DNA from: Tetradesmus obliquus
Lineage: Eukaryota; Chlorophyta; Chlorophyceae; Sphaeropleales; Scenedesmaceae
NCBI GenBank assembly: GCA_030272155.1
Contig: CP126193.1
Coordinates: forward strand, 1,922,001 to 1,986,000
DNA: 64,000 nt
Direction of reading: 5' to 3'
The notes below the pieces were generated by a model, which saw only the letters and a program-made list of their open reading frames with translations, did no database searches and was not told the DNA's origin. Of this stretch, positions 1 through 64,000 are shown in pieces (the stretch's first letter is position 1; the number at the start of each line of letters is the position of its first letter). Both the position numbers and the translations under genes were made by a program.

Positions 1-1282
1 CAAATTGTTCATACAAGGCTTTCAAAGTGTCTGGAAGCAGCAGAACCGCGCTTCGTTCAAACCGGCAGTAGCACAGGTATCCACCGTCTGATGGCATCAT
101 TGCTTGCAATCGGACTTTTTTGTGTAAAGTGTCAAGTCTTGTAGGCGCTATCGACGCATGCACTGCGCAGGGCTGCTTCAAGTGTGTGCTGCTGAGCTAC
201 CAGTACAGCACTTCAAAAACGAACGTAATTCTCGAGTGCAACAGTGACATAAACATCCTGTTGCATCCGTACTTTGGGAAACTGCAATGCAGCAAGTGCA
301 CCTGGTGATAGCAGCTTGTGAAATTCCCATGGTTGTGCAAAACAGGTCGATGGCCATAAAACGCACAGGGATGGATGCTGCTGTGGCTGGAGCAGCCGCT
401 GGTCAACCATAAGCAGCAATAATCACGGTTTGATCAATCAGCAACCGCAATCTAGAACCTTTTACGGCAAGCTTGTGTGGATACACGTGACGTTTTTTTG
501 CGGTGCTGCTGTGGAGCAGACACGTGTGTCGCTTGTACTGCCAGCCCAGAGGGCATAACAATGCAGTGTACAGTCGATAGAAAAGCACATCCGTATTCAA
601 AAGCTGCCAGGCACGTGAAGATCAGGACTGCTTGCGCATAGTGCTGCCACAAACTTTGAAAGTAGCAGTGTCACTGCTAAGATAACAGCCGCCGTGACAG
701 TTACTGACACCATCCTCAGTAACATGGCTGCGCCAGCACTGTTGTGGTGAGGCGCTGTTTTGCCTGCTAGCCTGGCACCCTTGACAGGCTGTAGGGCCGA
801 GGGGCCCTTTAGCTGGGCCGCTCTCAGCGGGCTGTGCACTGGCAGTGCCTGCTGTTGCTGCTTGGCGCGTGACGCAGTAAAAGCCTCTCGAATCTCCTGT
901 GCAACGCACAATGAGTGGCTCAACCAGGCCTTCCACAGTGCAAAGAAGGGCCAAGCCGGCTGGCTGTCAGTGTCATGTTTGACCTTTACGAAGTGGCATG
1001 TTGGGCTGATGTCGGGGCGTACTATCGCGCGTGCTCACTTTCATTGCGTTTATCTGATTCCATCAATCGATATAAATTCAGCATAAATGCTGCTGCATTA
1101 AATAAATGCTGCTGCATTACGTCAGGGGTGTTGGTGCCTACAACACGCGCGATAGTGTCCTGTAATTGAAGTTTTCTCTGTACTTGAATCTAGCTTTCCG
1201 TGGCTGGCACAACAACTGCAGTGCTGCCAGATGAGCATCAACATGATGTGTCTGCTGTTCAGTGGACAGCTGAAGTGGGCTG
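1..1282. other. 5' flank of NPHP4, no gene recognised
   Basis: No reading frame here resembles a known protein and none carries a convincing chain of splice sites. The plus strand has the T/G-rich look of sequence transcribed rightward from about 600 on, so part of it may be upstream exon or leader of the next gene. The first 600 bases may belong to a gene outside the window. Confidence 0.5.
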
Positions 1283-2152
1283 ATGAGCGAGCTGGTTAAC
1301 CTAGAAACCCAGAATCAAAAAATGGGTTCAGCTGAACCTGATTCAGATTACTATGCAGCTGTGATACAGAGCCACTGGAGGGGATACAGCTTGCGGAAGA
1401 GCCTTAGAGACTTGCAACTGGGAGATGCACAGCTGCAACACCATGTTGTGGCACAGCAGCAGGGGGGCTTGCATGACAACCAGGGCCACGCGGAGCAGAC
1501 TTACATGCAGCACCAGCAGCTGCCCCATAAGCCGGTCAGCAATGGCTGCAGGCATGGGTTGACAGTAGGTGTGCAGCCAGATGTTTGGAACAATGCAGCA
1601 GGCACGCTCATCCGTAACAGGGGGGCTTTGCAGGCAAAACTGGCTGTCAGGTGCGGATGCATGTTCACGCAGTGACTGCAGTGTTTTGCTTGGTTGCTCA
1701 CAGCAATTGCGGAACAGCTGGTGCAAGCACATCAATTGACGATGGTGCTGTACACACACAGACACAACCGTGAAGTGCACTGTCAGCTCACATAGTGTCG
1801 CTCTTCATCATAGGGATAGCTGGCATAACTTGGCCATTCCACCTTGCTTCAGGTGTCAAAGTGTGCAGCAGCAGCGGGAGCACAAGTTGCAGGCATGGCG
1901 CCAGTGTGCAGAACGCCAGGCACAGCGCTACGTGCGCCCACCTCCAGCCAGCAGCAGCCTGAGGCGTATGCTAGCAGAGCCTGCTTGTTACCGCCTGCGC
2001 ATCCACAGCGTCAGCAATTTGCCACAACTGCTGGCAAGGAGGAATGCCGACAGCGGCAGCAACTTTGAGATGCAGCTTGGGGTCTCTTTGTTTGATGAGG
2101 CAGCCGGTGCTTTCTATGGCAGCACCTGCTACAGTCCAGCTGACATCCCAAC

Positions 2153-2190
<38 letters not shown>

Positions 2191-5100
2191 CTGCAGCCTC
2201 GTGTGACTTCTGCTTTGATGTGTTCTTCCACTCAGCCATCTCTGACCCACGCTGCATGGCAGTGGTGAGTAGCAGCTGGCTTGTGTACCATGCAGCAGCT
2301 CCAGCTGGCCCCAATCTAGCACCATGCAAGCGTTGCTTCTGTGGTGACACATACACAGCAGATGCAGGAGTTGGGGCTGGCAGTTCCTGCAAAACAGACA
2401 CTTATCAAGGAGTTCTGTTGTGTGCACTGCATACATCAGACTCAAGGCATGTGCCACATTGAGCAATCTATCACTTTTTTCATGATGGTGCAGGTTGAGG
2501 TGATCATGGTGGAGAGGAATGCTGCTGGCCAGTCAGCCGGGCAGTTCAGCATTGGCTGGGCGCAGCTGCCGCTGTTTGCAGATGCAGCGAGGCTCGGCGG
2601 CATGCCCGGCAGCCATGCAGCAGCAGCACCGTTGATGAGCGGCACTCCTCGCTACCTGCTGCTCAGGTGGGTGGCTGCAGTGGCTGTGCTGTAAGCAGGC
2701 TGTACTGCACAGTGTACAGTCGCTCTTTAAGGGTTGTTGTTGCTCCTTGAGTTGACCACAGGCAGTGAACAGCATATGCCACTTTGCTGACAGCTTATGC
2801 GCCCACTGCCTTGCAGGTCAGTGTGTGGGGAAGGCTTGCCCGCACCCAGAGTGGTACAGGGCTGTCACATCACATACCAGGTGAAGTTCAGGCAACTGCT
2901 GCTGCTGCGCACACTTGAAGCAGCAGAGTTACCTGAAACGCAAGAGCGAACCTGTATAACACGGCTGACTGTCCATGACGCGTTGCTTATCCGCCTTGCA
3001 TGTGTCTATGCTGAACTCTGCCTCACTCCTGCAAGCCTGCTGCTGCTGCTGCTGCTCCTCCCAGGCTGAGGTGTACCCAGCCATGTCGCCTGCCACAGCA
3101 CTGCTGCCCCAGGACTTCCTGGTGGCCTACAGCGACGTGCTACCAGGCCTGCGGCGCTTTGACACACAGGGCCAGCCCACCACAGGCCTCAAAGCCAGCA
3201 TCAGCACACTGGCCAGCCCTGTGCTGGCACCAGGATGGGTGCTGCAGCTGGCACACCTGCAGCTGGCAGTGCCGCAGGTGTGTTCTTTTACTAAAGTATA
3301 GGGTTGTTGTAGCACCTGCTGCCGAGCCGCACACGCGGATCCGCTCAATGTGCAGCCACCGCAGGTCCCATCCACATGTTGCCCTGTCAACTGGTGTAAG
3401 GCATGATGATTGTGCATTGGCTGCTGCGCTGCAGGTCTTGCACAACCTGCTGAGTGTGCTACCACAGCTGGTGGCAGTCATGCCGTGAGTAGCCCCACTG
3501 CGTCACAATGTTTTGCTGTGCTGTAAGCATAGAATTGCCTGCTACCTGCTTTTAGTGCAGCAATTGCCAATCATGGATGCATGCTCTGGATGTGAAGCGT
3601 TGCGGACACGTGTGTGATGTGCTGCCCATGTGTCGTTTGTGTGTGCAGCCCGCCTGACTTGCCAGCGCTGCTGGCAGTGCCGAGCCAGCCAGCTGCCGTG
3701 CAGTACACACTGTGCATAGGACCCCACAACGGCAGGACATATGTGGGGCCTCAGCTCCGGCTGCAGCAGATGCAGGTGCAGCCGAGCCTGGGCTGCCTGG
3801 TGCTAAGGCCTGACAGCGCAGGGGACAGCCAGCAGCAGCAGCAGCAGTTGCTGCAGCTGGACTGGGTGCCTGCTGATGAGTTAGTGGTGCTGGTGCTGGA
3901 GCTGTTGGCAACACCAGTTGGAGGTTCTGCGGATCAGGTGCGGCCTGCGCCTCAACGCCGGGTTGCCAGGGAGGTGTAGCCCGTGTCTGTGTCATGACCA
4001 GTCTCTTTGCACAGGGCAGATGGTGTGATGCTGACAGGTAGCTCAGATGCGTCACAGGAGGAGTGCATAAGAGGCTGACAAGACGTGGTGCCCACTTGCT
4101 GTGTGCCTGCTAGGGTACTGTCCTGGTTGGCAGGGCCGTGCTGCCGCCATTTGATGAGATATCCACTGATGGTGGTTCAGCAGTGCTGGCAGCTGGCCTG
4201 CAGAAGATTGCCCTTGACAACAGCAGCAGCGGCCCCATCAACCTACTCGGTGGTGTGACTGAGGGGTTACTGCCAGTCAACTGGCGGGCGCTGCTGCGCG
4301 ACACAGCAGTCAGGGCAGTGCCAGACCCAGCAGTGCAGCTGGAGCTCATAGGGGCCCCTGCAGGTGCACCACTGGCAGCTGGGGCTCATGTTGCTGCTCT
4401 GGTCTCTCATGAGCCAGCTGGCTTGCCGCTTCAGCAGCAACAGGAAGTTGATGTTGTAGAGCCGCAGCAGCAGCAGCAGCAGCAGCAGCATGCGATGAGC
4501 CTGGCTCAGCCAGCAGTTGAATCAGTGGCAGCTGCGGCGGCGGCAGCAGCACCTCGCCGTGAGTCTGCTGCAGTGCGGCACCTGAAGCAGGCCTGCAAGC
4601 AGCTGCAGGAGGCGGCAAGCATACCAGTGGAGGTGGGTGAGGGCATCTCATCAATGACAGAAGTTGCCGTGCCAGGGAGGCTGGGCAGCATAGCAGAACC
4701 AAGGGTATGGTTGCATGCCACATGCACTTGTTGTACCATGCCTTGATTGCCTAAGTCTGCAGCAGAACTCCAGCACCTAGCAGCAGCGTGCAGTGCATTC
4801 ATTGAGAGGCTGCAATGGCCCTGTATGACTGCATATGCGTGGTTGCCGGCTGCGCTTGCAGGAGCTGTCAGAGCCAGGTTCGCCTAGTCACACAGAGCAC
4901 ATGGCTGGTGCCCAGCAAGGTGCCGCTGACGACCAGCAGCTGCGGCAGCTGGCGGACACAATGCAGCAGCATATTGGCGCGCTGGCTAGGGCTGTGGAGG
5001 CTCTGAGAGAGGTGAGGTCCTTGCCAGGCGTGCCTGGGAATGTCAGGTTGAAGAAGCTGCTTGGGTGATGTAAAAAGACAGTGCTGTTGTTGTCATGAAA

Positions 5101-8100
5101 GCACGTCAGAACCACATCTCCGTGTGCTGCACATGACATATCGTAATTGTGCTGCTCGGCTGCTGCTGCTCCTACTGCAATGTGCTGTGAACATCAGGAG
5201 CGTAACACACTGCGCTCATCCCTCAACGTGCTGGAGTCAGTTGTAGCAGCCCGCTCCCCCAGCCCACCGCAGCAACAGCAGCAGCAGCTAGAACATGAGC
5301 TGGAGGGCGTTGATGATGGCAGCAGCTCGTCAGGCTTGCCAGTCATTATTGGGGGCAGCAGCAGCAGCATCTCTGCCAGCGAGCTTGAGAGGCTGAAAGC
5401 CCTGCAGGCTGCAGCGCACGGCGTGTTAGGGCCTGAGGGCCTTGCACGATTCAGTGGTGCCCAGGCGGCATCGCTGGCGCGGCAGCAGGGCAGCAGCAGC
5501 AGCAATAGCGGGGCGCTGGAAGCGCCCAGCAGGGCTGTTATGCAACAGCTGCATGAAGCAGGTGCGTGAGTTGTGCAGCACATGTTCGTGTCATATCAAG
5601 ATGCCGAGAACCGATGTGTATTTCAGCGGTATAATCAGGTGCAAGCAGCAGGGAATCATCTGTTAACCTGTCAGGCCGCTGACGTGTTGTGATACCAGTA
5701 CAGATGTATGCCTAGCGTCCGCCGCATGTGTGCAGGGATGACCCAAGCACTGCCAGCTGATGTGCAAGCACTGCTGAAGCGCTCTGCAGCGTCACCCAGC
5801 AAGGGCCGCAAGCAGCACTGCCTGGCATCAAACACAGCAGCAGCCTCACCGCTAGTGCTGGAGCTGGAGGCGCGTGATCCCCGCACAGCATCAGATGTAG
5901 TGCTGCAGCTGCTTGCATTCAGGCCTGCTGCGGACAATGCGGCTGCTGCCAGGCTGCCTGCGGGCCTGCGCAGCTTGTACTTCACGACGCAGTTCTACCA
6001 CTTTGGGCCGGTGGTGACAGAGCCTTGCCTGCTTAGTGCTGGAGAGGATGGCCAGGGTGCAGGGACTGTACTGCAGCAGCAGCAGTTGCCTGGGAGGCCT
6101 GGGGAGGCAGCTGGCAGCCAGGCATATGTGCTGCTGCCGACTAAGCAGGTGCGTTTGCTGAGGAGACTGCATGCACTGCACAGTGCTGGTGCTGCATCAG
6201 CAATTGCGTCCTGCAAGGATCATCCAGCACCTGCGTGTTGTCATGATTGCACCACAGGGACCTGGATTGGAACAGCAAGATTATCTGACACTGTTTGTGT
6301 GTTGTGGTTTGGCCTGCAGGTGCAGCGCAGCGGTGCCGGGCTCGTGTTCAAGTACAATGTTGACGGCAGCGCAGCCAGTCAGTTGCTGCCAGGTCAGGCC
6401 CCTGCACAGGCTGCCTTTGACGGCCACATGGCGTTCTGCCGCTACCTAGCAAAGCACCGGCTGGCGATTGATGTATGGGATGCCGAGTCGCTGCTGCAGG
6501 TATGTTTTGGACATGTGCGCAACGCCAGCAGCTCACAGTGGCAGAATCCCTGACTGGTGGCTTTGTAAGCATGCTTTGACTGTCCCTCAACGGCTCCAGC
6601 TGCAGATTGGGGTTTTGCAGCAGTTTATGTGTGTACCTTGCCCGACATTCCTTGAGCTGAACTGTCACATTACTTCGCTATTGACCTGCTGTTGTGCTGC
6701 TGTTGCTGCTTTTGCTGTGCAGTTGGGCACCTGCAGCATTGGCTTGCAAGGGTTGCTGAGGCAGGGCCAGGAGCTCTCTGAGCTGCTGCTTGAAGTGCCA
6801 CTCCTGCAAGCCAGCAGCAGCTCCCCAAACACTTCAGCTGCTGGCGCAGCTGCTGACACAGCAGCGCTACTGGACACCGCTGCTGCAGCAGCAGCAGCAG
6901 CACAGTGCGGCGTTGGTGGGCAGCAACAGATGCAGCTGGGTCACCTAGTGGTGCGGCTGATCAACATTGGCAGGGAGCCCAGCAACAGCTCTGCCAGGGT
7001 TCAGGGCTTTGATGCGGCTGAGGCAGCGGCAGAACCAGGCACCCCTGGGAAGAAGGTGAGCAGGGGATCAGGGCTGGGGTCAGTCTAGCTGAAGGAGTCA
7101 CACGAGCATGTCATCGACATGCATGCACACGGTTTTGACTGCACAACATCGGCATGCTGTGGTTGATTATGGTACTGGCCTGTGCACTGCTGACAGCTCC
7201 TGGGTTGGCGCTGTTGCAGGTGCGTGTGCGTGCAGTGCCTCTGCAGCCTGGCAGCCCAGTGGCGAAGGAGCTGAGAGGAGGGCAGTCCAACAGCCCCTTC
7301 AGCATAGACTGGCAGCAGCAGCAGCAGCAGCAGGGGCAGGGCGGCAGTGAGGATCCTGCTGCTGCAGCGGCTGCTGACATCATTAGCTTTGAGCAGCGCA
7401 AGGTATGAAAGGGCTGCTTTTGCACACCTGTTGTGCATGTAGCTCTGTCCTAGACCAGTTGCAGGAAAAACACTTGCAGGCACTGCGTTTCTTGTCAATG
7501 GACGAACAGAGTTTGTGAAAAGACATGTGTTCCATATGCAAACAGTGTGCAGCTAGCACTGCCTCGTCAGCTCTACAGTAACCTGCGTCTTGTGGCATGC
7601 TACAGATTGCCCGCGCGCAGCAGCTGCGGCAACTGCTAGGCTCACCTGCTGGCAGCCGGCCAGGCAGCGCACCTGGAGCAGCTATGCCTTCACCACCACG
7701 GCACGCTGCACCTGGCAGCCTAGCTTCGTCTGCTTGGGGCGGCAGCAGCAGCGCTAGCGGCAGCCCCATCCGCAGCAGAACGCCACCAGCTGCAGCACAG
7801 GGCGCTGAGCAGCAGGGCGATCCGTTCAAGGCAGTGCAGCGGCAGCTGCTAGCTGATGTGGATGCTGTCCGCAAGCGGCAGAAGGGTGCATTCATTAGGT
7901 CACAGCTCAGCAGGGACCTGGTCACCAGCTGCGTGCTGCAGCCGTGCCAGGGCCAGGTGCTGCTGCTGGAGCACATGCTCACAAACAGCCTGGGCAGGGA
8001 TGCTGTGTTTGAGGTGCGGGTGTCGCACCCGGATGAGCTGCAGGCGGTGGACAGCGTGCCACAGTACAGGCAGCTGCAGCAGGCTGTCGGTTCAGGCATC

Positions 8101-10170
8101 CCCACTTCAGCTGCTGCTGCAGTAGCAGCAGGGGCGGCAGCAGGGGCACATGTGTGGGGTGCCGTAGGGGCCCCTAGCCTGGCACAGCTGGCAGCAACAG
8201 GTGGCCGTGCTAACAGCAGCACCGTTGCCAGCCAGCTGGTGAACAAAGGGCGCATCTTCTTGGCTGCAAATGAGAGGGTGACCATACCGTTCTGGTACAG
8301 GCTGCCAAACTTTGCACCCAGCAATAATGAGAAGCCAGCAGATGGTGTGGCACCTGCACCTGCCCAGCATGACCACCACCAGCAGCAGCAGCAGGAGCGT
8401 GCAGTGACTGTGGAGTTTGTGCCATTTGAGCTTGACTACCCAGTCAACATACTGCAGCTGAAGGTGAGCTGCAGTGAGGTTATAGACTTCACGGCCACAA
8501 CTTCAGCTTGCTTTTGAGCACGAGTGTCTCTTCTGAACCTGCCATTCAAAGTCATAGCCGTGTGGCTTCGGCATGCCACAGCTGCATTGACTGCTAGTAT
8601 CTAGTTCATCAGCTTGGTGCTCTGTGCTGCCTGCTGCTTCAGGTGAAGCCGCGGCCGCTCATCGTTGACAGGACCCTGCGCTACCACTGCCCTGAGCGGG
8701 ACATCATGCGGGTGGCTGTGCCACTGGGCAGCAGCGCCAGCAGCGCAGCAGCAGCGGCTGCGGCAGCAGGGGCGTGCATTGTGGCAGCAGCCAGCAGGCC
8801 TGCCGTCACTGTCAGTGTATCAGGCCTAGCTGTTGGCCAGAGACAGCAGCAGCAGCTTGCAGGGGCAGCTGCAGGGGCTGGCCCAAACCAGGCACAGGTT
8901 CAGATCAAGTACAAGTGCGGGGCGAGCCCTGACGTGGTGCAGTTCCTGGTGTGGCTCTATGCTGATGCCAGCATGGCGCAGCCGCTCGAAGTGTGGCAGG
9001 TGAGCCTGCTTCCAACTGCATGCATGTGCATATCATGATCTGGTATGCAGTGTTGATGAGCTGTGCAGCAGCACTGGAACCTGCAGGGTGCTATTTGCCA
9101 GGCATGCATATGTTCAGTGTGTCATGTGTTGCTGGCCGAAACATGGATGCTGCCTCAGCCTGCCTTGTTGTGTCTGTGTGGCACCCCCGCATGCACAGGT
9201 GTTCGTGCATGCGCTGCAAAAGGTGGACATGCGCGCGGTGGTCGGCCAGTCGAGCAGCACCAGCCTGGCTGTAGCAAGGGGCACAGTGGAGCGCCAGGTG
9301 GCGTGCTACAGCTCACACCCAGACGAGCTGCAGGCGTCGCCAAGTGTGCTGCAGCTGCCTGCAGGTGGCATCAGTGCCCTGCAGCTTGTGTACAAGCCTC
9401 TGCATGCTGGCAGAGAGTGGGTGAGTGTACACAAGCACCTGCCTCCAGCAGAGTGTGTCTGCTGCAGTCAGCTGCTGGAGCCTGTTGCACTGACAAGTAG
9501 TGTGCTTTTGTGCCTTGCATGCTAGTTGCAAGCTGCGCAGCTTTGGTGGTGTACATACAATGGCACCGCTGAGCTGTGCTTGCTCACGCTTGGTGATGCT
9601 GCTTGCAGGTCCGTATCCACCTGGTGGACACCGCCACCAGGCAGCTGGTGCATGCGCTGATCGTGGCAACAGAAGCAGCCACGCCTGCCATCAGCAGGAC
9701 TTTTGAGGTGAGCGGCATGCCAGCGAGTCACAACCAGCTGCATGACAGATGAGTCACTGTTAAGGCAGGTAGCAGTGCTTTGTGAGTGCATGCTATTATC
9801 ATTATTGCTTACTCGGGCACATCAAAGCCATGTCTGCATCTGCCACTTTTGCTGCCAAAATCACTGCTGGGTGCGCTGCTGTTTGCTGCTGTAGGTGGAG
9901 GTGCAGGCAGGCACAGTGGCTGAGCGTGCCATCAACTACAGCAGCCCCTACCAGCAGCCACGCATCTTCAGCCTTGCAAGCAGTGCGCATTGGCTGCTGA
10001 GCTGCCAGCCCAGCAGCCTGCAACTGCCGCCCCGGGGTAGCCAGCAGCTGCGGCTGCTGTTTGATGCTAGGGGGCAGCAGGCGGGGGCTGCGGTGAATGT
10101 GCTGTTGATTGTGAGTGATGAGGAAGGCCGGAATGAGGAGGTCATGGAGTTTGCTGTCAGCTTGCTGTAG
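1283..10170 (+). CDS. NPHP4: Nephrocystin-4 (ciliary transition zone)
   Basis: NPHP4 is a scaffold of the ciliary transition zone that works with NPHP1 and RPGRIP1L. Nineteen exons join in frame to 1864 codons: 1283-1650, 1853-2264, 2494-2666, 2817-2880, 3065-3277, 3435-3484, 3649-3937, 4114-4704, 4862-5011, 5198-5561, 5736-6148, 6320-6499, 6723-7055, 7220-7402, 7606-8463, 8643-8999, 9199-9420, 9609-9707, 9895-10170. From memory of the human protein I see collinear matches: AVVEVIMVER and GTPRYLLLR near the N-terminus, VVLQLLAFR with FTTQFYHF, RYLAKHRLAIDVWD, a C-terminal run of MSP/Ig-like segments (VFVHALQKVD, CYSSHPDEL), and the end INYSSPYQQPR...DEEGRNEEV. It is longer than human (1426 aa) because of polyQ/polyA inserts. 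An IQ motif (IQSHWRGYSLR, residues 28-38) opens exon 1; whether exon 1 is the true N-terminus is the least certain part. TGTAA lies at 10259. Confidence 0.93.
2155..2189 (+). repeat. CAG tract coding polyQ in NPHP4 exon 2
   Basis: Eleven to twelve CAG units encode a glutamine run in the N-terminal C2-like region. It is one of many exonic CAG tracts in the window. Confidence 0.9.
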
Positions 10171-10258
10171 CGTGTGTGCGGTACGTGCTGCTGCGGTGTT
10201 CGGCACATGTGTCTCTCACAGATGCTTGTGGAGCAGCTGATTTCTTTGAAGCATATCT

Positions 10259-10263
10259 TGTAA
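10259..10263 (+). promoter_or_regulatory. TGTAA polyadenylation motif of NPHP4
   Basis: TGTAA, the usual chlorophyte poly(A) signal, lies 89 nt after the NPHP4 stop. The rest of 10171-10640 is untranslated flank up to the convergent gene. Confidence 0.5.
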
Positions 10264-10681
10264 CATGGTTCCTGTTATGACATTGCAGTTGTGCTTGGCT
10301 TGCTTGGCTTGCATGATTGCGACTGGATGCAACAGTCTGCTAGCACTTGCTGCAGGTATGATACTTGTTGCTTACCACTGACATGCTACCCGAGGTAACT
10401 ACACAAGGACAGCGTGATTGCGACAGCTCACGGAGTGTGGCAGAAGTAACCTGTCGCAGCATGTCTTTCAACACCCGTAGCTACATGAAGTTGGCAAAAC
10501 GTTTCGTCACCACATGCATAGCACCAAGAAACCGCTTCATTTGTTACTGCACATTTTCCGGCCCGGAATTATGGAGAATCCATATAGGTCTAAACTTGCA
10601 AATATCTTACACTTCAATCACCCTTGAAGTGAATGACTCCTTACACGTTGAGCACACCGTCCTGCCAGCCAGCCAGCCAGC

Positions 10682-10849
10682 TCACTGCCTCCCCCGATAT
10701 GCTGGCCGCTGCTGCCAACTCAGCCACTGCTGCCTCCTTGCTGCCACCTGCTCGTCTGTGAGGGGCATGTACAGCAGCGGCGGCCACGTGGCTGTGCACA
10801 TGAAGCGCTGATCCAGTGGCAGCTCACCCTCCTCAAGCCCCTCACCCAC

Positions 10850-10884
<35 letters not shown>

Positions 10885-12045
10885 CGATGGCAGCAGCATA
10901 CTGCGCAGGCGCAACAATGCACACACGGCGCTTCGTGGCAGCTGCTGCGCCTGCAGCTGTTGGCTCTTTGACTCTTGCCTTGAGCTCAGCAGCTGCTGTG
11001 GATAGGCTTTTGGCGAGGTCCCTGCTGTCGCCAGCATGCGGGCCAGCAGCAGCACCTGCACCAACGGGTGCAGTGCGTCCTGCGCCCCTGTTGCTCGCTG
11101 CTGCTGCTGCTGCTACTGCTGCACTGCCTGCCGCTGCCTGCTCCATGTCCTTGGGCACCGACAGCGGCGCGGCAGCAGCTGGCACATGGCCAGGGTAGCT
11201 TCCAGCGCAGCGCGTGTGGCCTTCTGCAATGCTTGCCCTGCTGCCGCTGCTGCTGTTCCCCCGCCGCTGCCTCTGCACAGGTGGCTGCTGGATGGGGGCA
11301 GCGGGATGGGGCTGTGCATGGGCTTGCTGTACTGGCCTGGTTGCTGCTGCTGCTGCTGCTGCACGGTGGCATCCTTCTCATGCCTCCGCTGCTGCTTATG
11401 CACAGGCGGTTGGGAGCCTGCTGGCTGCTCTCCTGCAACCCTTTTCTTGCTGCTCTCTGCTGGTGGTACCTTCTGTGCAGCAACAGCTGCTGCTGTTGCC
11501 GCCCTGTCTGACTGGTGCTGCTGCTTTGTTACTGCGCCCCTGGCATTGCCTGTGCTGGAGTGCCTCGTGGGAATGTCTTTCGATGCAGCAGCAAGCTTGG
11601 CCTGTAATGCTATGCGCTGCCCTAGCTGTGCCTTCTTGGCTGCCCTGGCCTGCTCACTTGATGGCAGTGGCAGCACGGCAACAGCTGCTGCTGCTACCGC
11701 TGCTGCTGCGGTGGTGTTTCCTGCAAGTGTCAACTCAACCACCACTGAGCTGCGGCAGGACTGCACAGGTGTATAATGAGGATCCCCAGACTCCCCAGTT
11801 TCCTCTGAATCCTCTTCCTGCGCTGCTGCCTGTGCAACTGCTGCTGCTGCTGCTGCATCATGTGGCAGCAGCTCTGCTGGCTCTTCCTCATCAAAGTCCA
11901 GCAGCAGCAGCTGCTGCTCCTCCTCCTCTGCAGGACATGGCTGGAGCAGCAGAGGTGGCTGCATCTGCTGCACCTGCTGCTGGTGCTGGCGGCAGGCATC
12001 GCTGCTGTGGTTGCTGGCAGGCAGCGTTGGTTCTGTCCCTGCCAT
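10682..12045 (-). CDS. Unrecognised Ala/Gln/Ser-rich low-complexity protein
   Basis: Two long minus-strand frames lie end to end with no shared frame: 12045 down to about 11281 (starts MAGTEPTLPASNHSS, acidic patch PAEEEEQQLLLLDFDEEEP, basic patch SSKKRV) and about 11350 down to 10682 (ends LPLDQRFMCTATWPPL...QRPAYRGRQ). The second reads sensibly through the overlap, so the gene changes frame within the CAG-rich stretch at 11280-11370. That may be an intron I cannot place or a repeat-length or assembly error. No domain is recognised. The C-terminal 45 residues are the only non-repetitive, possibly globular part. It is convergent with NPHP4 and divergent from the LEA-like gene. A minus-strand TGTAA (TTACA at 10641) follows the stop. 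Confidence 0.45.
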
Positions 12046-12916
12046 GGTTGCTGCTAGTCCTGCCGCTACAGCTGAGATAGTTGGTACCCAGCGTCTTTGT
12101 ACATCCCCAGCACACGCATGACTTCCACAGGATAGTGTGTGCTTGCAACTTACGTTTTGGACATAATTTTTGCTTGTGCACCTACACTGCCTGACGCTTT
12201 CTTTGGGATGCTGCGAGTAACAACACGGTTTGAAAGTTGGCGCGACCTTGGGCGCGGTTCAGTCAGCATAACGCCTGACAGATGTGTGCAACGACGAAAC
12301 AACAGTAACATAATCACCCAAGATTCAAATGATTATTGTAGCAGTGTTTGTTCTCTGACCACATGCCGATGTCTCGAAAGACGTGGCATATCCAAGGTTC
12401 CTGTCAAGATGATGAAATCATGCCGTTGGTGCAGCGGAGCCCGAATGAGCATATAATGCAAAGTATACACAGACTGTGGCACGTTTGATCAAAGTTCAAA
12501 GCTACCTTTCAGGTGAGTTCGGTCGAAGGATTAACACGTACTCGCTGACAGCACTGTTTCAGCAGCACTTGCGAACTTGTCGCTGTCGTCAACGGGGGCA
12601 TACAGGCCGTGAGAACAGTTGTATCTGGCTTGAGGTTGTCATTGTGTATGTGGGCTTGCTATGGCATGGTAGATCTCACCGGCATGCATGCCTGAGCAGC
12701 ACAACACCCTGCTGCTGTCACAGTGTTGGAGAGCAGCAGCAGGCAGCAACAGGCTTCAGCGCAGCCAGGCCTTGCCTGGCGTACAGCGCATGTTACAAAG
12801 CACCCTAAACAGCATAATATGTCTGTCTATTGCTCTATTCTGACCTGCAGATTCCTGCAAGCAGAAGCCCAGCAATTGCAATTGATTTCGACCTCAGATT
12901 CAAGCAAGCAAGCAGT
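12046..12916. other. Divergent intergenic region
   Basis: This lies between the low-complexity gene (-) and the LEA-like gene (+). It is more A/T-rich and freer of CAG/CTG than its surroundings around 12200-12500, as expected of a two-way promoter. No coding signal was seen; the last 100 bases may be the LEA leader. Confidence 0.5.
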
Positions 12917-14849
12917 ATGGACACCGTGAAGAACCTCGTGGCTGGCGCCAGTGATGCAGTGGCCTCTGCTGCACAGAGCGCCAAGGACTCCCTGACAGGC
13001 GTGCAGGAGAAGGTGTGTGCTGCACTACCGCGCATTGTCCTGCAAGCCTGGTCATTGCTGCTGTGCTGCGCATGCGATGGTATGATAGAACGTCATGCAT
13101 GCCGTGTGTGGAGGAGATACATGTACAACGGGCAAAGTGTGAAGGCCAGGGGTGCATCGTGCACTCTTCGGCTTTCAGACATTGCCTCTTGTACATCGAT
13201 TAAGGACACTCTACATGTGGTACTCCTAGCCCATGGGCACCACGTGCATTCTTGTTTGTTAGTCGTTACGCCTGATTCCTACTGAACTATTGGGATCTGT
13301 GCTGCTGCCGCCTTTGCTGCCGTACAGGCCCAGGAGACCTCCCACACAGGGCCAGAGAAGATTGACGAGGTGAGCTGCCCAGCAGCAGCAGCAGCAGCAA
13401 CGATGGATCTGCTGTAGCCGTTGTAACACTCCTCTGCTTCATCATGAACATAGGGTTGAGTAGCATTGAACATGGCATGATGGACGTTAATGGTGATTTC
13501 AGCTCCTCTGCAGCGGCTGTGCCCAAACAGAAGCTGTGCCAAGTCACTAATGCCTCACACCGCAACGGAAACCCCAATTTCAACCTTCCAACCTTGTCTT
13601 ACTGCTGCTGCTGCTGCTGCTCTGTTATGCTGTGCTGCAGATGCGCGCCTCCGCAGCTGACACTGCCAACGCTGCAAGCGACAAGGCTGCCGAGCTGCGT
13701 GACAAGGCCGCTGACAAGGCAGGAGAGGTGCGGCAGGGCAAATGTGTAAAAGCTGAAGCTCTGCCATACTCGTCAGTGTGCTGCTCTGTTGCTACATCAG
13801 CTTGGACTTGCCAGCGTTTTTACGCTGCTTTTGAAGGCGTGTGCAGCATGTGCTCGCTCTACTAGCATGCTGTTGTATATGATTCGTTTGTTTACACGAC
13901 TAGGAAGCGGCTGCATGCGTCTGGTGGCTGCTGCGCTTGATGCCCCGGCGCTGTGTGACAACTCTGCCTGCTGTCACCGCACTGCGCGCAGGTGTCAGGC
14001 CGTGCCCAGGACAGCCTGGAGTCCACGAAGCAGAGCGCGCAGGAGACCTGGGACAGCACCAAGGCCAGCGCACAGGAGACAGCAGACAAGGTGCGGGTTG
14101 TGTAGAATCATACTTGCTTTTGGTGCCTTTGCCTGGCCTGCTGAGCTGCTACAACTCTGGTGGTGTACGTCTCCTGTGTTGCACCTTACTACTACTGACC
14201 TGTGGCTGCGGTGCTGCTGCTTCTGGTGGTGCTGCCATCTCTCCCTTCGACCACGCTTGTGTGTGCAGGCTGGCGCACGTGCGCAGGAGACAGGCGACAA
14301 GGTGACCAGCCAGGCACATGCCACGGCTGAGCAGACACGTGAGACTGTGTCTGACAGGGCCCAGCAGGTGCGTGTGTATTGAGATATGCACGGTGTGGGC
14401 ATGGTATGGATGGCGTAAGTGTTGATGATGGCGCTGCTGCATGCTTCGGCTGTGCACACAGCAGGATAAGGACTGTTTGAGGTGGTGACTGGCACAAGAT
14501 GCAGTGCTCCGTTGGGCTCACCAGCATTCTGCAGTGTGCTCAATTGGATTGCTGTCCGAGGTGCTGTCTCTACCTCTCTGCAGCCTGCAGGCGCTCAAAC
14601 GCTTGCAAACTGTGCAGAGGCAGAGAGAGCTCCTCAGGAGCAGTCTGCTCGGCTTGACGCCTGCTTTGCTGGTGCATACACAACACATGTTGTATTGGAC
14701 CGTCGGTTGCACTTGGGGCTGGTGGCGTGATTGCCATGGCTCAATTGGCAGTTGAAAGGTGATGAGACGACATGCACCTGCACCGCCCTGCCTGACGATG
14801 TAATGGGTGTCTTGTTTGGCAGCAAATTGGCCATGTGCTATGCTCATGC

Positions 14850-14882
<33 letters not shown>

Positions 14883-14886
14883 TGCA

Positions 14887-14933
<47 letters not shown>

Positions 14934-15660
14934 CCAAGCAGGCCAAGGACGCCGTGACCGGCACCGCGCAGTCTGCCAAGGAGTCTGCGCAGAGCGAGGC
15001 TGAGCGGGTGAGAATGGGCGAGCGCTGGAAGGAGGAGATGGTGGAGGGGGACATTTCTGCTTAAGGCTGCTGCTTGCAGCAGGCCTTATGCGGTCGCAGC
15101 CTGTGCACATCTGATGCCAGGCAAGCAGCTTGGTTGCAGTGGAAGACAGCTTGTGCTGCATGCTAGGCTCTCTTGCTAGGCTCTTTTGCATGCATGCATG
15201 CATGCATGCATGCATGCATGCCATGCTGTTCAAATGCACGGGGCGAGCAGATAGTGGCGCAAATGGTTGGTGTGTTTGTGTTGGGGCTGATGGTGGTTGG
15301 GTGGTGATGTTGTGATTTTGTTTTTTGTTGCATTGCGCAATGCATGCATGCCAGGAGCCTGCTGCTTGAAGAACTTGTTGATGAGAGTCAAAGGTGACTT
15401 CAAGAAGCAGGCTGCTGGCAGGTACTGCAGCCACACCCGCACTGCAAGATATTCAGATCATGCGCAGCTGATGGTGCTGCCAGTAGCCAGCCTTATCCTT
15501 TGCTTAAAGAAGTGTTGTGCGCCAAGAGGCATGTTGCTGTGATGGCATGAGCAACAACCTGCTCCTGCTTTTGCTGCTGCTGCTACTGCAGGTGAAGGAC
15601 AAGTTCAATGAGGGCTATGAGGAGGCACGTGCTGGTGGCGCACAGGGCGGCAGCGCGTGA
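12917..15660 (+). CDS. LEA-like protein (group 3 / LEA_4 type)
   Basis: Seven exons join in phase 0 to 185 aa: 12917-13012, 13328-13369, 13641-13727, 13992-14090, 14269-14367, 14942-15007, 15592-15660. The product is an Ala/Lys/Glu/Asp/Thr-rich, Cys-free amphipathic repeat, as in group 3 late-embryogenesis-abundant proteins that are disordered when wet and helical on drying and protect membranes and enzymes. Repeat cores are AQSAKDSLTG, ASDKAAELRDKAADKAG, AQETWDSTKASAQETADK, AQSAKESAQSEAER. The end is EEARAGGAQGGSA. Four exons code exactly 33, 33, 22 and 22 residues, multiples of the 11-mer. There is no targeting peptide, so it is probably cytosolic. The intron before exon 6 ends in a long CTG tract. 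A further small exon near 15390-15420 (reads KGDFKKQAAG) cannot be excluded. TGTAA is at 15930. Confidence 0.85.
14851..14935 (+). repeat. CTG tract at LEA intron 5 acceptor
   Basis: Interrupted (CTG)n runs up to the acceptor of exon 6 and takes the place of a polypyrimidine tract. It reads as polyL/polyA in the frames and should not be taken for coding sequence. Confidence 0.85.
15187..15223. repeat. (GCAT)n tetranucleotide repeat
   Basis: About nine tandem GCAT units lie in the last LEA intron. The repeat is self-complementary, so a cruciform or hairpin is possible. Confidence 0.95.
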
Positions 15661-17170
15661 GCGCCTGACGCAAGCGGCGCAGATGCTGCAACACACTGTG
15701 TTGCTGCTGAGCAGCGTGATGCATCACCATATTGTGTCTGCTAGCACAGCGCACTGCTGCTGGACAATCGTTAGCTGTGTCACGTTGTACGTGTATAAGC
15801 GAGCCTGCTTGCCATAAGCTTGATTGGATTGTGCATGTTGCTCAGTTGACGGCCAAGCAGGTTGAGGTAGCATGAACTTGCTTGGTTCGTAGCTTGTGTG
15901 CAGCTGAGTGTGGGGCCAGCGCAGGCCCATGTAACAGGTTGTGCACGGTGCTTGGAGCTCTGTCAACAACAAATGCAGGAGTAGGGCTGCTATACAATAG
16001 AGTGTCAAGAGCTTTGCACAGTGTTTGGCATGCGGCAGAGTACAGCAGCTATTGGGAACTGGGTGAGCTCAGACCCACCAGACCACACCTTTGACATGGA
16101 AAGCAAGTCCTTTGTACAAGATTGGTAATTACACAGTGAGCACTGCGCAGTGCAGTGGCATGCCAGCAGGCAGCTTAATCACTGACGGTCCAGCTAGTGT
16201 GCGTGCAGCAAAACGATGTGCCAAAGGGCTCAGCATGCGAACAGACACATGCAGCACCAGCATGCACAGCACACAAGAGGGCGTGTGCACGGGCACTTGC
16301 ACAGCGGCGGTGTGCAGTGGTGCAGCTGGCATTGCAAGCTGACGGAATCACCTAGCGCAGCAAAGATTGCTTTGTACCCAGTTACGTCAGAACTAGTACC
16401 AGCCTGTGCCTAGCAGCAGGCACGGCAGCAGGCACGGCAGCAGTACTTGGAAACACGCTCAGCTGCACGCCGGTTACCTGCTGACAGCGCTGTACAGACA
16501 CGCGGTCGTCATCACCAGACAGCACTGGCCGGCCCACATGCAACCAACTGCACCACAGTGTCCGACAGGCTGGGCAGTCAAGCGCAGCAGTGTCCCGTGT
16601 TGCAAGAGGCTGCTGCCACCTCACACCCGTTCAAAACATGTGCCATACGTACATCAAGTTGGAGGCCGACAGCCAGCAGTCGCACAGCTGTAATCCGCAT
16701 CCCCACAGCTGTTGCAAACACCTACTTTCTGGTAACACCAAAGCATCCTCTGGCAGGACTGAACAGCAGCACCATTCGTCTATACAAGCTCAAGGATCCG
16801 GGGCCCAACACTGGCTAACAACAGTGGAGCACAGGTGGATACTTCCTGTGTCAAGCCTGTTATGCATGCTACGGCCTGCTGCTGCTGGTGGTGCGGTGCA
16901 CAAACCCAATCCTATACACAAGGACAGCCGGCTGTTGCCAAGTTGCCTTTCCAATGCTGGCCTGGCGATTGCATCAACAAAGACCACGCCACAATCCAGA
17001 AGCGCCGCACGATGCATCACGAGGCAGGACATCGCCCAGGCCTGCACATCAGCGCTGCAGCACGCACGCAATCCTACGCCATAATGCATGGTCCTGCACC
17101 ACAACACCGCTCATGCATTTGACAATCACCACCATCACTTCAATAATCAAGCCACCACAGGTGTAATCGC
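15661..17170. other. Convergent intergenic region
   Basis: This is the 3' flank of the LEA gene, with TGTAA at 15930, running into the 3' flank of the malonyl transacylase. The plus strand changes from T/G-rich to A/C-rich near 16100, which I read as the boundary between the two transcription units. No coding region is supported. Confidence 0.5.
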
Positions 17171-17337
17171 CTTACGCGATGACGTTGGTGACCTCCGCCT
17201 TCTTGTCGATGCGCTTCATTGATGCACGCGATGACCATCACCGCCAGCACGTCACCAGTCAAGCCGCAACATTCGCCTTACGCGATGACGTTGGTGACCT
17301 CTGCCTTCTTGTCAATGCACTCATGATGCCCGCAATG
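17171..17337 (-). repeat. Two echoes of the last exon end of malonyl transacylase
   Basis: Copies beginning at 17171 and 17276 repeat the last 50-60 nt of the coding region, including the TAA stop, which itself begins at 17379-17381. Spacing is 105 and 102 nt. They lie in the 3' flank. Each unit carries the same trailer (ATCACCGCCAGCACGTCA) in place of the exon's next part. Confidence 0.9.
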
Positions 17338-17378
17338 ACCATCACCGCCAGCACGTCATTAGTCAAGCCGCAATCATC

Positions 17379-20300
17379 TTACGCGATGACGTTGGTGATC
17401 TCCGCCTTCTTGTCAATGCGCTTCATGATGCCGGCGATGACCTTGCCGGGGCCCACCTCGTAGCTCTTGCTGAGGCCCTTGCCCAGCAGCGTCTGCAGGC
17501 TTGTCTCCCACTGCACAGGGGAGGTCAGCTGCGGCAGCAGCAGGTGCAGCAACAACAGGCAAAAGCATGGTCAATGAGCAGTACAGCAGGTTCAACACAG
17601 CCCCTTGCCCAGCTGCGTTTGCAGGCTGGTCTCCCACTGCGCGGGGGAGGTCAGCTGCAAACGCAGAAAGTGCAGTGGGAGCAGCAGCAGCAGCAGCACA
17701 GACAGGAGGCGGGGTGTTGCTTGATGAGATGCGGGCTCACGCGCAGCTCAGTGCCAGCAGCAGCAACAGGCTTGGAGTGCTGCCGCTGCTGGCGCGACAG
17801 TGAGCAGAGTTTTATTTGCACCTCATTGTCCGCACAGGTTAGGTTGCCGCTGCTGCTGCTGCTGCACTCTCCGCATGATTGCCAGATGCTCACCTGCTTG
17901 GCGAGGATCTCCTTGATGACGGCCGGGTCTGAGTGTGGCTGCGCGTCCACGTTGCTGATCACGGGGATGCGCGGCGTGCTGATGGCCGTGTTGTTGAGCG
18001 CCTCCTGCAGCTTGGCGGCGGCTGGGGCCATGTACTGCGTGTGGAAGGCGCCCGCAACAGCCAGGCGCACCTGCAGACAAGACAGCAGAATAGCACCGGA
18101 AGAGGACAATAACAACGCAGTATCTTTCAGGTGTCCTGTCAGCACTGCATAAGTAGTATAATGCTGTGACTGCTGGCAGCCATGCACTGCGGCAGCAGCT
18201 GCTGCTCCCAGCAGGCATGAGCCTCTCACCATCATACAAGCTGCGGCTTGCTAGCTTGAAGACCATCACCTAGCTCGGCGCAAGCTAGGGCACAAAGGAT
18301 GCTTAAGATCAATTACCGTCATGCGCGCTTGAAGGCGCGGTCCTTGCCAGGCATCACTCGTTTGACTGGCGTGCAAGCTACTAGGTTAGCAGGGGTTCAA
18401 CATCAACAACTTCTATCAATTATTTTGACCACCACCACTCACCGTCATGCGCGCCTTGAAGGCGGGGTCCTTGCCGAGGCGCTCCACCGCCTCGCAGCCC
18501 TCGATGCTGCCGCTGACCGCGTAGTTGCCGGGGCACAGGAAGTTGGCGATCTGGATGGCCTTGTCAGCACCCACCTGCAGCAGCAGCAGCAGCAGATGCG
18601 GCGGGAGGGTGTCAAGTTAAAGGCATGAGCACCGCCGCCAGCAGCAAGCGTCGGTCAGGTGTTGGGAAAGCACCTCATCCCTGCCGCCCAGGCAACCACA
18701 CACAAGGCACACAGCCTGCAGCTGCAACTCTGTGTCACACAACAACTTCAAACTGCAAAACCACCACCGCCCCCGCACCTCGGCTGTTGCTTCCTCGCAC
18801 AGCGACGCCACAGCAAACAAACATTTGCAAGCCACACCTTCTGGACCAGCATTGCTTGCAGGTGAACAGTTGTGCTTTTACCATGCCTTAAACTGTCATT
18901 AAACCAGGCACGCACATGCCCGCAGCCACACATCTCAAAAATCTAAACAACAACGTCATTGTTCACACAAACAACAAGCAGCCCGCACCTCGGCCGTAGC
19001 TGCCTCGCACAGGGACGCCGCAGCAAACAATTGCAAGCCACACCAGGCAACGCACATGTCGGCAGCCACACATCTCAACAGTCAACACAACATTCTCAAT
19101 GTTCACACAAACAACAAGCAGCCCGCACCTCTGCCGTGGCTGCCTCACACAGGGCCGCCACCTTCTCCTTGTCCAGCCCAATCACGCTGACCATGCCGCC
19201 AGACACACATTTTATCAAACATTGCCAAAATCTTTGTCGACATCACAGCTATGCAGCCTGCACCTCAGCATGGTTGCCTCACACAGCACCGCCTCAGCAC
19301 CAACATGCGAGCCGCACCAGGCATGCACACGCCGCCAACCGCACATTCAAACAACCAAAAAACCCTCGCACCTCTGCTGTGGCTGCCTCACACAGCGCTG
19401 CCACCTTCTCCTTGTCCAGCCCAATCACGCTGACCATGCCGCCAGCCACACAATATACCAAGCAACTGACAAACAACTTGTCAGTAACACGGCTATGCAG
19501 CCCGCACCTCGGCCGTAGCTGCCTCGCACAGTGCGGCCACCTTCTCCTTGTCCAGCCCAATCACGCTGACCATGCCGCTGCGCGCGGCATCAGCAGCGGC
19601 CTGCATGCTCTCGCCGCGCAGCTTCACCAGCTTCAGCCCGTCCTCAAATGACATGGCGCCTGGCAGCAGCAGCAACGCACGCAGGTGAGAAGGTACACCA
19701 CGACAATGGCGTGTGCTATGCTTGAGGCGGTACAATGTGTTGCATGCTATGCAATGTAAGGAGTGGTGGCTTGTGCCGACTCTGCAGCTGTGGCATGCCC
19801 AGGGGCAGCTGGCGCGTGGCAGGGGCACACTGCACACACACAGTCAACATAGCCTGTTACAGGCACCACAGAACAGCAGCAAATGGCTAGAACTGGCCGC
19901 AGGACAGCAGCACACTGCATTACGCGCACCGAAGGGCACTGCAAGCTCAGCAGCGCCTACAGCCTCTACAGCTTTCCATCAGCAGACAAGCACCAAGCCC
20001 AGCCCAGCATTCGCCTGATCTGAACGTGCAAACTGAGCCTGATCTGCCGCACAACCGTGTCAGCGCACCTGCGAAGGCCACTGCAGTGTACTCTTCCAGG
20101 CTGAACGCCGCAGCGCATCCACAACGTCCACCAGAACAAGCCCACACCACCAACACGCCTATGTTGTTACAAATCTACTGGCCCCACCTGCGAAGGCCAG
20201 TGCGGTGTACTCTCCCAGGCTGAGCCCAGCAGCCACGTCCACGCTGTCCAGCAGTGCCTGGCCCTCCGTGGCACGCAGCTTCTCGACAGCAGCAAGGCTG

Positions 20301-20887
20301 GCCACGTAGATGGCAGGCTGCAAATGAAAGAAATGACAGGTGTAAAAAGATAAGCACGGCACTGTTTTATGATGTCCAGACATGCTGGTCAACCAGGGGC
20401 GGTGGGTTCAGCGCGTGCAGCAGCTGGCCCAGCTGAAACAGGCGCGGTGCGGCTGGAGCAGCGAGGACGCAAGTGGTTCGAAGGGACGACTGTGTGTGCG
20501 TCCTGCGCAGAGTGCTGCAGAACAATTGCTGGGCAAAGAAAGCAGCGCCTACACCTAGCTAATGCACAGCATCTTCACTGCCGCCAGGCTGGCCATGTAA
20601 GTGGCCGGCTGCTGGGAGCAGGGGTGCGATTGCTGGGGCCCAAAACATGCAAGACAGCAGGGGCCTGTAGTGTCAATGACTGCAAGTAGCAGGGGAAGTC
20701 AGTGCTGCTGCGGTCTACCTTCAAGCCATAGCTGCTGCTGCTACTGCTGCTGCTGCTGTTCTAGTTGCATTTTGTGTTTACTGTCACCGCTGTTGCTGCC
20801 CTTAGTGCAGTTTGCTGCTGCTGTTGTTGCTCACCTGGCTGACTGCTGTGGTGTCCAGCTTCTCCTTGGGGCCCTCCACACACACCT

Positions 20888-20920
<33 letters not shown>

Positions 20921-22226
20921 GCGGCAGCAGCAAGACACATATGGTCAGGGTTCACACAGCCGCAGGGCACCGCTTGGCGGCAGCAGATGACAACGCGCGG
21001 CAGGGCAGGCGTGCTGCATTGGCAGCTGGAGCAGCCCCACATGAGCTGACCCAAGTTGTTGCAGCATGTCTAAGCATGAGCATCAAGGCATATATCATCA
21101 GGAGCACACTCATCACAGACAGCGGTGTCAGCAAGGCATGATTGGCATTGCCACAGCCGCACCTTCAGTAGGTCATAGCCAAGGATGTCTGCTGCGAGTA
21201 GACTATCTATCAAACAAGTTTGCGAGTAGAATACCTATCCTACAGCTTTGCGAGTAGACTATGTGTCTTACAGGTTTTTGATTTGACTACCTATCATACA
21301 GCTTATGAGGTCAACCTGTTGCAGGCAGCTACAGGATTAGCACCAGCCGCACCTTGAGCAGGTCATAGCCCAAGATGTCTGCCGCCTTGTCAAACAGCTC
21401 CTTGGCTGCGGGGCACTCCGCAACCAGGTCCTGCAAGGAAAGCACAGCACACAGCATGACTGGACGTATGATGCACGGCCAAAAGGTGCAGTGTGGGAGC
21501 GCAAGTTGCAGAGTATGGGAACTTGCTGAGAGGCCAAGTAGCTGATGCACTGTTGAGTTGCGCAGTGGCTGCTGCGCGCTTCAGACAACTTGCGCACAAG
21601 CTGCCAACACAATCGTGTACATATGCATTCAAGTGTTAGGCCGGTTAATCTGCTGCTGCTGCTGCTGCTGCTGGTGCTGCTGCTGCTGCTGCGCACCTTG
21701 GCCATGCCCACTGACTGTGCGCCCTGGCCAGGGAAGAAGAAGGCAGTGGTGGGCTTGTAGTCGGCAAACTTGGCGTCAGCAGAGGCCTGCAGGCAGGAAG
21801 AAAGAGAAGGTGCAAGTGTGCACCCCGTGAATTTCATCGTTAGGTGTGCCAAAAAGCCACAATGTATGTTCGCTGCAGGGTGGGGTTGCTGCAGCGTGTA
21901 CTGGCGGAGCAGAGGTGCCCTGGCAATTGTGTTGTACTGCTTTCGGCGACCCTCAGCTGTGCTGCATGCATTGCTGTGCTGCATGCATTGCTGTGCTGCA
22001 AGCAATCGTGTATGAAGCGTGTCCTCACTAAGCAGCTACTGCTGTATGCACAAAGCCTGCTGTTCACCACGGCAGCAGCCTGCACACAGCATTGCCTCTC
22101 AGGTGGCAACATAGCAACGCTGACTCAACAGGGCTTCAGGCGCTGACCACTTGCCTGAGCACGCAGAGTGGCCAGCCTCCTGGGAGCCTGTGGCCGCTGG
22201 GCCTTGAAGGCGCCGCTGCAGCACAT
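17379..22226 (-). CDS. fabD: Malonyl-CoA:ACP transacylase, plastid
   Basis: The enzyme moves malonyl from CoA to acyl carrier protein and so feeds plastid fatty-acid synthesis. Exons, 5' to 3': 22226-22155, 21786-21697, 21430-21353, 20885-20835, 20317-20188, 19659-19508, 18574-18443, 18070-17894, 17528-17379; they join in frame to 343 aa. Seen: TAFFFPGQGAQSVGMA at the start of the mature part; nucleophile Ser130 in GLSLGEYTA (the plant-type form of GHSLGE); KLRGESMQ with the substrate-binding Arg; His245 in VAGAFHTQYM; NPVQW-like SPVQWE and YEVGPGKVI near the end. The first 24 residues (MCCSGAFKAQRPQAPRR...) look like a short chloroplast transit peptide; an upstream exon is possible. Intron 1 appears to be GC-AG (CAG/GCAAGT). 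Most exons are shadowed by degenerate copies of their ends. It is head to head with MRPS34. Confidence 0.93.
17599..17660 (-). repeat. Echo of the 5' end of malonyl transacylase exon 9
   Basis: On the minus strand this reads a good acceptor followed by LTSPAQWETSLQTQLGKGL, against LTSPVQWETSLQTLLGKGL in the real exon (acceptor side at 17528). It lies in intron 8, upstream of the real exon, and has a usable acceptor. Confidence 0.9.
18316..18352 (-). repeat. Echo of the 3' end of malonyl transacylase exon 7
   Basis: Repeats the last ~28 nt of exon 7 and its donor (GTAATT here, GTGAGT in the original), about 127 nt downstream in intron 7. Confidence 0.85.
18773..19443 (-). repeat. Five echoes of the 3' end of malonyl transacylase exon 6
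   Basis: Intron 6 holds copies at about 18773-18815, 18984-19025, 19127-19200, 19258-19300 and 19367-19443. All end with the exon's GAG and a GTGC donor. The copies at 19127 and 19367 keep 24 codons open (MVSVIGLDKEKVAALCEA...), the other three only 10-14 codons. Unit spacing is 109-208 nt and includes shared intron sequence. Confidence 0.92.
18844..18900. repeat. Dispersed repeat, copy 1
   Basis: A stretch opening GACCAGCATTGCTTGCAGG recurs at 59388-59477 in the same orientation. Roughly 41 of the first 46 bases agree, then an internal length difference, then a shared AACTGTCATT. Both copies lie in intron sequence among exon echoes. Confidence 0.8.
20066..20130 (-). repeat. Echo of the 3' end of malonyl transacylase exon 5
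   Basis: Repeats the active-site end of exon 5 with its donor. In the matching frame it reads FSLEEYTAVAFAG instead of LSLGEYTALAFAG, so the GxSxG glycine is lost and it could not code a working site. Confidence 0.9.
20567..20613 (-). repeat. Echo of the 5' end of malonyl transacylase exon 5
   Basis: On the minus strand it reads CAG then PATYMASLAAVKM, against PAIYVASLAAVEK in the real exon. It lies about 290 nt upstream in intron 4 and keeps an acceptor-like CAG. Confidence 0.85.
20886..20926 (-). repeat. CTG tract at acceptor of malonyl transacylase exon 4
   Basis: On the sense strand (minus) this is (CTG)n running straight into the CAG acceptor. It is an example of the tract type seen before many exons in the window. 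Confidence 0.85.
21152..21196 (-). repeat. Echo of the 3' end of malonyl transacylase exon 3
   Basis: Reads ADILGYDLLK and a GTGCGG donor, identical in protein to the end of exon 3 (donor side at 21353) and about 190 nt downstream in intron 3. Confidence 0.88.
21194..21305. repeat. 28-bp minisatellite, four units
   Basis: Units starting GCGAGTAGA at 21194, 21222 and 21250, and a diverged fourth from 21278, repeat with 28-bp period. They directly adjoin the exon 3 echo in intron 3. Confidence 0.9.
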
Positions 22227-22775
22227 CAATGAGGCAGTTGATCGAGTGCAGTGCGGTGACGGGCAGCAGCAACCATAACGCCCGAGAGCCAAACGCAAAA
22301 CCGACGACGTGGGCCCCAAAATGCATGTTTTAGAAGCTAGTAAGTGCTTTAATATGCATAGTCTGCATTGAATAGCAAGCGATCGCGCACCATCGGCTGA
22401 CGGTACGCAGCTGTGCCTGCATCTTGATCAGTTTGAAGGAAGCCGGCACAAGGGTAGGGCAGAGAAAGGTGACGTGAAAGGGATGATCGTTACCTTTAGC
22501 GTGCAGACGAATCCTGCCTACCAAAGCCCTCCAGTGACACCTGCAGGACTGCAATGTCATCTTTACACGCAGGCGACTTGCACAGCGCAACTTCTCATTG
22601 ATAAAGCATACTTGTTCCTAAAACTATTGGTCACGATCATTTGTGTGAAGGTCCCAGTTGCCTGCTGTATACTGCTGCTGCTCCACACTGCCTGCTGCTC
22701 CTGCCCGAGACAGGACACGCTTTTACCTGCTGAATCCATCGCACATAGCCCTTCTTCGAGCGCATCTGACTTCAC
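22227..22775. other. Divergent promoter region, fabD / MRPS34
   Basis: About 550 bp lie between two head-to-head starts. It is comparatively free of CAG/CTG. No separate gene was seen; either leader may carry an exon here. Confidence 0.55.
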
Positions 22776-23362
22776 ATGAGCCTGCTGCAGCTGCTGCTTA
22801 AGCCAGCAAACCGCAACTTGCTAGAGGTGGTAAGCCACCTGCCCAAGTTGGGAGTAGGCAGCAAGGTCACACGCAAGGCCTGGGAGCCGTATGGAGACTC
22901 GTATTGGGAGGTAGTTGCAGTGAAGCCGAGGACTGAGGATGGCAGCGCTGGAAAGGTGGGCTGCTGCTGCCACTGCTGCTGCTGCTACTATGTGGTGTGC
23001 TGCTGTTGCTGCACTAGCTCATGAAGGCCTCTTTGAGCTTGAGAGTTTGCATCACCGGCAGATGACAGCGTGTTGCATACAGGTGTGCACTCATGCTGTG
23101 CGTAAAGCAGCATAGCGTTCTAGCTCCAAGTAATTGCTGGCACCCCACATCTCTCAGCGGCTGTTAGGTTGCCAGTACTGCACAGCTTTCGTCAGAGAAC
23201 AGGCCCATCATGTCGCACCAATGGTGAAACGTGGTTCACATATCAAATGTATTACAAGGAGTCAACATACATGCAAGCACTCCCTGCAGCACAAGGTGCC
23301 ATGCAACAGCTCATGGCACAGCATGCCAAGGCCGCATCAAGCCTTGTCTCTCCAGCGCCTGA

Positions 23363-23432
<70 letters not shown>

Positions 23433-23644
23433 AGGTGTATGGTGTGCTGACGTGGCGCGGCCAGCGCGAGCAGAAGCCGCGGCTCATCAACGGCCGCGCC
23501 AAGCGCGTGTGGCGCTGGCTGCCCAGCCAGCAGCAGCAGCAGCAGTATGTGCCTCTGGCCAGGGAGCTGCAGCGGCAGCAGGACTTGCAGCGGCTCGCAG
23601 CGCAGAGAGCGGAAGCAGCAGCAGGCCAAGAGGCTGGCAGCTGA
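22776..23644 (+). CDS. MRPS34: Mitochondrial ribosomal protein mS34
   Basis: This is a small-subunit protein of the mitochondrial ribosome. Two exons, 22776-22955 and 23435-23644, join in phase 0 to 129 aa. Seen against the human protein: LLxxxxxLPKLGVGSKVTRKAW (human LPLFGLGRLVTRKSW), CYW-like DSYWEVVAVKP, then across the splice GKVYGVLTWRG (human GKAWGILTFKG), and a tail with KRVWRWLP followed by Gln/Arg-rich low complexity. It is shorter than the animal protein (218 aa). The N-terminus MSLLQLLLKPANRNLLEVV could serve for mitochondrial import, or an upstream exon may be missing. The intron ends in a pure CTG tract. No TGTAA was seen close behind the stop. Confidence 0.85.
23365..23434 (+). 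repeat. Pure (CTG)22 at MRPS34 acceptor
   Basis: About 22 uninterrupted CTG units end in the CAG acceptor of exon 2. It is among the longest pure tracts in the window and is likely to vary in length between strains. Confidence 0.95.
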
Positions 23645-25640
23645 CACACTGCCGGGGTGGGCGGGTAGTTTGCAGTGTGCACTTTGAGAAGAGGCTGTTG
23701 CTAGCAGTGCAAGTGAGGGGCTAGTGTGGCTGAGCCATTTGTGCGGCTGCCCACCCTGTTAATTGGAAGCAACTGTGTCCAGCAATCGCACCTAGACAGG
23801 CTGCCTCCAGATAGCTTGCAGGTTGTGGTTCTGCTCTGTGTGCATATAGCTGCAGCGGCAGCCGGGCAAGCTGGTAGGCATGTCGCTTTTGTTCTGCCTA
23901 TCACGTGTTTTGTGCCAGTACCCGCAGTGGCGGCTGTCCACAGTTGTTATGTGCCTAGGTTGGAGGCAGCAGTAGACGCCATTTGCTGAGCTCTGCAGTT
24001 CAATGTTGAACGAGGGATGCATTTCAACGCATCCAAACAGGATAGCATTACAACCTATGGTTTGTTAGACATCAGAGTGGTGCTCCCTGCAGGAGGATTG
24101 GCGGCTCTGTGTGAGCTGCAAAGGCAGCAGCTGGCTGCTGCAGCTTGCATGTGTTGAGCTGCAGAGACAGCAACTGTCTGCTTGCGATGTCACTCAACGG
24201 TGGCTGGCCTGCTTGTAGACTGAAGTGGCGCATCCGGCATGCCCTACACCAGCACTGCAGTCAGATGTTGCTATCAGCGTTTGTGGCGGTTGGGCCCAAC
24301 AATGGCTCAGGTTTGCTGTTTGTTTCTGGTTTTAGAAAGCAGGGACTTCAGCAAGCATGCCATGCAGTGCACATGGTCAAGCGATACGGGGACTTTTGAG
24401 GAGGCTGTGCCTGGTTGCTTACCCGCAGCAGGCACCTACAGTTGGAGCTAGCTGAGCACAGGCGGGGCAGCAATGGATGCATGGCATATGCGCAGCAATG
24501 TGTTTTTGTCAGAGGGCACATGGTGAACGGCAGACAAACGACTGTGCTGCTCATGCTGCATGCTGCAGCTTGTCGCACCCGCATCTGCATCCGCATCTGC
24601 TAGGAGGCTGCTCCTGCGCATGCACGTTGCAACTTGAAGGGGCTGCATCAATGCAGCCATGATCGTACTCCTGGTAACAACTAAAGAAAATGTATCATTA
24701 AAAAACCTGAGTTCAGCCATGCCGCCGGCAGGAATGATTCCCCTTTCTATGCCCCTGGCATGTGAGAGCAGCGCAGCCTGCATGTCTGGATCGCGGAGAT
24801 CATGAGAGCAATCTCTTGCCAGCGATTGGCACGTGTTGTGACTCACGCTGTGCTGGGCCACTGGCCCCAGTGCTGGTAATTTTGGCAACACACTGGCCCG
24901 GGCTCTGTCCGCACTGCGGCAGGGGGCACGTTAATGCCGACCTGCAAGCTTCACCCATATGGAAGCCGTCTCCGCGTACTATGCTTTACTTTGCGATGTG
25001 TAGTGTCGGGATCTGTGCAACACCAGCGAAGTCTTGGTCGGACGAAAGGTCGACGACTGTCGACATCAGTAGAAGCAGTCGGCTGAGCAGGAGACAGTAT
25101 ACCATTGCCTGCGGCGACATCAAACAGTGCCACAAACATGCTAGAATGGTTTCACGTGCTGATTTGGCACGAAATCCTCTGCAGTTCATCGCTGATGTTT
25201 CGAAGTGAAAGTCAGACTGAACAAGGGTTGGGGTTTTTGCATTGTCATGTTGCGTGCACTGTACTTGGGCATTTTCCTGCAATGGGTGTTCATGAAACAC
25301 GTTAGGAAAGTTTAACCAGATATTGCAATGGAACAGGACCTCTTTTGATCTTCGCCTGCCCGCAATGCAGTCATTGGTTTCTTCGTTTCGCGACAGTTCA
25401 TAGCCTATTATTATAGAGCGTCATAGTTCTGCCGGGTAAGATGCTGAGCATCGCAGCCCAGCTAGACAAGGGCAAATAGGCCAACACGCATTTTCATTGG
25501 CCTGCTGATGCATACGCGCGGCATCAGGCCGTTCAACACGTTATACATCACCTACTCAACTGCTTTCCGGCCTCTTGTGTTTGCACAGGGCCCATCTGAA
25601 GGCCAGCTAAACATTACGAGAGTGCGCTGGCCACCACAAC
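23645..25640. other. No gene recognised
   Basis: From 23645 to about 24600 the plus strand is T/G-rich like MRPS34 introns, so it may be its long 3' region. From about 24650 the sequence is less skewed and more A/T-rich (25200-25600), fitting a promoter for the gene at 25641. No coding match was found on either strand. Confidence 0.45.
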
Positions 25641-26386
25641 ATGTCGAGCACGGATACAGCCTCCGATACAGACGTTTCAGACACCAATAAAGATATTGGA
25701 AGGCGCCCCATGGGCACAGGCGTGTTCATCAGCAGCCTGTGCCTACAAGAGCCCAGTGAGGTCGAGCAGCACAGCTCGCCTGGCTACGGCGATGCTACAA
25801 TACCGGCTAAAACCGGAGCTATAAGGCGATCATATGACGCCTGCGGGAGCAGGGCTGACCGTGCCAGAGTAACCTGCGCTGGCCCTGACGCCTGCAACCC
25901 ATGTCGCACTGCTGATGGCAGCAGCAGGTCTGCACCCCCGCCACCCCCACCCCCACCTCCAGCACCCCCACCCCCTCCCCCTCGTACGCAGCTGTACAGC
26001 AGTAGCAACCGGACCAGCCTGGAGGTAGCACACCCCTTTGCTGCAGCAGCAGCAGCAGCAGCAGCAGGGCCATTCGCCGCGCCCTCAGCACGCAGCAGCC
26101 TAGACAGCATGCCGCTCGCATGCCTGCAGGCGCAGCAGCAGCAGCAACGTGCCAGCATGGATGTCAGCAGCCGCCGCTGCAGCATGACGCTGATTGTGCC
26201 GAACTGGGAGTGCAGCACAGCAGCTTATGACGCTGCGCCTTATGATGCTGCTGCCAACGGCTTGATCAGCCCTGCAGCAGGAGGTGCATGGTGCAGGGAC
26301 CAGAGCTACACGCCAGCAGCACTAGCTGCACAGCAGCAGCACCTGCTGCTAAGTGGACCGTTGCAGACGCCTACTGGCTGCCACAT

Positions 26387-26427
<41 letters not shown>

Positions 26428-26893
26428 TCACCGCGCAGCGCGCCGCAACGTCGCCAATGCCTCTGCTGGTGCCTGTGTGCACTGCAGCAGCAGGCAACCA
26501 GCCCCTGCAGATGCAGCAGCAGCTAATGCAGCAGCAGCAGCAGCAGCAGCAGGTGGTGCTGATGTCCAGCCCCATGCCGTCAGCTGAGTACATCTTCTTT
26601 GACGACTGTGCACCCTCCTATGGCGGCCACCACATGAATGCAATCAGCGCCGGCACAGGCTGCAACGCATCAGCTATACCCAGCGCGCGCAGGAGCAGCT
26701 TCTGCTCAGATCACCACACGCTGCCGCTGCTGCCAGCCCCCAGGCAGCGCCCAGCTAGCTTCTCAGCTGACACCCGCTACAACCAGCAGCAGCAGCAGCA
26801 GCTGATGATGTTGGCAAATGGGCAGCAGCTATCTGCAGCAGCAGCCGCTGCCTGCAGCAGCTCCTTGAGCTGCCCGCTGCCAATGCTGCTGCC

Positions 26894-26934
<41 letters not shown>

Positions 26935-27729
26935 TGCTGCTGTGCCAGGAGATGGGCTTCGGCGGCCAGCAGCCAGCTGCAGTGTGCAGGCCGTCACTGG
27001 ACGCTGCAAGCTTCCAGGGCGGCTTGATGCATGAGGTGCCTGCAATGCCAGTGCCGACAACACTGCAGCAGCAGCAGCAGCGGCAGCAGCAGCAGCTGGT
27101 GATGTTTGGCTTGGATGCCGCCAGGGTGCCAGGCAGTCCTCTGCCAGGCCTGATGCTGCCAGACATGCAGAGCAGCAACCAGCAGCTGCAGCAGCAGCAG
27201 CAGATGTGCATGCCGCTCGGTGCGGCAATGGTGGGCTGCGATGCCCAGCTGCCAGGCAATGCTTCACCACTGGCCCAGGTGCGGCACCAGCTGCTGCTCT
27301 CCCTGCTTGCATTCCTTTTTCATTCTTTCTGGTGTCAGACCATGGGATCGTGATGCTGTGGCTCATACTGGCTCAAATGGTGCGGGGATCCACGTGCTCT
27401 CCCTGCTTGCATTGCAGCCGCCATCGGGGCATCACCCGGGGGGTTTGTAGTTGAGCTGATGCGGCTGTTGATACCCAGCTTGCCATGAGACTTGGCCGCC
27501 CCTGTTTGACACCAGCGCTTCGCCTCATGACAAGCACACATCTCAGCGCAAACGTATCATGAACATGCTGAGGTGGCTGTTTCGACGAATTTGCATGCAG
27601 GCACCCGCCGACCTTGGCGTTGCAGCAGCACAGAGCAAGCTGCAGCAGCTGCTGCTCGACAGCAAGCTGGTCTCACAGTGGCAGCAGAACATCCAGCAGG
27701 AGCTGCTGCAGCTGCTGCCGATGCCCTGA
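25641..27729 (+). CDS. PolyQ/polyA protein with repeated RxS motifs, function unknown
   Basis: Exon 1, 25641-27278, and exon 2, 27601-27729, join in phase 0 to 588 aa. The start MSSTDTASDTDVSDT is the first Met of the frame. A proline run (about residues 95-115) is followed by polyA and at least five glutamine runs. Between them short basic-serine motifs recur: ARSSLDS, QRASMDVSS, RRCSMTL, ARRSSFCS, RPASFSA; these resemble sites for AGC/CaMK-type kinases or 14-3-3 binding. A hydrophobic-spaced stretch at the end (LQQLLLDSKLVSQWQQNIQQELLQLL) could form an amphipathic helix. No catalytic or DNA-binding domain is recognised. A regulatory or scaffold role is only inference. Confidence 0.75.
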
Positions 27730-29679
27730 AGCTGCCAGCTCCATGATTGGAAGGCGCAGCTGCTGTACGGCACTGTGCGCGGTTGACAAGTACCGTCCGC
27801 CAGCGCTTTTGGTGCATTTGTGCAGCAGTACACGGGTTCAGCAATCTCTGCTGTGGTACGATCACAGGCGTAGCGAAAAGCCAGGGTTCATGGTGCAGAG
27901 CATTACTGCAGAGCCGCCAGCCTGCATTTGATGTTGAGTGTTTCACGCACTGTGCAAAAGCACCAGCCGATTGTCGCTTGCCGCGTGTGAGCATGAGGCC
28001 ACAGCGTTGAGCACGCGGATCTGTTGATATTCTGTGTGTGCATAACGCTCTGCTCAGCGCAATGCATTGCCACCTTTGGCACCGAGGGCAGTTCTCCAAC
28101 TGCTCAGGTTTTGTTTGTGTGCAGCTTTGCTGCAATGATGGGACTTTTGGTCGGCATTTAGCACTTGTGCCGCAGGCCCGACTCGATGCACACTGTGCAA
28201 CCAGCGGTGTTACGATCTGTAGGGGCTCTCTCTGAGCCCCAACACGTCCCCTGTATCTGTTACAATATGCAGCACAAGTCGTGTGGCTGTGTTGCATCTA
28301 GCTCAACACCATCCTTTCACGTACACACACAGCGACAGCGCTGGGCAGAGTCACGCTGCTGCTGTCCAAATGGACGCGTTTTTGCGACATGCTGCATGCA
28401 CATGCAGCTGTCATGTTTGGTGAGTTTTGTTCGCTTGTTGAGTGGCGCAGCTGCCATGCAAGCTTCAGTGTCCAGCAATCACATTTTATGTGTGTCCAAA
28501 GGCGGAAGCAGCACTTTTGAGGAACAGCGCTGCCGACGCCTGAAGGTGCACATGTGGCTGCATGTGGTTTGTGGCAGTGTTGGGATGATGCTGTTGCTGC
28601 AGAGCGCAGCTGTACCAAGGATGGACGCCCACCGCATGTGAGAATACTGGGCAGGTTTGTGTGTTTGATCACTGCACTCGTAGCGGCAGGGAATCCCCTG
28701 TCTGATGTGATGTGAAGTGTTGTGCTGCAGTATGCAAGGGCCGCGGCAGGCAGGGCGGCATCGCCACTTCTTGTTTTGGCGAGGAGTTGCGTGCTTTCTT
28801 TTGGGAATGAATGAATGAAGGGAGTGCTGATGTGCGGCTGTTGTTAGTGGTTGGATGTGGACCTTAGGTATGCAGCTGCGTGCATGGCAAGAGTGTTTTT
28901 TTGGGGTGTAGCTGGTAAACAATGGAGCAAGGTTTTCTGTGCCTGTGGATGGTTGTCTGTGCTTCCGTGTATCTAGTGGTGTCGAGTTGAGCAACAGCAA
29001 TGCCTGTTGATATGCACATACGGCCAACTTCCGAGAAGCACCCACCAGTTGCTTCAGCTTACCATTGCCGTGCACTGCTTCTGGCCTGGTGTTGTGATAC
29101 GTTTCCGGGAACAAACCGCTCAACGGGAGAGTGGATGGCTGGCATTAGTCGTTGTTGGCGGGCGCTGTGCGGTGTGGTTCTGCTTAGCTGTTGGAGGAGT
29201 GTTGGAAGCAGACAGCAGTAAGACGCTCTGCTTTGCACGGAAGCTAGTGAAGTGAGGTGAGTGCTTGAAAGTGCTGGGCGCTGGCTGCTGCTGCTGCACT
29301 GCATTACAAGCGCCTAGGAAACAGACACACACTTGCCTGTGGGTGTGCTGGCAACCGCTGAACAGGGCAGGACTCAAGCTGCATGTTCAACATGAGGTGG
29401 TAAGGTTGTGTTATCATCGTGATGTGGGCCAATGGCGGTGGGCTGAACTCGTGGCGTGCTTGGCTTTGTGCCTGCATGCAGCTGGCTGCTGTTTCCTGCT
29501 CTGCTTTGAATGCGGACCGGCTAGCTGGCGGCTGCACCTAGCTGCTGTTTGTCTGCTCACGTGGATTTTGTTGACAGCAGGAAAGCCGGCAGCACTCCTT
29601 TGTACTGCCGTGTCGCCGCTGCAGTCCCGTATGACTTGTGCGGCTTTTCAGGTGGCACATACTCTGCTGTGTCACCTGT

Positions 29680-29987
29680 TGCTACTAGTACTATTGCTGC
29701 GTGCATTGCCAGCTACGAGATTGCAGACATGCATCAGCATTCACCGGGTTTGAACCGTCACTGCAGGCTGTTGCTGTGCGAGCTGCTATTATTGCTGCGT
29801 GCATCGCCCGCTGCTACTAAATTGCATGCATGCATCAGCATTGATAGGGCCTGGACTAGTTTTGTTGGCTGTTGCTGTGCGAGCTGCTACTATTATTGCT
29901 GCGTGCACCGTCAGCTACTATGTTGCATGCATGCATCAGCATTGTTCGGGCCTGGACTGGTTTTGTTGGCTGTTGCTGTGCGAGCTC
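29680..29987. repeat. ~104-bp tandem repeat, three units
   Basis: Three diverged units carry TTGCTGTGCGAGCTGCTA, ATTGCTGCGTGCA and GCATGCATCAGCATT in the same order, ending near 29780, 29883 and 29987. Units 2 and 3 are most alike. Confidence 0.88.
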
Positions 29988-31047
29988 CGGCTGTATCTGT
30001 GGAAGCCTGCAGCAGCCTTTGGTGAGGAAGCACTGGTGTTGTTATTGGTGTTGCGATGAGCGTTATAACAGCCTGCTGCTCCTTGAAAAGCACAGGCATG
30101 GGCAAAGCGGTGCGCCTCTTGTTGCATATCCCCATATGCCTCTACGTGTGGCTGCCGCTACTTCTTCGGTGTAATGCCAGGTCAGAAGCAGCACATCAGT
30201 TTTGCCGCATTGTGTGCGGCTCGCCTCTCCTGCGCAGCACTTGCATGGCATGTTCTGCAGCCACGCACGCACAAAAACATGCTGCCGTGGCTCAGTAACA
30301 GCTGCCGAGTGAGTGCTGTTGCCCACCATTGTCCGAGTTATCTGCTTTGGGGTGCGTCGAGGGTTGTATTCTGCCAACAAAAGGTGTGGCCAGACAGCGT
30401 GCAGCTCAGCATCATCACACAAACCATTTTTATGGGAAGGACTTGATGGATTTAAAGTCCTTCCCAAGACAGGAGGCACGGCATGTTTGCAGGTGCCTCA
30501 CCTTTCCTTCACCATTCTGCTCCCAGGGTTATAACAGGCCCATGTGTGAGAGCCTGGAGGCAGAGCTTGGCTTCTTTTCCTGCGCTGAGCATTTTCCTAC
30601 GTTTGGATATACACTTACAACCCATATGTATGGCATGCAGGCATTACCTGGTTGAGCTGTGTGCATGCAGCTCTTTTTGTATTATATCAGTGGAAGCAGT
30701 ACTACCTGAATCATTTGGGCTGATCTGCATTTGTGCGTCTTCTCTCGTTCCTGCCTCTTCCTGTGGTGTCCTCTTCCTTCTGTTCTACGTCCGGGCGATG
30801 TTATCTGGTTGCGTATGGCTGCTGCTCTTTTGTGACAGTGGTGCAACATGTCGTCCGTCACAGGAAGGCTTGTCTGGCGCGGTTGCTGGTTATCGATGCA
30901 TGCTGTGCAGCATGCCAAGCTGCCGCTGCATCATGCCCGCTGTGTTGCTGTGGAAATGCTGCTGCAAAAGCATTCTTGCTGTGTCCCTGGCGGTCTGAGA
31001 GTGAGCTTGTCAGCAAGGGCATGAGGCTGCTGCAAGGGCAGGCTTTC

Positions 31048-31205
31048 TCACAGCAATGTCCGGCACCATGGCAATGTCGGGCGCCACAGCAATGTCGGGC
31101 GTGTGCTGCAGTCTGTGGCATGAATGGCGATGGCAGTGTGTGGCGGTGATAGTCTGTGGCATGAATGACGGTGACTGTCTGTGGTGGTAGTCTGTGGCAT
31201 GAAAT
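31048..31205. repeat. Two short tandem repeats
   Basis: Three units of about 18 bp around CAATGTCGGGC at 31050-31102 are followed by three units around AGTCTGTGGCATGAA at 31119, 31150 and 31190. Confidence 0.8.
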
Positions 31206-32851
31206 GCATTGTGTCTCTGTTGTGCTTGCCCAGCTCAAACCATGCCCAATTGAACTCATGGTAAGAGTTCATGCGAGGCGTTGCATTCTTACAGTTGCTT
31301 GCCATTGTGCCATGGCAACTGGTTGAGAATTGCCAGGACAGATGTTACGCTGTGTCAGCTGCTGTTGCATGGCGTCTTTTGCTGCCGAGTGCTACTACTA
31401 AGTTTGACATATGGTGCAGGTGTTCATTAGAAACACAGCACGCGACATGAACACCTCTTTGGAAGCCCTGTGTTGCGCAGCATGCCTGCATGATACAACA
31501 GAATCAGCTTGATATGCTTGATCCTGTATCTTATCTGTACGGCAGTTGGGGGCTGCAGCGCACACCGACAGCTGTGCTGTGCTTCCAGCTGATGCCAGCA
31601 GTGTCTTGGAACCTTGCTGCTTTGTGTGTCTCCCTGTGTTGCCTGCTGCAGCCTGTGGCATGCCTATTGCATTGGTGCTTTCTGGCACTTAATCAAACGG
31701 TTGTCATGCATTGATTAGTTCAAATAGTTAAGCTAGAGTAGCTCTAAATAGGTTGGCGCAGGTGATGCTGTAGCACGCACTTGTGCATGCCCTACGCGTC
31801 GCCGCATGAACTGATGATTGTGGTTGTATGCTGACAGTTTTGGTCTCTGCTCGAGCATATGCCAGCTTGAGCAGCTGTAGTTGTGGTTGTAGCACAATGA
31901 CAGGCCAACGCATTGATGCACGTTTGCAGCGTGAGGTTGAGAGAGGTGAACTTTGAGACACTTTTGCATTGTTGACGGTGCATCGTCCATGCTTGCAAGG
32001 CAGGCAGCAGGCGTAAAGAATTCCTTCAATGCATGCTTCCTCCATGAAACTGCTTTTGTTGCCTACTTTGAACTGTTGCGCATCATGCAGCTGTTGCAGA
32101 TGACGGGTTTGAGGGGCGGCGCGGCTGCTGGCCTGTGTTGTTGCTCAGTATCAGGCAGACTTGCTAGCCTGGGTGGTTCAAAACTGTACATCAATTGGCA
32201 CCACCTGCCAGCCCATTGTCTGTGGACACAACTTTGTCAATGTAAGCACTACTGTTCAGCTGTTGTACAGGGGATGGGCATACCAGCGCAGGCATCATAT
32301 ACCTCTCAGTATGTAACACGTGCCGCTGTCACTTTTCATCTACCCTGACGAACCCATCACTTACTGCAACTACAGCACACGCTTGCACCTCCCGTCATGG
32401 ATTGCCTGTGACATATGTACATGGCCACTGCAAGTACATCTTGCTGGTACATGTTACATCACGGCAGCATCCATATGCTTGATGATTAGTCCAAAAGTCG
32501 CATGTACCACCATAGTTACAAAGCTAGAGGCCAGATATACATAACTTCAACTTCAGATTGCACACGTGCAAAAGCAACTACGAAAGCAGCCCTGCAGCTA
32601 GGGAGTGTCATGCTGCACCATGCTGATAGCACGCTGCCAAGAGCAGCATAAAACACATTTGAAATCTGACCCAGGCCGCTGCCAAGGCAAACCTTGCCGC
32701 CCATATCAGCAGCTGCAGCATGTCACCGTGTGCCAACACACAATGCAGTACAGCTGTGGCATGCATGCACAGCAGCAGCCGTACTGCCCCTCTACTCTGC
32801 CAGCAGCGGCAGCACCCAATCCGATAGCCAACAGCTACTGCACACATTTCT

Positions 32852-33646
32852 TCACGCATCTTCTTCCTCCTCTGCTACACCACCCCCCTCCTCCTCTCCC
32901 TCCTCTGCCGTACTCGCCTCCGCCGGTGGCAAATCAGGCCCAGCAGTGGCATCCCCAAACTTGCTGTTGCGCAGCCGCGGCCGCACCTGCCAGCCGTGCA
33001 GTACTGCCTGCCTGTATTCCAGCAGGGTTAGCTCCTTTGCTTTTGCCTCGATCATGACATCAACCTGGCCTTCTAGACCGTACAGGTTGACGGGGCCGTC
33101 GATGTACTCTGTAGAGCAATCGGTTAGTGGCAGAGCAGCACACGACATGTTGGTTTGTGATGGTGCTGTGCCATGTGACAATCATGACGCCAACCTGGCC
33201 TTCCAGGCCGTACAGGTTGACGGGGCCGTCGATGTACTCTGTGTTGCAATTTACGGAGGGAGTGGGAAGACAGTAGAGGGTGTGTGAAGGTCTGCTGTGC
33301 CATGTGAAGGGAGACATGGCAAGCGACATGGATGAGGCAAGAACTGGTGTCAGCAGCCATCTGCAAAGATTTCAAGGCAACACATGCCTGGCCTTGACAT
33401 CTGATAACTGATAACACACAGGTGCAATTATGGTCCAAGCTACTGCGGGCACACACAACGCCAACATGCTCCACACGTCTATGCACAGCTGCACACTGCT
33501 CACTGCTGCACACTGCTGACTACTGCGGCTGCTGCAATGCACAGCCTCTCACCGGAATGTGCGCTGCGCCGCTTGGCGGGGTCCTCTGGGCACTCCGACC
33601 AGTGCACCATGGGCCGCACACCTGGTGGCCACGTGGCCACAGCAGA

Positions 33647-33691
<45 letters not shown>

Positions 33692-33958
33692 GCATGCATT
33701 CAGCACAAGAGGCAGCATATAAGCCAAATAACGAACACATGCCGCGTAGAAACAGAAGTGCCAGCATCCAATTTCAAGGTTACTATCGATCTAAACCAAA
33801 AACTGCCAGTCGTGCAGCTCTTTCAGCAATAGTGTAGCGCTCCATCTTTGAAACCCTGCTGGTGGTGAGAACCTGACACGCCCTCTAATAAAGCAGCTGC
33901 ATCATGCTGCTGCTGTTGCTGCTGCTATTGCTGGTTCTGCTGCTGCTGCTGCTGCTGG

Positions 33959-33994
<36 letters not shown>

Positions 33995-34529
33995 TGCTGC
34001 TGTTGCATACGTATGGAGGTGCGGCGGCTTACTTGAAGGCCTCCTCCTGTGTCTGGCCGCCCGTGCAGAACTTCCAGTGGTGGAAGTCAAACACAATGGG
34101 GATGCCTGCAGCAGCAGCAGAGCGGCGATGCATTGAAACCCAAACCAGCCTGTAGAGCCAGTGGCAGCTAGGCTGCTGTGCGTGTAATGCAACCATTCAA
34201 GTCGACACGTGTGGCGACTCGGAGCACAGTGGGATCCCTTTGTGATGCAGCAGCATATGCCATAGCAACCATGCCCAACCACTGACTGACGTTCAACGCA
34301 ACCCACGTTCCGAAATCTGACTTACAGCACCTACGCACTACAAGTTACAGCACTACGCACTTCTAATCCACCGCAATACATTTCAACAGACAAGCCAGCA
34401 GCCTGCCCCACCTACCTGTGAGCTGGTGCACCAGCTGCAGGTCAGCCACGCTGTACTGGCTGGCCCTGTCATCATTTTCCACCGTCAGCCGCGCTTTGCA
34501 GTTGGGGCTCAGGCGCTCGTTGACCACCT

Positions 34530-34561
<32 letters not shown>

Positions 34562-35434
34562 GCAAAAGTCACGATCACCGCATCCACCACCGACAGCCAG
34601 CTACTTCTACACGTAGTGACAGTGCCTGCTGCACCAAAGCGCCTGAAGCACCAGCAGCAGCTGTAGCACCAGATGCGTCGGCATGGTGAGCATGCTGTGT
34701 GCCAAACTCAGCTTGTAGTGGGTGCCGCAGCAGCACCACCACACACTCACAGCGCTACTGCTCGTCCCTATGCACAGCAGCACCCTGTATCTTTCATATC
34801 AATGCAACGCCGGTGGCAAGCTGCTCCTGGAAGCATGGAGGCCACATCCTGCGCCAAGGCACCAAGTCTGACCCAGTCAAACCCTGGTCAACACCCCTTG
34901 GTCAACCCTGGTCAACCCTGGTCAAACTTCTCTGCCCACCTGTGCGAAGCGGCGCAGCGTGTCCTCCTTGGGCCCTCCGTAGGTGCCGCCCACGTGGATG
35001 TTGATCTTGTTGTAGGGCGAGGCGGGCAGGAAGCCCATCTCGTCAAAGATGCGGCTGTGCACCTCCAGCTCGGCCACAGACTGCGTCACCCAGCTGCAAA
35101 AGATGATAGGAAACGTGTGTAAGCGCGGGGCGTGTTGAGCGGGGCAGGACCAGTTCTGAATGATGGCCGAGAGGGCCAGGGCACTGCTGACACATGTGAA
35201 GGATATTTGCACTGAAGGACGCCACAGCACTGTGTGCATGCTCTGTCTTGAACTTTATTGCGGGAGCGTCAGCATACGAAGCATAGCTACTAGCTAGTAG
35301 CGCTGTGTAGCGATCTTCGCGCTTCAGCAGAAGCACTCACGCGGGGCGCTCCCCTGCTATCTTGCAGAACTCTGAGGGGTGGAAGGTCAGCCTGTGGCCC
35401 AGCTGCTTGGCCAGGTCACCCGCGGCACGCAGCG

Positions 35435-35484
<50 letters not shown>

Positions 35485-36072
35485 CGATAGCGCTTGACGA
35501 CCGACAGCAGCATACAGTAGCTGGCTTGACAGCAATGCACACAAGACAACCCATCCAGAACAGGCCATGAAAGGCTACTACTCAGTCAGGGGGCTGCCCT
35601 ACCAGCAGTCCAAACAACCTGCTGCTCACAACAAAGATGAAATGGCGCCGTGCAGCCCTCACAGCCTTGACAGCAATGCCCACAAGCAAAAACCATCCAA
35701 ACAGGCCCCAGGCCCCCAAAAGGTTGATCAGCATTGCACCGGCATTGTACCGGCAATGCAAGAAGCAGAAGAAACCTCCGCTGCTCACAACGAAGCTGCA
35801 GCAGCCTCACCGCCTGTATCTCCAGCCAGTCTGGCAGCTCCTCCGGCTTGTAGCTGGTCATCCAAGGCAGGATGCAGCTGGACAGCCGAAACAGCCGGAT
35901 GCCGTGCGCCTCGTTCCAGCGGATGAGCGGCAGCAGATCGCTGCAGCGGCACAAGGCAACGCAGGGCAGGACGATGTTGGGGCAAGACAACACAACAAGA
36001 TGAGTGCAGGCAGCTGGAAGACACACACGGTGAAAGCGCATGCTAAACAAGGCCACACACTTTCGCCACGCC

Positions 36073-36104
<32 letters not shown>

Positions 36105-36536
36105 ACCGTGCGTTGGCCAGCGCCAGCTCGCTGACCTTATCCAGGCCCCCCGGGCCGTCCCGCGTCTTCTTCACGCAGTCGCGGCTGTTGAACACATCGT
36201 ACTGGCGCTGCACGCGGCAGCAAAGCAAGCGAGAGGCAGAAGCAGCTGAGCATCAGAAGCCACAGCAACCTCATCAAATCAGCAGGCAAACCTTGAAGAA
36301 GGCAGTGCTGACAGTGTATACTACTGTCTCACCGCTACATGGGACTGCAAGGATAGTCTGCTGCACAGGCCAATGCATACACATGTGCTTGGCAACTGGC
36401 ACAGCTGCACTGCAGCCCACATAACGTTGGCAGCAGCGGCAGCACAGCATGTGCCAGCGCACCATGGTCATGCACAGGCAGGCGTAGCCCAGGTTAGGCA
36501 GCAGCTTCAGCTCAGCTGCACGGCTGCTGACATCAC

Positions 36537-36573
<37 letters not shown>

Positions 36574-38427
36574 TGTACCCGGCTGGCTAACAGTCAGGCC
36601 CTTCTCTGCCGCTGCAGCAGCAGCAGCTGCCGCCTCTGCTGCACCCACATCCTCTTGCTTGGCCTGCTCCGACTTGAGCTGCTGCTCCTCTTGTGTGCTG
36701 CAGAGGTTTACTAAACCTCCTTCAGATGGCAGAGACTGCAGCCACACCTGCTGCCGGAAGCTGCCCAAACCAGAGGTGCGGCACAGTGCCTGGCTGCCAC
36801 TGGGCACCAGCTGCACCTCCCCTGCTCCCTGCTGCTGCTTGCTGCCTCGCACGCCAGCATCATCAGCAGCGGCAGCAGTGTCTGCGGTCTGGTCCTGAGG
36901 GGGTCCTGACAGCCTGATCCCAGTCTGGCTGTCAGGCCCATCAGCAGCAGCAGCAGCAGCAGCAGCCTGAGCTCCTGCCTGGTCCACTAGATCAGCCCAG
37001 TGCTGGCTGTTGCTGCTGCTGGTGAAGAGTGAGATGTGGCTGTAGCTGCCAACTAGGCTTGTCAGCTCGCCAAACACCCCTTGCCGTGCCTCCTCTGCTA
37101 CCTCTGCTGCAATCACCTTCTTGGTGCGACGCACCGGCTTCACAGCAACAGCAGCAGCGCCGTCAGCACCGCTGCTGCCATCTGCTGCTGCTGCTGGCTT
37201 TTTCCGCTGGCGCTTGGGCTTGGGCGCTGCATAGTCAGCATCAGCTGCAGCGTCATCATCTGCTGCTGCATCATTGTCTGCTGCTGCGGCTGCTGCTGCT
37301 GCTGGTGCACTCTTACGCCTCTGCCGCTTGGGCTTTGCTGGTAGCGCTGCTGCTGCTGGCTGCTCCTCTGCTGCTGCTGCTGCTGGCTGCTCCTCTGCTG
37401 CTTCTGCTGTCTTCTTCCTGCTGCGCCTCTTGGACTTCACCAGAGGCTGCTCTGCTGCTGGTGGTGCCGCTGCTGCTACTGCGGGCTCGCCTGCTGTCCA
37501 AAGACTTGCTGCTGCTGGTGCCTCCTCATCTGCTGCAGCAGCTGCATGCTTGCGCTTCCTGCCACGCTTGCTGGCTGCTGGTGCTGCTGCTGCTGGCTCA
37601 GTGCCATTTGCAGCAGACAGGGATGCCACCACAGCACCATGCAATGGCATAGCAACAGGGCTGCTGGCAGCAGCAGCTGCTGCTGCAGCAGCCTTCTCCA
37701 TCGCTAGCTGTGCAGCAGTGCCCCGCTTCACGCTACTGCTCTTCTTGAGCTTGCGGCTAGCTGCAGAGGACTGTGGCACAACAGGAGCAGCCTGCTGTTT
37801 GTCACCATCTGCTGCTGGTGCTGCTGCTGCTGGATTCTCTGCTGCACTCTTGCTACTGCTCTGCTGCTTGCTCCTGCGCTTGCCACTGACGTTGGCAGCT
37901 GCTGCTGCAAGAGCCGCCAAGTCTGCCTCAAGCTGAGAAGGCATGGCTAGGCCCTTATTCCCTGGCTTGTGCTTGATAAGCTGCTGCTCTTGTCCATCAT
38001 ATAGTAAGCGGCGGCTGATGCCATGCCTGGCAGGCAATGCTGCTGCTGGGTTGGCTGCTTGTATTGGTGTGGCAGCTGCTTCACTGCCAGCTGCAAAGCC
38101 ATCCTGCTGCATGCTGCTACTGTGATGACTGAGGAGGCGATACTGCACGAAGTTCACTGGCTGCCTGTCTGCGATGCAATTGGGAAACACAGCCTGGTGC
38201 TGGTAAGCAGCAGTACTGCTACTGCTGGTGTTGCGGCCGCTACGATACGACACAACCCGGCTGTAAGCTGGATTGGAGAAGTTAAAAGTCAGGTTTGAGC
38301 TGTGCCGCAACAGAGGAGCTCTTGACCGGCACAGGTAAACACCGGAACAGGCGTGTGGCTGATGATGTAAACGCCTGGAGAGCGTCTGTGTGCAGCCACG
38401 TGCGCTGCTCAGAAAAGAAGTGCGCAT
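32852..38427 (-). CDS. UVDE: UV-damage endonuclease (UVDE/Uve1 family)
   Basis: UVDE nicks DNA 5' of UV photoproducts and other distortions and starts an alternative excision repair. Exons: 38427-36463, 36207-36107, 35940-35811, 35435-35341, 35093-34940, 34527-34416, 34105-34033, 33647-33553, 33108-32852; in frame, 993 aa. The core starts at residue ~640: LPNLGYACLCMT, RWNEAHGIRLFRLSS, HRLTFHPSEF, AELEVHSRIFDEMG, INIHVGGTYGGP, ARLTVENDD, GIPIVFDFHHW, RPMVHWSE, VDVMIEAKAKE. The metal-site Glu, Asp and His residues known for this TIM-barrel family are present. The N-terminus (MRTSFLSSARGCTQTLSRR, Arg/Ser-rich) resembles an organelle presequence. Residues ~180-440 are Ala-rich with at least four basic clusters (KRGRKRKH, KSKRRSRKK, KPKRQRRK, KPKRQRKK), like AT-hook or nuclear-targeting tails. 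The tail after the core is acidic. Confidence 0.93.
33186..33250 (-). repeat. Echo of the 5' end of the last UVDE exon
   Basis: Repeats the acceptor and first ~55 nt of the terminal exon (original 33050-33115) and reads EYIDGPVNLYGLEGQVGVMI. It then diverges before the catalytic IEAKAKE. It sits 78 nt upstream of the real acceptor with its own good acceptor (ACACAG), so it could compete in splicing. Confidence 0.9.
33652..33690 (-). repeat. CTG tract at UVDE exon 8 acceptor
   Basis: About 12 CAG units on the plus strand, hence CTG in the sense strand, lie just before exon 8. Confidence 0.9.
33904..34008. repeat. Imperfect CTG/TTG repeat in UVDE intron 7
   Basis: About 100 bp of CTG with TTG and ATT interruptions on the plus strand lie 25 nt past the exon 7 donor. 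In the sense strand it is CAG, the opposite polarity to acceptor tracts. Confidence 0.85.
34871..34926. repeat. CCTGGTCAA minisatellite
   Basis: Five near copies of an 11-16 bp unit (CCCTGGTCAA) lie in UVDE intron 5, ending 14 nt from the exon 5 donor. Confidence 0.85.
35436..35480 (-). repeat. CTG tract at UVDE exon 4 acceptor
   Basis: About 14 CAG units on the plus strand directly abut exon 4's acceptor. Confidence 0.9.
35523..35800. repeat. Two ~137-bp intron units in UVDE intron 3
   Basis: Units at about 35523-35655 and 35660-35800 share CTTGACAGCAATGC, AACCATCCA, ACAGGCC and CTGCTCACAAC in order. The second ends at the exon 3 donor. They resemble the echo arrays but hold intron sequence only. 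Confidence 0.75.
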
Positions 38428-39015
38428 GCCAGATCACGAAATTGCCCCATGCACCGGCGAAGAGGCTGCTGCTGATGCTGTGCGGGGTCGCAGTGCAGTG
38501 GAAAATGATATGTGATCGCAAAAGTGAGGGCCAAATCACGGCTACGATTGTGCAAAACAACACGATAACGCCTCAGCAATCGCCTGAGCCCTATAATGGC
38601 TGTTGTGACGTGTTGCTTGTGCCTAGCTGCTGCCACGTCACAACCCTGGACCACCACAACTTCATTACGACAACCTGAACACAAATGTTGCGATTGCATC
38701 ATCTTGAAATCTCATCCTCAATTCCCTTGTGATCTGTGTGCAACACAGGTGAGGTGTGCGTCACGTGCAGATGCACGCATCCGCACTGCAGGCATGCAGC
38801 TGTTGCAACAACACCAAACGGCTTGTGCTGGTAGTACCGGTGCAGTGCCGGCAGACGCTTTGCGTAAGATCTCACACCAATGTCTGCAGCCACGTTACTG
38901 TCCTAGCATCTGTACACCTGTACTGCCTGCCCGCCCTTCAATTGTACCACGTGCGACATCGGCAGCATGGTTGTAGCGTAAGTCCACATACTGGTGTAGT
39001 GCATTGCACAGCCGC
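38428..39015. other. Intergenic, UVDE promoter side
   Basis: This lies between the UVDE start and the CFAP418 stop, both on the minus strand. It has little CAG/CTG. No coding sequence was seen. Confidence 0.5.
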
Positions 39016-40659
39016 TCATGCTTGCGAGTCATGCCCTCTGCATATCCACCGCAGCTGGTGCCCTGCTTGCTCTGCAGCATCTGCTAGCTTGGTAGGCCTG
39101 CTGCAGCTGGCCCAGCTGCACTGGCAGCACATGGCAGCGCTGCCCCTGCAGGGCTGCAGCTTTAAGGAGGTCTGCGCTGCCACGCCGTAGCTGTTCCTGA
39201 AAAACATGTAGTCCACATCTGCTGCCCAGCGCGCATCTGCATGCCTGCAGGGCAGCACATGCAATAGGACCTGTTGGCACATGCTCTACATTGACGCTGG
39301 CTGCAACCGCCGGCGGTAACACCCGGTGTTATGCCCCGCAATTGCAGCTGGTACATACCAGTGGGACGGGGCTGCTCTGACATGCCATGCACTCTTTGTG
39401 CCTGCATTGCCAACAAGACTGCTGCTTGGTACAACTGCTGACCACTGCATTCCTGTCATGCATCAGTGCACCAACTGAGCATCGCCTGCAGCATTCTCAG
39501 GCTGACATGCGAATACTGACATGCAGCGCTTGAAGCAATGCAAACTTCAGCTTGCAGACCTACCAGAGCACTTGGAAGTCGCAGCTGAGGCACTTGAGCC
39601 TGTCGCAGCAGCAAGGAGCTGGCTGCATGGGCCGGCAGCACCCTCTGCCGTCCTTGCTGCCACCCAAGTAGATGCTTGAGCACTTTAGTCTGCAGCCGCA
39701 CACAAAACATAATGGTTAGGAGCTGCTACTGCTACGGTGTGGAACCACAGCTTGTAGATGTGTCCGCTTCTTCTGCGTTGGTGTGTGTATTCACGAGATG
39801 CAGCAGCATCAGTGTGAGTCAGCTGCAGCTTTTGACAAACGCATCCTGGAAGCCAAGTACAGGGTCAGTCCTGCTGCATGTTCAACCATTAGTGCAAACT
39901 GTTGCTGGTGACATTCACCTTGCTGATGTGCCTCCTGAAAGAGAGGTTACTGCTGGCCTGCCTGTGCAAGCTGCTGTGTTGTTGCCCTGCAGTAAGCACC
40001 ACGCCCGACACAACTCAGCTCCACGCATGCCATGCGGCTGTGTTGCATCATCAGCCACATAGATCTTCACCCAGCCACGTGTGCAGGAATGACGGCAGTG
40101 CTGTGTGCAACAGAGCACAGCGAGTCGGAACACGCTTCCTACAGATCCCGACCCAGCTTTTGCAGCTGAAACCTGCTGCTGCTGCTTTTACTGCTGATAT
40201 TTGACCATGCATCTGGTTATCACTCTATTTTGGCTGTGATGCAGTCACCTTGGATGCTTGCTCCTGTTGCAACAGCGTGCTGTCTTCTTCCCTCAGCTCA
40301 TTGAGCAAGCATTCCAGGTCATCTGGCTGGCACTGCCGATGCCGCTGTTGCTGCTGCTGCTTCTGCTGGTGTAGCTGCGAGACACCTGACTTCTGTGCTG
40401 CGGCCTGCACAGTACACGGCAGGGTTAATCCACAGAACACTCATCATGCTGCACGACATGCAAGCATGAGAATAGTGTGCTGCAATGCCTACAAGTTCAC
40501 AGCTAGATGCTTTACCTGCAAGGCAGCCTTTGCGGCATGGCTGCTGCTGATGTTTGTAGTTGCTGTTGTGTGACATGCAACCGGCCTGCTCACTGTAGGC
40601 AAGTCTGCAAGCTCCTGCAGCAAGTCGTCCACCAACTGCGGATGTTTTGCTACAGCCAT
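39016..40659 (-). CDS. CFAP418: Cilia- and flagella-associated protein 418 (C8orf37)
   Basis: CFAP418 is a small cilium-linked protein whose loss in humans causes retinal dystrophy and a Bardet-Biedl phenotype. Its molecular role is not settled. Exons: 40659-40594, 40404-40249, 39986-39919, 39689-39564, 39244-39016, joining in frame to 214 aa (human 207). Seen in order: N-terminal helix LVDDLLQELADLP, second acidic helix DDLECLLNELREED, then the conserved C-terminal domain with CSSIYLGGS, CDRLKCLSCDF, DVDYMFFRNSYG, MCCQCSW and HQLRWICRGH, matching the human YLGGS...CDYLFFRNN...CQCSW...HQLRWVCGKH closely. Its cysteine pairs suggest a bound metal. Exon 5 uses the first of two nearby AGs; the second would give a stop. 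It shares a 330-bp upstream region with the EF-hand gene. Confidence 0.93.
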
Positions 40660-40987
40660 GCCGCCCTGCAGTGGCAACTTTCAACCTGGTTTCCACAATA
40701 CGCCACAAACTAACCTACTTCAGCTGCTGGCTGCTTCGTCAAGTAGCTTAGAGGCTGGAGCACGCTGTCACACAGCAGATGGACCGACGTTGACTGTCTT
40801 TTCCGAAAATTTCAACGGTGATGTTCAGCACGCAACCCATTCCAAGCTACGTTATGGATCTGTTCGGATTATTTAAATCGAATTCATCACGAAGTGCGCG
40901 TCAGTTGCACCAGTGCGATCGTGCCACAACAGCAGATTACCATTCACTATCATCATCCACTCATCTGCCTTCCACAGCGAGGACGCC
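40660..40987. other. Shared upstream region, CFAP418 / EF-hand gene
   Basis: 328 bp separate the two divergent starts. Most of it is not coding; a plus-strand stretch from 40864 (MDLFGLFKSNSS) is open but its splice phases do not fit the next exon. Confidence 0.55.
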
Positions 40988-42510
40988 ATGCAGGTGTGCC
41001 ATCGACAGCGTGTAATAATCCATCATCAACACCATTTCCTGAACTGTCTGCTGCCTGCTGCAGCAAGCACAGCAAAGACGTGCCAAACTGACAGATGCAG
41101 AGATCAAGGAGCTCAAAGAGGTGAATACAGTCCGCAGCCTGCAGCTGCATGCACTTTCACGCAGAAACAAATATATGGCTGCTTTGAGCATGCTATTCAG
41201 GTATTTACAGAGCCGGAGCAACGCAGCAGACCACGAAACAGTGCGGTTGAACACGCACTGTAAGACAGCTGAGCAATGCCACACCCACTCCACATGTGAC
41301 CTGCTGCTCAGCTCTGCTGTACATGCCCTTCACAATGCTGCTGCAAGGTGTTTGACCTCATGGATAAGGATAAGGGAGGGACGCTAACTGCAGAAGAGGT
41401 GGGTTGCTGAGCTGTATGGCCGGCCAGCAATGCAGTGTAATGCCACAGACAACAGCACACACATTGCACTTCCAGTACACCAATATCACAGCTGCCAAGC
41501 GACCAGCCCAGCATTTTTTGCATACTGCCTACCATACTCCAAATTCAGCAACCTTGAAAAGCAGCAGCCTGGCTCTGCAAGCAGCCAAGACCTGCTCATT
41601 ACTCAACCTACTAGCCTGCAAGCTGCCCACCCGCCCACCCAGTTGTGCAGCTACAACCCAGCTCCTGATGCTTCTGCACTCGCAACCCTGTTGCCACCCC
41701 TGATGCTACTGGCTCCTGCCGCTCCTGCCAGGTGTATGAGCTGCTGCAGCTGCTGGGCATGAAGAACGTGCGGCTGGACGATGTGCGCCAGATGATCTCA
41801 GAGACAGACAAGGACGGATCAGGCTCCGTGGACTTTGAGGAATTCCTGCAGGCAAGGACACACATCAGCAGCGGCATGCAGACAGCAGGCAGCCGCATGA
41901 GTCCTGCAGGATTTGGGGACAAATGGTACGTCTGTAGCTGGAGGAGAACGGCACATGTTCACCTAGTGCCTCGGACACTGGCCAGCAATTTCTAGTTCGA
42001 CAGCTGGCATGTGGTTCTGCCTGCAGGTGGCATCCAAGAAGCAGCAGCTGCCCTACAGCAAGGCCGATGTGCTGCGCAGCTTCAGGGTGTTTGCAGACAG
42101 AGGCGCACCACCAGGGTGCATCGTGCCAGAGACACTGGAAGCAGCGCTGGTAGGCATTTATGACGCAGCTACAGCAGCAGATGCACAAACTGTAACGCCC
42201 CATGTATGCCAGTTTGTGTGACAGGGGCGGGGTGTAGGGAGATACACTTGGTGTACATGCTGAGGATTGCACAAGAATGCACGTACGGCCTAGCTGCTTC
42301 ATGCAGCGCCCATGAACACATCCTGCTGTTGCAGATGCCTGCGCTTTGATATGCTCTTGTCGGTACCTGCCGTTTCCGCGCTTGCAGCTGAAGCACTGCC
42401 AGCACATGCTGGATGCTGATGAGATCTCACGGCTGGTGCACACGCTGGAGGTGCAGCCTGATGGCTACATACACTTCAAAGACCTGGTGCAGCTGTTCAT
42501 GAACACTTGA
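40988..42510 (+). CDS. EF-hand calcium-binding protein (calmodulin/centrin type)
   Basis: Exons 41064-41120, 41348-41398, 41732-41851, 42027-42149 and 42388-42510 are clear and in phase 0. The start is less sure: ATG at 40988 with a 70-nt intron gives 159 aa. EF-hand 1 has a full loop (DLMDKDKGGTLTAEE), EF-hand 2 too (ETDKDGSGSVDFEEF). EF-hands 3 (FADRGAPPGCIVPETL) and 4 (LEVQPDGYIHFKDL) keep the helix pattern but lack the acidic ligands, so about two Ca ions should bind. The lead-in RAKLTDAEIKELKEVFDLMD resembles centrins and calmodulin-like proteins. The donor after exon 41732-41851 is GC (CAG/GCAAGG). It is divergent from CFAP418, so a ciliary role is possible but unproved. TGTAA at 42632 lies 122 nt past the stop. 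Confidence 0.85.
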
Positions 42511-42631
42511 CACGCGCAGCAGCTTGTGCATGACAGCTGTACCATGCGCTACATTGACTGCTGCAGTTGATACTCTACTGGCACCTGCGATGGCCTGTTG
42601 AACCAAGTGGAAAGGAAGGGGATCAAATGGT

Positions 42632-42636
42632 TGTAA
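42632..42636 (+). promoter_or_regulatory. TGTAA polyadenylation motif, EF-hand gene
   Basis: Well-placed TGTAA after the EF-hand stop. The remaining bases to 43009 are 3' flank of the convergent fibrillin gene. A long open minus frame over 42427-43125 is a shadow. Confidence 0.55.
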
Positions 42637-43009
42637 CATACAGTTGTCGTTCTGCTGCAGTTGTCCTATTGCCCTGCATCCCCTCACCCCTGCCCACCTG
42701 AGAGTGCCAGATGTGCCAGCAGCTGCAGCTGCAGCCGCTGTAAATACAAGCGCCTTGTCAGCAGGCTCTTTGGCGACATCCTGTTGGGGATGTTTCTGTC
42801 CTTCGTGTTCCATTATTTGGGGGCGCCTGTGGATTATAGCCCAGCGCGTGCTGTTGCTGCGTGTGGTGCCACTCCGTACCAGGGCTGCGTGCCACGCCAG
42901 TCGATTAGCAAATGTCCTGGCCACTGCCACTGCCTCAACCAGCTCATCAGGCTGCAGATTGATGTCCCAGCACAGCTGCTGGAGCAGCCACATCATAGTA
43001 TGCATGATG

Positions 43010-45533
43010 CTACTGCTGTTCTGCCCGCCGTGCCACAAAGATGCTGCCCTTGTCGCCTGCAGGCAGCAGCAGCAGCAGCAGCAGGAACAGGTCATCGGCA
43101 ATGAGCCTACCAACACACCACGCACGGCAGCAGCAGTGCCTCAGCCAGCTGCACGAATTCAAACCGGCATGAACTAAGCATTGGCGAATGACATTAGGCA
43201 AGACAGCACGGTGTCCACAGCAGTGCCTGCGTGTCCACCTTTGGAGATGCGCAGGTCTTCATCCAGGTAGAGCGTGTCGATGTAGCCGCTTGGCGAGAAC
43301 ACGCCAATTGCAAAGGGCACCCTGCACAGGTCAACGCACCAGCAATAACAGTTGGCAGCAGCCCACTGCTGTAGCCATGCATGCAGCGCTTCAGCCAGCC
43401 ACAGCCAGCACAGCCGTAAAGCAGCGCCACTGTGGCGCCGCCACATCAAGTTAACCAGGGAGGCTGCCAGCTCAACCTCGGACCACACACAAGTGCACGG
43501 CAACAGCGGCGCAGTATGCAGGTCCACCCAAAGAATGTGTTTTCAACAGCTGCAGGCTGCCTGCCTACCTGAGGCTGCCCCACTTGAGCTCTGCCTCCTT
43601 GAAGGTGGCAGTGATGCGCTCGCCAGCCTGTGTGGGTGTCACCTGAGCAGGGCCATCTACATTAATGACGCCCTCCTTGCCAAACGCCTCAAACCTACAG
43701 CAGCAGACATCACGGGTCTTGCTTGAGTCTTGGTTGACAGGCTAAGGCGGTGTAGGCGGCATGTATGTGTTGATGCTGTTCAACGCACAAATATTGTAAG
43801 GAACGGATGTGGCTGCACGCAAGAGATCCATGGGACTGCATGCTGCTGTGCACAGGGAACCACTGGCAGGAGCAGCGCACAATGTGATACACATTATGCG
43901 CTACGGCTGCTGCTAGTGAGGTAAAAGCTAGCATTGCTGGCCATGGCAGCTTGTGCCAGCTGCGGTGCGGCCCCCTGCGCAGCACTTGCAGCATGCTGCC
44001 ACCCCATCCGCTCCACACTGCTGCTCACCGCGCCTGGTTGCCCACCCATCCCCGCTTGGTGTCAAAGGTCTGGAACTGCCCGCGCGCCTTGACCGTCTGC
44101 CTGCTGTCAGCCTTGCGCCCCACAGCACTGCCTGCGATGATGGGCACATTCCTGTAGCAGCGGCAGCAGCAGCGGCAGCAGAAGTAGCAGCAGCAGCAGG
44201 AGGAGGTGCGGCACAGTCAACAGAACGACAGGTGACTTTGCAACTAGACCAGTGGGAGCTGAGCTGCTGCCACTTCAGGAGTGCGAAGGTGCCAGAGTAC
44301 CCAGTCCCTGCCAGCCTTGGGTCTTCCTTGTTGAGGCACGTGTTGGTAAGGACAAACTGCACAGCTGACACAAGGGGTTTAAGCAGTACCTAGAATGCTG
44401 ATGCAGCCGGCTGTGCGCTGGCTCTGATTGCTGCATCACGATCAGCCAGCTGGCAGAGGATGCTGTCACTACAGCAGTACAGGGCTGTTTATTTTCTGCT
44501 GCTGTCAGTCCCTTCCTGCAAGCCGTACCCACTTGTAGAAGAAGTCGTATGCAGCAGCCAGCGCTGTGTTGAGCGGGGAGCGCTGCACATCACCCTTGGC
44601 ACTGTCTGGCAGCGTATACAGCAGCGCCCACCTGCAGCCACACCAGCAGCCACACAGCAGCAGTCAGGTGCACAGCTGCATACCAGACCGCCGTGAAAGA
44701 GATGGCCAAACCAAACAACACTAATACTTTCCTGCTGCGTCGAATCTAGAATGCAATTGTTGCGGGAGTGCACCCTGCTGTCATCTGCTGCTTGGCTTCA
44801 AGTGCACAGCGCCAGCGCCCAGGCCAGACCCCTCAACCCAGAAGCAACCAGAGAGCCGCTGCATAGCACGCTGTTGGTGGCGCTGCGGCTGTTGCAGGCA
44901 ATGCAAGCACGGGTCTTGTACAAGCCCCACCTGCCATTGATCAAGTCAGACTCTGCTGGCCTCGGGGTGGGGTTGGCTGCCTCCAGCTGCCTCACCAGCT
45001 GCAGCAAGCTGGCCTGCAGCGTGGGGTCGTCTGCTTCCTGGGCACTGTTGAGCCTGCGACAGTTGCACGAGCAAAACTCAGGTACAGCTGGACTCAGCTA
45101 TGCTCCATCTGCTGTTTATAGTGCAGCAAGCATTGCATGTGATGACAGAGAGTGTATAAGTGCCATTGCGGGTATGGGTATGTGTGCTGTGCTGTGCTGG
45201 GCCAGTGTGAGATGTTTGTGCCGCACCTGGTGACGGTCTTCACCAGCTCTGCCTTGAGGCTGTCTGTTGCTGTGGCCTTGGCAGCATGCACCTGGACATA
45301 TACATTTAAGCGTTAGCACACCCAGCACTCCCATCAAGTTAGCACCATAGCAGTGGCAAACATGCCGTGCTGGCCTGGCAGAGATGTTGTAGGACAGCCC
45401 CACTCACATGCATTCGCCGTGCGACTCGATTGGGTAGCAGATATGTTGTTTGAGCAGGTATGGCCGTTGCTGATCCTGCTCTGCTGCTGCTGTGGCATAG
45501 TGCTTGCCTGCGAGGCAGGTGTGACAGTGCCAT
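43010..45533 (-). CDS. Plastid-lipid-associated protein (PAP/fibrillin family)
   Basis: Fibrillins coat plastoglobules and thylakoid edges and bind small lipids. Nine exons: 45533-45408, 45291-45227, 45053-44931, 44631-44529, 44356-44301, 44151-44029, 43694-43569, 43321-43239, 43056-43010; in frame, 283 aa. The first exon (MALSHLPRRQALCHSSSRAG) is a transit-peptide-like leader rich in Ser/Arg. Family signatures follow: LVRQLEAANPTPRP with ESDLINGRWALLYT, the mid-barrel RFEAFGKEGVINVDG, ITATFKEAELKWG, and the C-terminal YIDTLYLDEDLRISKG then GDKGSIFVARR, the usual fibrillin end. The reading frame of exon 1 stays open to an earlier ATG at 45734 (MKMVRFHDPLAENLK), which would add 67 residues. 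I prefer the inner Met because it gives a normal plastid leader. Confidence 0.88.
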
Positions 45534-45894
45534 GCTGGTTGTGGATCTGCTGGTGATGTAGACGGCGCAAGCAAAGCCAGAGAATAAACACAAACAGGCA
45601 GCAGAAAGACGAGATAAAGCAACCTTGCTACACCCAGCGTTTACTTGCTCTTGTACTCGCCCGAACCCTCCCGTGACTGAACCGCTCAGTTTCAAGTTTT
45701 CAGCCAGAGGATCGTGAAAGCGTACCATTTTCATCCCTCCAGCTTCATCCCGCTATATCTGTCTGATCCATGTTCTGATTCCTTTGGTGACTGTCGAGCT
45801 GACATGAAGCAGTACCAACTGGCCATGCTGATTCTGTTGTCCATCTGAAAGCAGGACATCTGACTGCAACTTGCTGCAGACTAATCCAACCAAT
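45534..45894. other. Divergent region, fibrillin / transglutaminase-like gene
   Basis: About 360 bp lie between head-to-head starts and include the possible upstream fibrillin start at 45734. No other feature was seen. Confidence 0.5.
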
Positions 45895-48117
45895 ATGAGT
45901 ATAGTAGGATGTGCTGTAGCTGCGGGGATCTGTCTGCTGGCAGGCTGGACAGTCATACACAGGCTGCAGCATGTGTCGACAACAGCACCATCAGGCAGGG
46001 GCAGCGAGCTGCAGGAATGTGTGGCATTCCTGCAAGAGCATATGCCGGAGCGTGACAGGAAAACAGTAGACCGCAAGTTTCTGGTGCACCATGCGCGGCT
46101 GGCACTAAAAGCACGCAGGGCAAACAGCTGGGCTGCAGCAGTGCCATGGGAAGTGTTTCTAAACGATGTGCTGCCCTACCGCAATTTGGACGAACCCATC
46201 GACATTGACTGGCGCTCACTGTTCCTGAAGCGCTTTGGACCGATGGTGGCTGATGCTAGCAGCCTAACAGAAGCAGCCCAGCTGCTGAACAGGTGGGCCT
46301 TAGCACACACCAACACACCTGCTGACAGATTGGCAGTGCTGTCGACCTCACCCCTGCAGCATACGCGTGCATGCACCAGTACATGCTGTGACTATGTGGA
46401 TGCTTGCGCCAGCAGCTGGAAACCCCGAACCTGCATGTACCTGTTGAAGCACGCACACAGCTCAAACCTGCAAGGCATACTCTGCTCTTTTCCCGAGGCA
46501 CTCCCTTGGCCTCACTTTGCACCTGTTTCTGCTTATCGCCAGAGCCGACCCCTGTGCTTACTAATGTTGCTGGTGCCTCTGCCTCTGCTGCTGCAACTTG
46601 CAAAACAAATACCCCCAGGGACATCTGGAAGATCTGGGGCTTGCACTTTGTGCCTGACAAGTCGCCTGAGATCATGTCGCCAGGGCAGACATTGGCTGCA
46701 GGGTATGCCTCCTGCACAGGGCTGTCCATCTTCCTGGCAGATGCCTGCAGGGCGGTGGGCATCCCAGCACGCGTAGCAGGTGCGGCTGCGGGGTGACGCT
46801 AGCGCTAACAAGTAGTGGGGCAGACTGCCGGACAATCAACGCTCACTGGTGCTATCTCTGGGGCAGAGATGCATGCACTGCAATGACTGCAGGCGCGCCT
46901 CTGTGCCTGTCGGCACAGCACTGCATGGTACGCTGCCAAGTGTTGGTACTGCAGTCTGTGCGGGATGTACTGATAAAGTTCTGCCCACCGCCGAATGGCC
47001 TGATAAGCTGCACCTGTTAATGTTGCTGCTGCTTATTGCTGTTTGCAGGCACGCCCAGCTGGGTGCAGGACCGCAGGGACAGCCCTGATGAGCGCTTCAA
47101 CAACCACAACTGGGTGGAAGTGTATGATGGCAGCGGCTGGTCCTTCACAGGTGATCAGCAGCCAACGGGTGTTTTGAGTATAGAGTTGGTCGTAGGAGCA
47201 GTGGTAGCGGCTGGGCCTTTTCCGGTGCACAGCAGCACAGCAGCGTGTGTGGTGTTTGTTTACAGCGTGGCAGTGATGGCAGTCATGGCAGCAGCTTTCA
47301 GACGAGCTGGACATCTCTGTGGTGTTCAGTGGAGTTGATGCGCCAGCATGACTGACTGCTGTTGTTGTCACAGTACATGCTGCAAAGCCAGAAGCTGAGT
47401 TGGTGAATCTCTCTGCGGTGACAGTGTCATGCTGTTGAAGTAAACCTCCCTGGGCAAACGTTGGGTGATCAGCTGCTGTGCACGTACACGTTCATGCGGG
47501 CGCCACAGCTGCATGACTACCCGCCTGCTACCTGCTGTGCTGCTGCTTGCAGGTGCGTGCGAGTACAACACCGCAGGTGAGCAGCAGCTTTAGGGAAGCT
47601 GGTCCTGCTGCCAGTAACGCGCAGGCAAGCCAGACAGCCTTGCACCAGTGCAGCAGTCTTCCGCAGCTTGCCGCGCCAGACCTTGTGCATGTCTCAGCCA
47701 CGTTTGCTTTGAGCAGTCACATCCTTTCATAGTGTTTCCATCCCCCGTCTGCAAAGATTTGGTGGCGCAGCTGCATACCTGCAGCTTGATGTCTGTGCAG
47801 TCAACCAGAGTGAGGCGCCGCCTCGGCCATGCTGTCTATATTACGATCCAGTTCTACCTGTCTGCCCCTCTGTCCAAATTTCTGTGCAGGCTTGAATCAC
47901 ACCTGGTTCTTCCCACAACCAGCCAAGGGCCAGACACCAGGCAGCCACTGGCACGCCATCTACGCAGCATCTTACAGGCAGACGGGGCTGCCGTTCCCGC
48001 TGGCATGGGCACCAGAGGACGAGTCAGTGCCTGGCGTAGACGTGACGCAGGCATACATCGATGCGCCTGTCACGTGGGCACCCACAGCAATGGCTGCAGC
48101 GGCTGCAGCAGCAGCAC

Positions 48118-48151
<34 letters not shown>

Positions 48152-48197
48152 GGGAGGTGCTGGAGAAGCAGCGGCACAGGGGCTGGCTGTGGCGTAG
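45895..48197 (+). CDS. Transglutaminase-like superfamily protein
   Basis: Four exons, 45895-46292, 46619-46779, 47049-47150 and 47890-48197, join in frame to 322 aa. The N-terminus (GCAVAAGICLLAGWTVI) is a hydrophobic segment, either signal/anchor or targeting. The core fold is papain-like: Cys165 in YASCTGLSIFLADACRAVGIPARVAG, then TPSW, then His206 in NNHNWVEVYDGSGW. The usual third residue (Asp after the W) is not obvious, since exon 3 joins to GLNHTWFFP instead. The domain after it (YAASYRQTGLPFPLAW...DVTQAYID) looks like the trailing part of bacterial transglutaminase-domain proteins. It ends in polyA. Likely roles are proteolysis or amide exchange on peptides; the substrate is unknown. 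A lost 3' coding exon is possible. Confidence 0.8.
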
Positions 48198-49923
48198 AGG
48201 TGTGTCCAGCCAAGTCAGCCGTGTACAACGCAGTAGTATTGACCCTCATATCTGCTTGTGATGGACCATCAGAAGCGAGCATGACTAGTACCTGTGTGGC
48301 CTGATGTGTGTGACCTGCAGCAGTCCTTTCATTGATCAGGCGCACATTGCACAAACCAGTCTCAACAAGCCGGGGTCCATGATGGAGCATTGCTCCGAAC
48401 TTCTGCCGCGCCATTGCAGTGCGGGGCTGTTCTTGCTATGGCTTGATTGGTAATTGATGATGAAGCTGGTGTCAACGTGTGCTCTGTGGCAAACATTGTG
48501 ACAGCTGTACTACAGTGTATATCTGCCGCAGCATTGCGAGTTGCAGGCATACACACTTTGCAACAGCTGCATGCAACATAGTGCGCACTCACATGTGCTG
48601 CAACAATGTGAAGCCATGGTTGGGTGACGCACGTTGATTGTTGCAGGCGGGCAGCTGTTGTCTGGTACCAGACACCAATGCCCAGGATCCGTTAAGACAT
48701 TGTTACAGCAGAGCAGCCAGTTCCACTGTTCCATGTACATGTGAGGGGCCTGCACTCAGGGGTAAACACCATGCGACGCGCGCCTTCCCTTGCACTGCAC
48801 GACCCCAGCCGCAGCGTGTGCGCACATGCATGACGCATGGAAATATGGATATTCACCTTGCCGCATGTGCAGCGCACAAACAATGCAACTGAAAGACTGC
48901 AAGTCTTTTGGGTAATGCCAGGTCCCTACTGTGATAGCTGTGCACTGCCTGCATGCAACGGACGCAAGCACAGCACGTTGGCCAGCAACTTGCTTGAAGA
49001 TTGCCTGAGCTGGCATACAGCACCAATCAACGAACACCAACAAACAGCGCAGGCTAAGAAATAGCAGCGCTGCTATTCTTTTGACCAAGCCACAGTAGCT
49101 GAGCCTCTGCAGATTTGGCTCCGCAGCAAGCAGCCACGCCCCATAGCTTTACACACATCACCATCACTCAAAACATGTTTCAGCCTATCATACACGTGTG
49201 TCAGGACGTATATACACAATGGCAGCAAGTTCAAAACAAGTAGGTACTGCAACGATGTGCCTGCCGGCACCGGATGGCACTGACTAACCACAATTACTGC
49301 TGGAATGGCACTTGCAGCAAAGCATCACTGCCCGTCATCCAACGGTTGGCAAGCAAGCCTCAGCAGAATTTGCTGCATGAATGCTGCACCAACAAATGCA
49401 ACACTGCCAGCCAGGCCTGAAAAACCACATGACAGCAATCCAGTCGCAACTGGCTGCTTGCAAGGACGCTGTGTGCCAAGTAAAAACAGTGTAGACGATT
49501 CCACCAATGCTGGTCTGCCAGCTGTCCAGCTGGCTGCAGGGATGGTGTGCGTACTAACAACCAGCAAAAAGTACACTCATCAGAACCGTCCACTGACACT
49601 CATCACACACAGCACACGAGCCACTGGAGCCCACAACAACACTGAGTTCTTGCACCTTGTTTAGCACAGTGCAAGTGCGTCTCGGCTCAATCATGCTCTG
49701 CCTCTGCTTGACACCATTCAAAATTTAACCACTCATGCAGCTGTGCTTGCACAGACATAGCGTTCATGCCACATGCAGCTGCTCCATCACACAGATGCAG
49801 GCACAGCAAGTTGCCTGGTCTACTCGCTCATGCACACCACCACTCAGCAGTGCGTAACAAGCAGTTGGCAAGTGGTCCAACCTAGATTACCTGCTCTCTC
49901 ACTCGCTTACATGCAACAAGTTA
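48198..49923. other. Convergent intergenic region
   Basis: The plus strand is T/G-rich to about 48600 and A/C-rich after about 48700, which I read as the end of the transglutaminase-like unit and the 3' flank of the cytochrome b5 gene. No coding region is supported. Confidence 0.5.
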
Positions 49924-50589
49924 TCATTGCTGCAGCTCGCCAATGTAGTATGCCTGCAGCTGCCGCCATGCCACCGGATAAGGCCTGTGGATCTCCCTAA
50001 ACTCTACGCTGCAGTCGCTGCCCAGGTGTGCCAGGATGCTCAGCACAGTGGTGACCTGGCAGCCACTGTCCCAGCCTGGGTGACTAACCAAATGCTCTGT
50101 TATATCATATACCTTGCCATCAACTGCAATCCAGCCATCATCGCAGTAGCGGTGCTGTGCCACGTCAGCTAGGGTCCAGCTGCGGTTTAGCTGCCGCAGC
50201 TGTCGCCGGGTGAGCTTGGGGTCGTGCTGCAGGACTGGCCGCTTGAGCTGCCAAGCCTGATGCGTGCCGCTGCTGCTGCTGCTGATGCTGCTGCTTGCTG
50301 ACAGGTTGTGCTGGGTTGCCTCAGAGGGAGGCCGCAGCACTGGGCTTGCTGCTGCTTGTGAGTGGGTGGTGTGCTGGTAGCTAGTCAAGCTGTCTGTGCT
50401 ACTGCTTGGTGATAGAAAGCCGCTGCTGAAGTGCTGCACTATGTTGTGCTCGCTGCTGCTGCTGCTGATGCTGCCTGAGACACTGCCTGTTGATGCTGGC
50501 CCCTTGGGCAGCGTTGCGCCAGTGAATGGACATGATAGGAACTGCTGCTGCTCGTCATTCGACAATATCAAGGAGGCGAAAGGGCACAT
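49924..50589 (-). CDS. Cytochrome b5-like heme-binding domain protein
   Basis: A single open frame. ATG at 50589 gives 221 aa; the frame is open further upstream without an ATG, so an extra 5' exon is possible. Residues ~1-130 are Ser-rich and low in complexity. The C-terminal ~85 residues form a cytochrome b5 domain: SWTLADVAQHRYCDDGWIAV, VYDITEHLVSHPGWDSGC with the first axial His in HPGW, LGSDCSVEFREIH with the probable second axial His, and a closing AYYIGEL. This matches stand-alone b5-domain proteins with HPGW and GC rather than microsomal HPGG. No C-terminal membrane anchor is seen, so it is likely soluble. Electron partner unknown. It is head to head with the NOL12-like gene, about 720 bp apart. 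Confidence 0.8.
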   Translation of the reverse strand: MCPFASLILSNDEQQQFLSCPFTGATLPKGPASTGSVSGSISSSSSEHNIVQHFSSGFLSPSSSTDSLTSYQHTTHSQAAASPVLRPPSEATQHNLSASSSISSSSSGTHQAWQLKRPVLQHDPKLTRRQLRQLNRSWTLADVAQHRYCDDGWIAVDGKVYDITEHLVSHPGWDSGCQVTTVLSILAHLGSDCSVEFREIHRPYPVAWRQLQAYYIGELQQ

Positions 50590-51310
50590 CCTGCTGCTGA
50601 TGATGCAGGCTGGAAGCTGGCGAGTGCTGCTTGTGCTGCTGCTTGCCGCTGTTGTAGCAGGACTGTGTGCCACCGTTGGCGGGAGTTCCACACCGTAATG
50701 CAGTGTGAAAGATAGCTGATAACAAATCAACGTACTGATGAGCAACACTCATTGCTTTTGTGTCAAATCAAACGTATGCAATGGGCGCTGTCCGGGCGGT
50801 CCGCTGCAAAGGTCCACCTCAGTGTGGGGCACTGGGTCCAGTCTCAAACAGAGGGGGGACCAGCTGAGGCAAACACGAGCATTTAGTGCATGAATAATGA
50901 AAGCATGATTGTATGATTATAACAATCTGCCGATCATCCACTCCACGCCGTGCGCAGTGATCAACCAGAGACACTGGGACGCAAGCGCATCACAAGCCTT
51001 TTCTTGCCCAAGAAAAACGACAAACAAAGTCGCAAAGTCTAATAGTGAAGTTTGAGGGCATGCTGGACATGCCGACAGCAGTCCCAGAATTTTGCCTGTT
51101 ATTGTGTGGTGACTCGGCAATTTCCAGGATGAAAACTTCCTATATCACCTTGAAGTGTGTCGGACATGGTTTTTCATTACTATCGTGTGTCGACCCGGTT
51201 CCTTCTTGCGTAGCAAGACTCCTTCAGTGCTTGACTGCCTGCCTGCAAGGCTGCCTGCTTATTCTTCGACAAGGTTCACAGTGTTGCATATCCTCTTTTC
51301 AATCTTGTAA
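50590..51310. other. Divergent region, b5-domain / NOL12-like gene
   Basis: A more A/T-rich intergenic stretch with no coding sequence. A G-rich segment at 50780-50870 has some inverted complementarity but no RNA family that I recognise. Confidence 0.5.
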
Positions 51311-51540
51311 ATGAAGTCGCTGTATAGGGACTATGATGCCCTGGCATACAACCCCAAGAGCATAGGGGAAGAAAGAGGTGCCATCAACTATGTGAAGAAG
51401 GCCAAGCAAAGACACAAAGGCGTAGAGATTACATTTGATCCCAAGGCTCACAAGTGAGGAACACTTGTAAGCATGGTGCTCAGCCTTGCACCAGTGCAGA
51501 CGCTGCTGCCGCTGCTGGATTGCTGCCGCAGCAGCAGCAA

Positions 51541-51587
<47 letters not shown>

Positions 51588-52495
51588 CTGCTGTTGCTGC
51601 CATGCAACCATATTCTATGCCCTTTTCTGGATGCGTAACCCGTGCCTGTGCATGCAGGGACTTTGTAACAGGCTTCAGGAAGCGCAAGCAGCAGCGCCGC
51701 AAGGAGGCAGAGAAGTGAGCACAGGCTGGCACCTGTGAAGAGCTAGCAGGCAGCTGCCAGCCGCCAGCCCCCTGCTGCTGCTGCTGCTGCCTGGAAGGAC
51801 TGCAGCCATACAACCTGCAGCACAATCCAATAGCGATAGCAGCTGCCGAGCCTCGTGTGAGCAGCAGGCACAAGTTGTGCAGCAACTGCTACTGCAGACT
51901 AACAGTTGTGTGCTGGTCCAGTCTTGTTGTATAAGCTAAACATGTTGGTGGCTATTGACCAGTGTTAGTGCTGCACGGCGGCTAACTGCTGCCCCCGCTG
52001 CTGGTGCTGCTGCAGGCAGAACACCAAGAAGGCGAAGCAGCAGCGGGTAGAAGACCGAGCAGAGGTGCGCTGTGCTGGCCTGCGGCACACGGCTGCTGAC
52101 TCTGCTTTATGTTGAGACATCTGCATTTCAGGGGCGGTAGACGCACCACAGCTTGACGCAGCCGAGCACAGACTCACGCCTAGCAGCAATGCGCCTGGGT
52201 CTGGCCACATGCTGTGCGTATGATGATATTGTAGGCGTGCATTGGCAGTGCCTCCTGAAACAGCTGCGTGTGGCAGTTGCCAGCACTGCAGCGCCAGCAT
52301 AGCAGCTTTCAAGGCAGATAAGCAGTGCATACGCATTGCCCTGCTCTTGGCGGGCCACACGGGTTAAGTACGCCTCTGCTCCTGCTGACGCTGCTGCCTC
52401 CACACCTTGACAGAGGCGCAAGGAGTTGAAGCACAAGCTGGGTTTGCCTGAGGACTATGGCGTGCAGGGCAGTGATGAGGAGCAAGGTGGGCAGC

Positions 52496-52528
<33 letters not shown>

Positions 52529-53136
52529 TATGTTCCTGGTGTTCATTGCGGAGTAACCGCAGGGAATGCTGCGCAGCCAGCAGTTGAAGCAGCAGGTTCT
52601 CACAAGCAAGCTGGCAGCAGCTTTGCTAAGGCATGCGCTGCGTGATGGCTGGCCGTGCTGCGCAGCAACGTGTCAATCATACACGGCACAGCTGCGCTTG
52701 CAAGTCAATGCGCAGCATCCTCCACACCCGCTCTTACACAATGCATCATATGCTCGGCTGCACCTGTCTTTGCTGCTGCAGCTGCCCCAGACCCTGACGC
52801 AGCAGCAGCCAAGGCGCAGGTGAAGCAGTACCAGCAGGAGGGCTTCACCACCACAGTGTCTGTGGTCAATATGAGCATGGGGGACAGGTGAGGCGGCACG
52901 GTTGCTGCTTGCCTTGTTGTTGGCCAGGTTGTAGCGCTGCTGCTGCTGCTGCTGCTGATGTTCCTGAGGATGTGAAGGTCAGGTCAGGGCTGCAGGGCTG
53001 TTTGTTGTTACTAACTGGGCTGATGGTGTGTGCCTGCTGCTGCGCTGGTGCTGCAGTGATGACGAGCCTCAGCAGCAGTCGGGAGATGAGGAAGGCGAAG
53101 AGGAAGATGAGCAGCAGCAGCAGCAACGGCAGAGTA

Positions 53137-53176
<40 letters not shown>

Positions 53177-53330
53177 CTTGCAGCCAGGCGCTGCTGGGAA
53201 GCAGCTACATAGCAAAGGCAAGGCAGGCGGCGGCAGCAGCAAAGCAGGCAGCCTAAAAGCAGCTGGTGGCAAAGTGGCGAAGGCAAGCGGGAAGCTGAAG
53301 CAGCACCAGAAGAAGAAGCACAAGAAGTAG
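51311..53330 (+). CDS. NOL12: NOL12 / Nop25 / Rrp17-family nucleolar protein
   Basis: The family is nucleolar and, in yeast Rrp17, a 5'-3' exonuclease in 5.8S/25S rRNA maturation. Six exons: 51311-51453, 51658-51714, 52016-52064, 52414-52486, 52782-52887, 53057-53330; in frame, 233 aa. The family core is clear across splices: VEITFDPKAHK, DFVTGFRKRKQQRRKEAEK, then KQQRVEDRAE and RRKELKHKLGLPEDYG, as in human FDEEKRREYLTGFHKRKVERKK. TTTVSVVNMS matches the conserved middle motif. The last exon is acidic (DEEGEEEDE), then polyQ, then a lysine-rich nucleolar-type tail (KLKQHQKKKHKK). TGTAA at 53516. Confidence 0.9.
51543..51592 (+). repeat. CTG tract in NOL12-like intron 1
   Basis: About 15 CTG units lie 65 nt before the exon 2 acceptor. 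Confidence 0.9.
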
Positions 53331-53339
53331 AGCTGCTTC

Positions 53340-53341
<2 letters not shown>

Positions 53342-53388
<47 letters not shown>
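53342..53388 (+). repeat. CAG tract in the 3' UTR of the NOL12-like gene
   Basis: About 16 CAG units start 12 nt after the stop codon, so they are transcribed but untranslated. Confidence 0.9.
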
Positions 53389-53515
53389 CTGGCATTAAAT
53401 GATGATCATGCCGGTGTTTGGACGGAAGCTGCTTTGCAACCGGCACTAGGCAGCAGACTGATGTGGTTGCCCAATGAGCCTGTCATTGGCTCGAAAACGG
53501 GCTGTGTTCCTGTCG

Positions 53516-53520
53516 TGTAA
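53516..53520 (+). promoter_or_regulatory. TGTAA polyadenylation motif, NOL12-like gene
   Basis: First TGTAA after the stop at 53330. The rest of 53389-53887 holds nothing else recognisable. Confidence 0.45.
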
Positions 53521-53887
53521 CACACAAATTGTGATGATGAAACAAGAGCTACTATGTCTGTGGAAGTATGCTTTGCAAGAGTGTTTGTTGTCATGCCGTG
53601 CCAGACGACTCGGGTGGTTGTGGGCTGATGCACTTCACGTACCCTTGACCCTTTGCCAAATGGCGTTTGGACTTGTAGGTGCACTGTCACACCAAGTGTG
53701 TCACCACCAAAACCCTGGACAACTTGATCTACATATTTCACGTCACAGAGCTTGTTGATATGCACTCGTGCTACCAGCTGTCACTGTATAGAATCTAGCA
53801 TTGCTAGCAAGCGCCAAAACAAGCCGGGCAAGCTTTGTACAGCTGCTTTCCCACTCGTCCAACACGGCTTGTCTTTATCGCCCCGAC

Positions 53888-54171
53888 ATGCCGCAACAAT
53901 CCGTTGCAATAGTTGTGTTTGCGCGAATGCCAGTGCCCGGAAAAGCAAAGACGCGGCTGGCAGCTGGCGTGGGCCCTGCAGCAGCTGCTGAGTTCTACAG
54001 GCGGTGTGCTCAGCTCCTTTTCCACAGCGCTTACAGGTGAGCAAAAAAGCGTCAGCAATAACTGATGTTGTTTGTTGTATGCTGCTTAAGTCAGCCAACC
54101 ACATGCAGCACTCTGCGTTCAATTTGCCACAGCAGCAGCGCATTTTCTGTTGCTGTCTCAGGCAGCAGTAC

Positions 54172-54220
<49 letters not shown>

Positions 54221-55291
54221 GCCAGTCCTTTCATGGCATGGTGCAGCAGTACAACGTATGAACCATATAATGCTGCATATAGTCACTGATTGCCAGGGGC
54301 CACCAGCTGTCGCTGCATGGCCTGAAAAACATCTACATCTAGAAAGTGTGTGGCACGCTGTGGCTGATCATCTCAACTCGCCCTTTGCACTCATCTGCTC
54401 TGCAACCTTTGAATGTCATGTTGCAGATGCGCCTCAGCAGACGCACTCGTGTTCTGCTCGGCTGCAGAAGACGTGCCTGCCATGCAGCACTGGCTACAGC
54501 ACAACAGCACACCCATGCCAGTGCATGCGCAGCAGCAGACGCCTGACCTGGGGCTGCGTATGCTGGCAGCTCTCACAGCAGCAGCAACAGGCACATATGG
54601 CAACAGCGGTTTAGCGTTGCAGGAGCCACCTGTGTGCCAGAGCTGCGGTGAGGGGGCAGCTGACACAGCGGCACAGGATTATGGTGGCACAGCAGCAGCA
54701 ACAGCAGCAGCAACAGCAGCAGCAACAGCAGCAGCAACAGCAGCAACAGGACCTGCAGGCAGTGTCACACAGCTGCAGTCGTGTGGGCCTATGCATCAGC
54801 AACAGGCTCAACACCCAGGGGAAAGAGAGCTGCAGCAGCAGTGCAAAGGCTACAGCGCTGTGATGGTGATCGGCACAGACATCCCTGACCTCTCAGCAGC
54901 AGTGCTGGATGCAGCAGCAGCGGCCCTCGCCACACATGATGTTGTGCTGGGCCCTGCGCGTGATGGAGGGTTTTACCTGATGGGGTTCAGGACAGAAGCC
55001 CTGCTGAAACCTGAGGTACAGTCTGGGCAGGTGTTTGAGTCGGTGCAGTGGAGTACTGACAGTGTGCTGCTGCGCACAATGGCTGGGGTTCAGCGGCTGG
55101 GCTTGCGGTTGGCACCCACAGATACATTGCCAATCTTGCAAGATGTTGACACCTTGCAGGACTTGCAGGCCTGGTATACACAGACGGCAACACAGCAGCA
55201 GCAGCAGCAGCAGCAGCAGCTGCATGCGGAGGTTGCAGACAATGGCAGCAAGCGCGGGCAGCACAGCGGACAGGACTGGTTTAGGGTTTAG
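53888..55291 (+). CDS. DUF2064 / TIGR04282-type transferase
   Basis: The family has a nucleotide-sugar-transferase (GT-A, CofC-like) fold and is mostly bacterial, often near radical-SAM or glycan genes; its substrate is not established. Exons 53888-54036 and 54427-55291 join in frame to 337 aa. Seen: VAIVVFARMPVPGKAKTRLA, the nucleotide-binding N-terminal loop; FYRRCAQLL; SADALVFCSAAED; the TDIPDLSAAVL acidic site (MVIGTDIPDL); then VVLGPARDGGFYLMGF and the closing DTLPILQDVDTLQDL. An insert of about 100 residues, including a near-perfect (TAAA)n stretch coded by ACAGCAGCA repeats, splits the domain. The end has a polyQ run. No targeting peptide is evident. Confidence 0.88.
54173..54220 (+). 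repeat. CTG tract in the DUF2064 intron
   Basis: About 15 CTG units in mid-intron, about 205 nt before the acceptor. Confidence 0.9.
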
Positions 55292-55401
55292 TGCAGCAGC
55301 ACAGACGGCTGCTGCTTGAGCACACGTGTGAGCTGCTTGAATCACACTAGCGGCACGCATGCATGCGTGGGGTTCAGCTGCAGCTGCACGCCCCGCCTTG
55401 C

Positions 55402-55471
<70 letters not shown>

Positions 55472-56629
55472 GGATGGCACAACAGCATCCTACGCAGCTG
55501 CTGTTTGATGATCAGTGCAGCCTGCTGGCTAGCTGGAAGTGAGGCGTCATGTGCCGTGTGACGCAACCACTATACAGATATGGTGCCTGCAGCTGCAGGC
55601 CAACAGCATGTTGGTTATGCAGGCGGTGGCATCAGTTGCATCTGGCCCCGGGCTGCCGCTTGAACAGTGTGAGGCTTGCCTGGTGAGGAGGCTGGGAGTG
55701 TCTGTCGGTTGTCCAGCACGATGTTTTCAGCGCAAATGTTGTGCTAAGTGTTGTGGTATAGTAGCTGCTTTGTCACTGCTTCTGAATTGAAGAATTTCAC
55801 ACAATATCACAGCTGCTGCATCATTTGACTTTGCTGCTGCCACTGCTGCTACCGCTGCCGCGGCTTCCTTGCAGGAAGAGCAGCTACATCACATGTGCTG
55901 CGCTCCCACCCGGTGATGGCAGCTGTTGTGCAGCCGCTCACTTGGAGCGTTTATGGTACAACTGGTGTACCAGGTATCTGATGCAGGCAGCCAACAGTCC
56001 GGAAAGCAGTGGCCGGCATGCCGCATAGCGGCTGAGCCATGCCCCACCGCCGAGAATGGCAGTGCTGCAGCCGGCTGCCACAGCTACCACCAATATCTTT
56101 GCAGCAGCACGCTTGTGAATTGCCGAGTAACTGGTGAACCTTATGGTTTGGGGCTACTGGTGGTCATGCAGCTTACAACTTCAAGATGTATCAAGTTGAT
56201 GCGTGCCACGCAGTGTCGCCAGGATCCTAGTTTTGTGTGCTGCACCTTTCACAGCCTGGCAGCACTGCTGGTATTATACAATTGGGTAACCTATCCCATC
56301 ATGCTATGTACAGGCGAGAGTAGCTGCTGATGGGGGTTGCTTCTCACATTCAACGCGTGGCACATCGCAGAGTTGACCATGCCAATCTCGACGCACTGAC
56401 TTCCCGCAGCGCAAATACTCAAACCTTCAACATGAAACTGAATGGCGGCAATGAGTTTGTGATGGATCCGGAGCAATTAATCAAAGGGTTGTGGTTTTGT
56501 GGCCAGATCAGCGGGCATCTGTCGGTGCTCTTATTGTGCACACAGCTCTCTGAGCACTTACACACGCTCATCAAGCATCCACACCTGTTCGTCTGCTTTT
56601 CGCGGCACTCGCACCCACAAACAGCAAAG
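55292..56629. other. No gene recognised
   Basis: 3' flank of the DUF2064 gene and 5' flank of PsbTn. It holds a long CAG tract. No coding match on either strand, though an unrecognised small gene in 55900-56330 cannot be ruled out. Confidence 0.4.
55402..55470. repeat. Pure (CAG)22 tract
   Basis: About 22 uninterrupted CAG units lie outside any coding region I can support, about 110 nt after the DUF2064 stop. Confidence 0.95.
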
Positions 56630-57323
56630 ATGCAGGCCACCATCAGCCGTGCCACCGCTGTGCGCCCCGTTGCCAGCGCCCAGAAGGTGCAGAAGCCTCA
56701 GGCCAAGGTGCGCGTAAGGCTTCGTCAGTGCAGCAACGCAAGCTGCCCGCTGGCGTGTCCTGTCCAGATCCTTCACCGACACAGCCCCATTGGTGCAGCG
56801 TGGATAAGCTATAGTTTGATTCAGCGACATTTAGCACGATGCTGCAGCTCCAGGCTTCGGCAAGCCGCAGCAGGGTCAATCCCAGTGCTGGTGTGCCACC
56901 CTCCCGGGACAGACTGTCTGGGTCAGCCGAGCCATCTCAGCACTGCACATACAGCCACAGCGAAGTCAATTGCGCCCAGCGTACACCGACAGCAGTTTCG
57001 GGAGCAGCTGCACCCAGCAGCAGCAATCCTTTCTCAGTCAAGGGCAGGACAGCACATAGCTGCCTTTCATCAGTGCAACCTGCCAATGGTCTCCTGGCTC
57101 CTGCCTGGCTTTTCTGGCTGTGTCTTACGGCTCTGCGTTCTTCCTCGTTCTTCTCTTTTTCCTGCAGCCCCAGGTGAACCTGGCCAGGGCTGCCGCTGCT
57201 GCCTTCACTGCCGTGGCCCTGATGGCCGCCCCAGTGTTCGCCGCTGAGGGCGACGTGAAGAACGTGGTGTGCGCATCCAACCCCACCGCCAAGATCTGCC
57301 TGAAGGGCAGCTACCAGAAGTAA
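56630..57323 (+). CDS. PsbTn: Photosystem II 5 kDa lumenal protein PsbTn
   Basis: PsbTn is a small nuclear-coded lumenal subunit of photosystem II. Exons 56630-56707 and 57168-57323 join in phase 0 to 77 aa. The N-terminal half (MQATISRATAVRPVASAQK) is a chloroplast leader. A hydrophobic thylakoid-transfer segment (AAAAAFTAVALMAAPVFA) ends at an AXA-type cleavage site before AEGDVKN. The mature peptide of about 28 residues ends VVCASNPTAKICLKGSYQK; the two-Cys CxxxPTAKIC pattern is the plant PsbTn signature (CVTMPTAKIC in Arabidopsis, from memory). The intron is 460 nt. TGTAA at 57773. Confidence 0.88.
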
Positions 57324-58612
57324 ACAGCTGCTCCAACAGCAGAAAATGATGCAGCCGCAGTAGCAGCAGCAGCGGGCTGCGCCTGCAGCACAGCAGCTGC
57401 AGCAGCAGTGGGAGCTGGAGTGCAGGAGTTCGATGCAGCCGTAGCACTGCATCTGAGCAGCGCCTGCCTGCCAGCATAGCATGGCGACCGGTGCAGCTGG
57501 TGCATGTCTGTGCTGCTCAAGCGTGTCTTGCTGAAATCACCCTATGGTGCAGCTACAGTACCAGAAGGGCATGCAGCACTGCCATGATTGCTGGGTAGCA
57601 GCCGTGGAGGTCAGCGCTGCTGCACCCTTGGTGTGGGCAGCGCCGCCAACGTGTGTGTGTGTTTGGTGCTTGTTGGGCAGCTTGTGTCGCCGCTCTGGCA
57701 CGTTTTAGTGTGTGTACATGCAGCGATTGCAGGAACCTCGGTGTGTGATAATCACTTGGTGCTGGGCCTTCTTGTAACTGTTGCATGCTCTCCTAATTTG
57801 GTGTGTCAGAGTGGTTTCAGCAATGGCTACAGCAGCAGCAGCAGCAGAGCAGCCTGCAAGGCAGGTCCGAACTCGGCACAGGACAGCCTAGCAAGCAGTA
57901 GACAGCAACCTGCTGGACTGGCAGGTCACAGCTGGACTTCTGCGTGTGGAATTACATGCAGTGCTGCATTGAGTGCAGTCGGCTCATCATGCATATGCTA
58001 GACCCTTGGGCACACTGGTTATTGATGGTTTCCAGGTGCCTAACAACACCAATCTGATGACGACAATGACAGGTGCTACAATGCAACGCTTGCAGCACAA
58101 CAGACAATGCCAGCCACAGCGCAGTGCGCACAGCTCTTCAAGCAAGCACACAGCAGTAGAAGAGCCTCTTCTGAGTGCAACATCTGCATAAGAATGAACC
58201 TAAACAACTGTAGCACACGTGCACACGCACAAGGCTACAAGATGCTGTACCATGGTGGTACTAGGACCAGTGACTGCATGATGCAGCAGACACATGGCAA
58301 CATACGGCTCTTGCCAAGCAGTGCCGCCGCTGAGGTGACTGTATACCAACACCACATCAGTGAACATGCAAGAGCACAGGCTCAACAACAGCCTTTCACA
58401 ATGCCGTATGCTGCATAGCTGATGCCTCTCGACCAGATGGAGGCTCCACAGCTGTGGATGACCGCCGCGATTACAACGTGATGCGTGATACTGTGTAGAC
58501 TGTGTAAGTGACGTCGCCACAGCTTGGCACGCCGGCATCTCACGCTGAGCAGCCTGCGGCAAGCCCTGCAGCTGCACACCAGTTGCTGCAGACTCTGTGC
58601 AGTGCACAGGCA
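57324..58612. other. Convergent intergenic region
   Basis: T/G-rich on the plus strand to about 58000 (TGTAA of PsbTn at 57773), then A/C-rich with a minus-strand TGTAA (TTACA at 58471) 138 nt past the stop of the ubiquitin-fold gene. Nothing else recognised. Confidence 0.5.
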
Positions 58613-60820
58613 TCACTCCTCGTCCTCCTCCTCACTGCTGAGCGCAAACTCGTCCGTGATCTGCAGCAGCAGGAGCAGCAGCAGAAGCAGCACCAGCAGC
58701 AGCAAGCAATGGGCAGCAGCGTGTGTCAGTGTGTATATGTGCATGCTGGTGCAATCAATGCTCGCTCAGGGAGAGCAAGACAAGGAGTGCCCATCATCGA
58801 AACCTGCAACAACATCATGCCTGGAAGGAGCATGCCTGCTTCACCATAAGCAGTACAGCCTGCCGCACGCCTGAACTGATGCTTGGCCACTGCTTGCAAA
58901 GCATGATGCAATGCACATGCAGTAGCAAACACGCGGCTGATCTGCAGCAACTTGACACCTTCCGTGCCGTGCCAGATGCAGCAGCTGCGGCAACACCACT
59001 CTGCCCGCCCGCCCACCCACCTGCCCGGACGCCCGCCCCCTGCCCGCCTGCCTGCCTGTTTGCCTGCCAGCCAGCCTGCCTGCCCCAGCTCACCCTGAGC
59101 CCTCCGCCACCAGCTCGATGCGCATGCACCACCACACTCACCCTGCCCGCTCACAGCAGAGTATCTACAAGCAACATGCAACATCCCGGTCAGCAGCAGC
59201 TCACCTTCCAGCCCTCTGCCACCAGCTCAATGCGCACCACCACACTCACCCTGCCCACTCGCCACAGAACATCTGCAATCGAGATGCAATCCTTTTGTTA
59301 AAAGCAGCTCACCCTCCAGCCCTCCGCCACCAGCTCGATGCCCACCACCGCACTCACCCTGCCCGCTCACAGCAGAGCATCCTGAGAGACCAGCATTGCT
59401 TGCAGGTGAATGGTTGTGCATTCACCATGCCTAAAACAAGCATGGCAGGCACGGGGGAATCTAAAATAACTGTCATTTTGCATCTACAAGCAACATTAAT
59501 GCCTTTGTCAGCAGCAGCTCACCTTCCAGCCTTCAGCCAGCAGCTCGATGCGCACCACCGTGACCACATCACCCTCACCCACGCCAGCATCAGCCAGGGT
59601 GGCGTCTGGCGCCAGCAGCCGGCCCCTGGCAGCAGCAGCAGCAGCAGCAGTGGCAGGAGTCCATACCATGCCATGACCTCATGCAGTGCCAAGTGCAAGA
59701 GGGCCAGAAGCGCCTCTGCATACACAAACAGCAGCTGTCATCATGGTATGCGGCTGCAACCTTCTTGGCTGCCAGAGGTTCTGTGGACATTGAAAACTGC
59801 AGCAGAGCCAGGAAGTTCCTGAGCTACTTTGGGATGTCAGTGCGCAGCACCAGGCAGCTGCTACAAGCTCCTGTTCACTTTCCTCAAGCTGCCGTTGCAA
59901 CAGCAGCATGCAACCTCAAACGACTAATGCATTATCCAAGCGCAGCTTGCACGGCATGCAGCGCAGATGTGCCAACCTCACCACATGGCAACCAATAGCA
60001 AGCAAGCACTGTCTTGATCTTGGCTGAGTCGGAGGTGGTGGCTCACCTGCACAGGGCCCGCTGCCAGGGCTCCTCAAACTTGTCCAGGCGCACCAGGCCA
60101 TCCTCAGGCGGCCAGTTGAGCTGCGCAGCAAGCTGCAGCAGGCACGCGCGCACAGCAGGCACAAACAGCAGCTGTTTATATGCATCCGTTTACGAACATC
60201 AAGCACAACAAGTAATGGGCAGTTGAGCTGCGCAGCAAGCTGCAGCAGGCGCATGCACACACCAGGCACACACACCAAGCGCAACAGGTGAGGTGCAGGC
60301 TGGAGGGAGAGGCAGGCTTTGGGAAGAGGCAGGCCCTGTAGATGCTTGGCTGAGATGCGTACTGCTGTTCTACTGGTTGTGCGTGCTCAAACGGCAAGCT
60401 GGTGCAATATGCATTTGCAGATGCACTGAATGTGCTGCTGTCCAGACCACCAGGCATGGCAGGCTTGGCTACAATTGCCCTTCGGTCAGTCACTGACTGC
60501 AGTGCAATTACAGTGCAAGCAACACTGGCATGCAGTGTGCATTTGTACTGTTTCAATGCAAGAAACAGCAGCAGGACACCTGTTCATGTGTCAAACCAGG
60601 ATGTAACATGCTGCCGGCATTTTTGAGCAGAAGCAGCAGTCCTGTGCTTGTGTGCTGGCAATGCTCCCACCGTGTCCATCAATGCTGCCACAGTAGAGCT
60701 GCCTGCATCATCCACGTCCAATGTGACAGCCTCCAGGCATACTGTGTCAGTCTTGGTTGGTGCTTTCCAATACAAAGACCAGGTTTCACGCTGGATGCGA
60801 GGCTGAACCTTGATCTGCAT
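58613..60820 (-). CDS. Small ubiquitin-fold-like protein, family not recognised
   Basis: Four exons, 60820-60671, 60132-60047, 59625-59523 and 58660-58613, join in frame to 128 aa. The order of elements fits a beta-grasp fold: MQIKVQPRIQRETWSLYW (strand), EAVTLDVDDAG (strand), STVAALMDTLAAQLNWP (helix), GLVRLDKF (strand), then GRLLAPDATLADAGVGEGDVVTVVRIEL, which has the L-x(2)-D-x-T-L-x(2)-A-G-V-x(2)-G-D pattern of ubiquitin-like domains. It ends in an acidic tail (ALSSEEEDEE) with no diglycine, so it would not be conjugated. Its role is unknown; protein-protein docking is a guess. Introns 1 and 3 contain echoes of exons 2 and 3. It is head to head with the SRPBCC gene. Confidence 0.78.
59004..59085. 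repeat. C-rich GCCCGCC/GCCTGCC tract
   Basis: A degenerate C/T/G-rich repeat of GCCCGCCC and GCCTGCCT units in intron 3 of the ubiquitin-fold gene, directly beside the exon 3 echoes. Confidence 0.85.
59076..59375 (-). repeat. Three echoes of the 3' end of ubiquitin-fold gene exon 3
   Basis: Copies at about 59076-59160, 59191-59265 and 59303-59375 repeat VVxVVRIELxAEGW and the GTGAG donor of exon 3 (donor side at 59523). They keep the order of sequence but differ by substitutions, with unit spacing near 115 nt. Confidence 0.9.
59388..59477. repeat. Dispersed repeat, copy 2
   Basis: Same sequence as at 18844-18900 in the malonyl transacylase intron, here about 33 bp longer. It lies between the last echo and the real exon 3. 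Confidence 0.8.
60216..60257 (-). repeat. Echo of the 5' end of ubiquitin-fold gene exon 2
   Basis: Repeats about 30 nt across the exon 2 acceptor (original 60112-60142). It sits about 110 nt upstream in intron 1. Confidence 0.85.
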
Positions 60821-61245
60821 GCTGCTGCTGTTCCCGTTGGTGCTGCTGATGCTGCTTTGTGCCCCACGGTGTCGCGACAGGCAGCGAAGCACGCTTGTTC
60901 AGTGATCTATCCTGAAGCTGTCGGTGCTTTTGCATGGACAAGCAAACTGCATTGCGGCTAGACTGCTTCACAGGCGGCATGATGCCTGGCAAAACGAAGA
61001 GCACAGCGTGCTGCGAAGTCCACCTGCCTCGGCTCGATCGATTTCACATGAACCAGCTTCTTCTGACAGGTAGAAAAACATTCAAGTCAAACGAGGTTGC
61101 CGATGCCGATGTTGGTTAATTTGGGCATCATCAAAACACTGGTCCCGGCGACGGACGTGTTGGCAGTACATGGGTAGGCCATGCCTAGTCATGCGGCGAC
61201 TCAATAAAAGTTTGATATCAGCATTGATTATACACTTTAGCAACC
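60821..61245. other. Divergent promoter region
   Basis: About 425 bp between the ubiquitin-fold and SRPBCC starts; A/T-richer near 61050-61240. No coding sequence. Confidence 0.5.
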
Positions 61246-62582
61246 ATGTTCAGCACCGTGTGCAAGATAGACACCGAACTGGTGATTCCCGCCAGCCCAG
61301 CACAAGTCTGGGCTGTGTTCGGTGATTTTGCTAATTGGGGTCAATGGAACGACTTCATGGTGCTGCCTATCACGCCCAGCAAGGTCGGAAAGCCCTGCAG
61401 GGTGCTCTTCCATCTGGACGGTGGCTGCATCAAGCGCAGCGTGCACGACCCAGAAGTAAGATACTTGCTATGAGTAAAGAAACCGCATTCATGTGTCGCC
61501 AGCAGAATGACAACGCAGCCCTTCATCGGCAGCAGCAGATGTAGCAGTAGTATCGGGTGGACCACAGTACTGCATCTCCGACAGTGTTGTGTTGCTGGCC
61601 AGATGGCAGCGACATGGGCGATATGCTTGCAATATATCAACGATGTACCCTGATGAATGCAGCTGGAGAGCTCAGCAGCCAACCACCATCGCCACAGCAG
61701 CAGCACCACCAGACAGCACCAATGTTTATGCACAGGAACTGCATGTCAACTGATCTCGCTGCTGTGAAAGTCCAAACCTTTGACCAACAGCTTGTGAAAC
61801 TTGCGCCTGAATTTGCTGGCATTTTTGCTGCTGTTTCAGATCATGGTCCTTGACAAGGACAGGGAGCTGCGCTGGAAGGACTACAGAGGCATCATATTTT
61901 CACAGTTCTTCAGGTGCGCACAGAGCGCATACTACAGCATTCAGAGCAACTAGACTTGCAGGAGCACCAAGGACACGCTGCAGCAGTCATTGTTCTGCAG
62001 AGGGAAGCTGCCATATCCTGTGGCCGCCACGCCACAGCAATCCGAGGTTTACTGCAGCTGCCCTGTGTCCTGCAAGCTGGCCAACTGCCTGCAGCATCCA
62101 TCTTACTCCAGCAAAGGGATATTGAGCTGTCCCCAACATAATCACCTTTTAACACCACCTGCTGCATGCTGCACACCACGCTGCTGTACACACCCTTCCC
62201 CCCTTAACGCAGCGGCAGCCACTGGTATGTGCTGGAGCTGCTGCGCACCATTGACCCACCAAGCAGCACCTGCTGCCTGCTGTGCACCATGCCGCTGTAC
62301 ACGCATCCATCTTGGTTCTTTGCTTTATTTAAGAAGCCGTATAATACTGTCATTTTACATGCCCTTGTTTCCTGCAGGGGCAGCCACTGGTATGTGCTGG
62401 AGCCGCTGCCCAACGGCCACACCCGCTTTGTGCATGGTGCGGAGATGATGGGCCTGGCCATCCCTTTCCTGCAAGCCACCATGGCTGCCACGCTCAAGGG
62501 CTACAAGCGCTTCAACCAGGCGATGGCCGACGAGGTGGTGCACAGGAGCAGGCGGCAGACTGGGAAGCGCGCGGTGGCGTGA
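61246..62582 (+). CDS. SRPBCC-superfamily protein (polyketide cyclase/START-like)
   Basis: SRPBCC proteins have a helix-grip fold with a deep pocket for hydrophobic ligands. Exons 61246-61455, 61840-61913 and 62378-62582 join in frame to 162 aa, the usual size. Seen: the start IDTELVIPASPAQVWAVFGDFANWGQWNDF, typical of the family (xxVWxxxxDFxxWxxW); CRVLFHLDGG; IMVLDKDRELRWKDY; RGSHWYVLEPLPNGHTRFVHGAEMMG; and the long C-terminal helix ATLKGYKRFNQAMADEV. No leader peptide is seen, so cytosolic. The ligand is unknown; bacterial and algal homologues of this short type are mostly uncharacterised. Echoes of both ends of exon 3 lie in intron 2 and just after the stop. Confidence 0.88.
62203..62300 (+). 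repeat. Echo of the 5' end of SRPBCC exon 3
   Basis: CAG then CGGCAGCCACTGGTATGTGC repeats the acceptor and first ~30 nt of exon 3 (62378 onward). It lies about 170 nt upstream with its own acceptor. The intron part (CACCTGCTGC..GTGCACC.. GCTGTACAC) is also doubled at 62155-62200 and 62265-62305. Confidence 0.88.
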
Positions 62583-62642
62583 GGCGGTTGGTGCTGGCAG
62601 GGATGCTGGCAGGGAGCAGGGATCTGCAGAGGAGTTGCATGC

Positions 62643-62745
62643 TGATGAGATGGCGCACAGGCGCACGCGGCAAACAGGGAAGCGCGCGGTGGCGTGAGTT
62701 GAGTTTGACTGTTGCTGGCAGGGATGCTGGTAGGGAGGAGGGGCC
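62643..62745 (+). repeat. Echo of the SRPBCC coding end and 3' flank
   Basis: Repeats 62522-62625: the last ~60 coding nt, the stop (GCGCGGTGGCGTGA) and about 45 nt of trailer (GCTGGCAGGGATGCTGG), with a 121-nt period. Confidence 0.9.
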
Positions 62746-64000
62746 TGTAGGGGGCTGAGGGATGGGCGGCTAGTGAGGGGAAGGAACTCTATTCTGAGAT
62801 TGCAGGGGCTGAGTGCGCGAGTGCATGAGGTGTGTTACTTTGTTAGGGACAAGCAGACATGCAGTGCTACTTTCTTCAGACGCCTGTCAGGCAGGTTGGT
62901 GTTGGGCTCTGGGGCTGGTAGGTTGCTTGGGATGCGAGTTGTTTGTTCATGACTAACACGGAATATGTACAGTTGAAGCACACCAAACATGAGCATTGAG
63001 TGTGCGGGCTGCAAATGAGATGTGCTGACTGAAAACGATGTGTGCTGGCTGCGAATGATGGGTATATTGACGCGGCAGAACTGTGTATAGCCTTGCCACG
63101 ACACTGCTCATGCAGCGTCGACAAGAATAACAGTGTTGTTGTCTATAGTGTCAGTAGCATGGCCAGCAGCACAGCTCAGCGCCTGGTGCTGCATTGGGTG
63201 CAGGCGGTTTGTTCTTGACACGCTGTGCATAGCTTATGTTGTACATGTGTCCAATTGTAGCCCCGGCAGCTCTGCTGCAGTGGCGGGTGCCATGCAATAT
63301 GCCTGCGATGGTTCTCAGCCGTTGAACATATGATTTGTGAATGCTAGGTGTTGTCTGTACATGCTGCAGCCACTGTGTCTGTGCAGACACGTGTGCAGGA
63401 CAATGTGCAGTGCCTTTGATGTATCTCAGCATGTCATGGGTGTATGGACCACCAACTGGCTGCGTGTGGCGGTGTTGCATTTAGAGGTGCAACATGGTCC
63501 TTGTGTGTGCTGAAACAAGCTGGTGTGAGTTAACAGAGTACAAAACGTATGGGATGGGCTGTACAGTGCTGTTTCAGTGTGGAATGCTCATGAATAAGTT
63601 ACTGTGTGGTGCTATGGCAGCCATGTGCAATGGTGAAAGGCTGCTGCTTCTGCAGTTTCTTTGCAGTTCAGTGTTACTTGCTTTGTATGATGGCCGGTGG
63701 GTGCTGCTGTGTGTTCTTGAGGCAGGCTGGCGACAGTGCTGCTGTCTTGTCAGCTGATCGGCGTGTAAAGATGGACAGTCTAGCATGAAAAAGCAAAGCT
63801 CGGCCAGACGACCCCCCCCGCCCTGAGCCTCCCGGCGCTCCAAGTGGGCTGCCCATGTAAGCACGTCCGTCCAGCAGCAAGGCATCATATCATCATGCGA
63901 AGTTCTCCTGTAGGCGCAGAGAAGATTACAGGGCAGGGTCGTTAGGGGTCCTATGGCGGGACCACCTGTGACCCCTGCCCCCCGTCTTCAAGTAGTCCTG
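62746..64000. other. 3' flank and window edge, no gene called
   Basis: T/G-rich on the plus strand to about 63780. The last 200 bases change character and could hold the terminal exon of a minus-strand gene continuing outside the window (on the minus strand DYLKTGGRGH is open, then a CAG acceptor at about 63915). This is too little to call. Confidence 0.35.

Follow-up and report, generated by a model that had tools for sequence, protein, structure and literature searches.

Exon-end copies in the fabD gene

The window, a stretch of 64,000 nucleotides of Tetradesmus obliquus DNA, carries fabD, the malonyl-CoA:ACP transacylase gene, on its minus strand. One open frame of 319 residues runs across eight exons, and the joined frame passes the TIGR00128 fabD profile with 299.7 bits against a curated cut-off of 260.9. 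Exon numbers are those of the preliminary description, and the eight-exon model leaves out the N-terminal exon or exons. The gene finder also calls seven short false exons in fabD, all below the thresholds for splice borders given below (60 nt and a score of 10).

The preliminary description had reported partial, degenerate copies of exon ends beside several fabD exons, and comparison of the window with itself confirms this: same-strand copies adjoin exons 3, 5, 6, 7 and 9, with none detected for exons 2, 4 and 8 at the thresholds used. Copies of 3' ends lie downstream of the original and copies of 5' ends upstream; all coordinates that follow refer to features on the minus strand. Exon 3 (21353..21430) has a copy of its 3' end and donor at 21154..21195 (offset 190; 42 nt, 88.1%). 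Exon 5 (20188..20317) has a copy of its 3' end and donor at 20066..20134 (offset 119; 70 columns, 81.4%), and its acceptor and 5' end have a weak copy at 20570..20617, matched by eye at about 23 of 30 positions, below the 25 of 30 required later. At exon 7 (18443..18574), the 3' end and donor recur at 18315..18352 (offset 126; 92.5%, with two 1-nt gaps); this copy is one of the 8 of 42 aligned copies that are gapped, some of the gaps being frameshifts.

The richest array belongs to exon 6 (19508..19659), whose 3' end has four clear copies and one weak one. Two clear copies include the exon end, the donor and intron sequence, at 19367..19464 (repeat family D4) and at 19124..19221 (offset 379; 82 nt, 93.9%), and the sharing of intron sequence described earlier is thus present in this array. 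The other two comprise the exon end and donor, at 18982..19030 (offset 519; 35 of 35 positions identical at 18978-19012) and 18772..18820 (offset 729; 40 nt, 85%); the weak copy lies at 19275..19323 (repeat family D14). The gene finder calls the exon 6 copy at 19129-19186 an exon. Exon 9 (17379..17528, including the stop codon) is copied at both ends: its acceptor and 5' end at 17599..17675 (offset 126; 77 nt, 84.4%), and its coding end and stop codon at 17271..17325 (offset 112) and 17165..17219 (offset 216), the coding-end array at 17165-17442 having a period of 104 and 2.7 copies. The search for a dispersed element covered 17171-18171, outside the exon 6 array, and skipped simple and very common words; this stretch matched only itself and one 30-nt stretch.

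These matches exceed expectation in the self-comparison that the preliminary description had proposed as a check. With simple repeats masked and a score cut-off of at least 60, the window holds 19 direct pairs less than 1 kb apart, one direct pair more than 10 kb apart and no inverted pair, and a single dinucleotide shuffle of the window gave no pairs; the only other shuffle control was of a single sampled locus. At a cut-off of at least 50 there are 24 direct pairs within 1 kb and no inverted pair within 10 kb.

Short direct duplications across the genome sample

The copies had been described in one gene but are not peculiar to it: direct duplications occur across a 334-kb genome sample consisting of the window and 27 sampled loci (locus L005, all N, was dropped from the counts). 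An offset-neutral scan of this sample detected 136 direct and 4 inverted events, present in the window and in 22 of the 27 loci, at a density of about one event per 2.5 kb; 19 sampled loci of 10 kb hold 175 direct pairs less than 1 kb apart and no inverted ones. Few full-length, near-identical events are among those listed. Offsets are narrowly distributed, with 83 of the 136 events at 90-139 nt. The length histogram was taken from the offset-neutral scan because blastn missed all implanted units of 35 and 50 nt; the blastn offset quartiles are nonetheless given here, at 111, 125 and 148.5 for exon-touching events (n=92) versus 110, 125 and 148 for noncoding events (n=44). Judged from one genome, the density and the class of about 120 nt look unusual.

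Introns of the genome sample were also scanned against the ends of their flanking exons. Borders were taken from a self-trained gene finder run without RNA, counting exons of at least 60 nt with a score of at least 10; the intron side alone was searched, and a copy was defined as a match to the exon end at 25 or more of 30 positions. Of 579 predicted splice borders, 86 have such a copy, namely 52 of the 294 donors and 34 of the 285 acceptors; the reverse-complement control found none at the donors or acceptors among the same borders. In an earlier count that searched both sides, and in which many copies were themselves called exons, 49 of the 78 donor copies and 43 of the 54 acceptor copies outside their exon were on the intron side. 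The offsets of the 86 cases are spread evenly modulo 3 (27/30/29). In the D1 protease gene, for example, an acceptor-side copy lies 91 nt upstream and matches at 33 of 40 positions, with a best reverse-complement match of 20; in mature D1 protease (1FC7), the segment corresponding to the duplicated stretch occurs once.

The statement that every copy spans an exon border fails genome-wide, since 48 of 113 events lie wholly in noncoding sequence (61.4, sd 5.1, expected from random placement). Events that span a border are in mild excess (60 of 113 versus 44.4, sd 5.3). Those whose homologous stretches touch a good exon number 78 of 113 versus 51.1 (sd 5.0), and copy coverage reaches 0.22 over the final 30 bases of exons ahead of donors, versus 0.08-0.11 deeper in the exon. 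Exon-internal events number 5 of 113 versus 7.1 (sd 2.7), a depletion that is not significant; exon-internal offsets are multiples of 3 in 6 of 6 cases, a result that is partly circular because the gene finder requires an open frame.

Origin of the copies

Intron sequence was commonly copied along with the exon end. When the spacer between original and copy was compared with the intron that follows the copy, similarity reached p<0.05 in 53 and p<0.2 in 69 of the 84 cases that could be compared, with 31 not reaching p<0.05; twelve hand-chosen alignments likewise share intron sequence, with many indels. Most events therefore resemble head-to-tail tandem duplications and not duplicates of just the exon ends. 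We propose, with a probability of roughly 0.78, that the copies are decayed short head-to-tail tandem duplications that arise across much of the genome, with units mostly of 90-140 nt and not necessarily aimed at borders. A unit laid over a splice border would leave the original exon end, its donor and some intron, followed by another exon end with its donor; the arrangement at acceptors would be the mirror image, and a similar structure would form beyond a stop codon. The normal mRNA would still result when the splice site preserving the whole exon is used, so the event would be tolerated and the second copy would drift as intron. The duplications may be made when staggered breaks or paired nicks are mended by end-joining or fill-in, and the copies presumably have no function. 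Repeated short tandem duplication with one breakpoint in an exon had been among the explanations offered at the outset, and it gains from the shared intron parts, the lack of constraint modulo 3 and the occurrence across the genome sample.

Several observations fit this explanation less well. The association with exons is statistically clear and counts against it; the border excess could have its causes in selection and in a slower decay of copies taken from exons, in that exon-derived copies would stay recognizable for longer while units falling within exons would be purged. The exon-internal events, whose depletion is not significant, the 31 cases short of significant intron homology, and the preservation of copies beyond neutral simulations, detailed below, also count against it. 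In addition, none of the explanations tested accounts for the length of about 120 nt.

The other explanation offered at the outset was that the copies are maintained as decoy or alternative splice sites, with selection preserving the intronic exon end and its splice dinucleotide. We consider this improbable, and the evidence is divided. Ungapped homology commonly ends just beyond the splice consensus, with a changepoint at +8 or less in 46 of the 86 cases, and GT or AG is intact in 46 of 51 cases of a clean set, from which copies called coding by the gene finder were removed (n=51; locus L030, with four cases, dropped). Identity of GT/AG in the copies is 0.94 over the 86 cases, above the 0.72-0.88 of indel-rich neutral simulations; low-indel runs give about 0.85-0.93 but do not reproduce the intron profile. 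The indel rate per substitution was 0.08 in the first neutral simulation, which is too low; full-tandem noncoding alignments give 0.44. Among copies at least 0.96 identical, 67% adjoin intron of less than 0.45 identity, versus mostly 26-45% in neutral runs. The two oldest simulated age ranges give 75% and 88%, but produce such copies too rarely (in 0.05-0.08 of cases versus 0.35 observed). Judged by eye, the simulations come closer to the data when copies are made to evolve 2-4 times more slowly than the intron.

Against maintained splice sites, offsets are random modulo 3, so use of a decoy would often break the frame, and some copies carry frameshifts. Retention of GT/AG is not clearly above that of the exon-derived sequence next to it in those copies, and the selection of cases itself required a conserved exon part. 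The synonymous fraction in the clean set (0.516; 0.41-0.615, n=51) fits the 0.41-0.525 expected of a neutral copy. Over all 86 cases it is 0.585 (0.505-0.668), the raised value stemming from the 35 copies called coding (0.71); the case for coding constraint on the copies weakened once copies called exons were removed. Of the two initial explanations, duplication is supported, and for decoy selection a clean-set synonymous fraction that fits neutrality stands beside splice dinucleotides retained beyond neutral simulations. Conservation of the copies exceeds neutral simulations, and this excess stays unexplained.

It is very unlikely that exon-end copies derive from RNA or splicing intermediates inserted locally. 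Ungapped homology ending within 8 nt of the border in those 46 cases, and the 31 cases without significant intron homology, would suit such an origin. However, the intron part shows homology in the majority of testable cases, the exon 6 array shares intron sequence, and noncoding events have the same offset quartiles. We had considered that copies halt exactly at splice sites and are hence RNA-derived, and dropped this when gapped comparison revealed the intron homology.

Slightly less likely again is that the copies are left over from intron gain under the Rogers model, in which an exonic segment bearing AGGT is duplicated in tandem. The process would provide raw material for such gain, and a related border-spanning case is described in the available text on potato (PMC4974935); however, intron length equals the offset of a copy pair (within 3 nt) in none of 428 predicted introns, where shuffled lengths average 1.7. 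Finally, chance similarity is ruled out, and assembly artefact is scarcely credible, as no point supporting either was found, inverted and shuffled window matches at the same score and matches in the border control are all zero, and the copies are separated by substitutions and indels not expected of mis-assembly.

Extending the tandem-duplication explanation, a process gauged by length, such as breaks or nicks spaced by chromatin or replication structure, might insert tandem copies of about 120 nt steadily across the genes, touching about one in seven splice borders and lengthening introns, with some second splice sites kept by selection; this version is speculative, and we think it rather unlikely.

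Related duplications and implications

Short tandem duplication by end-joining is reportedly the subject of work by Vaughn and Bennetzen in 2014 and Schiml in 2016, both named in PMC5730883. The initial statement that the pattern is predicted by no named process is too strong: short repair-made duplications are known, as is the border-spanning case in potato (PMC4974935, as excerpted). According to excerpts of two papers, end-joining of breaks with protruding ends makes short tandem duplications in plants and mammals, by routes that include paired nicks and Pol alpha-primase/CST fill-in (PMC5730883, PMC8355091). The T. obliquus events are alike in being direct, local and head-to-tail, with no element, and differ from those excerpted accounts in their density and narrow 90-139 nt class. 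In the potato RdRp gene, the excerpted report describes a border-spanning tandem duplication that created a new intron (PMC4974935), whereas the T. obliquus copies sit within introns and match the length of none. In vertebrates, repair-mediated duplications capture proximal DNA (Pace 2009, PMC2671141, in excerpt), giving local copies able, like ours, to carry exon parts and splice sites. The excerpt counts 824 capture duplications in the human genome, with partial exon/intron sequence in 4 donors, and at least one published example, an exon case, is inverted. The T. obliquus pairs are by contrast direct (175 versus 0 inverted, and 136 versus 4), while insertion in inverted orientation also occurs in that class, and copies at 86 of 579 predicted borders make them more frequent than those rarer duplications as excerpted. 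Among the matches listed from the open-licence literature searched, we found no account of such border copies in algae; the main text of a Sphaeropleales comparison paper does not mention intron, exon or tandem, and that of a Scenedesmus NREL paper does not mention intron or duplication.

If the density and the narrow unit of about 120 nt hold genome-wide, T. obliquus would offer a natural system in which to study how small tandem duplications come by their length, as well as intron growth and the tolerance of genes for competing splice sites. For annotators, partial exon copies beside true exons mislead gene finders in this species, as at 19129-19186.

Local direct duplications in fabD and across the genome

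The local duplications described here are real, are not products of chance, extend beyond fabD, and are only mildly linked to exon borders. We rebuilt fabD, the malonyl-CoA:ACP transacylase gene on the minus strand of the window, as eight exons in one open frame of 319 residues, with the N-terminal exon(s) left out and GT-AG at all internal borders shown. Its product passes the curated ACP S-malonyltransferase threshold, and its best solved relatives are malonyl transacylases. The preliminary description held that most fabD exons have degenerate nearby copies of their ends; these copies were found where it placed them, in direct orientation and on the expected side. Comparison of the window with itself after simple-repeat masking gave local matches beyond chance, with none in one shuffle at a score of at least 60. 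At a score of at least 50, there were 24 direct pairs less than 1 kb apart and no inverted pairs within 10 kb; at a score of at least 60, one direct pair was separated by more than 10 kb. The window holds seven other local direct duplications (29689-29986, 33051-33250, 35525-35707, 59086-59575, 60110-60277, 62209-62412 and 62526-62753), whose smallest offsets, the distances between original and copy, are 98-165 nt. Between exon 3 of fabD and the copy of that exon, the intron contains an array of 28-nt period (21193-21304). The window also has frequent runs of CTG/CAG.

The echoes of exon ends are not peculiar to fabD, since a wider scan showed direct duplications recurring well beyond this gene. 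From a genome of 104,662,953 bases in 17 contigs, we sampled 334 kb, comprising the window and 27 loci (a first set of 19 loci of 10 kb, and eight added). The 19 loci contained 175 direct pairs less than 1 kb apart, 8 further pairs at 1-4 kb, and no inverted pairs, all at a score of at least 50. Over the full sample, blastn found 136 arrays, and an offset-neutral scan found 136 direct events (each one local duplication) versus 4 inverted. Events are unevenly distributed, with zero in five of the 27 loci in the latter scan (L004, L014, L016, L025 and L029). L025 (G000:C10:3000001-3010000) is an array of 3,682-nt satellite units; among the 40 of 147 candidates that were scored, 2,001 nt of the unit are 100% identical at many sites on contigs C10 and C2, and copies also occur on C6 and C16. 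Other sampled loci include tandem repeats of 108 nt (L030:7915-9770) and 72/144 nt (L015:1449-2357), both mostly within predicted coding sequence, and a direct pair of ~1,380 nt with an offset of 1,456 and 96% identity (L013:1-2832).

Length, extent and possible origin of the duplicated units

In the offset-neutral scan, 83 of the 136 events have offsets of 90-139 nt (median of 119) and 16 have offsets of 30-79 nt. The blastn histogram is consistent with this, within the limit that implanted units of 35 and 50 nt all escaped blastn. Duplication length is apparently not dictated by gene structure, because offset quartiles are nearly equal for exon-touching and noncoding events.

Sequence comparison suggests that, in most testable cases, the duplications are tandem rather than copies of exon ends alone. 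In 53 of the 84 cases that allowed the test, the intron separating an exon from its copy is more similar to the intron beyond that copy than 95% of mismatched pairs are to each other, with at most 60 such pairs for each case; the other 31 fall short of that level. Twelve hand-picked alignments share intron interrupted by indels of up to ~30 nt. Full-tandem noncoding pairs contain 241 indels and 548 substitutions, a ratio of 0.44, which partly explains why ungapped homology falls past the splice consensus.

Small tandem duplications are an established outcome of protruding-end break repair in mammals and have also been reported from plants (PMC5730883, PMC8355091); published examples further include a potato duplication spanning an exon border (PMC4974935) and a few vertebrate repair-mediated duplications containing partial exons (PMC2671141). 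By analogy, a similar repair process may act in T. obliquus. This is a known type of mutation which, judged from this genome alone, seems unusually dense and length-restricted here; the best-ranked titles in the open-licence literature included no account of such duplications in this lineage.

Association with exon borders

A self-trained gene finder predicted 8 of 8 fabD exons exactly, plus seven short false exons; the acceptor consensus that it learned from the whole sample is TGCTGCTGCTGCTGCAG|G. At 86 of 579 predicted borders, the exon end recurs on the intron side (at least 25 of 30 positions identical, 35-420 nt away); a reverse-complement control at the same borders gave 0. Of 113 events, 60 span a border, more than the 44.4 (sd 5.3) given by random placement across the same loci; noncoding-only events are fewer than under that placement (48 versus 61.4, sd 5.1), and exon-internal events are not significantly low (5 versus 7.1, sd 2.7). 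A good exon is touched by homologous stretches in 78 events versus 51.1 (sd 5.0). Copy coverage is 0.22 over the final 30 exon bases before donors, 0.08-0.11 in exon more than 60 nt from the donor, and 0.13-0.14 in donor-side intron bins past 15 nt. The association with exon borders is therefore real, yet modest. Border events may be detectable for longer because an exon-end copy would be matched against a conserved original and an intron copy against a drifting one. Units inside exons may also be removed, although the exon-internal count is not significantly low.

Possible constraint on the copies

In 51 cases whose copy the gene finder does not itself call exon (L030 excluded), synonymous changes make up a fraction of 0.516 (0.41-0.615) of the differences; if the copy is neutral and the exon opposite it is constrained, the predicted fraction is 0.41-0.525, varying with mutation spectrum. 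The fraction for all 86 cases is higher, at 0.585 (0.505-0.668), because the 35 copies called coding give 0.71. Offsets are unconstrained by reading frame. Of the 51 copies, 46 retain their GT or AG, and splice-dinucleotide identity across all cases is 0.94, versus 0.72-0.88 in indel-rich and about 0.85-0.93 in low-indel neutral runs. In these simulations, which used assumed ages, a rough mutation model and cases selected for a conserved exon part, no one age range fit exon, splice and intron identity jointly; the fit came nearer when the copy was made to evolve more slowly, by a factor of 2-4, as judged by eye. Splice-dinucleotide retention and the simulation misfit may count against neutrality of the copies.

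One case involves a protein of solved structure. Three joined exon pieces from L033 (C3:3736300-3737800) encode 188 of 188 residues identical to the photosystem II D1 protease 1FC7, a structure from Scenedesmus obliquus. At 91 nt upstream of one exon start in this gene lies a copy that matches it at 33/40 positions and carries an acceptor AG; the corresponding segment occurs once in the solved mature protease. In a peptidase S41 gene (L032:1077-1311), the 5' end of an exon is copied twice upstream, 32/36 identical, at offsets of 99 and 199.
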